From NCBI GenBank assembly GCA_022457155.1, contig JAJGOT010000039.1, forward strand, positions 467,001-531,000: 64,000 bases of DNA. The letters run 5' to 3'. The number at the start of each line of letters is the position of its first letter. The first letter of the stretch is position 1. This document shows positions 1-64,000 of this stretch, one piece after another. The stretch comes from Cladopsammia gracilis (taxonomy: Eukaryota > Cnidaria > Anthozoa > Scleractinia > Dendrophylliidae). The position numbers and the translations under genes are program-made. Under the pieces are notes generated by a model that was not told where the DNA came from, searched no databases, and saw only the letters and a program-made list of their open reading frames with translations.

Positions 1-816
1 TAGTACTAACAAATTAAGAATAAATATAGACAGTAGTAGGTAATTCCTAATTGTCACTAAATTAACCTAAAGTAGTGAACCATCTAGCGTATGGTTGGTA
101 TGTTATTACGGACAATTTTCTTGTTCCCGGCCAAAGGCCCATAATATTTGCCCACTACAACAATCTCGTAAACCATGAAATTATGTAGTTAATTAGTTGA
201 AATAAACTGCAGCGGCCATTTCACCTCACGGTACCTTCCATATGCTTTGTTCTTGTCAAAATATTTTATTAATGACAACTGTCATTTTGATATGAATGGG
301 AAAAAAAGAAAAGAAAAAAAATGTAACAGCAGTCACTCTGTAGTCTCTGTTTGTCAAACATCTTTATCGAGATATAAAGCTTGTCATCTTTATCATACCG
401 GCGATCGCTCCATCGTTTCTTTATCTATAAAGATGATGGTTTATATGAAAAGACAGACAAAAGTCTCAAGGTCAGAGAACATCACTGGTTAAATTTTTTT
501 GACAGTTTATTGACTGATATACATGTATTCTTTTCGAGACTTCTTGTTATTGTATTCATCAAGATATTACTGAAGAACATTTTGATCAATTTAGCTTTTG
601 AATCATGAATTTAGAAAAAAAAATGTAAAATGTGATCACGAATAATGATGAAAAAATTACCCCTGTTTAATAAACGCCGGATTCAAATAAAACGGCGGGT
701 CCTCGTGGCCGAGTTAAATCTCGAAAATACGGTACTGCAGTTTTCCGTAAGAACAATAGAACGCTTAAAAAAAACCCTCGGTCAGCTTTTTTCAGCGGTC
801 TTTCTCACTACATAGT
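1..816. other. AT-rich non-coding stretch
   Basis: No open frame here resembles a known protein. The short frames around 247-608 are low-complexity and overlap one another. I see no RNA gene or clear repeat. Confidence 0.5.
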
Positions 817-1003
817 GCGATTATCGTAGATGAGTACGCCACGCCAACATATCAGTGGTTTCTCGCTTCTTGACCCTATAGTCTCGCTTTGATGATTACA
901 AGAACCTCTGACGACGATAAGCGTAAACATCAAAACGAGACTATAGGGTCAAGAAAGCGAGAAACCGCTAATATGTTGGCGTGGCGTACTCATCTGCGAT
1001 AAA
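817..1003. repeat. Inverted repeat (hairpin) of about 70-bp arms
   Basis: The arm at about 817-886 returns as its reverse complement at about 936-1003, with only a few mismatches and a one-base indel; weaker pairing continues into the roughly 45-bp loop. Both arms contain GAGTACGCCACGCC-type sequence. It could be a small fold-back or MITE. No target duplication was identified. Confidence 0.75.
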
Positions 1004-1568
1004 GGCCATTGAGTGTGGTAAAACGAAAACCAAAGTGATCACTCTGGCCAATCACAGCAGATGCAGTGAAGCTAATGAACCAATCAAGACATGTAGCCGG
1101 CGCCTAGCGCGGGAAAACGCGCACAAGCAAGTCACAATTGGTTTTGGTCTTACTTCTGATTGGTTGAGAAAGTGGCGCGAGATTTTTTAGCCAATCACAA
1201 TGTATAGTAATGCCAAACCAAAGCAGTCAGGAACTTTCGACACGAATGAAAACCGGCATGGCATGCATATCAATAAGCTTCACTTCACACGACGTCGTTC
1301 GGCCATGGGCAGCCCAGGCGCGCAGTGTGACACGCGTGGTGTGACGTTTGGTCGTTTAACAGTGTCCCCGTGGTCTTTTGAGCATTTTCAATCATCTTCC
1401 AATTTGTTAAATTTATATTCCAGTTTTGACACTGCTGAATTAATGTTCTCAAGCTTTTTATTCATAGTTTCTAGACTTGTAAGAATGAAGTCAACTTTCG
1501 ACAATAAATTCGGCATTTCGAAGACCTCCGAGTTCGCGTCCGCTGAAGTTTAGGGCGAGGAGGTTGAG
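1004..1568. other. Non-coding stretch with CCAAT-rich sequence
   Basis: The segment has paired ATTGGTT/CCAATCA sites near 1035-1200, a pattern often seen in dispersed non-coding repeats. The plus-strand frames at 981-1190 and 1200-1553 show no recognisable protein similarity. Confidence 0.4.
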
Positions 1569-1569
1569 C

Positions 1570-1975
1570 CCCGGAGGGGGTACTCCCTTAAAATTTGGGT
1601 GGTGGTGTGCGGCGCGCTTCTTGCAACCCTTACCCTATTTCAGACCAAAATATGTGATTTTCCATGCCCTATTCCAGACCTGATCCAAAATTTGTTTCCC
1701 TATTTCAGACCAGCACGTGATGATCGCATGCTGGCCCGGGACCCAGGAACTGCTGCGGCATTTTTAGAACATTTGAGAAGGACTCAGGGAAGGGCTTCAG
1801 ATTGCCAATGTTAATTACCACACTTCTCAAGCAATGAATTCTAGTAAAAAAAAAGAAGCTTCTTCTAAAAACCATACCCAATTCCAGACAAGAGTGCACA
1901 AACATACCCCATTTCAGACCAAAAATGGTCAAAATCGATACCCTACTATGTTCAGACCAAACCCAAATACCCTTT
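1570..1975. repeat. Degenerate short-motif repeat, CCCTATTTCAGACC family
   Basis: About six imperfect copies of CCCTATTTCAGACCAAAA lie between 1,629 and 1,975, spaced irregularly by 25-80 bp. The block opens with a GGGGGTACTCCC motif at about 1,574. Related motifs recur near 13,015 and 18,296, which suggests one dispersed repeat family. Confidence 0.6.
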
Positions 1976-2319
1976 GGCGACGCACATTCTTTGAAAATTC
2001 TCTTCGGTTGCATCGCATTAGAAGAGAATTGATTTCTGTTCGCTATTGTTAGAGCTGTTAATTACCATGTTTGTTATCTGTTGAATGTAGGCATGTTTTA
2101 TGCCGATGTTAGTTATGTGCATGCATGTGCAATAACTATGCGCGTGGAGGTATGTGTATAAATAACAGGTTCTTTAGCATGCAGATCAGTTCTTGGTCGT
2201 TACACTGACGATTTTGGCTTCTATTTCTTCCCATGACTGTGCAAGGATCAACCGCCGAATTTCAAGGTATTTAACTGGAATCATCTCGCCCTGCCTTAAT
2301 TGGTTCTTCCGTTCCTTCT

Positions 2320-2665
2320 ATGGTGTCCGACTCCGTGATCAAGGCAATCGTCGATAAGTCGTTGATGTCAGTTTCGTCGTCCTTGGTGAAGGCTGTGGAT
2401 GATCGCCAAGACGATTTCAGAAAGCGGTTTGCGTTAGGTTGCACAGACACTTTGGCAGTTGACCATCCCAGTAAGCGGTTAAAAATCGAGGCCAACGATT
2501 AGATGTCAGGATAACCGATAAATCGGAGTTCGGTTGGGAAACTGTTAATCAGTACGAGGCGCACGAGCTCGCGTCAGATTCTGAAGACGATAAACGGATT
2601 TGTCGTTCCGAAAGGAGTGCAAAGAAGAAACAAAAGGACAGGAAGAGGAAAAGGCCTATATCCCA
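2320..2665 (+). pseudogene. DIRS-like gag remnant
   Basis: The frame at 2,320-2,502 runs on, after a frameshift, into about 2,505-2,660. That part encodes an acidic-then-basic stretch with the motif ELASDSEDDKR, closely matching ELASGSEDEKR in the gag of copy 2 (33.9-34.6 kb). Downstream, near 2,740-2,775, a weak cysteine-histidine cluster (CYACSKFGH, then a stop) looks like a broken zinc knuckle. The similarity to copy 2 is seen directly. Calling it gag follows from its position upstream of RT. Confidence 0.6.
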
Positions 2666-3039
2666 AGAAGTTTCCCTATAGCTACAGGTTCTGCGTAAAC
2701 GTTTCCGATCCCGTCGTATACTTCCAACAGAGTTCCTGTTTTGTGATTATGTTTGGGTCCCTGTTACGCGTGCAGCAAGTTTGGCCACTGACTTACAGGC
2801 GAAGTGCTCTCAGAAGGCGGGCTTCCAGTTTAGCTGTGGTCAGAATGTCTCAACGCCTCAAGGTTGAGCTGGATCTGCAGGAGAAATCAGATAAGTGTAC
2901 TCTTGGGTCTGTCTATCACAGAGATTATGAATATCAAGCGGGGTTGCCCTCATCAGGAGTGGGAGACTGTACTGTTGTAGGTCCTTTTGGTTTTCGACTC
3001 TGTCTTTCCCTTTGTTTGTTCAAAAATATTGTTACTTTT

Positions 3040-3780
3040 GGTTATGCTCTCCCTTTAAAATCCTTTCCAGAGTCAGCTTTCTTAAATAATAACCGTTCCG
3101 CAATGAAGTGTCCTAGTTTTGTTGAGGAGGCCATCAATGACCTAAGCTAAACTGTAGAATACCCGGCCACTTATTTGCATCTCCTTAAATAAGAATGGAT
3201 CCTTTTGTTTTCATATAACTCGTTCTATAAAACGTTAAGGAATATGTCAATAAGTGGCCGGGTATTCTAAAATCGCTCCATGACCTACTAAGGAAGCGTT
3301 GTATCGAGGAGCATAATTTCCCTCATGTTGTTAACCCTTTGACTGTTGCGGAAGGGAAAAATTGAGACTTGTTTAGATTTGCGTTATGTTAATTCTTTTG
3401 AGTGTACACGTTTAAGTATGAAGATCTTAGGACACTTTCAGAAATTTTTTTAGTCTGGTTTCTTTTTCTTCAAATTTGATTTAGAAAGTGGGTATCATCA
3501 CTTTAACATTGTTAAGCATCATCAGGAGCTGCTCGGGTTCAGCTGGTTGTTTTATAATGGTACAAAAAGGTATTTTACCTTAAGAGTTTTACCTTTTGGC
3601 TTGTGCTCGGCCTGTTACTTATTTACTAAACTGTCCGTTAGCAACACGTTGGCGATCTATGGGGCATGTTTCCCTCGTTTACATTGATGACGGGATTTCG
3701 GGTGCCATATATATGATTGGTGCGAAACTGCTGCTAGGTTTGTTCAGAGAGGAGGGTTCTCGATCATTCTTGGCTGAAAT
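3040..3780 (+). pseudogene. DIRS-like reverse transcriptase remnant
   Basis: Pieces of the RT are readable in several frames: a NNRSAMKCPSFVEEAI segment at about 3,080-3,145, PHVVNPLTV at about 3,320, SGYHHFNI at about 3,490, and LRVLPFGLCSA at about 3,585. These align in order with NNRSALDHASFVESAI, PHVVNPLSV, SGYHHFDI and LPFGLSSA of copy 2. A 111-bp MITE interrupts the gene at 3,157-3,267 and several stops follow. The FLDDG catalytic box is not intact here. It is non-functional. Confidence 0.75.
3157..3267. mobile_element. 111-bp MITE with TA ends
   Basis: The terminal inverted repeats of about 20 bp begin GAATACCCGGCCACTTATT and are nearly perfect. The element is flanked by TA on each side (3,155-3,156 and 3,268-3,269), as expected for Tc1/mariner-type insertion. 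It splits the DIRS reverse transcriptase remnant. Confidence 0.75.
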
Positions 3781-4513
3781 GTAACGAGGCTATAAAAGCA
3801 ATTGGGAGCCCCAACAGATAGGTCAGTGGCTTGGTTGTATTATTGACGCTATTCGAATGATTTTTCAAGTACCTTCGCACAAAATTGAGAAGATCAAACG
3901 GGCTATTCGCAATGTACTCGGGGATCTGAAAGGGTTCCTTTAATGGATATAGCCCAGATTTCTGGTTTTCTTGTTGCAATGACTATCGCAATAGGGCCTC
4001 CTTCTAGATTGTTTACCAGGCCAATGTATTTTGTTATTGCTTGTTGATCATATTTTTGTCTCCGAACAGCTGTCTCAAGAATTAAAGTTTTGGTTACAGC
4101 ATATTGATGCATTTAATGGATATGCCATTAAGAGAAACTTTTCTGCCACAGCAGTTGTTTATAGCGATGCCAGTAGTACTGGCTTTGATGATTATGCCGC
4201 CGTTGTGGGGTCCCATGTAAGTTGTGGGAATTGGAACGAGTTTGATGCAGCCCAGGTTCCACATTTAGGGAGCTTAAAGCCATGTTACATGTATTTATTT
4301 TACAGTCATTTTCAAAGTTATTGTCACATCGAAAAGTTAAGTGGTTTTCCGACAGTCAGAATACTTGTAGAATTGTTTCAGTGGGGAGCCCCAAACCTGA
4401 TTTGCAGGGTATTGCAGTTAGGATTTTTGAAGTTTGTATGTCTTTTGACATTGCGATAGAGATGGAGTGGCTACCTAGCCGAGATGCCAGGACGAGAAAG
4501 GAGATTTTTTTAA

Positions 4514-5398
4514 AGTGCACATGAAGTGAAATTTCACTTTTTTTAAATCTGAAAATAGGTGTTTTAAAAATTATTTTGATGGGTAAATAAGTCACTTGAA
4601 GTGGCGGGAACATATTTTAACAAGCGACGCAGGTTGGGCATATTAGACAAGGACCTGGGTTCTAGTGACGTCATTAGTGTGATTTCAACTGAGCGTGTCT
4701 CCACCGCGGTCAAACGTCCGAGGTGTTTTTCGTTTTATTTAGCGGGATTTTATTTAATATTAAATGGAAATATGGGCAAGGACGTATAAAAAAATTAGTT
4801 GACGTTACTATCTTTCAATTTTTCTAAAAAATGATGAGCTTTTTTCCGTTGAAAACTGACAAAAACTCTTTGCGCCTGACCGAAATTATGTTGGCAAATG
4901 GCGCCGACAATTCTGCAGTTCACAGTTTTTAAACGCTTAGAAATTTTTTGGTAAACTTTCAAAACGTTTGGTTAATTGACAGTGTATTGGCAATATATTG
5001 AACTTTAAACAGTGAAAATGACAACCATAACTTTTAAGTACTTTGCTTAACTTTTGCAAATTTCTCTCGTTTGACCGCGGTTAAGAGCGTGTCACTTGTT
5101 TTACAGAGGAGTTTTGGTAACTTGTGGAAGGATTCTTTTCATCATCGCTTTTGAAAGCGATGCGTATTTTAGCCCCCGGTTCGTCTCCTTCTCCGCCAGG
5201 TTTTGTTGTGATCGAATGACGCCACAAATACATTGTTTGTACCTTTTTGGCCGCGCTCAAAATGTCGCAAATTTCAGGCTCCGGCGGGAGTTTTCAAACC
5301 GTTAAAAAGAGGAAAACGACTGAAAATGAAATAAAGGTAATATAAACAACATAAAACCCTAAAACAAAACGGTAGTGAAATTTCATTTCATGTGCACT
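4514..5398. mobile_element. 885-bp MITE with TTAA target duplication
   Basis: The termini are inverted repeats starting AGTGCACATGAARTGAAATT, about 25 bp with one mismatch. TTAA lies immediately outside both ends (4,510-4,513 and 5,399-5,402), as for piggyBac-type insertion. It has no transposase, so it is non-autonomous. It holds a second MITE at 4,700-5,084 and sits in the DIRS copy-1 RNase H remnant. Confidence 0.8.
4700..5084. mobile_element. 385-bp MITE nested in the TTAA MITE, 9-bp duplication
   Basis: The ends are inverted repeats around ACCGCGGTCAAACG. The 9-mer GAGCGTGTC flanks both sides (4,691-4,699 and 5,085-5,093), as in Mutator-like insertions. An inverted relative lies at about 49,711-50,098. 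Confidence 0.75.
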
Positions 5399-6239
5399 TT
5401 AAGCAGTGTCATCGACTTGGATGATTGGTCATTGAATCCTGCTCGTTTTTGCTTCGTTGACTCCCATTAGGGTCCTCATACGTTTGTGGTTGTTCGTTTT
5501 TCTTCCATTTACAATGCACAGATTGCAAGATTAAATTCCAGGTTTTGGGATCCGGATTCAGAGGCCAATGACGCCTTTACCCAAGACTGATCAAGTGACG
5601 TTTAATTGGCTTTGTCTGCCAGTTTCGCTTGTTGTGCGTACTGTTAAGCATTTGATCGCTTGTAAAGGCACTGGAACGTTGGTTATTCCAAAATGGTCTT
5701 CTTCTTATTTTTGGCCTTATGTGAATCCTACAAATAGCGCAGTGAAGCGCTTTAATGTGATAGAATGCTTGATCCTACCAGGGATTTGTCCAGTTTTTGA
5801 TCCGTGTAGAGGTCAATCATTTCAGTGTAATGAATGCAAGACTGTATTTTCAGCGAACCCGAGTTTCAGGGTTCAGGCTTTACGACTAGATTGCTATGAG
5901 CGTTAAAGGGCTTGTGAATAGGTTGTTTAATATCTCCGTGAATAATACAGGCGTGTTGAGTGATCTATCGCCTTTACAATTTAACCTGAATTGTCAGGTT
6001 TGGCTTGAGGTTTTGTGATTAATGAATTAAAATGAATGGTAAACTGAAAACAGATCTTTGTTTTGCTGCGTTTATTGTCGGTTTTAGTATTTTTAAATGG
6101 TACGTTATAGTATTTCTTAGTCGCGTTTATGCAGGCATTGTTTGTAATACTCTTGTTTCTTCCTAGATGTCCTGAGTTCTGTATTGTGGCAAAACAGCTG
6201 TCACGACCTGTCCAGTCCGCACTTGGTTGAGCTAGCCAA

Positions 6240-7281
6240 GGACTTGCCAAATGTTGTTTTGCTTGCCAAAGTTTCAGCACTTTGGACGAGTATCGCTTAG
6301 CGTGGCTGCATTGGAAGCGTTGGGCTGCTCGTTTTCCTTGCGTTGCCGTCTTCCCTGCAAAGCCTTTCCACGTCGCCCTTTATCTGAAGGACCTGCTGAA
6401 TTCAGACAGCTCGTTCGCTCCCATTTCTTCAGCGGTGTACGGTATCCGCTGGGCCCATGAAGTTGCGGGTGAACCATCTCCTACGAATCATCCCATTGTA
6501 AGGTCTACGATGGAGGGTTGCAAGCGCCTCTTGGCCAAGCCTGTAAAGCCAAAGGATCCCCTGCCAGTCGATGTTTTCGAGAACCTTTACAAGCCTTGGG
6601 TGGTCCTGAAGCAGGAATAGATAGTTTTGTTTTTCTTATTTTGTCGCTAGTTGGTTGTGTCGGTTTCACGCGTGTAAGTGAGCTTTTGCAAGTTAAAGTG
6701 AAAGATATTAAGATTTTTTCCGACTCATATATCTATTTCAGTGCCTAAAGGAAAGAACGACCAGTATAGGTAGGGTCATATTGTATACAAATGAATGGGG
6801 TTAGTTTCTAGAGAAACTGTGGTGCTGCGTCGGTGGGGGTGAAGCACAAGAATTTGGTTTTATCGACTGAGTCGATAAGGTAAATTAGCCACCGTAAAAA
6901 GATTCGAGAAAGCTGACGTTTCGAGCGCTAGCCCTTCGTCGGAGCGAATCAAGGGATTGTGGGTAGTGTGTGGTCTTATATAGTAGGAGGAGCTCCGCCA
7001 TTGGTGGAAAAGCGTTCGTTAATTCCGTGGGGTTTGTATACATTACCCGTTCCGGAAACTTCACGTGCCCAGTGGCTATGACGGAGAGAGTTGTTACTAA
7101 GGCTGAATGTAAAAATGATGGCCATCTTATTTCTAGGCTTGTTAGTTCGAAAAGTGGCCTCATACGAGCTCTTGAGATTTTGAAAGCTGGCATGAGGCCT
7201 TTCCTTGGCTACGGTTTTAACTTTGGCTCTCGTAGTTTGAAATCAGGCGCAGCGACAGCGGCTATAGCGCTAGGGCCTTGA
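6240..7281 (+). pseudogene. DIRS-like tyrosine recombinase remnant
   Basis: The N-terminal part (about 6,282-6,750) carries WLHWKRWAARFPCVAVFPA and YGIRWAHEVAGEPSP. These correspond to FNAWRKWASQFKEIVIFPA and YGLKWVNDLAGQPDP of the copy-2 recombinase. The C-terminal part resumes after an inserted repeat (about 6,850-6,990) and ends in SRSLKSGAAT, where an active enzyme would have an H-x-x-R motif. The catalytic histidine and arginine are replaced and the nucleophilic tyrosine region is missing. It is non-functional. Confidence 0.75.
6850..6990. repeat. Dispersed repeat inserted in the recombinase remnant
   Basis: The segment includes GCTGACGTTTCGAGCG followed by a CCCTTCGTCGGAGCG stretch and breaks the recombinase homology. 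I believe similar sequence is common in cnidarian genomes, but that is memory, not something shown here. The boundaries are approximate. Confidence 0.4.
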
Positions 7282-7289
7282 TGCTGATG

Positions 7290-8094
7290 CTGTTGATCAA
7301 AAAGTTGTAAGTTTAGATGTGTAAGTGATTCGCTTGTTAGTAAGCTGTCAATCTCAGGCACCATTGGCCTATAAAGTATGTACATGTGACTGCTGCACCT
7401 AGCTTTGTTTACTTCTCTGTAACGGCCAACTACGGCACAATACTCCAGAATTTGTTGTCCGCGTCATGATTTGTTAACCGGAGTATGTAATTATGAGCAT
7501 GTTGTCAAAAACAGAATTATTATCTGACACACTGGAGTCACTACCTATTTTAGCTTTTCTTTTAGTATTCATATGAATTAAACGCCGAAAAACGTTGTCG
7601 AAACGAATGTATGGGGAGTGGCAAAAAACACGTCTACTCGCTATCAGTCCGCGTGCCTCGACCCGGTCAAAAGGTCAAATGCTCCAAGCAAAAAGAAACG
7701 AAAGCAAGCAAAATCTGTTTTAGTGTAATGCAACTTACTATAAATCTACGAACAAAAGTGTGTCTTCCAATCCAGGTTTCTATTGTTTCCATTGATCCAA
7801 TCCAGGGTCCCTTTCTCGAAACTCCCGGTAACTTTTCGGGCCCGAAGCCAAATATTGAAATCAAAATCTAAAGATTAAAAGCGCGGATCGTAGCGAACAA
7901 ACCAGTCCATTTTGTTTTGTTAACTGATAGTTTTATCGTATTATCTGCAAAAAGTTTGAAACCTCGATCTTCAATGAAAACAGCTTTCCGAGCCCGGGTC
8001 TTTCGAGAAACGGCCCCCAGATTTGTACAATTCAAATGGACGGACTGCAAATCACAGTATTTGCTAAATATATATATATATATATATCTGTCTC

Positions 8095-8157
<63 letters not shown>

Positions 8158-8759
8158 AAATTAAATCCATTAAATCCAAGTTCACTAAATTAAATCCCAA
8201 GTTCGAGAAGCCCATGCGCGCGCTCGTAGTAATAAAAAGCGCTTCTATTGGATAAAACACAGCTCAATAAGCCAATCAAAAGTCACGATACAAAATACAA
8301 ATACTATCGCATTGGTCTTCGCCGTGGAGTCCATTTTGTTTGTGAAAATACTCTCACTGACCGCACTCGGGCCTCACTCACGCAAACGAAGATATATATC
8401 GAGGAAATACCTCGCAAAGGTAACGATTTGATTTGTAATTTATATTTGGGAAAGGCTTAACAAAAGCGCCAAGGTATTTTTCACGAGTTTTTAGGTTATG
8501 CGTGCTAAAAGTTTGACCCTGCACGTGTTCTGAACATATAAGCTTAATAGCGCTGCGCACTATTACTAATATATATAGATAGGCTGAGCCTAACAGTGTA
8601 GCACTTTGAACAAGTTTAACTAAGGTGAAAGGTCAGAAGCACAAGATATAAAATTGACGAGCGGGCTATTTTTGCAGTTTTAGCAATTCTCAAAAACAGT
8701 AAGGCTTATTACCCGACAGTCTGCACAGTACATTTAGACCGTACAAAAGTTCACAAAAA
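7290..8759. other. Non-coding stretch before the Harbinger element
   Basis: Only short frames without recognisable similarity occur. The segment contains inverted CTTTCTCGAAA / TTTCGAGAAA motifs at about 7,809 and 7,998, and an (AT)n tract at about 8,068-8,088. The motif pair may mark a small degraded MITE. Confidence 0.4.
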
Positions 8760-8762
8760 TAA

Positions 8763-8836
8763 AGCTGCTGTTACACGTAACAATTTTTCGTGCAACTTGT
8801 CTCGCGAAAAAAATTGTTGCAGGTTGCACGCACGAT
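8763..8836 (+). repeat. Harbinger left terminal inverted repeat
   Basis: It starts AGCTGCTGTTACACGTAAC and matches the reverse complement of the right end over 74 bp with one mismatch at position 15. A related GCAACTTGTTTCGCG motif recurs just inside at about 8,969. Confidence 0.92.
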
Positions 8837-9067
8837 TTTTGCGTGTAACACCTCCTTTTGCAACTGAATTTTTGTTTTTTTAAGTTGCACGATGAGTTGA
8901 ATCGTTTTCTACTTTCTGCAACAAATTTCTTCAAGTTGCACAACAAAAATACGTGTAACATGGCTCTTGCAACTTGTTTCGCGATTCACAGTAAAACGTC
9001 ACATCCATGCTGGGCTGTGATTGGTTAACTAAAAAAAGTGTAGCAAATTAACGCCACTGTTGACAAA

Positions 9068-10177
9068 ATGGCGGACGTCGCCGACTTACGGCTAGAAGCC
9101 GAAGAAGACGAAGAAAGCCACCATCAGCAGCCCGTGAGAAAGCTCAGTGACGTCGAAAAGAATAGGCTAATTGACTGTTTGGCTGGTTATCCCGCTTTGT
9201 GGAAGGGGGGAAGCTTTACCCGCGAGGAGAGAGTCAAGGCGAGCGAGGAGCTTTGTTTAAAGTTTTCTTTAACAGAGGAAAACTTGAGAAGAGTCATACA
9301 CTCTTTGCGGTCTTCTCTCACCCGAGAACTGAAACGAGCTAAAGAAAGAGAGGATTATGAAAGTACCTGGAAGTTTTTTAAAAGAATGGCATTTATGAAG
9401 GATGATGTTATGAGAAGTTTGACGCAGGAAGCAACGAAATCATCGAAGGAATGGAGCGACGAAGAGGTGAATATACTGATTGATCATTATCAAAGCAACC
9501 CTGTACTTTGGGATCATCGTTCAAAGGAATATCGAGACAGAGATCTGCGAAAACTTGCTCTGGATAAGCTTAAAGAAATCTTACAGTGCAAGTCTGAAGA
9601 AGAAATCAAGGCGCAATGGCACATGCTGAAAACAATTTTTCAGAGGGAAGAAAAGAGGCAAGAAGGCAGTAAAACATCGGGAAAGGGCACGTGTGAAGTC
9701 TATAAATCCAAGTGGAAGTTTTTTGAGGTCATGGCTTTTATTAAGCAGTGCAAAGATGTCGACGAATCTCAAAACACTATGTCCATAGTAGATGGCACAT
9801 CTTCAGAACTCGGAGTTGCACACATTTGTCCCCCTTCAGGCAGAAAGAGGAAAGCGAAAAGTAACGAGTTGGTCTTGGAAGAAATGAAAGTGCAGATGTA
9901 CAAATCATGTATGGATATTTTGAAACCATGTCCTATTCCAGAAAACATGGAACCGACACTAAATGAAGATCAAACTTTCGGGAAAACCGTCGCTGACACC
10001 CTTGCACGCTTTTCAGCCCGACAAAAGGCAGTTGCCAAGAAGAGAATAAGCGATGTTCTTTTCGAGACTGAGATGGGATTCGAGTACGGTGTCAACGCAA
10101 GCAACATGTATACAGGTCCCTCGACTTCTGGTTTCAATTACCCTCCAGCAAGTTTTTCTGAGCATTTTCAGTACTAA
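9068..10177 (+). CDS. MADF/Myb-like DNA-binding protein of the Harbinger element
   Basis: This intact single-exon gene encodes 369 residues. Two tandem MADF/Myb-SANT-like domains are visible, at about residues 26-113 and 128-235. Each has the spaced tryptophans of the family (YPALWKGG and STWKFFKRMAF; NPVLWDHR and SKWKFFEVMAF). The C-terminal third is basic and then low in complexity. In PIF/Harbinger elements the companion Myb-like protein helps bring the transposase to the nucleus and to the element ends; that role is known for the family and inferred here. The ATG at 9,068 is preceded by CAAA and starts a natural acidic N-terminus. The gene lies about 230 bp inside the left terminal repeat and faces the transposase. 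No stop or frameshift was seen. Confidence 0.88.
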   Translation: MADVADLRLEAEEDEESHHQQPVRKLSDVEKNRLIDCLAGYPALWKGGSFTREERVKASEELCLKFSLTEENLRRVIHSLRSSLTRELKRAKEREDYESTWKFFKRMAFMKDDVMRSLTQEATKSSKEWSDEEVNILIDHYQSNPVLWDHRSKEYRDRDLRKLALDKLKEILQCKSEEEIKAQWHMLKTIFQREEKRQEGSKTSGKGTCEVYKSKWKFFEVMAFIKQCKDVDESQNTMSIVDGTSSELGVAHICPPSGRKRKAKSNELVLEEMKVQMYKSCMDILKPCPIPENMEPTLNEDQTFGKTVADTLARFSARQKAVAKKRISDVLFETEMGFEYGVNASNMYTGPSTSGFNYPPASFSEHFQY

Positions 10178-10319
10178 AGATTTTCATGTACATATTGCAA
10201 AAAGTTATTGACTGAACCAGATGCATGTCATTTTAATTTATACTTTTTTTCAAAAAAGGTGTTTACTGAAGATTTTTTTTATTACATCCATATTGAAATC
10301 ACTGGTGATCCTTGCAATC

Positions 10320-10570
10320 TGATTGGCTCTCAGCAGTGCGATTTATTCCCGAATCGCACTATTTTTTGCTCCAAATCGCATCTTTTTCTCAGCAGTGCAA
10401 TAATTCCCAAATCGCATTGTTTTTTGTTCTAAATTGCATCTTTTTCTCAGCGGTGCGATTTATTCCCGAATCGCACTCAGTTTTTTTTGGTTCTAAATCA
10501 CATCTTTTTCTTTGCAGTGCGATTTATTCCCGAATCACGCTATTTTTTGCTCTAAATCGCATCTGTAAGT
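10320..10570. repeat. Tandem repeat, about 60 bp x 4
   Basis: Four imperfect units contain GCGATTTATTCCCGAATCGCA followed by a T-rich stretch and a CAAATCGCATC motif. They lie 3' of the MADF gene. The core is itself partly palindromic (GCGATT ... AATCGC). Confidence 0.75.
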
Positions 10571-10587
10571 CACATCAATTTAACAAA

Positions 10588-10757
10588 TTGACGTCAGTTT
10601 TTTATGCGTCTGTCCTCTTATTGATGATAAAATTCGTCATAAAATTTTCAATGCTGTAGGCCGAGCCGCAGGCGAGTGGATCCACAGCAAACTGACAATG
10701 TTATGACAAATTTTATCATCAATAAGAGGAAAGACGCATAAAAAACTGACGTCAATT
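10588..10757. repeat. Small inverted-repeat element (MITE-like)
   Basis: Arms of about 65 bp, starting GACGTCAGTTTTTTATGCGT, face each other at 10,590-10,652 and 10,691-10,755. The spacer of about 40 bp contains GCCGAGCCGCAGGCGAG. It lies inside the Harbinger element. No target duplication could be assigned with confidence. Confidence 0.75.
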
Positions 10758-10764
10758 TTTTTTT

Positions 10765-11608
10765 TACAATAACAAAAACACCAAAAATCGTAAAAAACCG
10801 GATGAAATGAAGAGTGAACGCAAGGTAAACATGACAAATTGCTGAGTTTTATTCAAATTGTGCAATTTCAAAATGGATGTAATAAAGTGGTAATTGAACT
10901 TCATCTCATGCAATTTTGGTCTGAAATCATACTTGCGATTTCAAATCGAACTGGCACTGTGAGTTCGTTCGATTGCACTCCACTCAGTTCAATTACCATT
11001 ATTAATCACACTATAATTTTAAACACGAAATTCCAGTATAAAAAAAGCCTGGCCAGGCCATTCTCACCTCTAGTTGTCAATCAACCACTGAAGCATTAAC
11101 AACTGACAAAAAAACATGCATCATTACTTTGACCATTGATGACACAATTTGGTAAAACTTTATGAAAGACCCATGAAAGTTATATCAGAAGTCTTTATGA
11201 ACTTCTATTTCTTTTTTTGGTTAGGTAAAATCTTGGTTTAATTAGGTTTTTGAAGCAAATTATATTTAAAGGATGTGCAAGTTAACCACATTTTGTGACT
11301 GAAAGATACCTTAATTTGCATTTCACACCCAAAAGGTGAGAAATAGAGGAGCTAAGCCTTTTATACCAGAACTTCGTGTTTAAAGCCTGGTTTTCACTGG
11401 CAACATAAGCAGATATAAGCACATCACAAGTGCAAACATAAGCATATTTTAAGGATCAATCTAATATGCTATTAAAATGTCAACATTCGGTTTCAGTTGA
11501 CTCAAATTAATCTTAAGCATTCTGGGCCTTTAATGCTTTAATTAAATATTAATGCTTAGGCCACTATTTAAAACTGTGCTCAAATGTAAATAGAACTAAA
11601 TCGTACTT
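10765..11608. other. Non-coding interior of the Harbinger element
   Basis: AT-rich sequence with no recognisable ORF. No repeat structure was noticed here. Confidence 0.5.
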
Positions 11609-11609
11609 A

Positions 11610-12295
11610 CTCAGAGATGATGTGCTTTTGTCATCAATTGTTGACATCCGACAATGTCACAGTGTATGATTTACTGATGTCTGACCTATATTAAAATGTT
11701 ATTGTTCGTCGAGAATTGATTTGATGAAAACTAATGTATGTATATATTTTCTGATTCCTTGTTCAAAGAACACTACAATTTCAAAATTTTTAGCTCATTT
11801 GCATGCAATTGTAAGTAAAATATTTTTAAAGATGGCTGATATGAATGTTATGTGTTTTTGTCAATTGTTGACATCTGACAATGTCAGTCAGTTTATGATT
11901 TACTGATGTCACTTATATTAAAATGTTATTGTTCATCAAGAATTGATTTGATGAAAACTATAATGCATGTATTTTCTGAGGTTCAAAGAAAAGTTCAATT
12001 TCAAAATTTTTAGCTTATTTGCATGCAATTGTGAGTAAACTATTTTTAAAGATGGCCGATATCAATGTTATGTGCTTTTGTCGTCAATTGTTGACATCTA
12101 ACAATGTCACAGTTTATGATTTACTGATGTCATCTATATTAAAATGTTATTGTTCATCAATAAATGATTTGATGAAAACTATAATGCATGTTTTTTCTGA
12201 TTACTTGTTCAAAGAAAAGTACAATTTTCAAAATTTTTAGCTTATTTGCATGCAATTGTGAGTAAAATATTTTTAAAGATGGCTGATATCAATGT
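11610..12295. repeat. Tandem repeat, about 220-230 bp x 3
   Basis: Three full units and a partial fourth share the landmarks TGTGCTTTTGTC, CAATTGTTGACATC, TTTACTGATGTC and TTTGCATGCAATTGT. The first landmark recurs at about 11,620, 11,850 and 12,070. The period drifts from 230 to 220 bp through small indels. Confidence 0.8.
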
Positions 12296-12425
12296 TAAGT
12301 TACTGCAAGTTGTTAATGTCATTGGAAGGAATGCATTCTTCAATGTCTTCTCCACTTTTCAAATGGCAGGCTTGGCAAAGAAAACCCTGAGCGAGGACAA
12401 GATAATGTTCCAGATAATATCCATA

Positions 12426-12596
<171 letters not shown>

Positions 12597-12599
12597 ACT

Positions 12600-13851
12600 C
12601 TGGAAATACTTTGGCTTTTGAGACCCCTCTAATGTGCTATTTTAAACATTATCAATGCCATATTTTCCTAACATTGAAAAATGAAAACCCTTAGCAATTA
12701 TCAGAAAGCAGAAACAAGCCACAAGGATAAATACATGCTGTTTGAAGGTATCCAAGGGGGAGGGGGCTCTTAAATAAAGCTTTGGTGGGATTGTGCCGCT
12801 GAGGCCTTCAAACCGTGACCCTGTTTGTTTAGGATAAAATCTGCTCATTTTTGCAACCTTGTTTAAGATGAGACCTTTTGTTGTGTTCCAGCTGTTTAAG
12901 AGTACAACAAATTATTGGTATTACTTGTTCCAGAAAGCACCCTGTTTATGATAAAGCAGTGAAATTGTTCACCCCATTTAAGACGAAAGACACTGAAAAC
13001 CATACCCTGTGTTCAGGGGAGTATCCCCCGGGATACTATAGATAATACTGTACATACACTATAATTATGTAGCAATATTTTACCAGTTGTATAGTATAAT
13101 TTATTCACCCTCAATTGCCTGTTAAAACCATCTAATAGGGGATTTATTATGGACTACATTTTCACTGGCAAATTCCATAGTGCTCAAATGAGCATCTGTA
13201 AAATGTTATTTTCAAAATGATTATTAAGGATGTTTAATATTTAAAACATCAGCTACTGCCACTCATAGCTGCATGAAAGAAAGGAATAGAATGAACACTC
13301 ACTGAAACTGCCTTTATTTGTAATCAGCATGATGACCATGCAAAAAGGTATCTCTAAGGAAATAAGATTATTTAAAGGCAAATTAATTTAACTTTTTTTT
13401 TTAATTGTTCATATCTTAGAAATGGATATAACTGCCACGATATGAATTGACAAGAAACCCTCATTATTTGCATTTCAACTTTTTTGTTACATCATGGATG
13501 CACTTGATGGGAAGTCCACAGAAATAGTGTCAGACCATTGTGTATATAAATAGGTGATATATAGTACGGTAGTGTTCCTTTTAGACAATCCAGTTTCAGA
13601 TTTAAGTACCTTAAATACTCAAATTAGTGCCTGGGGCACTTATTTAATTTTCTGAGTTTGGGGGGTGGGGGGGGGGTGGGGTTAGGGATTAGTCCTATTA
13701 CTATTATTGTGTGATACTACTATAAAAAATTGCTAATGCACAATAGTTTGCCCACCATTTGTGTGGACTTCCTGTAATGGAAACTTGACTATCACACAAG
13801 CTTCACAATAACTGTTATAGCTGTACATTAAAATTGGGGCAAATTTCAGTG
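12600..13851. other. Non-coding interior 3' of the transposase
   Basis: The part at about 12,740-13,035 has repeated ACCCTGTTT / ACCTTGTTTAAGA motifs and ends in a GGGGAGTATCCCCC motif, so it is probably a member of the 'GGGGTACTCCC' repeat family nested in Harbinger. A G-rich run of about 22 bases lies at 13,660-13,682. The rest is AT-rich without an ORF. Confidence 0.45.
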
Positions 13852-15341
13852 TTAAGAGAGACCACACTGGCGCCACTGCCATGGTACTGCCCCTTCATTG
13901 TTGAAGTAATCAGTGTATTCCTCCCTGATTGATTTTGCATCGCCACTGTAGTTGTTGCTGCAAACTGGGTCAAAGCTAAGCCATGAAAAGCTGCTTTGCT
14001 CATTGCGCCATGAGCCAGGGGAAATGTCACCAGTGACTTCATCCTCAATATCAATGAGCTGTGCTGGAGCATAGTCCTTTGAAGATTCCGGACTGAGTAT
14101 TAAGAAGTTGTGAAGTGTTATTACAGCCAGGGTGATGGGTATTACCTTTTCAGGACAAAGACGGATTGGGGATCTGAAAATGGCCCAACGGTTAGCCATG
14201 ATTCCAAAAGCATTTTCAGAGATTCTTCTTTTTCGGGAAAGCCTGTAGTTGAAAATCCTGCGTTCTGTCGTGAGGCCAGATTGCGGGTAAGGTTTCATCA
14301 TGTATCTGGTGAGTGCAAAAGCATCGTCTCCAGTAAGAACATATGGTACAGGTGTCCTTCTACCTGGAAGAGGGGTTGCTTTGGGTAAGTTAAGCAGATT
14401 TTCTGTTGACGACAATGCTTGCCTGAACTGACATTTCTGCCAAACAGTACCATCCGAGGCTCTACCATTTGTGCCAACATCAGCCCACAAAATTTCATAT
14501 TCAGGACCAACAGCTGCAAGCAAGATAACACTGTTATTTCCCTTATAGTCGTAATAGTGAGAACCACTATTTGCGGGCTGTTGGATGATGATTCGTTTGC
14601 CGTCTACGGCTCCAATTCCATTTGGAAAGTTCCACCGCTGTTGAAATATTGAAGCTATGCGCAACCAATCCTCATTTGTACAAGGAACTTTCAGGAACTC
14701 TGGAGATAACAACTTGAAGATTGCTTGACATGTTTCTATTATAATATCAGAAATTGCAGTTCGACTAATTCTGAACTGAAACTCAAGCGACTTGAATGAT
14801 TCACCAGTGGCCAGATGTCGAAGAGTGACAGCCAACCTTTCATTTGGTTTGATACTGGATCTCATAGCTGTGTCATTCTTTCTGATAAAACTATCGATGT
14901 TATCGACAAGAAAGCTAAAACGCGTCTTGTCCATACGAAAGTAGTTTTGGTAAGCCACTTCGTCTTCGAGTTCAAGTTCGGCGACCAACTAAGAAATATG
15001 AGAAAAACGAAACATAGATGATTATAAAGTTTAAAGTCAGTCGTCAAGCCAACGTTCAAGGAAAAAGGTTACTTGTGCATCCACAAAAAAAAAGAAATTT
15101 ATGTGACATAATTTATTGTTTATACGCTTTCAATTCGCTTTTAATAATATAAACAAACACTTCTTTGAAGTACCTGGTGAAAACATCCTCTTTGTTCGCG
15201 TCTTGAGAGCCATGGCCTTATCCAAGTCTTCTTTTTTCGTCTTTTCCGGGGCGGCTCCTCTTCGAATACAAATTCCAACAAACACAACACTGCGATAGCT
15301 TTCCTCTTTTGACGACTAACATGATGAAGCACGCCCGCCAT
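13852..15341 (-). CDS. PIF/Harbinger DDE transposase (HARBI1-like), two exons
   Basis: This is the element's transposase. Exon 2 (13,852-14,988) holds the catalytic core, with D in GAVDGKR (about residue 185), D in LTGDDAFAL (about 278) and E in RRISENAFGI (about 314). Exon 1 (about 15,174-15,341, from the ATG of MAGVLHH) ends in the WIRPWLSRRE box that normally precedes the core in this family. The 185-bp intron (14,989-15,173) has GT-AG ends and joins the exons in phase 0, giving about 434 residues, a usual length. An in-frame ATG four codons upstream is an alternative start. No internal stop was seen. The gene sits just inside the right terminal repeat and faces the MADF gene. It may be active, but that is inferred. 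Confidence 0.9.
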
Positions 15342-15461
15342 TTTATCACGCATTCGTCGATTGTTGTGATGTCGGTGAAAATGTCCTCTGGGGGTGGGGG
15401 ACAGATGCGTCAAATTTTTTTTTCGCGAGACAAGTTGCATGGGAATATTGTAGCGTGTAAC

Positions 15462-15535
15462 ATCGTGCGTGCAACCTGCAACAATTTTTTTCGCGAGACA
15501 AGTTGCACGAAAAATTGTTAAGTGTAACAGCAGCT
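15462..15535 (-). repeat. Harbinger right terminal inverted repeat
   Basis: It is the reverse complement of the left end over 74 bp. A second copy of the CGCGAGACAAGTTGCA motif lies just inside, at about 15,424-15,439. Confidence 0.92.
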
Positions 15536-15538
15536 TAA

Positions 15539-16523
15539 CGTTTCTCTGTCTAGAATAACTAGTACCACTACTGTCCGAATAAAATACAGTTGTTTGCCAA
15601 AAATTGCTCGAGAAACTGATTTGGAAATCAAAATTGGAAAAATACACAAAAATATTTGCATAAGGCGACGCGACTGAAGTCTAAGTCTTGTTTTGTTTAC
15701 ATAAAATCGTTTTTCAATCTATGTAATGAATGAACAAACACATAAAAATGGACAGCACAATCTTTTTTCCACAAATTTGATTCAAATCTCCATTAGTGTA
15801 TGTTTTAAAGCAAAATGCGTACCATTTATAGCGCATCAAGCTGCCTTTGACGAAATTCAAGAAATCATTACAACTGAAGTTAAGCTCGTTTTAATTAAAA
15901 TAATTCTACAAAACTACACAAAAACAAAAAGAAAAAGTCAATCACAGATTGATATCAACATAAATTCCCGTCGAAAAATGTTATTTGTTCAGTTTACCTT
16001 TTGAGTCCCTCGCTTGCTTGTTAATTCTCTAAATCTCTGCTCCTTTGGTTCTGAAATCCGTAATAAAAACAAACATATCTCCCCACATTGAAAAATGTGA
16101 AGTTCCTCGAAGCAAGATTTTATCCCAGAAAGCTCTTCTTTTTCTACTAAAGCGGCTTCTGAGTATCCCTTAATTAGTATCCCTGTCTTGAGTAGCAAAC
16201 CGCGAAAAAATTCAGGGAAATAACAACTTTACTTCTCTGCTAAACACTGACCAGCGAAAAATCCAAACTTTTTAAAACGTTTACTGAGCTGATGGCTGTG
16301 TAGCCGCGCGATAAACAAAGCCTCAAAGATCCCGGATGTTGATGACGTCGTATGCGCATGTTTTGCGAAGTCGTACACGCCAGCGAGCTAGCCCAAAGCG
16401 TAGGGCGGGCGTATGCCGGCGGGCACACAATGCGCCCGCGAAACATTCTGCTAGCCATGACCATGAAAAATGACGGGCGTGGGTTCTGTGAGTATGGGCT
16501 GGATACGAAAAATCGGTGAAATA
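15539..16523. other. Non-coding stretch
   Basis: The short frames at 15,726-16,004 and 15,989-16,198 show no similarity I recognise. GC content rises around 16,320-16,450, but no gene model is supported. Confidence 0.4.
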
Positions 16524-17963
16524 GACCCTTACACGGTTTTTGGCGCCATCTTGGTTGGGGGCTATAGTTACAGTAAATGTATGGGATTTTTCCCAACTTT
16601 GAACCTCCGTAACTCCACTCCACATCGACGGACTTCCAAAATTTAAAGGTATTTTTGTGCATCTTGTCTATATTATTAAACTGATTGAAAATTAGTTCAC
16701 GTTAATGTCACTGTTCCGATAGATTGATATTACCCAATGATTTACTACCCAACCTTAAATTAAAATAAGGACCACAAGACACATATGGCGTAATAGGGGG
16801 ACACCGCTCAGCGATTGGCGCGACAGACGACTTCCATTGCATGCAGACCATTTTAAAGCCTCACTTCTCCTGGCACTACGAGCTGAAACCTAATGCCAGC
16901 AATGCGCCAAGCCGAGAAGAGTATTGGCAGGTCTATAAAACTAGGGCGCTACCAGCTGCAACCCAGGCCAGCAACGCGCTACAGCGACAGCACTACGAGC
17001 TGAAACCTAAGGCCAGCAACGCGCCAACTTTAATAAGTGACTTAATGACCTATTGAGCCTCACCTATCTCCCCAGGGGTGCTGGATCGGACCGGAATATT
17101 GGCAGGTCGATAATGCGAAAACAATTAAAAAACAAGTGCACTACGCTTGGGGAAGTCGCTGCGCAGACTTAACCGAACGCAATCACCGAGAAGTGTCCCC
17201 AAAGTTTATTGAGGATACCCAAAAAACTCCAACAGGGAGGGAGGGAGGGAAATCTTTTAACAGAGCTTAACAGTGAGTAACTTAACTGAAGGCAAATGTG
17301 CCTTTGAAACTTGAACAGTACCTTTTATAGCTAGACAGTGTATAATGCTTAGACCAATGGCCGAGGCTGTAACATACAAATGCTAGACTTCACGTGATAG
17401 AGAATACGACATGAATGGGGCATTTACAAATCCAACCATTTAGCGAACGTGAACTGAGCTATCGATCAGATGAGGTTGAAAGTACTACAATAGGGCTCTA
17501 TATGAAAAGCCCAGACAAAGGATACAAAGGTACATTTATACGCCTAAGTTGCAAGTCAAAGTCTAGTTACAAAAATACATGCCCGACGGGGCTTCAGAGC
17601 GTCACGCTCCATTAACTGCGTTTTACAATTTTGTATTGTAAAACTTTCTTTGTAAAAACTGAATTAGAAATCTTCTCATGTCACTTGTAATTTCGCGGCA
17701 AATTTGCAGTTTTGATCACAAGGGTTTGTGTCAAGTTTTAAAATTTTGTTTGCGGCCGTAATAATTTGGTTTTGTTCACTATATTTAACGAAAAGAATCT
17801 CATGAAAAATACCTTTTAAAAGAATGATGTATTCTTAGTCAAGATCCGAAAAATTTGAACGGGAATACAGAGGCTCGAAGTCCGCCAAAATCCCATACAT
17901 TTACTGTAATTGTAGCCATATTTGCCCCCCAACCAAGATGTCGCCAAAAACAGTGGAAGGGTC
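16524..17963. mobile_element. 1.44-kb inverted-repeat element with TA ends
   Basis: The ends are inverted repeats of about 75 bp with some divergence. Both carry GACCCTT, then TTTTTGGCG, CATCTTGGTTGGGGG and ACAGTAAATGTATGGGATTTT. TA lies just outside each end (16,522-16,523 and 17,964-17,965), consistent with Tc1/mariner-type duplication. No transposase ORF is present. The interior at 16,870-17,030 holds three imperfect units of about 40 bp containing ACGAGCTGAAACCTAA or a variant. Confidence 0.65.
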
Positions 17964-17965
17964 TA

Positions 17966-18689
17966 TTAGCAGTAAACGTGATTTGAACATTTTTGGGGCT
18001 TCAAATCTAATACATAAAATGCAAATGTTACGTTAGGGAGTGAAAAACTGATTTGAGAAATGTAGATTTTGGCTAAAAATTCAATAAATTATGTGACAAG
18101 GTTGCACAGTGAAATCTACGGAAGCCGATAATGGTCACTCATTGTCACTTCCAAGTTGTCGCTTCCGAGTTGTCGCTTCCATTCCTGGAGGAATGTGAGA
18201 GGGGGTGTGGGGGAAACTTCAAGAAACTATAAGAGGTTTGTTTGTTTGTTAAAAAACTAACAGTGTAACAAACCTTGTATAGATTCTTACCCTGGGGGGG
18301 GGGGGTACTCCCATATATAAGCTATACAGGTATGTGCTGCTGGATGGGGTCAGGTTTTTGACCTTCCAGGTCTGAGATGGGGTCTCAGTTTTGCCCACTA
18401 CAGTCTGAGATGGGGTATACTTTTTCCGTTCATTTTTCGAATGAAGTGTTTTGTCATTAGATATTTAACAGTTGTTTGTTCCGGTTTGTTTTTTTCTTTT
18501 TCTTTGTCCCGTTGTTTGATAAGAATTATACAATTGAGATTACGTGGCAAGAGAGAATCCATTTGACAGCACTGAATTAAACCAGACGTTTCTTTGCCCA
18601 ATGTTTTAAATAATACTTACTCATGTTAATTCCATGGCTATGAAACGTAAATATATGATAAAAGATCGTGAAGTAAATATGTAAAAAAC
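17966..18689. other. Non-coding stretch with a GGGGTACTCCC repeat
   Basis: A G-run with GGGGTACTCCC at about 18,294-18,308 is followed by two copies of CTGAGATGGGGT (about 18,372 and 18,407). This resembles the repeats near 1,574 and 13,015. No ORF is supported. Confidence 0.45.
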
Positions 18690-18860
18690 TGATAATTAAT
18701 ACATACATACATGCATACATACTTTATTACCATGTCCCCAAAGGAGGTTTTCAGAGACAATAAGAAGTACAATGATAAAACTAGAAATATACAGTGTATA
18801 GTAAAATATAATACAAAATATGTTTATGAATCTATAAACATAATAAGCAATATACATACA
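18690..18860 (-). repeat. LINE 3' tail fragment with (CATA)n
   Basis: A tract of about six CATA/CATG units at about 18,698-18,722 is followed by a CTTTATTACCATG stretch. A similar CATACATACTTACTTTATTAC stretch occurs at about 18,855, and another CATACA tract at about 28,990. These look like the 3' ends of minus-strand LINEs. Confidence 0.5.
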
Positions 18861-19490
18861 TACTTACTTTATTACTTAATATTTTCAAGGGGGTTTTCAA
18901 AGATAATTAAAACTAACTAACAAGAATAATCGCAGAATAACTAATTACATGATCATAAATATAAGTCGTATTTACAAAGATAAATTGAATTAATTAAGTT
19001 AAGATTCTAAAAATTCCTTAAGAAGCTTGCGCTTTAAAACTTTCTTAAAAACCGAGAGAGATTTACTAAATTTTAAAATAGGGTCCAAAGAGTTCCAAAT
19101 GTTAACAGTGCGATAATAAAATGTCCTCTGGCCAGGAGCAGTTCTAAATAAAGGAATGTTTAATTGTTGAGAATTTCTAGTTGAATGGTTACTAATATTT
19201 TCACGCTTAATAAATTTAGATATCAAGTAGTCGGGGGCACAGCCTGTCATACACTTAAAGGCCAGGGTGGCACTCCGATAATAAAGCTGGCTAGATACTG
19301 GCAACCAATATAACTTTTTTAGTGTGGGGGTGACATGGTCATATTTTTGCGTGCCGCTTACAATTCTACAGGCAAAGTTTTGTACAGATTGCAGTTTATC
19401 TATATTAAAATTAGAAGTGTTTACCCAGACATTAGAACAATAAAACAATTTACTAAAAACTATCGCATTAATAACTGTAATAAGAATAAT
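18861..19490 (-). pseudogene. LINE reverse transcriptase C-terminal fragment (copy 1)
   Basis: About 165 residues of the C-terminal part of a CR1/L2-like non-LTR reverse transcriptase are readable, from AIVFSKLFYCSNVW to the stop at 18,999. They include LQSVQNFACRIVSG and LAFKCMTGCAPDYL, which are conserved thumb-domain blocks in these LINEs. The catalytic YxDD part is absent because of 5' truncation. The 3' UTR and a short CATA tail follow. It abuts copy 2 directly, without the tail that copy 2 should have. Confidence 0.8.
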
Positions 19491-20228
19491 CACATAGAGT
19501 TGCAAAAATTATTGAAAAGCTGAGATTTAAGGCGACGTTTAAAATAGACAACCGATTCGCAAAGTTTAAAATCGTTCGATAGAGAATTCCATAAAGTGAC
19601 TGTCTTATAATAAAATGTTCTTTGGCCGCTGGTAGTTCTAAAATGAGGTATGTTGAGCATTTGAGAGTTTCTAGATCTACAGTTTATGACGTCACATTGT
19701 CTAATGAACTGTGCAGTCAAATATGCGGGGGCACATCCCGTCATGCACTTAAATGACATTATGGCATCTCGGTAATAGAGTTGCTTTTTTATCGACAACC
19801 AGCGCAATTCCTTCAAAATTGGAGATATGTGATCGTATTTTCTTTTTCAATTCACTATGCGACAGGCAAAGTTCTGGATTGCCTGTAACTTGCTTAAGTT
19901 TGTTTCAGAAGTATTACTCCAGACAGTGGAACAATAAAACAATTTACTGAATACTAATGCATTAATAATGATAATTAGAGATTGCTTGTCAAAGGAGTGC
20001 TTAACGCGGTTGATCTGAGCAAGACATGACACACATCAAGAAACAGTTTCTAGGACATGATCATTAAAAGTTAGATTTGGGTCCAAGATGACACCTAAGT
20101 CTTTAGCAGTTGTTGAAGGTGCAAGGTCCTTCCCGAGGAGACAGTTTAAAATTATCATTCACTTTTGCAATCTTTTGTCTGCTTCCAAAGATCATCAACT
20201 TTGTCTTGTCTGGGTTTAAAAGCACAGG
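19491..20228 (-). pseudogene. LINE reverse transcriptase C-terminal fragment (copy 2)
   Basis: It is a second, divergent CR1/L2-like fragment with the same blocks as copy 1 (AIQNFACRIVN, MSFKCMTGCAPAYL, FRTTSGQRTFYYKT). It extends further upstream to about 20,228, where TTAKDLGVILDPNLTF is readable. A stop after CRIVN and another near the start split the frame. The two copies differ enough to be separate families or old paralogues. Confidence 0.78.
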
Positions 20229-21594
20229 GCTCGAAATTAAAAAAAAAGTTCAGTCGCCATTTTGCGACTAGATACGAAATCATGTCGCAAGTTCACAAAT
20301 TTTAGTCGCAAAACTAAGTAACAACAATTAGTTAATAATTACTTTGACTAACAAATTATTAACGAGACTCTAACAACAGCTTTCACGTTATCTCTAATGA
20401 TGACTGTGTACATAACGAAACATGCAATACTATAAACTTGGCCGCCACAACCGTAACGATTAAGACATTTTTCTCGATCTTAAAACCAGTGTACAACTCA
20501 AAATTATATTTTTTGGTGAAATTAGCTTCCAGAAAGGATGCAATCTTGGAACATATCCACTTAAACGTCCATCACCATTGCGAAATTGATGATACTTTGG
20601 CCGATTCTACCTGGCCGCGATCCGCCGCGATGACAGCTCTAATCCAGCGGTTTAACAAACAAAAATATGAGCCTGCAATACATATGAATAAGAAACCGCT
20701 GCAATGGCGGCAAGAAGCGGTATCCTTTGTCAGCGTGCAAAACATCATGGGTACCCCACATTTTTTGGCCAACAGTTTTCAATGGGCGCGATTCTGTAAT
20801 GGAGGGAATAGGGTTGCATCGTAACATTGTGGGTAAATTAAGTACAATTTTACCTCATATCTTCAAATTTCTATGATAATCGATTAAGGCACACAACAAT
20901 ATATTTTTTCATTTCTTTATTTATTTCGGCAAAAATAGTGGCAAAGTAGCGACTGCTAGGCTTTTTATTTCGTTATTGGCCAAGACTTCAGCTTGCATTT
21001 GATTATCTTTACTTTCCTAGAATCATTAAATAAATCCACCAGAAAAATAAAAAAATTCACATGCTCGCAACAAACATGAAACTACTCGCTCTCATGTAAA
21101 AACAGCAAACAGCAGATGTGACAGTTAATCTCTCTAAATGTCAAAACTAGAACCCCCAAATTCTTTTGTACAACATTTCTCATCACAAATTTTGTTGATG
21201 TCCTTATCCTTACATGAAACTACTAATCTTGCCAAGTGCTAAAATCTTTCTTTTAATGCAGCAGCATCTCGTCAATGGCAGATCAGAGGAGTTGGGTACA
21301 TCTTAAAAGTGTATTGTTTAACCTTGGCTAATTTAGTTGGCTCAAAAGCTCCCTTTCCCCAAGTTCCGGCACAGTTGCGATTTACTAATTGGGTTACATG
21401 ATAAAATTTTTTAACTAGCCTGACGGCAAAATTTCCCATAGAACAGCACTTCCCTTTTATTTTAACAACCTCCCTCAAAAAGCTATCATCCCCTTCCACA
21501 TCCATCCCTGATAAAACTGATTCCTCCTGAGGAAGAACGGAACGTCCTTCTTCACAAGGAGGATCAAAGGGTTTGAGTGACTTGAGTTTCGAGA
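20229..21594. other. Non-coding stretch
   Basis: Frames at 20,438-20,824 (plus) and 20,572-20,827 (minus) are open but match nothing I know. The rest is AT-rich. The plus frame starts with a non-ATG codon and is not supported as a gene. Confidence 0.4.
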
Positions 21595-22275
21595 TACATG
21601 TGAATGAAACTTAAAATTATGATCCAAGTAACTAACGGCAGTAGCAGTAATTTAGGAGGATAAAAACAAATTTTTAGCCCTTTGAAATAAATTTGTATTT
21701 TTTATTTCAGTTGCAGTAAGAAATGCACTAAATTTGCATGCATATGTCAAAAGTATTTTAAACCTTTCCGATAATGCATAACACAGTGCATAATAAACAG
21801 TTGAACAGTTGAACAGTTGAATAAACAGTTGAACAGTTGAACAGTTCACCTAACAATCAGTGATACAAAACATATCCAATTTGTATTCCTCTCATACCCG
21901 CAACATACAGAAGAAAGCTCAATGACAGAGTGAGTTTCAAGGTTATTTTTGCACGAGAAACATTCATATACTGTAAGCAAGAAACATGTCACACAGATGT
22001 GCATTCTAATACACAATGTTTACACTTTATATGTTATATATTATTTTATGTCAGCAGTGAATTTTCCTGGCCATAGTTTCTGTTGGCTGTTCTGTTCTTT
22101 CAACTTGATAAAATAAAAATTTATGAACGGCAAACAACTGAAAGAAGTAAAATTCTTACACAATGTAAGTTTCGTATTTGATGGCTTTTAGTTTCAAATA
22201 CTGAAACTACACGCCATACTTCCATCTCAAATTTCGATATGCTTTGAACTAACAACTAACATTCTTGCGTGGGGG
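21595..22275. repeat. Dispersed repeat, copy 1 (partner at 48,960-49,440)
   Basis: The segment shares an ordered series of blocks with 48,960-49,440 in the same orientation: TTTAGCCCTTTGAAATA, AAACCTTTCC, ATGCATAACRCAG, GAAACATTCA and GGCAAACAAC. A short CAGTTGAACAGTTGAA tandem lies at about 21,798-21,846 in this copy only. Confidence 0.6.
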
Positions 22276-24050
22276 TCGTTTGTCTAATTTATTTCTCGAG
22301 AGATCATTCAAGCAACAAGCTCATTAGTCCTCGAAACTCCAAACTGGAAACTTGAAAGAGTCTCAAGGTGAGAGGATCGAGTTGCGAGGGACTGGCAACT
22401 TACACTTGACATGTACTGTACTTGTGGTCGCATAAACAGCATAAAAATAAACCTATCCTTTCAGTGGAGTAATGGACAGATTATCATTTCTTTTCACCAT
22501 TATTGAATCCTGCTTTTTTTTTTGCCATGAACCACTTTTTTTATAACCGCTTGGTTCTATATGCTACGTTTCTAACGGATCAGCTGTATGTGCTGCAAAC
22601 TGAACCTGTCGAGAGTGAAATCTTTCAGACAATAATAATTGTTCATTTTTTATTTGCTGCTCTTTATCAATTCTTTGCATTTTTGCCAAAGTTTGAAATG
22701 TTCCAAGAATAATTTTTAGGTTTTCTATTCAACATCGATCAGTGTTCACCAACAGGGGTTTCAATAAAATTGAGAGTAAGCGGCAATATTTGTAAAATAG
22801 ATGGCAGTGGCCACAAAGGGGCCAGCAAAGGGTACAGTACTCGTGTTTTTCTCCTGTTTCGATGGTGTCTCCGATCATTACAATGCTATAAACTTCCAGG
22901 TAACTCTTAAATGCATGTAAACACTCAAATCATTTTTGCGCGTAAAGATCAAGAAAGGGAGAAAAGTTTGAATGGAAAAACATCCAGACAATGTGATTCA
23001 TTATGTTTTCTCTGTATCTGTTTGCAGTCTTGATCTCTTGTTGAAATATGACAAAATATTGCCTCTGGCGTGCTTTACAGTTTTTTCTGCCATTTGATCA
23101 ACAACACGTGGAAAACTGGAAGGATGTTGTGAATATGATCGAGGCAACATTCATCACCAGTCTTTCTCCTCTGTTCTGCCATAAACATGGTGGACAGAAC
23201 GATCGCTATTTATATAATATCACGTTTGACAAGAGTGTTTATATGACTGGAAATTCATAACATATCCAGTGTCCAAAATGGAGCAAAACAGACAAGAAAA
23301 GGTTTCTTGATATTCCAGTTGATTTAGTATTTTAATGAAAACTATAAATTATAATTTATTATTGATCAAAGTGAACAGGTATGAATCGTGAAATTAATCG
23401 AAAAGTAGGTGGCGATAATTTAGGAAGTAGCCGGCAGAATTCGCTGGTCGCCGACTTCTAATGAAAGGTTCCTCTGCATACAAAATTCCTATGCGGGAGG
23501 AGTTTGTCTGAGTCACAATGGGGGTCAAAAGTCTGTGATATCATTAGTGCGCAGTGCTATTTACTAGGGCTTTACAACTTTTCTAGCGAACTGTGTTATT
23601 GATTTAGACCCACGGTGTATGTGCTCTGTGGTTAAAACACATGGAAAGAACTAAAGCTGGGGCTAAACGAGAGCCAGAGTTGACATGATTTCAGACTATT
23701 GTTCTCATTTGGCCACAGGGATCCCAGGCTTAGAACAGGAATCCTCAACAACAAGAATATAATGGTTGTTAAGGATTCATTATATTGTTTGACTGTTTTA
23801 GTTTTTATTCCAGGAAAGGAAAGGAAAGAGGGAGCAATGATTCTACAAGTGAAAAAAGGACCAAAATAAGGAACTGAAAAGTGACATGGAAGAAATCAAG
23901 TCAATTACATGGATGAACAGACCAGCCATCAGGTGATTAATTAAGAAGGAAACACTTGGCAGTGGAACCCAGATATAACGAAGACACCAGTTTTATGACG
24001 ATATTCTTCAAACTAGTTATAGCAAAATATATACACAGGAAAAAAAATTA
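22276..24050. other. Non-coding stretch
   Basis: Short frames at 22,503-22,712 and 23,048-23,260 are hydrophobic or unremarkable and match nothing recognised. I see no RNA gene or clear repeat. Confidence 0.4.
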
Positions 24051-24425
24051 TGTATTCCAATATTGGAATTTAGTTGGTTTATTACTGTGATATCATTGGT
24101 ACTTTATTAGTACTTCCAAATGGTACTCCGACATTTCAAAATGGTTATATCTTCCAATATTGGTAAATATGGATAATATTTACAGTATCCAACATTGGGA
24201 GACATATTTCCAACATTGGAGTACCCTATTTTCCAACAATGGCAAGATAATGTCCAACATTGGACCATTAAAATTTCCAATGTTGGAGAAAATGTTTGCA
24301 ACGTTGGTTTCCAGCAAAATCCAACATCAGACAGCAGATTTGCAACATTGGAACACTGAAATTTCCAGTGTTGGATAAGATGTTTCCAACATTGAGTTCC
24401 TGCACAAACCAACATTGGACAATCT
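24050..24425. repeat. Cluster of CCAAYRTTGG palindromes
   Basis: About a dozen copies of an imperfect palindrome of the form TCCAAYATTGGA (for example TCCAATATTGGA, TCCAACATTGGA, TCCAATGTTGGA) occur in about 370 bp, spaced about 20-35 bp apart. The motif reads on both strands, and the spacers are unrelated AT-rich sequence. Confidence 0.75.
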
Positions 24426-24539
24426 AATAAAAAATCCCATGAAAGACAGGTAAGTGAAGTCTTAAAATAGTATATAAATTGAAATCAATTTTTATTTCAC
24501 AGCAAAGTACCAATGTTTGTTAACAGCAACATCTTTTAA

Positions 24540-25132
24540 CCCTTTCGCTTTCAAAGTCGACATTTGGAGCAGCAGACATTGCACCACTTGTGACGTCATC
24601 AATCTCTACGTTGCCAGATAATTTTGATGCAGATAATTTAGATACAGCGAGGATAGATACATGCACACGTGCCTCCACTTTGATTATGGACCAAATTCTA
24701 GCAGAGTTATTTGAAAAAAATATGTTCAAATATTGGTGCAAAATTAGGTGGTAAATTAGGTCAATACCCCTGCAATTGAACAATGTTTCATTTCCAGCGT
24801 TTTTAGCGCTTATGCCAAACCTTTTCCAGCCGATAGAAAGGTAATAGAGAGTAGAAGATAGGAAGAGAAGAAAAGGGGAGAAAAAGGGAAAGTAAAAGAA
24901 GCAAAAAATAATCGGAAAGGTTCCGCAAAAAAAACCAAGTCTTTTTGGCTTATGCGCATGCGCTAAACCTAAAAATTACACTTTTCAAGACGGAATCTAG
25001 TTCATACTGTAGCGTGAGTGTAGCAAATTGCTTTTGTAGCAAGGTTTGTTGACATTTGGCCATGTTGCTCCCAAAAAACCGATTTAACGGTAAAAAAATA
25101 CCCTTTTTTAAAAAAATTCAGCCTTGAAAGGG
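24540..25132. mobile_element. 593-bp MITE with TTAA ends
   Basis: The ends are short inverted repeats (CCCTTTCGCTTTCAA and, on the other strand, CCCTTTCAAGGC). TTAA flanks both (24,536-24,539 and 25,133-25,136). No transposase is present. Confidence 0.6.
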
Positions 25133-25204
25133 TTAACTCCTGTTAATACAATGGTGTTTTAACATCATTTCTTCTGTTGAAGAACAAAACGTAAATGTTC
25201 AACT

Positions 25205-27294
25205 TTATGGAAATGATTGTGATCTAACAGAAGTACTATCATCTAGAACAGGAGAGTCACTTTCTGTTTTTTGATAAATCAGCAATTCCACATCAGTAAT
25301 CCTTTTAACCTCCCTCTTAGTTATATCCCTGTAATTAATTTCAGAATCCTGCACATCAATCTTTACATGGTCATCTTTCACCAATGCCTTTGCCAATGGT
25401 AGTTTGATTTGGTATTTTCCTTTTGATCTGTACTTGACGTTTAAGGCTTTTCTTAGTGGCAATAAGTGCTTTTTAACTGTAAGAAAATGAACAGAAACAA
25501 CACCAAAAAATACAAGTATGATAGTCTTCTGATTTAGCAGACATGTCTTCAATGTTGCTACATGTACTTGGTTCCGGTTCAACATCATCCTCATCAGCTA
25601 TAAGAAAGAAATGTAAAAATCCACATGGTCAACAACAGTCTCTGTGATCATGCATATGTTGCATCACTTAGTCTAATGCTAGTTTTTATTTTGACTCTAA
25701 TCTTGGATTAGTGTAATTTTGCATTGAGACAGTTGGTGCTGGTTACATACATAGTGAATACATTGCTTGTTTTCATTATGATAGTTGCACAGTACAATGA
25801 TACATACTTTCAGTTGGTGTACTGGTACTTCATGGAGAAACTGATGCAGTTGAATTGCTGTCTGAAGTACTTCCCTCACTTGGTGATTCAAGTCTTAACT
25901 TTGCACGTACAGCTGGCTTGTAAGAGATCTAAAACATACAAGATCAATATTAAGTCTGATGGGGCTAGGCAGTTCCATAAAGGCAGTTATTGTTACTTAT
26001 TCAGTGACCTGATAACATATTGCAATAATAATTGGCACAACCATTACATGTACAACACATGTAATCCATATCCCGAAAGGCCCAACAATTGACCCCCCTC
26101 CTCCCCCCTCCCCCCCCCCCCAAAAAAAAAAAGTTTAGTGATTTCTGGTTTGATAAGAACTTGTGTGTGCTTGGAGTACAAAAGTGGTGCTCCTTTTTTA
26201 AGTCTGTTTCAGTGAAAATACTGTAACTGGAAACTATTTGTCACTGCCAATTCACTGCTGATGTGTTGAAGGATTTCTTACGCAGTAGTAATATAACCAT
26301 TACCTCATAGTCAAATCCATCCTCAATCTTTAGATTTTTTTTATGGAACTTCTGTAATGCATGAATCCTGATAGCATCTGGAACAGACACATTAATTTTT
26401 TCTTTTAGTAACAGAAATAAGCTCGTCTTTCACAATGGAAGTTATAAAGCCAATGACTGTCTTGACTATGATATAATCCTGTAAATCAAATCCTATTTCT
26501 GGGATTGAGCATGTTGGCTCCATTCACATACACTTCTTCCATTTTCATCCTGGCACTTGTGTTTTCTTTCACATGTATTTTTACATTTCCAGTCCAAAGT
26601 AGGTGAGCTTCCTGATCGATCTGAAGAATGAAGGATCTCTAATGTAAGACATCTAAGTGAAAAGTGCAGAATAAAATGCATGATTTTCTACAGCAACCTT
26701 TCTTTGATGATAAATAGATTCGCTGTAAAATAATATGACAAGTTTTATCAACTTATACAAGTATACTCCCAAATTAAACAAATATTCAAAACATAACTGG
26801 CAATCTAAGAATAACTTCAACCAGGATAAATAACATGGCACTTAAGTTTTGACAAATATCTGTGATGTCAACATGTAGGTGTGGAATTTCCAAAAGAAAG
26901 GCAGCTAAAGACTTACTTTTCCAGATAACATGCTTTATCGTTTGCTTTCCAAGTGGACCTGTCTGCCTTCATTGGTTATTTTCTTTTTCCACACCAGGCC
27001 AGTAACTATTGAAATATGAATATATAACGTTACCAACAAATTCAAGGTGAACTATACAACTGTACTACACCAAGTGATCAGATGACTGGTACTGAGAAAA
27101 GCAAAATGTATAAACAAATACAACCAAGAAACATCTATCACCTTCTGATTTGGTGCAAGCTTTCTCCACCTGTATACATGTGAGCTCCTTTATTTTCTCA
27201 AATACTTCCAACCTCTTTCCCATGGTGTTAAGTCCAGTATCTTTCAAGTCTGCTTTTTCTAGGCGATACAGTGCCTTTCCAGTTACATTCTCAG
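25205..27294 (-). pseudogene. Possible multi-exon gene with a SAM-like segment
   Basis: Several open segments with plausible splice sites lie in order on the minus strand. The first (27,142-27,294) reads ENVTGKALYRLEKADLKD and then GKRLEVFEKIKEL, which matches the C-terminal half of a SAM domain. A 42-bp exon (26,917-26,958) keeps the phase. Later segments lie near 26,300-26,640 (DAIRIHALQKFHKK, ending at a GT donor), 25,800-25,930 (Ser/Thr-rich, one stop) and 25,205-25,600 (acidic, then basic). Frame changes between segments suggest a decayed gene or wrongly guessed splice sites. SAM domains usually mediate protein-protein contacts. The rest is unrecognised. Confidence 0.45.
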
Positions 27295-27299
27295 CTGTT

Positions 27300-28455
27300 A
27301 AGGAAAGAGTACAGGATCAATGTTGGAAGCATGGAAGCCCTCCAGTTAAAAAAATCTTTCCATTCTAAAATACATACAAGCCTTCAAACATGGCTGAAGG
27401 CAACACTTAGCCACGGCAAATGGTATTCTGGTTGGAAATCTGAAACCTACCTTTCTCTCAGAGGCTACTCAAATGAATTCAATATGTCAACACAAGAGCT
27501 TTGCAAGGGACAAATCATGACAGCATCATTGAGGTGGCAGAAGAATGTCTAAGTGTATATTTTACTAATCCAGCCAGAGTTGGTGGAATGTTATACAGAC
27601 TGGGTGAACATATTGTTTACACATTGCCTCTTGGTGGTCAAGAAAATATTTTTACCTTGACTAAACTTTTAAGGGTTAAATTTAAAAAATGAGTGTCATC
27701 TTTTTGGGGAGTGTTTGGAACACCGATGCTGGAAGTCACCGATGGGGCAAGGGTGCCTTGCTGAGGCCAGCTGGTAGTGATGTAACAGTACCCTCATCGT
27801 GTATTCAACACAAGGTTATGCTTTACCCAGAACCTGATAATCTTACTGATCCCAGCTTTTATGTATGTATGTATGGATTTCAAGAGTAGTCACTTTCCAG
27901 TTACTAGCGTGATTGTTCCCATGTATGCTGAAGTTGGGGAAATGATACTGGTGAAGGGAGATGACCCTGAGCACTGGTTCTTTCTGTTTGGCAAAGAAAC
28001 AATGTCAATCAAGCACATTTTTATGCCCCCCCCCCCCCCCCTCGCTGGGGCAGGCAGTACGGTTTATGGGTTCGTGAGGGGACGCAGTCTCAACTAGTTC
28101 ACTTCAAGAGCATCACTGGCCCATCTTCAGGAACTTAGCGGTCTGGTGGAAGTTTGTACAAAGAGGATTGAAGATACAATAGCAAGATTAGCAATGTCGA
28201 GAAACATTACCAACATGCCACATCAATTTCCTAACATCAAAACAGTATTTTTTCAGTTATACAATCCCAGACTGGTCCCAACAATTTCCCATGATATTTT
28301 CCAATATTTGGATAAACATTCCTGTTTTCATAACAAGATTGTTGCAATAAAAAAAGTTGCTTTAAAATGGTCAAAAATGCTCTTACTTTAAGTGTAAGAG
28401 TCGCTGTTCTGTTGTGGGGTATTAAATATTACCCTTCCACCAAGAGTTGTGCATG
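27300..28455. other. Unassigned stretch with weak coding potential
   Basis: Plus-strand frames at 27,689-27,889 and 27,861-28,097 appear to continue each other after a frameshift (SHFPVTSVIVPMYAEVG, then a C-run, then QLVHFKSITGPSSG). They may be the tail of an old mobile-element ORF, but I cannot name a family. A C-run lies at about 28,027-28,041. Confidence 0.35.
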
Positions 28456-28989
28456 GCGTCATTCTTGAGATTCGTTATCAAATGTTTCCATTAAACCTTG
28501 GATGAGTTCATCATCGACATTGCTCAGTTGGTATCTTTTGAATCCGTAGGGGTGGGAATGGAAAGTGGTGGGATCCACTACTCATTTGTCAAAGACCAAT
28601 TTATAGCATTTGATTTCAGATTGGGTCAGAAGTTTCTTGGTTTCCTGGTCTCGTATGATTTTAGAGGGATTCCAGACGGGGATGTCATGTGGCTTCACTT
28701 GGGGGTGTTGCAGTTCGGCTTTCACGTTGTCTTTGAGGATGTCTAAATTGAGTTGCTGTTGCCCTCGACTGTTGAGACTAAAGCCATGCACTTTGCACTC
28801 TACTTTGCCCTGGTTGGTCTTGTACCCATAATTTTTGGGGCCGGCAGCAGCAAATTCGATGATGATGTCGTCTTTGTCGAGTTCATTGGTGAATTGACCC
28901 AGGTAGTTGCCGAGAGGAAGTTTGGGGAGTCTGGGAAACCAATGGTAAATGAGGGAATCTGTGTCAAAGTACAACACCTGTTGCGGTTG

Positions 28990-29710
28990 TACATACATAC
29001 ATACATACATACATGCACTTTATTTTACAACGCTAGCCACTACAACTATATACAATAGCTGGTTTCCAAGCGGGGCGTTTAACAAATATGTATATTACAA
29101 AATAAAATAAAAGCAATTTACAATTAGGAGAAAATATTCAGCATAACTCAGTGGCAGGCATAGAGGCTACACTACGTTTAAACTGAGATAGTGTGTTTGC
29201 CTTTTTAGCCTCAATCGGTAGGCTGTTCCAGAGCATAGCACCTCTATATTTGAAACTACGCTTTAGATAGTTGGTTTTCGGCCTTGGAAGTACCAGGTCT
29301 GTATCAAGATTTCATAGATTATATTGAGTTTGATTTTCAGATAGTCTTGTAAAGGACTCTCTTAAATATGGAGCATTTTGATTATTCATTGTTTTATACA
29401 TTAAGGTTGATTTAATTTGAGTTCGCCTATCTTGGAGAGTTTTCCAGTCTAAACACTCGATTACATCCCTTGAAGGAGTCTCATAGCCCGCACCGGTAAT
29501 TACTCTGGCCGCACGAGATTGCAACCTCTGTATTCTGTCTTTAAGGCCTTTGCCACATGTGTCCCACAAGGGGGAGCAATAATCAAAATATGGTTGTATT
29601 AGGGCTTGGTATATTGATTCAAGTGAAGAGGTTGGGACAAACGGCTTAATTCGTCGCAAAGCAGCAATCCCTCACTTGTTTTCTTACAAATACCATCAAT
29701 GTGGTTTTGT
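28990..29710 (-). mobile_element. 5'-truncated LINE inserted in PolB copy A
   Basis: A non-LTR reverse transcriptase C-terminus is readable at 29,312-29,659 (PYFDYCSPLWDTCG, LQSRAARVITGA). It is followed by a 3' UTR and a (CATA)n tract at about 28,990-29,012. The polymerase homology stops and restarts on either side. The sequence differs from the two LINE fragments at 18.9-20.2 kb. Confidence 0.78.
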
Positions 29711-29870
29711 GGTTTTGATGCCTTTGTACAATTTCAAACCCGACCCAGCACGTAGTGAAGCAAGCCACAAAGATGTTGGGTTGAATGGATGCGCTTTCCT
29801 CTCGACTGTCATGAACCACATCTTGGGGGTTGCGTGATGATGATGGGGTGTCCTTCAGGGTAATTGCAGT

Positions 29871-29963
29871 TATATTCTAATTCGCTGCCCCGCTCAACCG
29901 AATACAAAACATTTATCATGTAATAGGCAACCACTATTGGGGTGTGTCAACACGAGCCGTATG
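29871..29963 (-). repeat. Split direct repeat B2
   Basis: It starts TATATTCTAATTCGCTGCC on the plus strand and repeats at 30,339-30,431 (B1). It forms the 3' terminus of the element. Confidence 0.85.
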
Positions 29964-30184
29964 TAACCCTCTTTATTATGTCTTTACAATCAAAACTACA
30001 AGATAATAAATATTACAAACAATTTGAAAAATACCGAAAACTCAACATACAACTAGATAGTAACTACCGATGTAGTGTAAAGCTAAACAAAAAATCTGAA
30101 CATATGCATGTATAATACTAATACAATAAATATATCAATTCTTATAGTGGCTTGCAAATACAATAAACCTTACTCATTGGGTAT

Positions 30185-30431
30185 TTAATTTAGAGGGTGA
30201 ATGGACGGTCGTAAGACTCGAATGAATATGAATGAAAGCACCACGATATATATACCAACGCCCCACTAATGAAGCATTGTGTAAACATGGCACATAACAC
30301 CCCAGAGACGGGGTTACATAACCCATGATAAATACATTTATATTCTAATTCGCTGCCCCGCTCAACCGAATACAAAACATTTATCATGTAATAGGCAACC
30401 ACTATTGGGGTGTGTCAACACGAGCCGTATG
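30185..30431 (-). repeat. Adjoining split direct repeats A2 and B1
   Basis: A2 (30,185-30,339) matches A1 at 34,628-34,780, and B1 (30,339-30,431) matches B2. Their junction is where a circular intermediate would be closed in the model for this class. Confidence 0.85.
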
Positions 30432-30454
30432 CAAACTAAAAGAACGGGAAAAAA

Positions 30455-31507
30455 TTAAATACCCAATGACAAAGAAACAGACAACAGCGCTTGAACATTG
30501 TCCTTGATGTAGCCATCCTTGGCTCTATTCGATTTCCATCGCCCATGCCTTTTAAACAATCTATCAGTGACTTGGGCATTAGCTGCGGCAGAGGCACCTC
30601 CAGCTCTAAGGCTATGAATACCGTAATCATGTTTGGGAAGGCCAATGTCATCAAAAGTGCCCAGCACTATCTCGCGCGCTGTAGAGTAGGACAATGGATC
30701 AGAACTGTGGAATTTGTAAGATCTGTTACTACTGCAAAAAGTGAGGGAACAAAAAATAAAATCTTCACCATCTACTGGAAAAGAAGCGGCTGCAAAATAT
30801 CGTAAAGCTAACAGAACAGGACAAGTAGACTTGAAAGTTTTAGCAATAAGAACCCAAGCCCCGTCTCTATAGATGTCCGTCTTACTACGTTGAACGAAAA
30901 TTCTCATAAAAGAATCCTCAAATTGAAAATCACACCTGCGTAATTGCACTAACTCGTTAAAGCGAAAAAATCCTGCATAACCTAAAACACACAACATGAG
31001 AACTCGTAAATCAGCTAAACTAGCAGAGGTGGAACCATAATGAGCAACTAAGCGTTGAATGATGACCAGAGTCACCGGTTCTTTCTTTTTAACCGGAACA
31101 CTAAGAAGCCTTCTTGTGGATTCTATTAATGGCAACACGAATGGTGAATTACATGGGTCAGGCTGACCCGCTAAATCATTAACCCATTTAAGGCCATAAT
31201 GAACTTCATCAATAATGCTACAAGAAACAGATTCCTGAATTAAACTAAGAAAAAACAAAGAAACATACACACTAGACGCGGGAAATATTACAATTTCTTT
31301 GAACTGCGAAGCCCACTTTCTCCACGCGTTGAAGCCTCTCTCGTATTTCTTCGTGGTGGTGGCAGCTTTACTTTGAAGAAGAACTGCTGGGAGATCTTGA
31401 AGCAATGCCTTGAGGTGACCGTCTTCAATATGTTGAAAATTAGGCTGCAAGGCGCTTTCGACAACATCTATGAGAATGAAAACAACAATACACTGGAAAC
31501 AAAACAA
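30455..31507 (-). CDS. Tyrosine recombinase of the DIRS/Ngaro-type element
   Basis: An open frame of 350 residues encodes a phage-integrase-fold recombinase, the enzyme YR retroelements use in place of a DDE integrase. The catalytic set is complete: R in FRFNEL (about residue 182), HSLR (298-301), HGRW (321) and Y in KDGYI (333). The N-terminal half is the SAM-like core-binding domain (TTKKYERGFNAWRKW). It is the last gene of the element, just upstream of B1. No stop or frameshift is seen, unlike the RT in the same element. The annotated start is a non-canonical first codon region, so the exact N-terminus is uncertain. It may still be functional. Confidence 0.85.
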   Translation of the reverse strand: MFCFQCIVVFILIDVVESALQPNFQHIEDGHLKALLQDLPAVLLQSKAATTTKKYERGFNAWRKWASQFKEIVIFPASSVYVSLFFLSLIQESVSCSIIDEVHYGLKWVNDLAGQPDPCNSPFVLPLIESTRRLLSVPVKKKEPVTLVIIQRLVAHYGSTSASLADLRVLMLCVLGYAGFFRFNELVQLRRCDFQFEDSFMRIFVQRSKTDIYRDGAWVLIAKTFKSTCPVLLALRYFAAASFPVDGEDFIFCSLTFCSSNRSYKFHSSDPLSYSTAREIVLGTFDDIGLPKHDYGIHSLRAGGASAAANAQVTDRLFKRHGRWKSNRAKDGYIKDNVQALLSVSLSLGI

Positions 31508-31744
31508 ATCAGGAAAAACATGTCAATTAAATTCGACTCTAACTGCACTCAGTGTGCGAAATTCCTCCACGCCACTCGGCGAATTCCATCTGTGGAAGAA
31601 AAACAAGCCACTCGGCAAACTAGTTTCATTCGAAACATTATGAACAAACTGACAACACCACTAGAACTCGTAAGCCGAAACACAAATCGGTGAATCGCAA
31701 CCGGGATCAAAAGCCACTCGGCATAAAGGCACTAATTGCCGAGA

Positions 31745-33794
31745 TCAAAAGCCATTCGGCATAAAGGCACTAAGTGCTACGACCCCTACTAGCATAAATT
31801 CTGACAACCAGTACTTCACTATTACAGTTGTCGGAGCCAAGGAGTGACTCCTTGTAACATCCAAGGGCCAATATCCCTGAGGGGTCTGGGAAGTAAATGG
31901 ACTCAACGACGTATGGTTGATATTCAACCGCGCTAGTAAATAGAAAAGGCCAAAATGCATTTGACGGCCAATAAGGCATGACTAAAGTATCCACAGCACT
32001 GCATACAAGGAGGTGCTGGATCACTCTTATAATGCAATTTACTGGCGGAACCAGCCAATTATTCTGTCCTGTCCATGAGAGTGAAAATGCATCAACAGCT
32101 TCGGAACCCGGTACACGAAACCTAGAATTAAATCTGGGAAGATGGGCATTAGATGCACTTGCAAACCTGTCGACGGTATGAGGGCCCCAAATTTGATCTA
32201 AGTGCGCAAAAAACCCCGTGGTAGTGTACCAGTCATCAAAATCTACAATATTGCTGATTGCATCAGCACAAACGTTAAGCTCCCTGGGAACCCATAGAGG
32301 AACAAATGTAACATTATAAATTCAACAAAAATCGAAAATATCAAGTGCAATATCCTGCAATTCTGCGTTAGGACTCCCTATATCTACAATACGGACAGCC
32401 CCCTGGTTGTCAGAATGCCAATTAACTGACTTGCCCTGAACTAAGGCTTTAAATGACGTTAAAGCAAAATGGACAGCCTTAAGTTCTCTCCACGTAGAGC
32501 TCTTTGCCGCCTCACATGGGCTCCACATGCGATGGCAAACTTCATTAGTGCCAACAAGATAAGCACCACAGGCTACATTACTGGCATCTGAATAGCTAAT
32601 TAAACAAGGCACCTGATAAGGCAAAATAGCTCTAGAATTGAGGCTAACAATATGGTTTTTCCAAAAGAATATTTCTGAAAGGCAGTCATTATGAAGCCCG
32701 ATATTAAAACGGGAATCCCATGAAGATCTGGAATCTGACCTTGTAAAGAAAACGGGTCTTAAGACGAGTCAAATTACCCAAGACCGGTGACATGGACATA
32801 ACGTGACCTGCGATAGAGGCACAATCCCAAGCAGTAACGTACGGACCGGATTGAAGAAATTTATCTATAAGAGTGATGAAATTAGAAACACGCCTGTCTG
32901 TAATAGAAATTGAACCGGAAACAAGATTCCAGTTCAAACCCAACCAAACGAGTGACTGGGTAGGTTCCCATAGCGATTTGGTCGAATTAGCCACAAACCC
33001 TGCATAACTCAAGGATGTTTGCACAAACGAATGCCCCTTGGCTGCAATTTGGAATGATTCTCCCTTGCCACACCCGTCATCGAGAAACACAACTATTTGA
33101 ACACCATTAAATCTCCAAAACTTAACAAGCAGTCTGAGGCACTTGGTAAAAATGTATGGTGCTGAACTAAGACCAAAAGGAAGAACTGTGAAACAAAAAT
33201 ATTTGACAGTACCGGAAAAAAAAACAAGAAAAACCCAAAAATGTCTGATGATCAGGGAAAATATCGAAATGGTGATAACCAGATTTAAGATCAAAACTAA
33301 AAAGGAAATCACCCGTGTTAACATATGATAACAAAACTCTCCAATCTTCACACTTAAACTTCTGCTTCCAAATAGACTGATTGACATGACGCAAGTCAAG
33401 AATAAGTCTTTTCTTCCCTGACGATTGTATGGACACAGAAAGGGGATTAACAACATGTGGGACAAAAGGCACCTCAACAACTACGTGATTGCTGACTAAC
33501 TCAGAAATGGCTGACTCGACAAAAGATGCATGATCCAAAGCTGACCTATTGTTAGAAAAAATCGCCTTACAAGGTGTACCAATGAATGGAATCCAATAAC
33601 CGAATTTGATTGTATTCGTAACAGTTATTGGCACCAATAGTATACCAATAATCAAGTTTAGCCCTAAGTCTACCCTTAAGTACAGGCAATGCAGAATTCT
33701 GTTCGTATTCAAATAGATTGCGATCATAATCGAAATCGACTAACAAATTAGAGTCGCTTTCTCTAAAAAATGTGGAATTGGAAGGATTAGACAT
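31745..33794 (-). pseudogene. Reverse transcriptase and RNase H of the DIRS/Ngaro-type element
   Basis: The RT part (33,727-32,704) has LILDLRHVNQSIW, FSFDLKSGYHHFDI, LPFGLSSAPYIF and the catalytic FLDDG (the YxDD box with F). The RNase H part (32,624 to about 31,745) has ISYSDASNVACGAY, AAKSSTWRELKA and SDNQGAVRIV, and ends with the WPSNAFWPFLF-type region seen in DIRS proteins. Frameshifts near 33,170-33,480 and 32,640-32,700 and an in-frame TGA at about 32,322 break the frame. It lies between gag and the recombinase, the normal order. Confidence 0.85.
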
Positions 33795-33857
33795 ATCTAA
33801 ACAGTATAATAAATAAACTAAATACTTAACTTGTACAACAAGCTTGTATGTAGGCTC

Positions 33858-34627
33858 CTATTTACCTCCAATAGCTGAAGGAAAACCAGAAACGGACTGA
33901 CCAGAACTTGAGGACCTGAGTTGTGGATTGCCCTTGCACTCGGACCTCCAATGACCTTGTAGACCACATGCGAAACAAATGTCGCCAGGCTTCGCTTTGC
34001 TGGTAGGTCTGAAGGAACAAGAATTAGGCCTGAAGTTTGGTTGATGTTGGCCAACAAACGAAGTGGTGGTGGCAGAAGGTTGAGAAGGGAAATGGCTTTG
34101 CCTGACGGTAGGCTTCGCTTTAGATTGCTGACGCTCTTTACGTTTACGAAGGGCTCTTTGCTCTGCACGTCGAATGCGCTTCTCGTCCTCGGACCCGCTT
34201 GCCAATTCGTCGGATAAATATTCGTTGACTAAATCCCACCCAGCGACGGACTTATCTGCCAATCTGATAAGCTTGTTGCGTTTCCTAATGCCAGAGTCTA
34301 TTTCTTCCAGACAACTTTTAATGACTTCAAATTTTCTTTTGCCAAGAGCTGTAGAAGCCGAGCTAACCTTCTCCGCAAGACCCAAATTGAATAAGAACTG
34401 CTTTTTGTTTCCTTCAAATTTGAAGGTGACTTTAGATTCCTCTTTTAGCTTTTTGGCGATAGCATCAGTATTACTGAAGGAATCCTCTTGAATGTCACGT
34501 TTCAAAACGTTTAACTTCTTATCGAAGTAATCCTTGAATAAAGCGAACGTCGATGCTATATCAGTAGATTCGGGTGGCTGTTCCTGTCCTGCGTTCGTTT
34601 CAGCCGCGTGGGTTTCATTATCCGATA
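33858..34627 (-). CDS. Gag-like protein of the DIRS/Ngaro-type element
   Basis: An open frame of at least 215 residues, with open sequence extending about 40 codons further upstream to about 34,627. It has an acidic coiled N-terminal part, a basic region (RRAEQRALRKRKERQQ) and a CCHC zinc knuckle, CFACGLQGHWRSEC, near the C-terminus. The knuckle would bind nucleic acid in the retroelement particle. No in-frame ATG is visible in the upstream extension, so the true start may be missing or joined by splicing from A1. It is homologous to the remnant at 2.3-2.7 kb. Confidence 0.7.
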
Positions 34628-34780
34628 TAATTTAGAGGGTGAATGGACGGTCGTAAGACTCGAATGAATATGAATGAAGCACCGTGATATATATACCAAC
34701 GCCCCACTAATGAAGCATTGTGTAAACATGGCACATAACACCCCAGAGACGGGGTTACGTAACCCATGATAAATACATTT
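34628..34780 (-). repeat. Split direct repeat A1 (5' end of the DIRS/Ngaro-type element)
   Basis: It matches 30,185-30,339 with a two-base indel and a few changes. It includes the palindrome GGGTTACGTAACCC near its outer end (the other copy has ACATAA there). PolB homology begins directly outside it. Confidence 0.85.
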
Positions 34781-35745
34781 TTTGTTGACCCAGGGATAGA
34801 AGTGTAGTCGCAGTAATGGATTTCTTCTCCGGGCTGGGTCTCGCAGAGGAGTTGAATGGCGTTGGTTTGACCTCCAAAAAAAGCATATCTCGATTCTAAG
34901 CGTTGCACCAATTTCAAGTTGTGGAGGAAATTCTGGATGGTCACATCCGCTTTCTTTTGCACATTCCATTGGCATTCCCACATTTCAACAAGACCATATC
35001 CAGCATCTCGGATGACTTGATTGCATTCCATGGTCGTACCATAAATTGGACGCATGGATATGTCATTGAGTTATTTGTGTCATTGGTCTCGGTTAGGAAA
35101 ATATTCGGGACATCCGTGGAAAAAGCATCCTTGGAATTCGTACACCGTGTTGGTTCGCTTGTCAAATCCATCGCGTGTTCTCCTCTGTTGCCAGCATGTG
35201 CAAGTGAATCTTCCATGCTGTCTCATTCTTGTCTCAATTGATGCTCGATCCAATGCAACTATTCCATAGAAGTGAACGAATGGGGTTTGCTTTTTCCTTT
35301 ACATCCGCAAATGGGTTCGGAAGCAATGGTGTATTCTTGCAGGCATTTCTTGCAGTAGTAGCGGTTGCAGGCTGAGGCAATCGTGATGCATTCTTCCATG
35401 GGGTTGAAATCGGCCAATACTTTGAACTCTTGTTGGAACTGCATGCATCCTTCTTTCAACAGTCGTACATCCGATTTGCAGTAGTCAATGAGTTCTTGTT
35501 GAAAGTTGAAGAGGTAATTCTCATCACATTTAGCTTTGTGCCACTTTTCAAACTCTTGCCTGTGTTCCAGTTTCATTCCCATTGGATCATAGTAATCTTA
35601 TTCTTGGTTCTCTTGGGTGTTGAAAAAATGGGGGAAAAAACCCTTTTTTCAGTTCCTTAAGTGCAAAGGCTTTTGTGAATCCTGAAAGTGACATTTGCAG
35701 GAATGCCATGCTGTCAATGAATTTCAATGACCCCACCACAGGAAA

Positions 35746-36690
35746 CCCAGGCGTAATGTTTGCATATTAATGATATTTGAAAATATAAGACATTGCATGG
35801 GATTTCGAATTCAACATTTTAAGCAATATATTAAATCAAAATTGCTGAATAAAATTGTTGAAACATTTATTGGTGTTGTATTCTATACTTATTCAGTGTT
35901 TCTACGCTATTTGAACAATGTTTAGTCCATTTATCTTACCTTGTATAATATAACTGAAAGGAAGGAGAGTTTGGTCGCTTTTGGCGTTCGACACGAGTCC
36001 ACAAGTGGCTCATTTTTGGCACAAAAATAGATGCTGCTCCCATTCTGACTGGTCGTCCTCACAATAGAATAACGTTAAATTACATTTCTTCAAACAACTT
36101 GAACATCCCTTGTTGATTATGACGAACAAGTAGTTTCAGGTAGTTTGTTTATTTGTCTTTGCTTGATTCGTCATGTGACAAAAATTTGTTTTAGAGTTTT
36201 CTGCGAGCATTGAAGTCAAACTATTTTTATCCTTTTTACATTCACGATTGTCCTGAGAGACAAGCCAAGCTTATTTTTGCTCTAACACGCAATGGAATCG
36301 AAAGAGAAAGATTTATGGCACGTTTTTGCGGAAAATGTCTGCCTTTGAATGTTTTTGCACCGAAGGTTTTTATGCGGTCTAATTACCAAGTGATTGCTTG
36401 TATTATTTTCTGCAAAAAGAATTATATAGCGCTTGATGATAAAAGTTCCAAAAAATGCAAAAGCACTTTGATCACCATTACATCCAGATCCATGAAAAAT
36501 ATGCTTTCCAGAGAATGGCAAGGAGTTGATTGCGTTCCACGACACTTTGCTCGTTGCACTGATTTGCAAGAACATCTTGAAACTCTTGTCAAAAATAATA
36601 CTTAAAAGTTTTGCCCAAACCCCAATCAGAAAGTTACTCCAGGAAAGAAGAAGAAAATGTTAACCATTGTAATTCTTCTCTTTATGAAGT
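35746..36690. other. Unassigned stretch
   Basis: A plus-strand frame of 131 codons (36,210-36,605) is open and cysteine-containing but matches nothing I recognise. The rest is AT-rich. PolB copy A homology stops abruptly at about 35,745, so another insertion or a deletion boundary may lie here. Confidence 0.35.
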
Positions 36691-36698
36691 GGTTTTCA

Positions 36699-36983
36699 TT
36701 AAAACTTGTTGTGAACTTTGAATCCTTGTGTGGACTTCTTGGGTGCTAACCATAAAGCCAAGAAAACCGGTATTAATTTTTCGGTTGGAAAGCAAATGGT
36801 ACGCAATCGCTTTGTCAGGTTTGATCTACCTTTGATCCACCTTTGTGCTTCAGTTTCCTTTGAAGAGTCATACCAGTTTTCCATTACACAGTAATCTCTC
36901 AAATTTTCGATGTATATTTCGATATCATGTTTATTGTCGCCTGTCGATTTAAAGCATGGAAATGGGTTGTTGGAAGCAGCCAT
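36699..36983 (-). pseudogene. LTR-retrotransposon gag N-terminus (gypsy-like), truncated
   Basis: The frame starts MAASNNPFPCFKSTGDN and continues HDIEIYIENLRDYCVMENW, a form I associate with gypsy-like gag proteins of invertebrates. After about residue 50 the homology is lost and the frame runs into unrelated sequence. Just upstream on the same strand, AATAAA (about 37,075), a terminal CA (about 37,035) and TGGTGGCAGCAGTCC (about 37,019-37,033) look like the end of an LTR followed by a primer-binding site. The family name is from memory and moderate in confidence. Confidence 0.5.
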
Positions 36984-37033
36984 GCTCTCTCTTTATCCCG
37001 AATTTCTACAGTTATGGACTGCTGCCACCATGT

Positions 37034-37170
37034 TGATAGCGTTGTGCTCTTAATGAAAGTGATTACTTTATTCTGAAATATCGAAGCCCTAAATAACAAA
37101 CTAGATATGCTAATTTACTGTACATTGCAAATGCATGTGCAATAGGCTACATATGCTAATTTGCTATGAA
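37034..37170 (-). other. Candidate LTR fragment with polyadenylation signal
   Basis: The minus strand carries AATAAA near 37,075 and ends at CA, directly before a possible primer-binding site and the gag start. A duplicated AAATTAGCATAT motif lies within it. No partner LTR was found in the window. Confidence 0.35.
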
Positions 37171-39345
37171 TTACATATGAACGTGCAACACTTCAAAACC
37201 AAACAGATTGAGGGATTCAGACGGACTGTCCAAACTGAGTTGATCTGCAATGTCTTCCGTAACCAGGGAACAAGAACTTCCAGGATCTGTCCACCGGGAC
37301 CATACAGTGTTACTGGGAACACTTGCAGTAAGACTCGGGACTTGTTGCTAGCTTGCATGACATTTGAGCTTTCCACTTGAGGCTCTGGGGGACTGTGCTG
37401 TGCAGGTAGTACTTCAGGGTGTGGAGGGGAAGGGGAACTGCCATTGTCGGTGGTGAGTCTGTGCAACAGTTCATTGTGCAGTGTAGTACAGCCATTAATG
37501 CCACACTGTTTAGTGAATCCACTCCAGTTGGACCAATGTTGTCCAAAACAACGAAAGCATAATCCATACTCCTTGACCTTTTCCAATCTTTCTTGGACAG
37601 ACAGTACTTTGAACTTGGGGCAATTTTGTAGCTTGTTGTACTTCGTGTCTCCCATGACACACGGCGCTGAAGGTAATTGACCACTTGCTTTAGGGCATAG
37701 ATATTCTCCAGGGGGTATTGAATCTCATCAGGTGGTGCAAATGCGCTGTAGACTAATGGACTATTTGCTTTCCTTCCTCTAAATTTGAAGAGGGGGTGGG
37801 GGGGTGGGGGGTGTTTGCTCAGGTACCACAATCCTCATGAACATCAGCCTGGACTTCAATCCACTTCTTAAAGTCTAAAAGTTTAGCCTTAGTTAACCCT
37901 TTGACCCTTTTATACTCTTTCCACTTGACACAAAGAGAAGGAGACAACTTGTTAACGACCATATTCAGATTGTTTGCAGCATGCAAATCTTCAACATAAC
38001 CAAGATACTTGAAGGTTTTAACAGCAGTTGAGACAACATCCGAGAAGCACCGGACTTCATGTAAACGCTCCTCAATTAGCTTGCTCCATTTCTGTAGTCA
38101 GTTCAAATGAGCTTTCACCACAATGTGAGACTTTCCAAATCTTGATTCCAATTTCTGAATGGATTCTGTATACAGTTCTCCACTGTAATCATAGCCTGCT
38201 ATTGTATCCTTCGCTCTACTAGTGACCACATTCTGCAGGTGTTGCATCTTAGCATTGCAGGAGTTGTCTGCATTATCAATGATTGACCGGAACATTGAAA
38301 TCCAATCACCCCAATGAATTGGATCGCCATTTAAAGGTATTGAGCTTCAACTTTGGTAAAGAGTCCAAAGATGACCGCAAAATAATTGTCCTGATAGTTG
38401 AATCAGCTTGTAAACCTCCATTAGTGATCACTTCTTAATGACCAAATTTGACCTTTAACTGCTGAAGCTCAGTACCTTTGTTTGGATGTGTATGTAGTAG
38501 GATTTCCACTGGCAGGCAAATAAGTTCCATTGTCCGGGGGGATAGAGTTAGTCTCTTCTTCCTCTCTTTCAAAATCGTTCAGCCGTTGTTTCAGACTTTC
38601 CTGACCACAGTTTTCATTTTCTAAAGCTTGAACCTCAACTTTCAGACAGATCGCTTCAGCTTCCGGTTGCCTTGTTTTCTGCGCTTCAGACATCGAACAT
38701 TGTTTCTCTAGTTCAAGCTCTACTTCCAATTGCACTCTCTTTGCATCTTCCTTTGCAGCTCAGCCTGACTTTCAATCTCTTGCAATTTTTCATTTGCAAG
38801 TTCCTTTTGTTTTCTACAGTATGCTTGAGCTGCTGCCGCTTTTGCTTTAACTGCAACTGGATCCTTACCACTAGTCAACTAATCACTGAACTCAATACTG
38901 ACGTTTCCTCTAAATGGACCACTGCTTCATCTAATGCTTCATTAAGGAGGCTCGTACCCATTTCTCAAGTCCACACCCTTTCAATTTTAATGGGCCATAT
39001 CTTTTGTTGTAGCACATAAAAAGTCAAGCCACTTTGCATGCAAACACACAATACATTGAACTTTATGGGAGTGTAGGATTTGTTTATATCGGTGCTACCA
39101 TGGCAACGAAACGGTGATCCTCTGAAATTCACAAGTTGCAGAGTTTCTCTAGATCAAGAGAAATTTTTGTAAAACCTGCGAGTGGACTAGTTGATTAGAC
39201 CATGGGCTTCAACTGGACAAAGTTTGAAAGAAATGTATGAGAGCGTTTTTGAAATTTTTAGGGATGAAGTGTTGGGGATTATAAATACAGAGAAATACAG
39301 AGAAAAACATACTATCGACATATTGGCTAATATCTAAAGAAAACG

Positions 39346-39835
39346 ATGCGCGATGGGAATGTAGTTTCATCTCATAGTAGTCTGATTCCATTTGAAATGG
39401 TGTATGAAAAAGTGAGGGGGTTGCTTTGGCCGATTGCGAGAAAGAAGTATTTGATTAGCGTGCGTTCAGCTGCTCTTGTTGCCATTTTTGTATGTAATTT
39501 GATCTACGCCTACAAATGTGATGATAATTTGAAAACCGTGAGATAATTTTTTTTGAAATTTTGACAATCTCGAGATTAATCATCAATTTATATGGCCTGC
39601 AAGTTTCAAGGACATTGAAGGCATGCAAGGCAATAAAATTGGGCCTCCAATGTACCAATTTTTTCCCGCAGATTTTGTGTTTACAAGTGAGCTTCCTCAT
39701 TATTCACGAGTATTGTTTTCAAGTTTCATATGCACGTACAAAACTTCAGCAAAAAATTTATTTGCATCGAACAGAACGCTCGATTGCTTTCCGAAGAATT
39801 TCCTGAAACATGCTAATAACTGGCTTGCGTTGTGA
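39346..39835 (+). other. Left-arm ORF pair of the TTAA element
   Basis: Two open frames encode about 66 residues (MRDGNVVSSHSSLIP, with a hydrophobic SAALVAIFVCNLIYAY segment) and about 70 residues (GNKIGPPMYQFFPADFVF to FLKHANNWL). A short T-rich gap that may be a frameshift or intron lies between them. The mirror copy in the right arm keeps both. I do not recognise the protein. Confidence 0.4.
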
Positions 39836-40203
39836 ATAGCAATGACAGCAGCACTGATGAAGACACCGTCGGAAACGTCACGTTTCATAAGTGCCGGATG
39901 CAGAAATAACACGCTTTGACAATGGTTTATGATTGTCTCACTCTGGTTATTTGTTGCAATCGGCATAGCATCTGTTCCTTATTTAGATATATAATAACGC
40001 AAAGCAGAATTCTCAACTAAAATACTAAGTTGTCACGCTGTTCTTGCGTGTGACATATTAAAGAAGCACTTTTTCTGCATTTCGTTTACAAATTTCCAAA
40101 TTTCCAAATTGGGATATGTTCTTCTTGTCCTGCAATTTTAAAGAGACCCTGGGTATGTCTGCTTTAAAGCGTAATAGCGCGACATTGAGTGCGTAATGTT
40201 ATT

Positions 40204-40687
40204 TCACTTCTCAAGCCAGTTATTAGCACGTTTCGGAAAATTCTTTGGAAAGCAATCAAGCGTTCTGTTTAATGCAAATAATTTTTTTTCTAAAGTTTTG
40301 CACATGCATATGAAAATTGAAAACAATACTCGTGAATAATGAGGACGCTCATTTGTAAACACAAAATCTGCGGGTAAAAATTGGTACATTGGAGGCCCAA
40401 TTTTATTGCCTTGCATGTCTTCAATGTCCTTGAAACTTGCAGGCCATATAAATTGACGATTAATCTCGAGATTGTCAAATTTTTTAAAAAAGTTATCTCG
40501 CGCTTTCCAAACTATCATCACATTTGTAGGCGTAGACCAAATTACATACAAAAATGGCAACAAGAGCAGCTGAACGCACGCTAATCAAATACTTTTTTCT
40601 CTCAATCGGCCAAAGCAACACTTTTTCACACATCATTTCAAATGGAATGAAACTACTATGAGATGAAACTACATTCCCATCGCGCAT
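40204..40687 (-). other. Right-arm ORF pair of the TTAA element
   Basis: This is the mirror of the left-arm pair. The first frame (40,493-40,687) starts MRDGNVVSSHSSFIP. The second (40,204-40,563) is 119 codons long here and includes IWPASFKDIEDMQGNKIG. The two frames overlap and would need a frame change to join. The function is unknown. Confidence 0.4.
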
Positions 40688-41533
40688 CGTTTTCTTTAGA
40701 TATTAGTCAATTATGTCGATAGTATGTTTTTCTCTGTATTTATAATCCCCAAAACTTCATCCCTAAAAATTTCAAAAACACTCTCATATATTTCTTTCAA
40801 ACTTTGTCCAGTTGAAGCCCATGGTCTAATCAACTAGTCCACCAGCGGGTTTTACAAAAATTTCTCTTGATCTAGAGAAACTCTGCAACTTGTGAATTTC
40901 GGAGGATCACCGTTTCGTTGTCATGGTAGCACCGATGTAAACAAATCCTACACTCCCATAAAGTTCAATGTATGGTGTGTTTGCATGCAAAGTGGCTTGA
41001 CTTTTTATGCGCTACAACAAAAGATATGGCCCATTAAAATTGAAAGGGCGTGGACTTGAGAAATGGGTACGAGCCTCCTTAACTCGACCAAACTCCACAT
41101 CATACCATTCAAGTACTTTATCATGTTCAGTCGCAGGTACAAACGATAAATATGAAACGTTAAATTCCTCAGCTTGTTGTAAACATAACCTCAAGTCAAC
41201 CATAATTCGATCAATTAGAGTTTTACTATCACATTGTTCTATCAAAGCTGCCAAACTTTTCAAATGAATGGTAATCATTCTTTTAACATTTGATCTCTTG
41301 TTTTTCAGTGTAGATTGCATAGAGTCTACCGGTTGAGACACCTCCATTGACTACATGTTTTCCAAGTTTTCCGTGCTTCACGATAGTTGATCCATGTAAT
41401 CGCCTAATTCGATCAAATTTCCATTCATTCCCACAAAATATTCACCAATACCATAAGGTTTTCCACTGGTTTACTATCTGACAAGAAAACTGTTGACTAA
41501 AACGCCCAACACAACCAAAACGAGGAGTGACTG

Positions 41534-41791
41534 TGTAAGCTCCAAATTAGCTTACAGAGGTTTATTTCGTACTGATGAGTTACACATGGGAAACCATGAA
41601 ACTTATAAATGCGCAATTCTCACACAGTAGGATATCACCATGCGAAGATAAAAAACTGGCTCAAAAAACAGAAATTACATGCAACATCCTCCATAAGTGT
41701 AAATTCTAGTCTGAGCATGGTAGCAAAAACTGCCCGAGAGAGCATGGGAAAATCTTAGCAGGCCCGCAATACCTGCAAACTAGATCCTACA
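41534..41791 (-). repeat. BEL/Pao copy 2, 3' LTR
   Basis: 258 bp, TG...CA ends on the minus strand, with AATAAA about 30 bp from the end. It matches 44,237-44,502 with scattered changes and small indels. Confidence 0.8.
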
Positions 41792-42144
41792 CCTGCCCCG
41801 AAAAACCAACTAGATAAGCTAGTCATCTTTAAATACACAAAGGATCTTAGTTTGTTGAACAACCATTGACTTAAGATTGGCAATATCAATAATGTTCCAT
41901 GTCACTCCTTTGGCCTGCATGCCAAGTAGAAAACAAAGTAATCACCAAAAGGGTTCCGAGGTGACTTAATACCACAACAAATTTAACTCTCGCCCTTTTT
42001 TTGAATACATCCAATCACAGTTGTTTGTTGACCTTTACAGCCAAACTGGCCGTGGTCAATTCCAGCCTTGGTACAGCGATCGTTTTAAGTGGGGCTACCC
42101 TTGACTTCCCTATGACCAAGCTACAGTGGATGCGATCCTCAACA

Positions 42145-42817
42145 TTATTTTGTGAAGCGTAAATATGAAGCAGTCCTATAGACGCTCACGGAAGCATCCA
42201 CAAAGTGATGAAGCTCAATGCTCTTGATATCTTCGAATTCTGCTGGTTTGTAGCACCTGGGTAACTTGACAGAAGTCAACAATCGAAAGTTACTCTCCCA
42301 AGCTTGCCAGGATTTTTGCACTTGGTCTGGGAGTTCCTCGTCCCAGCTGTGACCAAGACAACAAAGTTCCGGAAGAAACATTTAGCTGGTAATACCATGG
42401 GTGCAGCCAGGCCAAGGGGGTCATATACCGAAGCAACATTTGACAAGATACCCCTCGTGGTCCTGGTTTCTGCTTTAACCGTGCCACTTCAAAATACTGC
42501 CTTCTTCCACGTTCCACTTAACTCCTAGGGCTCTTTCTGTTGGTAGCTTTTCCTAGCCTCTTGGTGCCTCCGACGTTGAGTTGACAATTTGGCCAAAGTA
42601 GGTGTTGGCCATGGCAGCACGGCTTTGTACAAACTCTGCAAGGTGGGAGAATGTTGGCATGGTCTGTGATTTGTACAGCTGATTGGCCTTTTCTGTCCAT
42701 TTTGTGGAAGGCGGCCAAAATCTTTCCAATTGTGTCCATTAAATTTAGATTACCAGTGTGTCCCAACTGGGTAGACCTGAGGAGACATGTTTCCATTTCA
42801 TGAGCCAGCTGGGACAA
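42145..42817 (-). pseudogene. BEL/Pao pol fragment
   Basis: Pieces in three frames read SVYDPLGLAAPM-like, WQAWESNFRLL, LPRCYKPAEFEDIKSIELH and HHFVDASVSVY. The block of LPRCY followed by ELHHF-DAS is characteristic of the connection and RNase H region of BEL/Pao polyproteins. Frameshifts break it, and both RT and integrase motifs are absent. Confidence 0.75.
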
Positions 42818-42879
42818 TGTTTCAGGATCAGGACTTCGAATTGGAGGCCCGCTGACTACCTTTTCTAGTTACTACATGT

Positions 42880-43614
42880 GTTCTCCTTTGCTCGCTTGTA
42901 ACCTTCTTTGGGGGCATCATGATACAATGTTCAATAGCTTCACATGCTTTACCTCAGTATACCAATACTGAACAAGACAGCTCAGGCGATCTGCACCATT
43001 TTCCTCCTTTCCACATTTACCTCAAAGTTCTGCATAAACAAAGGGAAGATATGGGATTCACCACTGAAGCTCATGTATTCTCTCTGAGGCATATGAAGAC
43101 CCCGCACCACTTTGTCCATAGTGTTCTGTTGTCTTTCCAACAGGCTTTGTAATTGCTGACCACTGCTCAGTACTGCTGACTGGCCACTTGCCTCGTTCTG
43201 GTGTATGCTGGATAAAGGACCCTCTTGTGTTCTTGATTCTGTTGGTTTCAATTCTATGTATCCTCTCTGGGGCATGAAATGACACCTTGCTACTCCATCC
43301 ATAATGTTCTCTTTTCTTTCCAGTGGGTTCCTTATTTGTTGAACACTACTCAGCATTGTTGATTGCTGGCTTGTTTCGCTGGGTAAAGGGCCCCTTGGTG
43401 TTCCAGACTCTGTACTCCCTTTCTCATTCCTTCCTAAGTTTTCCTCAAGTTGTTGTAGTTCCTCCTGTTGGCATTCTATTTCCTGTTTTCTGCGCATAAT
43501 TTCGCATTCTTGGATGGCACAGTTAATTTCAATTTCCAACTTCTCCCTGGCTTCCTTCATACACTTATCCAGAGCTGCCCTTTCAACCAGTTCTTGCTCA
43601 TCAAGAGCATGCAA
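42880..43614 (-). pseudogene. BEL/Pao gag of copy 2
   Basis: The frame of 210 residues begins in a Glu/Gln-rich coiled coil (about residues 1-70), has two imperfect copies of a LLERQQNTMDKVVRGLHMP-like block, and then PQREYMSFSGESHIFPLF, a capsid-like start. Beyond a stop the line continues with EAIEHCIMMPPKEGY at about 42,920 in another frame. The upstream frame at 43,958-44,224 (lysine-rich, then acidic) is probably the gag N-terminus, separated by broken sequence. Confidence 0.65.
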
Positions 43615-44236
43615 TTGCCTGGACCATTCTGACTCAACAAGGCTGGGTTTATTTTGCAGAGCTAAAATTTCCTCAGCTCGCTGAGGTCTGGTGATGTAAG
43701 CTTATTTCGCTGTCCACTGAGCTATGCAAAGTCCCGTGGGTAGGATCGGGATTGCTCAAGAAAGTATTTGCATAATTTTGTGTTACAAATGCCAGCGCTA
43801 ATGGAGTTAATTGTCCACCATGAGGTTCCTGAACAGAAGAAACACGGCTCAAAGTCTCCTGTTGTCAAGAAACACTTGAAATCTGTCGTAACAGGGGACA
43901 CTGAGCATTGGAAGTCACAGCTCAAACCGTCGTCGTTGTACCCATCGAAATTTTGGCTTATGCCAACCTCCGACCGTTATTAAGAGAGTTTTCTGGCCTG
44001 GTATGCATGTCTACATTCTCTTCTAATTCTCCAGACATCTCTTTAGAATGAACTAGATTTTGAGGCGCTCCTGCAGTCACCATGAGCTGGTGATCATCTG
44101 AGGCATAATTAACATTCTCTTGTAAATCTTCGAGTTCAGCTTGTTGTTGTGGCGTTAATTTCTTCACTTTCTTCGATTTTGTTGGAGACTTCTTTTCTCT
44201 AATCTTTCCTTTTTTGGTCGTCACTTGTATGAGAAC

Positions 44237-44502
44237 TGTATGTGCTCCAAATTAGCTTACTGAGGTTTATTCCATACTGATGAGTTACATACACAGGAAA
44301 CCAAGAAACTTAAAAACACATGATTCTCGTACAGTAGGATATCACCATGTGAAGATAAAAAACTGGCTCAAAAAACAGAAATTACATGAAACATCCTCCA
44401 TAAGTGTAAATTCTAGTCTGAGCACATCGGAGCAAAAAACCGCCCCGAGAGAGTTATGGGAAATCTTAGCAGGCCAGCAACACCTGCAAACTAGATCCTA
44501 CA
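44237..44502 (-). repeat. BEL/Pao copy 2, 5' LTR
   Basis: 266 bp, the partner of 41,534-41,791. The gag-like frame starts within about 15 bp of its inner end. Confidence 0.8.
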
Positions 44503-45240
44503 GACCCCTTACATCTGAATAAAACGTGCTTAGGGAAAACTATTCTAATGCATGCATGCCTTTATGATGTAAAGGAAATAAAAATGAATAAAGCCCTGTT
44601 TGGGTAGCCAAAAAATGGATACTAGGTAATCACACAATGAAATAAAACAATGTTACAATTAAAAAAAGACAAGCAGTCTTTGAACTAAACTAAATGGTAA
44701 CATGACACCAGCTTTTTCCAGCATTATTCCAGATGTTTTTAAGTGTGTAACCATCCAGTCATGACTGTAATTTTCCCAATGATGAATGCATTTATTTTAA
44801 GTTCAATTGAAATGGTAAAACATGTTTGTCTGTGTCCTCAAACAGTAACGTAAGAAATTTAAAACAGTCATAAATTGTATGAAAAAAGTCGTCATTAATA
44901 GCTTTCTGGGTTCTTGTCCTTTACATTTGACCTTGTTGTTTTCTTTGTTTGCTCTGGCCTTCTCGATAACCAGGCTAAGGTCCTTTCACACAGATGACCT
45001 TGTGACTGTCGGACATTTTTTCTTTAATACAATACCTGTAAGAGAGAAACAGCCAAATGAAAATTAATGTTAATGCATGTTGACTGCATGGTGGTAGAAG
45101 AACGTGACTTCCTTGAGTCAAAAAAGTATGCTATTCCTATAACTGATTCTGATTTTTAAAACATTCTAAAGAAAAGAACCATTTACAATTTACTATTATA
45201 AATATTTTTACAGCCCTTAATATCAAAGACTGTTAAAAGG
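44503..45240. other. Non-coding stretch
   Basis: AT-rich, with one hydrophobic frame at 44,879-45,067 that I do not trust as a gene. No repeat was recognised. Confidence 0.4.
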
Positions 45241-45244
45241 GCTT

Positions 45245-46140
45245 TTAAATGACAGTGATCGTGGAGATATTAAGGTTTGAGTCGGTATCATATACATTGT
45301 CAGCATGTAGAAAAATTGGAAAAAGCATGGAAAAATATATGCTAACTTTCTTAAAGACCCCTTTGGTTGAATAAGGCCTGCCATGACTCATAGGCTTTGT
45401 TGCATTGCAATCCAGTGGCCGATGAACTCTGCAGTTCATTGGTCGTAAAAAGCGTTTGGCTAGTGCCTCCACTGCTGACTTTCCATCTGAGGCAAGCTCG
45501 ATTGACTTGACTAATGCCTTCTGAAAAGACAATATAATACAAATTAGAACTCAGTGCATTTTCCCATATATGCTTCAATGCTTTTAAGGTATTCAGCAAA
45601 AACTTGTATAAATAATATGGCTGGGTTATTACCAGTCATAGCCAGAGAGAGACATTTCTTTGCAGACTGCAACCTATTTGCTGTGGAGGAAACAGCATCC
45701 TTTTCATCTTTATGTTCGTCCAAATCACCACAGAATTTTGAAGAAAGAGAAGAATGACTTTTATACGGACAGTTTATTATGTCCCTCTCTGCGTTGGCAA
45801 TTTGTACATGCTGGTTTAGAATAATCAACACCTGGGTGTTTACTGTAAACAGCTAAAAGTCGTTCTTGTTCTTGCTGTAGCTCACTTTTTCTTTGTTTCT
45901 CCACTTCAAACTGCTTGTCTTGTATTAAAAGAACTAATGGCAATGTTTGTGTATCAAATGAATGTCTGCGCTGGCAGTGTGACAATTTCTTTGGGACTGT
46001 TTACAGCTACATCAGGCCGAACTCGTTTATGTGGCGGTGATTCAGTGCTGTTTAACTCACAATCTGAAAAGGCATTAGGAAAAGCACAAGCACCTGCACA
46101 TTCATTTGGGAAACTGCATGATGAGCTTATACCAGTTCAG
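45245..46140 (-). pseudogene. Unrecognised cysteine-rich protein remnant
   Basis: Three minus-strand frames appear to belong to one protein. The first has a charged coiled coil (FEVEKQRKSELQQEQERLL) leading to ACTNCQRREGHNK. After a one-base frameshift comes NCPYKSHSSLSSKFCGDLDEHKDEK, and finally FLRPMNCRVHRPLDCN. The spacing C-x2-C-x6-H-x3-C with a later C looks like a zinc-binding module. The stop at about 45,544 is followed by a TTTTCAG acceptor-like site, so an intron is possible. I suspect a multicopy family but cannot name it. Confidence 0.4.
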
Positions 46141-46975
46141 GATTTGTGATCCCGCTGCTTAGGTAAAATTCGTTTACCCAAATCTCAGTAGGAGCTGTAA
46201 CAAGAACCACGCAGACCAAAAAATTAAGACAGAGAAAGGTGTTAAAAGTCGGCTTAATCCGTACACACTTAAAATTATGCAGCTAACTTTCGAGTGTCAT
46301 CAGTGTTGTGAAAGATGACAATTTTTTCTTTAAATTTTCGTACAAGTTTTGTTTGGCTTCTTTCAAGCATCTTTCTTAACACGCAAACATTTATTTACTC
46401 CGTTTTTTGGACTGAAAGCTTTGCGGTTTTACCAGTTTCTTGTTCATGACACATTGGCAAACGTCACAAATATTCTGTTACCTGCGAAATTTTAACAACC
46501 ACATTTGCACAATTGTCGTGAATTCTAAACCTCTTGATACAATAAAGAAACATTCATTAAGCATTTACTTGGCAAGCAACAAGTCAAAATTTCTTTTAAC
46601 GGTAAATCCCTATTAGAGACGGAAGAACCAAAAAACCTATAGTTGCAAATACAGCATACCTCTTTAAGAAAACGAAAAAGATAACACTCACTGACAGTTA
46701 ACATAAATGAAAACGATTCTGTGCGAATGCATGCAATTGCAAACGAAACCATGAAGTTGTGGCTTTATTTCATTTCAGTTTTCTGACAAACCGAGTTTCT
46801 TTATTAGAGGCACATTTTACGCTCAAATTTGAACCAAAATATTTTAAAAAGAAAATCGCCGCGTTGCAGCAGGCAATATTTTCACAGTCGCTTGCATGTT
46901 CCACTCACGTGATTGTCCCTGATAGAAATAAATGACTACCCGTGGGCTATTAAACACAATATGTAGTGACTGTAT
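46141..46975. other. Non-coding stretch
   Basis: AT-rich with no supported ORF. The frame at 46,525-46,752 (minus) matches nothing recognised. Confidence 0.4.
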
Positions 46976-46989
46976 CTATCTGTAAAAGG

Positions 46990-48015
46990 TAAAGGACTTA
47001 GTAAAATTAAAGACTGGCAAACTGATATCCTAATGTATCTGTCCAAGGTTGCTTAGGTTAAACTAACACTGAAGCAAACTAATGCACGTTTGTATTTGTT
47101 ATGGGCAGCCTAGGGAAAACAAAGGCAAACTAATGCCCTAGTGTATCTGTTAAGGACTGACAAACGTTAAACACAGGCAAGCTAATGCCCCAGTGTATAT
47201 GTTAAGGATTGCTAGGTTTAAACACAGGCAAACTAATGCCCCAGTGTATCTGTTAAGGATTGCTTGGTTTAAACACAGGCAAACTAATGCCCCAGTGTAT
47301 TTGTTAAGGACTGCCTAGGGTTAAATACAGGCAAACTAATGCCCCAGTGTATTTGTTAAGGACTGCCTAAGGTTAAACACAGGCAAGCTAATGCCCCAGT
47401 GTATCTGTTAAGGATTGCTTGGGTTAAACGCAGGCAAACTAATGCCCCTGTGCCGTAAGTTGTTAAGGATTACTAGGGTTAAACATAGACAAACTAATGT
47501 CCCAGTGTATCTGTTAAGGACTGCCTACGGTTAAACACAGGCAAGCTAATGCCCCAGTGTATCTGTTAAGGATTGCTTGGGTTAAACACAGGCAAACTAA
47601 TACCCCAGTGCCGTAAGTTGTTAAGGATTACTAGGGTTAAACATAGACAAACTAATGCCCCAGTGTATCTGTTAAGGACTGCCTACGGTTAAACACAGGC
47701 AAGCTAATGCCCCAGTGTATCTGTTAACAATTGCTTGGGTTAAACACAGGCAAACTAATGCCCCAGTGTATCTGTTAACAATTGCTTGGGTTAAACACAG
47801 GCAAACTAATGCCCCAGTGTATCTGTTAAGGATTACTTAGGGTTAAACACAGGCAAGCTAATGCCCCAGTGTATCTGTTAAGGATTACTTAGGGTTAAAC
47901 ACAGGCAAGCTAATGCCCCAGTGTATCTGTTAAGAACTGTCTAGGGTTAAACAGGCAAACTAATGTCCTAGTGTAACAGTTAAGGATTGTGTTAGATCTA
48001 AAAAAGGCAAAGTTT
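46990..48015. repeat. Minisatellite, about 52-bp unit, about 18-19 copies
   Basis: Tandem units contain GGCAAACTAATGCCCCAGTG and TGTTAAGGATTGC, with a period of 51-54 bp. Two sub-types alternate (CAAACTAATG and CAAGCTAATG), and a longer variant with GCCGTAAGTTGTTAAGG recurs at about 47,452 and 47,611. The edges are more diverged than the middle, as is usual for arrays kept alike by unequal exchange. Confidence 0.9.
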
Positions 48016-48958
48016 TGCCCTGGGTTATATATGTTATATCAACTGCCTAGGAAGTTAATGGCACCGTCAATCTCATAATTGCCTGACATGATGTTCAGTC
48101 ATGAAGACAACAGCCATCAGAAACCATTATCTTGATCACAAAATTTGGAAAAAGCAAGTACAATTTCAATGTACACGCCCGGAAAGAAACAAAATGCTTA
48201 TGCACGGGGAACACATGAAGCAGTGATTGGCTGTTAAATTTTCTACAAAAAAGGTTTTCCTTTAAATTATTAGATCAATTTTTGTTCGCTTGAAAGGGAA
48301 TTCAGATACTAAATTGACAGAAACATTTCCGGCTTTCGAAAGCCTAATCAGTATGTGCCTATTGCATACAGCCGCAGCTGTAAAGGCTTGTAAAGGTCAC
48401 TCAAGGAGTCGACTGATAAATTATTCATTTCTACATGCCTAACTGAACTGAAAGACAACATAAAATCAACAAGACACTGGGAGCGTATACTTGGGCGTCG
48501 TTGTATTAGGCATATTGGACTGATAATTGTCTTGGGAATCCGCTGCATGCACGTTATTTCACGGTTTGATGATAGGGAGTATTGGGATAGTGTGAGCAGT
48601 CTAACAAAGAAGCGCGTTAACCGTCTTAAACAAGAAGACACAGTACACTTAGCGTGCGAGATCGCACGCAAATTATTAAAGTAGCGTGTCCACTGTGTCA
48701 AAAGACGAGTACATACTGAAAAATACAAATCGATGCCTACTTTGTACTTACCGTTGAAAAAAAGGCCGTATGTCAGAGTTTTCCGATCGGGTTGTTATTG
48801 GTTTTAGGTAAATCTTGTAACTAGCTGGTCTGTGTTTCCGACACTTTTGAAGTGAATGCAAATGTTCTAAGCCATGATGTAATTGCCTGGTCCGGACCGA
48901 GGTCAAAACAACTTTTCCAATTGAAAGTTTTGCTGGAAGTATTTCCGCCGTTATTATA
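48016..48958. other. Non-coding stretch
   Basis: The minus-strand frame of 126 codons at 48,348-48,728 has no recognisable similarity, and I do not support it as a gene. Confidence 0.4.
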
Positions 48959-48959
48959 A

Positions 48960-49440
48960 TAAAGTTTGAATGAAACTTATAAATTTAATCAAAGTTAACG
49001 ACAGAAGTGATAATTTAGGATGAGAGAAACAAATTTAGCCCTTTGAAATATATTTTTTCAGTTGAGGTAAAAATGTTGCAATTTGCATAATGTGAAAGTA
49101 ATTTGAAACCTTTCCAGTAACGCATAACGCAGCTGTTTCATAAAACATTTCGCAATCAGACACACGAAAATATATCCAGTTTTTATTCCTCTGTATCCGA
49201 AACACAGAAAAGAAATTTAAATGAAAAAGTGATCGCTTTAAGATGATTTTCGCCTGAGAAACATTCACAAGCGGAAGCAAAACTGGCAAGAAACGTCTCG
49301 CAAGACACCGCGTGCATTGTTTACATCTCTCGGCGGTGAATTTTTGCACCCAAAGTTTCAGTTAGCTGTTGTGTTTCTTCAACTTAACGAAATAAAAATT
49401 AATGAAAGGCAAACAACCGAAAAGTGAATTTAATTGGGAT
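48960..49440. repeat. Dispersed repeat, copy 2 (partner at 21,595-22,275)
   Basis: Ordered blocks in the same orientation match copy 1 (TTTAGCCCTTTGAAATA, GAAACCTTTCCAGTAACGC, GAAACATTCA, GGCAAACAAC). It lies about 270 bp before a MITE copy. Confidence 0.6.
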
Positions 49441-49710
49441 TCCTACCACGCTTACATTTCTTCCTTCGCTGTCCACTGTTCACTTCTTATTAAATAAGCG
49501 CTATGTATGTATTCGTCTAAATTATCTTGTTTTAGCAGGTTTTCCGTCATGAAGGTATCGTAGAATTAAATCATGAGTGTCAAATACTTTTGCAGTGTCT
49601 TCTTGAGTAATTTCCTTACGCATATTGAATATGAAACTGTTAGATGCAACAGAGAAAACACAACTCGCACTTTGTGACGTTCGCCTCACATCAACAAACA
49701 ACAGGTGTAC

Positions 49711-50098
49711 TCCACCGCGGTCAAACAAGAGAAATTTGCAAAAGTTAACCAAAGTACTTCAATTTTCACTGTTTATTAAAAGTTTCATATATTAACAATA
49801 CACTGTCAACTCTTTAAACGTTTTGAAAGTTTACTAAAAAAAGTTCTAAGCGTTTGAAAACTATGAACCGCAGAACTGTCGGCACGCCATTTGCCAACAC
49901 AATTTTGCTCAGGCACGAAGCGTTTTGATCAGTTTTCAACGATCGAAAAGAAGCTCGTTATTTTGAGCTGGAAAGATGAAAAGATACTTACATAAACTAA
50001 TTATTTTATACATCCTTGCCCACGTTTCAACTTGATACTAAATGAATCCCACCAAATAAAACGAAAAACGCCTCGGACGTGTATTAAACCGCGGTGAA
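49711..50098. mobile_element. MITE copy related to 4,700-5,084, inverted
   Basis: It begins TCCACCGCGGTCAAAC and ends with the inverted form. The interior matches the reverse complement of 4,700-5,084, including GGCAAATGGCGCC-like and CGTCCGAGG motifs. The flanking 9-mers do not match clearly, unlike the first copy. Confidence 0.7.
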
Positions 50099-50509
50099 GG
50101 TTTGAACAATCCCGCCATTCCCAGCGTTGCGCAGTACTGCACATTTGTGTCTGACCAAACTGCATTTTAATACTTGGTCGCTACGCCCAAGTAATAAAGG
50201 ACATAATTTATCCAAGGATTGTTAGGATTGATGGACTGGTGTTGCATGGAGTTATCTGACAGTGATTTGATTACTATAATAAACTGTAACGCATTTTAAT
50301 AGTGCAATGCGCGCACCAAAATCTGACAATGTATCTGCCCGCATGTGTTGAAAATGACAACAATCCTGAATATCATTTATTCACGAAGATGTCATCCATC
50401 CGAAGATGTCAACACGCTACAGATCGAGATTAATTAGAGTAGCTACAGTTTTCCATTTCATTTCCATTTTGTTTATTTAGCCATTAACCACATTAAAAAA
50501 ATATACATG

Positions 50510-50554
<45 letters not shown>

Positions 50555-52268
50555 TACCAGTTTGACCTTTCTTGCAGAGGTTTTCACCATTGCCGCGAAA
50601 ACCGATTGAATGGTTTTATTACTTGCTCACATCCTGCCTGAAATCACAATAAATAATTTTACTTACCGGCTATTTTTCGATAAATGTCACCTCACCTGAT
50701 AGACAAGTCGACGTAGATTCTAACTTAACTTGCAGGAGCTTTAAACGGAGTCAAGTCGAAAATATTTTCTCTCATTAAGCACCGCGCCAAAATACCACGC
50801 ACGTGGAAGGTAATAGTATCCCGATGTTGATACTTTGTAATATATTAACATTGTTCAGGATTATAACTCAGTAGGTCTTCAAATACGTTCGTTTGATGAG
50901 CTTGACATGCCACAACACTTTGGTTAATGTGCTTAGTGCCTTTGTTGACAGAATTTGAATCTCGAAGGTAATTATCATGTCATGTAAATAGAAATCCTGC
51001 TGGGAAATCCTCAACCGCGTTAAGCTACTGATGAGACGTCAAGAAATTACTTTTCTCCACATTTAATAACAGTGGCTTTTGGATTCTCCACCAGTTTCGA
51101 AAATATTGATAAGCACTGCTTTATTCATTCATTTATTTTTGCCATAACCACAAATACAACAACGGTATATAGAAATTTATAATATATTAAATATAAAATA
51201 CACTATCCTAACTAAATTATTTACAAAATCAAATGCTTTCAGGCAGTAGAGAGCACATGGAACAGTAACTTGCAGCTCACATGTATTTGAAAACCAACAA
51301 GAACAAGATGGCAGGTCGTACAATTATTTGCAACGCACATGCATGTGCGTTATTTTTATTATTATTGCACCTCACAGTTTTACTTTTATCTCACAGGCTC
51401 ACGATAATACTGATTATATCAACATCTTTCTCAAAGAAAATATTAAAAAGGCAACAATAATAAGTGTGTGTTGGTAGCACACTGGTTGACCAGTAGCGAG
51501 TCGTTTCAGGTTTTGAGCATCTTTGTCATAGATTCACTTAATGGCAAGGTGGCACTTCTAAACATCACTTGCTTCTTACTTCTGGCAGGCTTATGAGGTA
51601 AATCTTCAAGCCCCGTGGCAATTCCCCAGTCGTAATTTGCAGATCCTGAAGCAACTTGCTCTCTCCAAACCAGTCAATGTGGATACCGTAAATCCTCTAT
51701 TAAGCTTATTCATTTCAAGCATTTTGAAGGGGGGCTTATTTAATTTAACGAAATGCATTACTGGCAGCAAAAAAGGAGGAAGAAACAGACTAGAGTTACG
51801 GTTAGCTACTTCCTGTTTTGGACCAGGGCAATGACTGCCTAATATGGAGATTTGAGTGATATTATACGTGTTGTACAAGTTATTTTCAACATTTTTATTC
51901 ACTTGTGGGAACCTATTGAAATTTATGAAAAATTGTAAATGGTAAAATGATAACCTAAACAAAATGGTAAGCTAAATCAAAATGTTAAAAACTGAATACC
52001 ATACATGTACTTCATGTAAGAAAAATGCCATGATGGTTATGAGTAGTAGGAAAAGGCCGATTCTGGCTCATTGCCATTTTTACATCATTTTTTACATCCC
52101 CTTTGCTATCCAAATTGTCACAAAACCCATTTTCCTTCCGGCAACTTCAAGCGATCTTCTAAATCACATCGCCAATTTTAGCGGAAGCAAAAAATCCAAA
52201 ACACGCACTCTCAAAAAATCTGTTGATATTCAGCGATAATTCTACCACTGAATCCAGCGATAAAAAAC
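50099..52268. other. Non-coding stretch with a microsatellite
   Basis: An (ATA)n tract of about 12 units lies at about 50,515-50,551, preceded by a TTTATTTAGCCATTAACCAC stretch that resembles a LINE 3' end. A similar ATTTATTTTTGCCATAACCAC stretch occurs at about 51,128. The frames at 51,606-51,962 and 51,637-51,834 overlap on opposite strands and match nothing recognised. Confidence 0.4.
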
Positions 52269-52269
52269 A

Positions 52270-54842
52270 TCATCCAATTATGCCAATTTTCAGCGATAAA
52301 ATTATTGCCCCAATTCTGGCTCGTGATTTCAAAAGCCGATGCCCCCAAGCGAGAGTGCTAATTCCATGTTCGGAAATAAATCTTTTATCATCATCAGCAC
52401 TCAAAGCAATCTTGTTGACGGTCTCAGAATATATTTCATGTTTTTGGCTTCTGATTACGTTCATTTTTCTCATTTGTTTTGCTTTTGTTAATAAACATTC
52501 CTTATAGTCTTCATAAGTTATCTTTTTCTTTGTTACTGCCTTTGATATTCCTTTGCATTTTTTTGTTCTGCCACCTTCAAACATGTTATAACTATATAAT
52601 TTAGATCTCAATCCGACAAATTCTGTGATTATCTTTCTGCCTGCTTCATCCTTCATGAGACCAATGACTTTTTTGTTCAAACCTGTGGGAATTCCTGATG
52701 GGTGATCTTTAGGGATATCACTTGTGTCAAACTTTTCTTTAACATCATTGCTGATGTCCTTGAAGAAGTCTTCAGTTTCAATTTCATACGCAAAGCTGTC
52801 TGTGTCTGTGAATAACAACTGCGCCTTTTTCCAATTCTTTTTCACATAATTATAGTGAAAATCAACCATCAATGTTTTTGACAGATCGTGAATTGCCATT
52901 CCTCAATAAACTGGTTCATTCTTCATCAGTCATCCATGCAAAATCTCCTAAAGGAAGTGGTTGTATCACTGCCCAACCAGTTTGCATCCAAATATGGGAT
53001 GAATGTTGCTGGTTTTGTTGGATCGTATTGATCACCCATATATTTATTGTTTGCCTTTCCTAAACGATGTGTTATTGTAGAAATCCCACCACGAGTTCCT
53101 TGTCCAAAGAAAAGCAGCATATCTGGATCATTCAAGTCCAATGTCACATTGCTTTCTTTCAATACGGCATCCCAAGCCAACCCAGGAGCTGTGTAATACC
53201 AAGCAGGATCCAACCCATAGTGTTCCAGGCAGACTTTTCGGAATTCTTCAAACACATCAGCCAATAGGCATACATCATATATATATCCAATATATTAATT
53301 CCATTTGGCTCAACGCTATGTATTGGTACATTTAATGCTTCAAAATCTGCATACACAACAAAGGGTATTTTCGTTGATTTGAAGAAATTCTTGAATTTAA
53401 CTTGGCTACCTTCTTTAGGCATTTCAATCTTAACTGATTCAGTTCTTGAGCAACTCTCGTCATGAAGCTCCAATTTCTTTTTGTCTGGGAAATGGTTTAA
53501 ACATCTCTGGCGGAAGAAGTTTGCTTTTTGATGATTTGTAACTTGACTGGATAAAAGTCTACTTAAACTTTTAATGACACAATAATGTTTGTCTTCGTTC
53601 TCTTCATCAGCAATAAGGAGAAGGTCCACATTTTTATTTTGTTTTCCTCTTTTGCTGATTCTCAAGGGATAAATAACACCTTCAAATCCAAAAACATTCA
53701 CAGAGATGTCTGGATTTAGTCGCTGGAATTTATCAATCTCTTTCAATTCTACTGGGAATTTAACTCCAGTCCAATTCAGATTTTCAGATTGTTTAACCAA
53801 TTCTCGTGTTATTCTTTCTGCGCTTTTCTCAACTGGATTCAAAGCTCTTGTAACGGCCCATTTTAAGCATTGATCGTCTTCATTTTTCATGTTTATCAAT
53901 GCTTTTTTATTCTTCAAACTCTTTGGAAGATCCATCCAACTGTTTCCCTTCAGGGGATCAAATTCTACCAAATGAATTTCCAACCGAATAACTCTATCAA
54001 ATCTCCAGTTGGATCCCCGTCTTTGAAAGGCTGCCATTGCTTCCATAGCTGTGTCATTCATGCGTTGAAGCAATTCATTTTCAATTGTTGACGCCAAATT
54101 AATTTCAATACCTGAATGGAATGCAGCCTCATCGCCAATAATCTCGCCAGTTGCCATAACAGTTCTTTCCATATTGCAAACCAAAACCAACTTAACCTTG
54201 GTTTGTTTGTTTTCCGTCAAGATTTCCAACACCAATGGCTTGATTGCTGTGAAAAATATTTCAGGATCTATCCCAGGCCGGCCTTCAATTGTGAATTGCC
54301 TTGCTAAGTTTCTTAAAGCAGATAAGCTTTCTTTTACTTTAAACTCTTCCTCTGCAACTGGGCGGCCTCTTAATTCTGCAAGCTTTTGCTTTAGTTCTTT
54401 TTGTTTTAATATCAAGTCATTGTGTGGCCGTTTGCTATTTCTCAACTTTTTATCGACTTTGCAAAGCTTTTTCTTCAGCCGTTTTATTTGCTTTTGCTTT
54501 GTTTTCAAATCAATCGGCTCAGGTAGTGGTGGAATCCACACATCTTTGGATTGCCTTTTAGGTCTCATTTGATACTCAAGAAATGTTTGCATTTTCGCTT
54601 TTGTCTTGATATTCTCAAAGCCTTCTAACCCATAATGTCTAGCCATACCTTTCATTTCTGATAACGTCGGCTCTGAGGTTGACGGCATTTGAGAGTCCCG
54701 CATTATGGGCCTCTGAGGCCCGCATTACAGGCCTCTGTGGCTTGTTTCTATTGGCAACCAAAAGCTCAATTAATTCAGCTTTTGTTTTAGCTTTGGAACG
54801 ACCTTTAATCTTTAAATCACTTACTAATTTTCTCAACTCCAC
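52270..54842 (-). pseudogene. Polinton/adintovirus-type DNA polymerase B, copy B, core deleted
   Basis: The N-terminal frame (54,842, then 54,703-53,159 after a frameshift) begins with a SAP-like stretch (LVSDLKIKGRSKAKTKAEL). It has a Lys-rich coiled coil and a long family-specific region (CLKWAVTRALNPVEKSAER, RLLSSQVTNHQ), and reaches the exonuclease start at PFVVYADFEAL. The palm fragment (53,264-52,926) has GGISTITHRLGKANNKYM and YLDAN. The C-terminal frame (52,899-52,270) has motif C, LLFTDTDSFAYEIE, and a KMNVIRSQKHEIY block. Between YLDAN and motif C roughly 300 residues, including motif B, are missing, and several frameshifts are present. It differs from copies A and C and is dead. 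Confidence 0.85.
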
Positions 54843-54975
54843 TACTCTCCTATTTTGAAATTCAATACGATATACAAATACAATATATTAAATAATGAAA
54901 AATTAAAAATTAAAAAAATATATATAGTTAATAAAATGAGAAACGATTTAATCAAACTTGCACCAATCAATAGCA

Positions 54976-55585
54976 ATGGAACTCTTCAAAAAACACGTTT
55001 TCAATGATATTAATGAAGCTTCAAAATCTTCATATAATACCACAATCAATAATACCACAATCAATAAGACAATTAAAAGAAGATGTGACAAACAAGTATT
55101 TTTAATTGAAGGATATCTTTCCAACAAAGAGTCAATCACAATCAATGATCAAACTTTCGAAACAGTCAAGGATGCAGCCATTTTTTTTGGTGTTACTGTG
55201 CAAACAATTTATAAGGCTGTCAGGGAGAATAAACCATATCTCACAAAGAAAGATGGTTTGAAACATCGTATGAATAATAGAAAACCAACTGAAAAACGGA
55301 AAAAAAGTGATATGTGTTAAAAAAAATGGCCGGCCTCAATGGTTCTATTCTCTAAGTTCAATTAACACATTATACGATATTTCCATCACAGAAATTCCTC
55401 TTAAGGATGGCACATTCTGGGCGGATGGCGGCGGAACGGAATATACCATCAAATATCCAGAATCTTTCTTATTTTCAAACGCAGAGATGTTGGATTATCA
55501 AAAGGAATACAATAATGAAATGTCATTTTTAAGTCGTCAATACGACTTATCGCGGTTACTGGAAAAAGTCACTCGCTCATCGTAA
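54976..55585 (+). pseudogene. Small helix-turn-helix-like gene divergent from PolB copy B, frameshifted
   Basis: The first frame (ATG at 54,976 to 55,320) has an Asn/Thr-rich part. It is followed by FETVKDAAIFFGVTVQTIYK, which looks like the short helix-turn-helix found after homing endonucleases and in giant-virus proteins (NUMOD1-like), and a lysine-rich tail. The second frame (55,307-55,585) continues directly past an eight-A run and reads GRPQWFYSLSSINTLYDISI to the stop. A one-base change in the A run would join them. The gene is head-to-head with PolB copy B, about 130 bp apart, so it could be an element gene. The HTH call is moderate in confidence. Confidence 0.5.
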
Positions 55586-55589
55586 ACTT

Positions 55590-56175
55590 TATTAAATTTA
55601 TATTAAATTGTTGATATGTTACACTTCGGTAAGCATACATGGAGTACATGAGAGTAAACCATACGTCCGCCATTACGATCCTTGTGTTTAAGAATATTCG
55701 ATGAGATGAAACGTCGGTTTGGGAAAACGTCGGGGTTCTTTTACTTGTTATTATTGTTTGGCAAGGATATCTGGCATTAATAATGAAGGAAAAGGTAATT
55801 TTTATTATTTTCCCGTAATTTTTATTTTCGCTAGTAAACACATTCCTTCGTGTGAGGCTGACAAACATTCGAGCTGAGATTGTGCAGTACGGACTGTAAT
55901 TCACCTTCAAAGCGTTGTTGATAAAAATCACAGTGGATTTTACTTGCCACGTGTTTGCTATACGCTCTGGAGAATAATCCAGAACTCTCTCAGCTACGTA
56001 TACACACGAAGGTTTTAGAGGTCCTTCTACTGTTTGGTAAAAGATATTGTTACGTGGATCCGCAACATAAGGGAAGTAGTCATAATATGTACAATCTAAG
56101 AGGACCTATTTTGTGTAGGGTAGGAAAAGGTCCGATGTTTGTTTCATATTCACGACTTGGCTAGCAAGGAGCCTT
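55590..56175. other. Stretch between the two Polinton-like blocks
   Basis: Frames at 55,569-55,931 (minus) and 55,955-56,164 (plus) match nothing recognised. I looked for terminal inverted repeats of either block here and did not find convincing ones. Confidence 0.4.
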
Positions 56176-56178
56176 TGA

Positions 56179-56820
56179 TTATACCTTTTGGATGTAAACG
56201 TACTGGGTGTCCCCAGGGAAGATGTTAGTTCGCAACCAGAAGTCGGCAGGTGTTTCCGGCTTAAGATTGCATAATAAATACCCATAAGGTCTTTTTGTTG
56301 CATCTTGGAAGGCTTCTTGCACATATTTTGTATGACCGGGAAACATCTGTTTTGCTAAATGAGTCACTTGACTGCTATCGCGTGGAGATGTAAACAGAAC
56401 TAGATAATGACAGTTTAAGCTCATATCTCTTAATTCTTTTCTGCGGTGAAAGATGTTTTGCAAAATAAAGATGACACTCAAGTTGCGGTGATGACATCCT
56501 TTCGTAAATAGACTAGTAATTCTGTGATCATTACTAAGCTCTTGCATTAGATCATCAATAACCACAAGGTTTCGAATCGATGGATTTATCATGGATTCCA
56601 AGTCACTCGGGACTCCCTCCACAAAAGTAATGTTAGGAATAGTTTGCAACATTTCATCGTACGCTGGTTGATAAATCCCGTAACACCATATAATATTTTC
56701 AGGCGCCCCATCAATCACGTCTTCTCCTGATTCTAATAAACGTTTAACAAATTGACTTTTTCCGTAACCCGTTGGTCCGGCCACAAGCGCGGGGAAGGGA
56801 TGTTTCCACCTCGGATCCAT
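56179..56820 (-). CDS. A32/FtsK-HerA-like packaging ATPase of a Polinton-type element
   Basis: An intact frame encodes 213 residues from the ATG at 56,820 (MDPRWKHPF), a start favoured because it precedes the first core strand. Walker A is GPTGYGKS (residues 15-22) and Walker B is NLVVIDDL (84-91). A Gln in SVIFILQN and an Arg in TSPRDSSQ fit the sensor and finger positions of the family. These ATPases pump DNA into virus-like particles in Polintons, adintoviruses and related groups. An open extension runs 37 codons upstream, overlapping the zinc-finger ORF in another frame. It lies downstream of PolB copy C on the same strand. No damage is seen, unlike PolB. Confidence 0.82.
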   Translation of the reverse strand: MDPRWKHPFPALVAGPTGYGKSQFVKRLLESGEDVIDGAPENIIWCYGIYQPAYDEMLQTIPNITFVEGVPSDLESMINPSIRNLVVIDDLMQELSNDHRITSLFTKGCHHRNLSVIFILQNIFHRRKELRDMSLNCHYLVLFTSPRDSSQVTHLAKQMFPGHTKYVQEAFQDATKRPYGYLLCNLKPETPADFWLRTNIFPGDTQYVYIQKV

Positions 56821-56857
56821 GATCACAACTGACTGGTTAAACTGTGAACACTGTGAT

Positions 56858-57052
56858 TTATAGAAAAATCGTTTTATGTTCAACCTCTTTCCCATACACA
56901 CGAACCATGTTGGTGTTTTGTAATTTAGCAAATTGGAGCCAATATCTCCGTTCGAGTTCAGTTAAGTCATGTACTTGAGATAAATGATTTGCTAATTTCA
57001 CTAAAAATTTCGCATGACAATCAGGAATGGGACAATGTTTACATTTCCTTCG
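56858..57052 (-). CDS. Small C2H2-like zinc-finger ORF upstream of the ATPase
   Basis: A frame of about 65 codons starts at an ATG (MVRRKCKHCPIPDCHAKF). A cluster with the form C-x2-C-x4-C and two histidines (HLSQVH) could fold around zinc. A charged ELERRYWLQFAKLQ helix follows. It ends 37 bp before the ATPase start on the same strand, so the two may be co-transcribed or splicing partners. I associate similar small ORFs with coral mobile elements, but that is memory. No function is assigned. Confidence 0.5.
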   Translation of the reverse strand, partial: RRKCKHCPIPDCHAKFLVKLANHLSQVHDLTELERRYWLQFAKLQNTNMVRVYGKEVEHKTIFL

Positions 57053-57089
57053 TACCATGTTAACTCTATGAAAGTTTGATTTCAAATGA

Positions 57090-57440
57090 ACAAATCTGTT
57101 TGAAACACGAAATTTATGGCTAATTCATTAAGCAATTAAGGGCCACAAGGGACAAAAGGGACACTTTTTAACGTTGTGTTTTTACCTGGGATTGCGCGTG
57201 TAGGTCGCCCGCGCGTTGAGTCAGGAAACAAGCCATGATTAAAATTCTGCCAACTTTGTTTATTTACAAACGATTTTCCTATATACAAAACAACTATAAA
57301 ATGCTACGCCAAAATACTATTTACAAATTGAAGCGATCTTATATAAATATTTCGGAAAACTATTTTTGAGAGTAATATATATAAACTTGAGAAAACTAAA
57401 ATTATTTACAAAAAAAAAACTATATACAATACTTAAATGG
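57090..57440. other. Spacer between the zinc-finger ORF and PolB copy C
   Basis: It contains a short open segment ATG..CAG followed by GTAAAA at about 57,187-57,237 (minus) that could be mistaken for a first exon. The 3' end of PolB copy C beyond its conserved part was not found here. Confidence 0.4.
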
Positions 57441-58150
57441 TGCTTACTTTTTGGATAAAAATAGGAAAAGGCATCCCTCACTTGTGTATAGGTATACATG
57501 GTGTTGTTCACAACATGAAAACCACGGTTAACACCAGCACTATTTTGTTTGGTTAATAGTACATTGAGATATTTTTCTTTGTTAATGTCGTTACATTTCT
57601 TGTTAACTCCTTTACAGGAAAACTTATCCTTGGCCCCAAAACAGTAATAAGTCTTAGAACACAACCCCACGATTCCTTGACCCTCCCACTCGACTTTGAA
57701 AAGCCCTGGTGTACTCTTATCATACGCCTTGTGTTCGGGTGTATCAGTTCTTGGAAACCAGTTAGACTTGTCTTGTTCAAATGCTACTCTCAACTCTGGT
57801 TTCACTAAAGATTCTACACTGTCCCCTGAAATGGTGATATATGCGCTGTCTGTGTCCATCTCACACATTTGAAAATCTGATCGATCTAGTTACTTGTCTA
57901 AGAAATCATAATAAAACTGCAGCATGCGAAGTTTTGCATACTGGAACACAAAAAAGCCGACTTGAATAGGTAAGTTTAACTTAATGGATTTCTTACAAGA
58001 TTCAACTTCGTAAGTGTCTTCAGTGATATTGTCCAATTTCCTGAAGAGAGGGGTGTTGACTTTCCTGCTAGCCTCTGCGTGGCTGCAGTACTCCACATTC
58101 CTGTGCTTCAATTGGTTCGTTATACATTTACCATAAGATGAATTTCCAAC

Positions 58151-58236
58151 CTAAAAAGACAAAATTTATGTAAGTTTTCTGTATATAAACATAATTCTCC
58201 TCCCCGAGTTTTCCCTGTGTTCAAAAATCAACTCAC
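58151..58236 (-). other. 86-bp intron splitting PolB motif B (copy C)
   Basis: The intron has a GTGAGT donor and a TTTTTAG acceptor. It separates TMKL from VGNSSYGK, where polymerases have a continuous motif B. Phase 0 is seen directly. Confidence 0.85.
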
Positions 58237-61200
58237 CAATTTCATGGTATCTGCAATAATAGCTTTGTTGGGATCTGCATCACCTGCTCGTCTCGCGTCA
58301 GATACTGCATCTCCAAAGGTTCTGAAGCATGGTTTTGGGAGTAAACTCAATCACCTGGTGTACTTTGGTCACTTCCAAACCATGCTCCAAGTACCACTTG
58401 AGAAGGGGAGTGGCCAACAGGATCTTGTCCCCTTTCATACTGCTGATGAGACTACGTCGCGGCTGGGCCATGATGTTGTGTTCCTCCGCATGACTTTTAA
58501 TGAACTCCCCAATATCGTCTCGACTGATGTTGGTGTTCTTGAAGATGGGGCACATTTCACTGAACTTCTCCTTCAGGTGATCCGGCACACGAATATCCAC
58601 TTCCACGCACCCAAACAAACGCTCATTTCACACCTCGCTCAAAATTCGCTCGGTGCTCATGATCTTGACGGCATCCATGGTTCTTCTCACTTCAGTGGCG
58701 ATGAATCGCTGCAGTTCACGATTTGTATTCTTCATCTGTCGCCATTCGCACTCCCACATTTCCACTACATTATACCCTTTGCTCGATATACTCGGTGTTG
58801 GCTCTGGTTTCTTCGAGTAGTTCTGCCATGGGTTTGTTCCGCTTTTCGTTAAACTCTTTTCCACGATTGAGCGAGCAGTCATGTCCGTGCCAGTAACAAC
58901 CGTCAAACTGAAACACGTCTGTCTGCGCGTTGAATCCGTCAACAGGTAGTTTCTGATCGCCGATACGCTTCTCGGTGTTGTTTAATTGATGGCGGATATG
59001 AATTCTCTCTTTGTGCGCCACTCGATCGCCATCTTTATAGAACCTTTTGGTTTGAAGTTATCTTCTGCTAACCTTCTTGTGTAGCTTCCAGTTGGCATGT
59101 TCTGCACTATAGCCCACAGGTACAAAGCATTCGCATCATAACCAACAATCCCCTGGCACTGCTTAGCAGCCTGGCCTCTTTCTGCTTCTCTGAGGTTTGT
59201 TTTGCCAAGTTCATGGTAGCGGTGAAAGATAATACTTGGCCCGCCTGTGTTGTTATCCCTGATGAGATGGTAGAGATCTTTGTTGGCTTGGTGAAACAAG
59301 CTAAAGTAAGTTTGTTCGTGGAGAAACGAGAACAGGTACTTTAAGGTGAGACCGGGAACAGATATACCGTCTTTAAATATATCAATGTTTCGCTCCTGCC
59401 AGAACGCACTCATTTCCTCTACTGCCTCCAGGAAAGGTACCACATCGAGATTATTGTACCAGACTAAGAACTCTTTAAACATGGACATGTGGTTTTCTTC
59501 CCAGACTTGCTGACAGTACTGGTATTCGTCTTCTGTGATGTTTTGGTTCTTTCAGGTGGAGTAGAAATCTTCATGTGGAGGTAGCCCAGATTATCAACCC
59601 ATTCGTACGGGAAATAACCTTTGGTCTGTTCGCACTCGTAGGCTTTGAGGAACTGGTCATAGTTGAATCCAGGGGCAAGATAATTAGTAATATCCATAAA
59701 CTTGAGGAAGTCTGTCTTGAGACACATATGGTTGCTGTTTCTCTTGACGGTGAACTTGATAGGGTGGTGTTCAATGAGGTACGGGAACAGAAATTCTTTG
59801 ACAGCATTTAGATCGTACTTGCCCGAGTTGAAGCCGAGGACAGGAAGTTCTCTAAGGTACTCTGTCAGTTTTTCTTCCAGCTTGTTCAGTACTTTATGGT
59901 CACTGGTTTGTTCTTCTCCAAACAGTAAATCTTCGAGTTCCGCCAGCTCTTCTCGCCTTTGCCTCTGTTCTTGTCTTACGCCTTGGTCAAAGTCCACGTT
60001 CAATCTTCTATAAAAGGACACATCTTCCTGTTCTTCAATTTCATCATTAAGAAATGCGCGATCCTGTTCATTCTCTGGTTCAATTTCTTCGTCCCATTCA
60101 TCATCACTTGTCATTACATCGATCTCTCTACTTTCAATTTCTTCGCTTCCTTCTCCTCCCCCACCTCCAATCTCTCATCTTCTCCGGTCTGGTCTTCATC
60201 TTGCAAATCTATGAGCATTTGCGCTAACTGATCGTCTGTTGTTTCAGAGGTTCTTGCAGTCTTCAATGCTTCAAAGACAGGTGCGTACTGTTCGCGGAGC
60301 AGAGACGAACTTTTGGTGCTGATAGAAACAAGGTACTGGATGAACTCTAATAAACTCATTAGGATCACCCTCAGACACAAAGCATTTAGGTGCTTGGTAA
60401 CCAGGCACGTTACTGCACACGCTGACACTCAAAGGCACATGCGATGACTGCCAGGTCAATTTCTCGGTGTTCTTTAATTCTTCAGCTTTTTCTTTATCGA
60501 AGTAACACTCAAAGTCAAAGGTGGCGCGGAACGGGAAGTACCGTGCTTCTTTTGGGACGATAATACCTTCTTCGAGTTCCTGAAAGATGGTTTTTAGGTA
60601 CATGGTAAGCTCCGCCCAGGTATTTCAACTGTACTTTGCCATCACAGGTTTTCTCATGTCGATTGAGCCTGAACCCAGTCTTCCAATACTTGCCGCAGCG
60701 AGAACAACAACGATTTACTGTAGCGGGCAAGATCTTTGATATACGAAAAGTGGTTTTCGTACAAGTTCAAGTAAAGAGCGCTTGTGTAATGGCAGTGAGA
60801 GCGGCGGATAAGTGTGGCTGTTATCTCGGGTGTTTCTTCCTCATCATCTTCGCCGTGGGTCTGAGTCGGGGCGAGACTGTACACTTAAATGTTGACTTCA
60901 AATAACTTCTCCAACTCGTCTAGTTCAGTTAATTTCACCCCATGAAACTTCTTTTTCGAGAGTCCGGCTTCTTGGTACTTCTCATAATAGTACTGGGTGT
61001 CACGTACTAAGTTCTTAGTATGACAGCCGTTATGGAGGGCCAAACATCTGAAGAAACAGAGGTTATCTTTGTAGGGTTTTCCGGTTTGATGATTTCGATC
61101 CAACGCTTCTATTCCACGGTTGTCGACGACGTACCAGGGAAGATATTTCCCTCGACCGATCGGGTGATCGCGGATCTTTGTAATGAACCAAGTGATGTTC

Positions 61201-61799
61201 ATAGCCAAATCCACGACCCATTTACTGTTTGGCCTCTGTTGCCGCACCCACTGCAAGTAATCTATGTTTCTGATCTCTTGTGTAGCGCGCTCTAAATCGT
61301 GTGGAGTGGTGATAAGGAACGGCTGTTCCAAGAACAAATTATTGTTCACGGAGGAGTGGTGGTACTGTAAGGCGGTGGTTTCTGTGTTTCGTAAAATAAA
61401 GCCAAACGACAAGTTGACTTTAAAAACGGTGGGTTGGTCAGTAAAGATACGACTCAACTGTTTGCGGAGAGCAGTGGGACTGATCGTGGACAGGCGAAAA
61501 TTATACCAATCTTGAAGTCGGTTTTGGCGGCTGAATCTGGTTCAAATTTGTGGCCAGTGTTGTCTGTACATATTGGTGATATCTGCTTCGCTAGTTGGAA
61601 CCAGGTTAGAAGGAATGAGAACAGGATCAGCTTCCCAGCTAGACCCAGGCGCTGAGGTTTGCGGTGTGACGGATAGTTGTTCGCGCGATGCTTGTGGGAC
61701 TGAACTCCTACTCGACTGATTTGATTTCTTCGCTTTTTTAGTAGCAGGCACGTCTGTAGTTGAAGTGGCGGTGCATTTACGGCTAACAGTGGCGGAAGT

Positions 61800-62110
61800 T
61801 GGTTGAGAGGTTTGATGCGCGGTGCGAATATGAGCATTAAAGGGTGCAAGGTTGTGAAAGGTTTCGCCACAGGTTGCGCAGGGGAAGGTGTGCTCATCGA
61901 CGCATTTGTTGTGCGCCTTGAGATGTCGGTTGATGTGCGACTTCTGAGTAAATTTCTTATCACAGCGCGGACACACGGTTTTTCGGCGGTGTGGCTTCGC
62001 TGGTGGGTCTTAAAGTTATCCAAACGGGTGAACGTTTAGCCACAGATGTCGCATTGATGTTCCTTGTGAGGCTTTTTCGCTGGGGGTTGCCCAGAACCCG
62101 TTTGAACATC
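61800..62110 (-). other. C2H2 zinc-finger array at the start of PolB exon 7
   Basis: Three fingers are readable: CDICG..F then FKTHQRSH (with a TAA in the linker at 62,036), CPRCDKKFTQKSHINRHLKAH and CATCGETFHNLAPFNAH. A frameshift in an A-run at about 61,965 separates the first two. Fingers at this position may guide the protein to element DNA, which is inferred. Confidence 0.75.
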
Positions 62111-62711
62111 CTACAATTAATTATTAACTAGTCTTAGCAAAGCTTAACTATAAGATCGATAAATAAGTCCTATCTTAACGTTAATCGGTGACAGTCTGTC
62201 TTCATTCCACTAACAAATAGTCCATCTAATTATTTGGGGTATAAACAAAATGAAAACAAGTTGAAATGTTTAAAAAATTCGAGGGAAACCAGCGTTTGTT
62301 TTGATTTCAAGGCTCCATCCACCATTTTGGATTACCCAGTATTCGCTCGGTCAAGCATTATGAGAATATTGTACAACAATGAAATGAGAATTGAGTGTTT
62401 GATCAGTCAACGATAAAGAAGGAATTGAGCTTTTTGATCTTATAAAAAACACGTGCTTTTAAAACAAGACTAAAAACAGATCACTTTAAAAGAAAAACAT
62501 TCAATCAAACATTTTAGAACAAGACTTTGAAAACAGTTCAGAAAAAACGCGAATGTGTGAAAACAACTCCGTTGATAACATGTCTCTAAAACGTTTAAGT
62601 AAACGAACATTGAAACGAAAATTGAGCTTTTGATCAGATCGCTTCTGAACCTTAATTGATTCTCTATGAAAAATGTGAGGAAAAAAGACTAGTACAAGAA
62701 AAAACACTTAC

Positions 62712-63933
62712 GGTTTGTGCAGGATTCCTAGTCGGCAGTTGATTCGTCTCTCCCAGCCACTGAAAATAAGAACAGAACATGAGTCTTTGAACAACATACA
62801 CCAAATGATGGTTGTGAAGAAAATCAGTTTTAAAAAGAAAACTTACTTCTTCACTTAAATCACTTTCCATTTCCAGTGGAAAATACGAGTCAGGGTTATC
62901 CTACAAGAAAACACGACAAAATTAATTTAGAATACATGGACCGCTTATTTTAAGAATGAGTAAACAGATTTGCGTTATTGTTTAGATCACATAAAGTACT
63001 GAAGTCACTAAACAACGGAAAATTCACTAATAACAGTAAATTACTTACATTTTCTAACGGCCGATGTTCCATGTCCTCGATGTCTTCCAATTCGGCTGTT
63101 GTCATCTGTAAAGCAAAGAACGTTTCGAGGTTAGTTCAAGTTAAGATAACTTGAATCCTGTGGGTATAAGTCTTATTGTACCTTAACTCATTGAACAAAG
63201 AGGTGCTAATTTCTCATGGAAATTTAGTTCAGTCAGTACCTTCGCATAATTAAACTTACTTAACGGTGCGTGAAACACGAACAACAAGGCTTTTATCGCA
63301 CTACAAAACATGTTTAACGAACTCAAAATAAACTCACCAAATCGAACAAGTCCACAGGAAGTTCATTTTCCATGTTGGTGGTTGGGATCTGGTTGCTTGA
63401 TGCCTGTGATAAGAGCATAGAATGCGATCAACAGATTGATAGATTCAGGAATGTTTGCTAATTATCTAAACGCGAAATCTACGCGTTTTTATCTCGCTAT
63501 AAAATAGTTACGAGAAGAAAGTTTAGAAATCAACTAGTAAACTTAAAAGCGTTTCGCTCGCGTGTTTGTTTTCTCAGTGGGAATAGTTATGGGGAGAAAG
63601 TTAAGCAAACTTAAAAGCATTTCACTTACCATTATCGTGGTTTCAGGGATAACTTCAGATGACAGCAAAAGATCTTCGGTGGGCCGATCCAATGGAAACT
63701 ATAAAAGAAAAGGAAATTGGTTATACGAGACTGTAGGTTAAGAAAGAGAATAATCAGATCAAGCGAAATATCAGTCATCAACTTACCGCGCATTCTAGCT
63801 CAGCTAGCCTAGCGAACGCCGTCGGCATCATTTCGTCCGGAATTCAGGACTCCACAAGAAAGTCCCAGTCGCGGGCAGACAAACAAGCGCTCAAAGCGGC
63901 TTGAAAAACATCGGCGTCGGTGAAAAAAGCCAT
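62712..63933 (-). other. Cassette of six short phase-0 exons upstream of PolB copy C
   Basis: Exon lengths are 147, 69, 66, 57, 54 and 48 bp, each a multiple of three. The introns between them are 88, 226, 232, 148 and 87 bp, with GTAAGT or GTGAGT donors, and a 601-bp intron leads to exon 7. Exon 1 has a natural ATG (MAFFTDADVFQAALS) and one TGA at 63,844. The encoded peptides are acidic and unlike any domain I know. Confidence 0.8.
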
Positions 63934-64000
63934 CGTAATAACGTTTCGAAAATCGAACAAGAACAAAGTTTTCTAATTTCTAGCAAGCTCAAGTTGACTC
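63934..64000. promoter_or_regulatory. Probable 5' flank of PolB copy C
   Basis: The 67 bp upstream of the exon 1 ATG on the minus strand would be the 5' leader or promoter. No TATA box was recognised. The window ends here, so neighbouring element genes or a terminal repeat may lie just outside. Confidence 0.3.

What the first reader, a model, noticed from the sequence alone, without database searches (positions are those of the whole stretch)
62712..63933. A train of small, phase-0, length-divisible-by-three exons feeds a Polinton-type polymerase
Six consecutive exon-like segments with GT-AG ends are all in phase 0 and all multiples of 3 bp (147, 69, 66, 57, 54, 48). They lead in phase 0 into a zinc-finger plus PolB exon. 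Any of the middle five could be skipped without changing the frame, so the element may make a set of N-terminal isoforms of its polymerase. Splice sites and lengths are seen directly. The isoform idea is inference. Polinton PolB genes are usually drawn as one long ORF.
Basis: partly seen in the sequence, partly recalled or inferred. Interest (0 to 1): 0.82.

Follow-up and report, generated by a model that had tools for sequence, protein, structure and literature searches.

The report
Spliced exon leader on Polinton polymerase
In an animal genome that looks like a coral's, a virus-like mobile element (a Polinton) puts six small, frame-preserving exons in front of its DNA polymerase, and other copies of the element carry the same layout with different mixes of these exons.

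Summary
The exon train is real and not peculiar to this copy. The six minus-strand segments have the stated lengths; five are open in phase 0, but exon 1 holds an in-frame stop and the zinc-finger/PolB part is broken, so this copy is dead. I compared it with 39 other copies from the same 878-Mb genome. A frame-agnostic search found 166 exons e2-e6; 164 have lengths divisible by 3 although lengths vary (39-78 nt). Intron lengths follow no such rule; dN/dS is 0.19-0.71. In 26 of 35 sequences the next exon stays open in phase 0 to the end of the fetched DNA. A Porites lobata gene model has the same order without e2. The element is a Polinton by PolB, integrase, packaging ATPase, 157-bp terminal repeats and 6-bp target duplications. 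Copies differ by exon loss (e2), exon duplication (e3-e4) and exchange: L021 and L024 share termini and a 98-100% identical PolB body but differ strongly across leader and fingers. Splicing isoforms remain untested: no RNA was available.

The parts
63787..63933 (-). e1, start exon of the leader, 147 nt here (159 in 23 of 24 other-copy and window-independent calls); in-frame stop at codon 30 in this copy
   Evidence: other copies
63630..63698 (-). e2, 69 nt, phase 0, open
63338..63403 (-). e3, 66 nt, phase 0, open
63049..63105 (-). e4, 57 nt, phase 0, open
62847..62900 (-). e5, 54 nt, phase 0, open
62712..62759 (-). e6, 48 nt, phase 0, open
61545..62110 (-). first part of e7: C2H2 zinc fingers; in-frame stop after 24 codons and a frame change in this copy
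   Evidence: (zf-C2H2 5.3e-10 on 61545-62009)
58237..61541 (-). PolB body, broken over several frames; includes a Vsr-like stretch at 58773-59057
   Evidence: 78.8% identical to the PolB body of copy L074
58151..58236 (-). further GT-AG intron in PolB, read as phase 0, just before the NSxYG motif (motif name recalled)
   Evidence: sequence; donor and acceptor positions; same place in L074 and L075
57320..58150 (-). last PolB exon (open piece 57320-57889 with DTDS motif)
56182..56961 (-). packaging ATPase of the element
   Evidence: Adeno_IVa2 21.7 bits, cut-off 21; 30 of 40 genome matches lie 3.3-10.5 kb from a leader copy

Best explanation
This is the 5' end of the DNA polymerase gene of a Polinton family that is repeated, and was recently mobile, in this anthozoan-like genome. 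Transcription most likely starts in or near the terminal repeat, 340-475 bp before exon 1 (inferred). The host spliceosome joins a start exon (53 codons in most copies) and five short acidic phase-0 exons to a large exon with C2H2 zinc fingers and PolB; a further intron interrupts PolB. Shown: exon boundaries, phase, coding constraint and conservation across copies. Because the introns are phase 0, losing, duplicating or exchanging an exon keeps the frame, and copies differ in these ways. Inferred: leader and zinc fingers evolve as exchangeable cassettes in front of a more uniform polymerase and ATPase; the product carries a small helical N-terminal domain and a mostly unstructured acidic tail, perhaps for binding nuclear partners or regulation. 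The window copy is a dead member that loses colinearity with other copies beyond its ATPase.
For: Unbiased scan finds e2-e6. In 40 sequences 164 of 166 exons e2-e6 are multiples of 3 with varying lengths while introns are not; dN/dS 0.19, 0.71, 0.55, 0.30, 0.45, 0.24 for e1-e6. Exon 7 open in phase 0 to the end of the fetched DNA in 26 of 35 sequences. DNA_pol_B_2 just above cut-off in a natural copy. Porites lobata model P0146 is colinear: e1, e4, e5, e6 with 0, 0, 0 and 1 of 2000 shuffles against copy L026. Polinton hallmarks. Recent movement: sets of copies 99.7-100% identical with unlike flanks. Cassette differences.
Against: No RNA evidence at all. Only one outside protein with the leader was found, and a search with its leader alone found only itself. 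With copies L010 and L019 the e5 match to P0146 is not significant, and e2 and e3 are not significant with any of the three copies tested. A cruder count over 210 pairs found only 1 of 9 pairs with like fingers and unlike leader and 0 of 6 with like 5' ends and unlike leader; its loose gaps inflate leader identity, but it does not by itself show frequent swapping. Swap pairs were chosen by hand.
Confidence: 0.85

Rival explanations
1. One reading: single copies make a set of N-terminal polymerase isoforms by skipping any of e2-e6. Compatible with the best explanation, but a further claim.
For: All of e2-e6 are symmetric. e2 has weaker donors (13 of 21 GTRAGT, 124), the highest dN/dS, and is deleted in one lineage and absent from P0146, so the protein can do without it.
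Against: Donors of the other exons are nearly uniform GTRAGT, which fits constitutive splicing. No RNA could be examined.
Confidence: 0.3
2. Leader and zinc fingers make a separate regulator (acidic tail plus C2H2 fingers, like a transcription factor) by early termination, and the fused polymerase is a secondary product.
For: Acidic tail followed by fingers; leader and fingers differ between copies with the same PolB body.
Against: In natural copies the finger exon runs on in frame into PolB; no terminator was sought.
Confidence: 0.1
3. The mosaic pattern is an assembly artefact or late gene conversion among dead copies, without meaning for the element.
For: Repeats of about 15 kb can be mis-assembled; many copies are broken.
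Against: Contigs are long (most over 0.2 Mb) with distinct flanks for the four sets tested; exons keep coding constraint; several mosaic copies are open in the leader and fingers.
Confidence: 0.12
4. Chance splice-like sites.
For: None found beyond the short length of each segment.
Confidence: 0.01

Closest known systems
Polintons / Mavericks of animals
   Same: PolB, chromodomain integrase, packaging ATPase, terminal repeats beginning AG, 6-bp target duplications, about 14.7 kb for the C980 copy.
   Different: Intact vertebrate Mavericks are reported to have no introns, in agreement with Kapitonov and Jurka 2006 (PMC8097293, passages). Here polB has a multi-exon zinc-finger N-terminus and a further intron inside PolB.
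Schistosome micro-exon genes (MEGs)
   Same: Runs of short symmetric exons that can be left out without loss of frame (PMC8293314, passages).
   Different: MEGs are host genes with exons of 36 bp or less for exposed proteins; here the exons are 39-159 bp in a mobile element's polymerase, and alternative splicing is not shown.
Adenovirus polymerase and pTP transcripts (recalled, from no call)
   Same: A related PolB whose start codon lies in a small spliced upstream exon.
   Different: One short exon, not a train of phase-0 exons that differ between copies.

Membership tests
[quoted passage not shown]
   Natural copy L074: DNA_pol_B_2 3.3e-6, 26.7 bits against cut-off 25.8. Protein priming not testable. 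Pieces of the window copy gave no PolB family hit.
Polinton/Maverick | Retroviral-like integrase | tested here: met
   L071 (C244 copy): rve 7.6e-12 and chromodomain 2.6e-14. Not found on the window by tblastn with this protein.
Polinton/Maverick | FtsK/A32-like packaging ATPase | tested here: met
   window 56182-56961: Adeno_IVa2 21.7 bits, cut-off 21; Pox_A32 below cut-off
Polinton/Maverick | Double jelly-roll major capsid and minor capsid proteins | tested here: inconclusive
   448-aa and 254-aa ORFs in L071 without a Pfam match above cut-off; no fold was made
Polinton/Maverick | Adenain-like cysteine protease | tested here: inconclusive
   No Pfam match among the ORFs scanned; ORFs scanned were a part of each element
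[quoted passage not shown]
   C980: GAGTTG on both sides, repeat 157 bp at 100%; C244: GAAGGA on both sides. Not tested for the window copy, whose right end is missing.
Polinton/Maverick | Intronless genes (as reported for intact vertebrate elements) | tested here: not met
   a descriptive trait, not a criterion of membership
Schistosome MEG-type gene | Mostly symmetric exons of 36 bp or less | tested here: not met
   exons are symmetric but 39-159 bp
Schistosome MEG-type gene | Transcripts that skip symmetric exons | not testable with these tools
   No RNA data available

The most novel reading that the evidence does not exclude
The 5' part of this polymerase gene is a variable region built from phase-0 cassettes: elements with almost identical 5' termini and polymerase bodies carry different leader exons and zinc-finger blocks, exchanged by recombination between copies. 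The all-phase-0 layout is kept because it makes exon loss, gain and exchange harmless to the frame, so a mobile element diversifies the N-terminus of its own polymerase much as modular host genes do.
Probability: 0.4. Interest if true: 0.82.

Novelty: new variant of a known kind. Interest (0 to 1): 0.72.

Why it matters
Polinton genes are usually described as intronless, virus-like ORFs. A spliced, mosaic, zinc-finger-bearing polymerase N-terminus would tie the element's replication to host splicing and give it a module that can change while the enzyme stays the same. One genome with many closely related copies that differ in that module makes it testable what a variable N-terminus on a replication protein is for.

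Tried and rejected
Relatives in viral contigs and prokaryote genome contigs: none confirmed. A protein search with residues 1-128 of P0146 found only itself. Pfam, NCBIfam and PDB on the broken PolB pieces gave no PolB hit. The N-termini of P0176, P0160 and P0150 showed no match to the window's exons. An ORF about 1 kb upstream of e1 (L001:4794-5360) was first taken for a neighbouring gene of the element; its 40 scored candidates (of 1195) lie elsewhere than the leader copies, so it belongs to another repeat (67). A zone-wise identity count over 21 copies was set aside because cheap gaps inflate leader identity; it gave 1 of 9 and 0 of 6 pairs of the kind sought. Hand-picked pairs were then profiled with MAFFT. 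I considered that the fingers match the element's own termini; pairs that share the 5' terminal region but not the fingers (L021/L024, L026/L028) speak against it. Haplotig duplication as the cause of near-identical copies was rejected for four sets (ten contigs) because flanks about 20-25 kb away show no match within a set (the three matches over 300 bp were between different sets or within one contig).

Full report
What is there. On the minus strand of the last 1.3 kb of the window lie six segments of 147, 69, 66, 57, 54 and 48 nt, as reported. e2-e6 are open in phase 0 with AG|..|GTRAGT ends. Exon 1 is not open: its frame meets TGA at codon 30, although an in-frame ATGATG follows. The next exon, with C2H2 fingers, stops after 24 codons, and PolB is split over several frames. 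This copy is a fossil. A scan of GTRAGT donors with the best acceptor recovered e2-e6 on its own; the donor density (7 in 1300 nt) stands outside the other windows (mean 0.48 over 386 overlapping windows), and 0 of 2000 Markov sequences gave even three symmetric open exons.

Other copies. The window lies in an unnamed 878-Mb genome. The search scored 40 of 775 candidates, so copy numbers are lower bounds. I took 39 copies, some near-identical to each other. Searching each for e2-e6 without asking for frame or length class, 24, 35, 37, 33 and 37 of 40 sequences (39 copies plus the window) had e2, e3, e4, e5 and e6. Of these 166 exons, 164 have lengths divisible by three, two are 47 nt, and one of the 164 holds a stop. 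This search used exons called as references and required GT-AG ends. Lengths vary: e2 63-75, e3 57-78, e5 42-60, e6 39-48; e4 is 57 in 36 of 37. Intron lengths fall in all three classes. Nei-Gojobori dN/dS over same-length pairs from 31 sequences with near-duplicates removed (21-29 per exon) is 0.19, 0.71, 0.55, 0.30, 0.45 and 0.24 for e1-e6; exons entering that figure had already been called as open. In 26 of 35 sequences (34 copies and the window, near-duplicates included) exon 7 stays open in phase 0 from its acceptor to the end of the fetched DNA; where several acceptors fitted, the longest frame was taken. So the train is very probably translated, in this frame, into zinc fingers and PolB. 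In the natural copy L074 the frame is open for 1194 codons from the edge of the fetched piece, with a GTAAGT donor near its end; the next open piece begins at the NSxYG motif. I read that intron as phase 0. Pfam calls DNA_pol_B_2 just above its cut-off. The second PolB body, L075, changes frame once.

Across species. Protein searches found relatives (342 proteins; 953; best 120 listed each); those with organism names are anthozoan (Actinostola, Actinia, Porites, Oculina, Paramuricea), hence my guess about the host. P0146, a Porites lobata gene model, starts with e1 (residues 1-52, 30 identities to copy L026, 0 of 2000 shuffles reach the score), then a stretch in the place of e3 (residues 53-72, not significant, 607 of 2000), e4 (0 of 2000), e5 (0 of 2000) and e6 (1 of 2000), and no e2. 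With copies L010 and L019 the e5 match is not significant; with the window's own exons only e1, e6 and more weakly e4 stand out in place. A search with residues 1-128 found no second protein.

What varies. e2 is missing, with e1 and e3 in place, in L023, L027, L031, L034 and L042 and near-identical copies of these; against L010, four of the five jump at the same two points, a deletion of about 140 bp around e2, and L027 is similar. In all, 16 of 40 sequences have no findable e2, the others being broken or not covered. L025 carries a second e3-like exon and a second e4-like stretch with a stop. Copies combine different exon versions: 23 combinations among 32 sequences, gaps counted as states. 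A site-order test on 23 copies and 212 sites gives 0.289 against a permutation mean of 0.389, 0 of 1000 as low. The clearest cases are pairs picked by hand. L021 and L024 are 99-100% identical from the terminus into e1, then 50-97% through e2-e6, intron 6 and the fingers, then 97-100%, and 98-100% across the 4.8-kb PolB pieces of the same two copies. L026 and L028 are 99-100% through all six leader exons and 58-90% from about 90 bp after e6. L014 and L016 differ mainly in a patch from e4 into e5. Breakpoints are near, not strictly inside, introns. The cruder count over 210 pairs did not show leader-only swaps as common.

The element. Near-identical copies share sequence up to a sharp edge beginning AGTAGTA, with unlike flanks. 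The C980 and C244 copies end in ...CTACTACTACT with 6-bp target duplications GAGTTG and GAAGGA; the terminal repeat is 157 bp at 100% in C980. From these ends the C980 copy is about 14.7 kb. The ATG of e1 lies 340-464 bp from the terminus motif in the 18 of 31 copies where the motif was found in the fetched DNA, 388 bp in C1123 and 475 bp in the window copy. Downstream genes include an integrase with chromodomain and the packaging ATPase. The 39 other ATPase matches listed are 92-96% identical to the window's, while the other leader-region matches are 66-92%. Copies 99.7-100% identical at different sites show recent movement. Relative to L071 the window copy loses colinearity beyond about 56.17 kb.

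How it works. Shown: phase-0 exons under coding constraint lead into a zinc-finger PolB, and copies lose, double and exchange them. Inferred: promoter in or near the terminal repeat, splicing by the host, and an acidic tail (118 D+E against 11 K+R of 486 residues in e2-e6 of five copies) behind a small helical domain (pLDDT 73-81 for residues 1-50 of P0146 in a model of mean 54). The role of the tail, partner binding or regulation, is a guess. Isoforms are possible but untested; e2 is the best candidate.

Known or new. Intact vertebrate Mavericks are reported to lack introns (PMC8097293, passages). Ten library searches listed no paper whose title or shown start of abstract describes introns or exon trains in a Polinton polymerase. 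I saw passages of PMC8097293, PMC12220804, PMC6431247, PMC5718144 and PMC8293314 only; subscription papers, such as the 2006 Polinton paper, were not seen. Motif names for PolB and the adenovirus comparison are recalled.

Noticed in passing
window 63300-63254 (minus): A seventh GTAAGT in the e3-e4 intron with a TAG 41 nt upstream; the same 41-nt, non-3n spacing is seen in L010, L014, L016, L017 and L023. It could be a frame-breaking exon or plain shared ancestry.
   Followed up: partly
window 58773-59057 (minus); L074:1219-4800 residues 924-990: A stretch like Vsr mismatch endonuclease inside the PolB gene (Pfam below cut-off, PDB match E 0.0034).
   Followed up: no
window 52273-54724 (minus): A second, different long frame with PolB-like motifs (DTDS; name recalled), no Pfam polymerase hit: perhaps part of another element.
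   Followed up: no
window about 56170: Past the ATPase the window copy stops matching the gene order of copy L071, so it is truncated or joined to something else there.
   Followed up: partly
L001:4794-5360 (just outside the window): A 189-aa frame on the opposite strand upstream of the element, part of a more numerous repeat (1195 candidates, 40 scored).
   Followed up: partly
window 13855-14988 (minus), 30458-31522 (minus), 9044-10174 (plus), 35262-35597 (minus): DDE_Tnp_4 transposase, weak phage-integrase-type recombinase, MADF-domain frame, and a small DNA_pol_B_2 fragment just below cut-off.
   Followed up: no
P0176 residues 34-73 (Oculina patagonica gene model): Acidic N-terminus of a related ZnF-PolB protein with an 18-residue tandem repeat (54 nt), as a duplicated phase-0 exon would give.
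   Followed up: no
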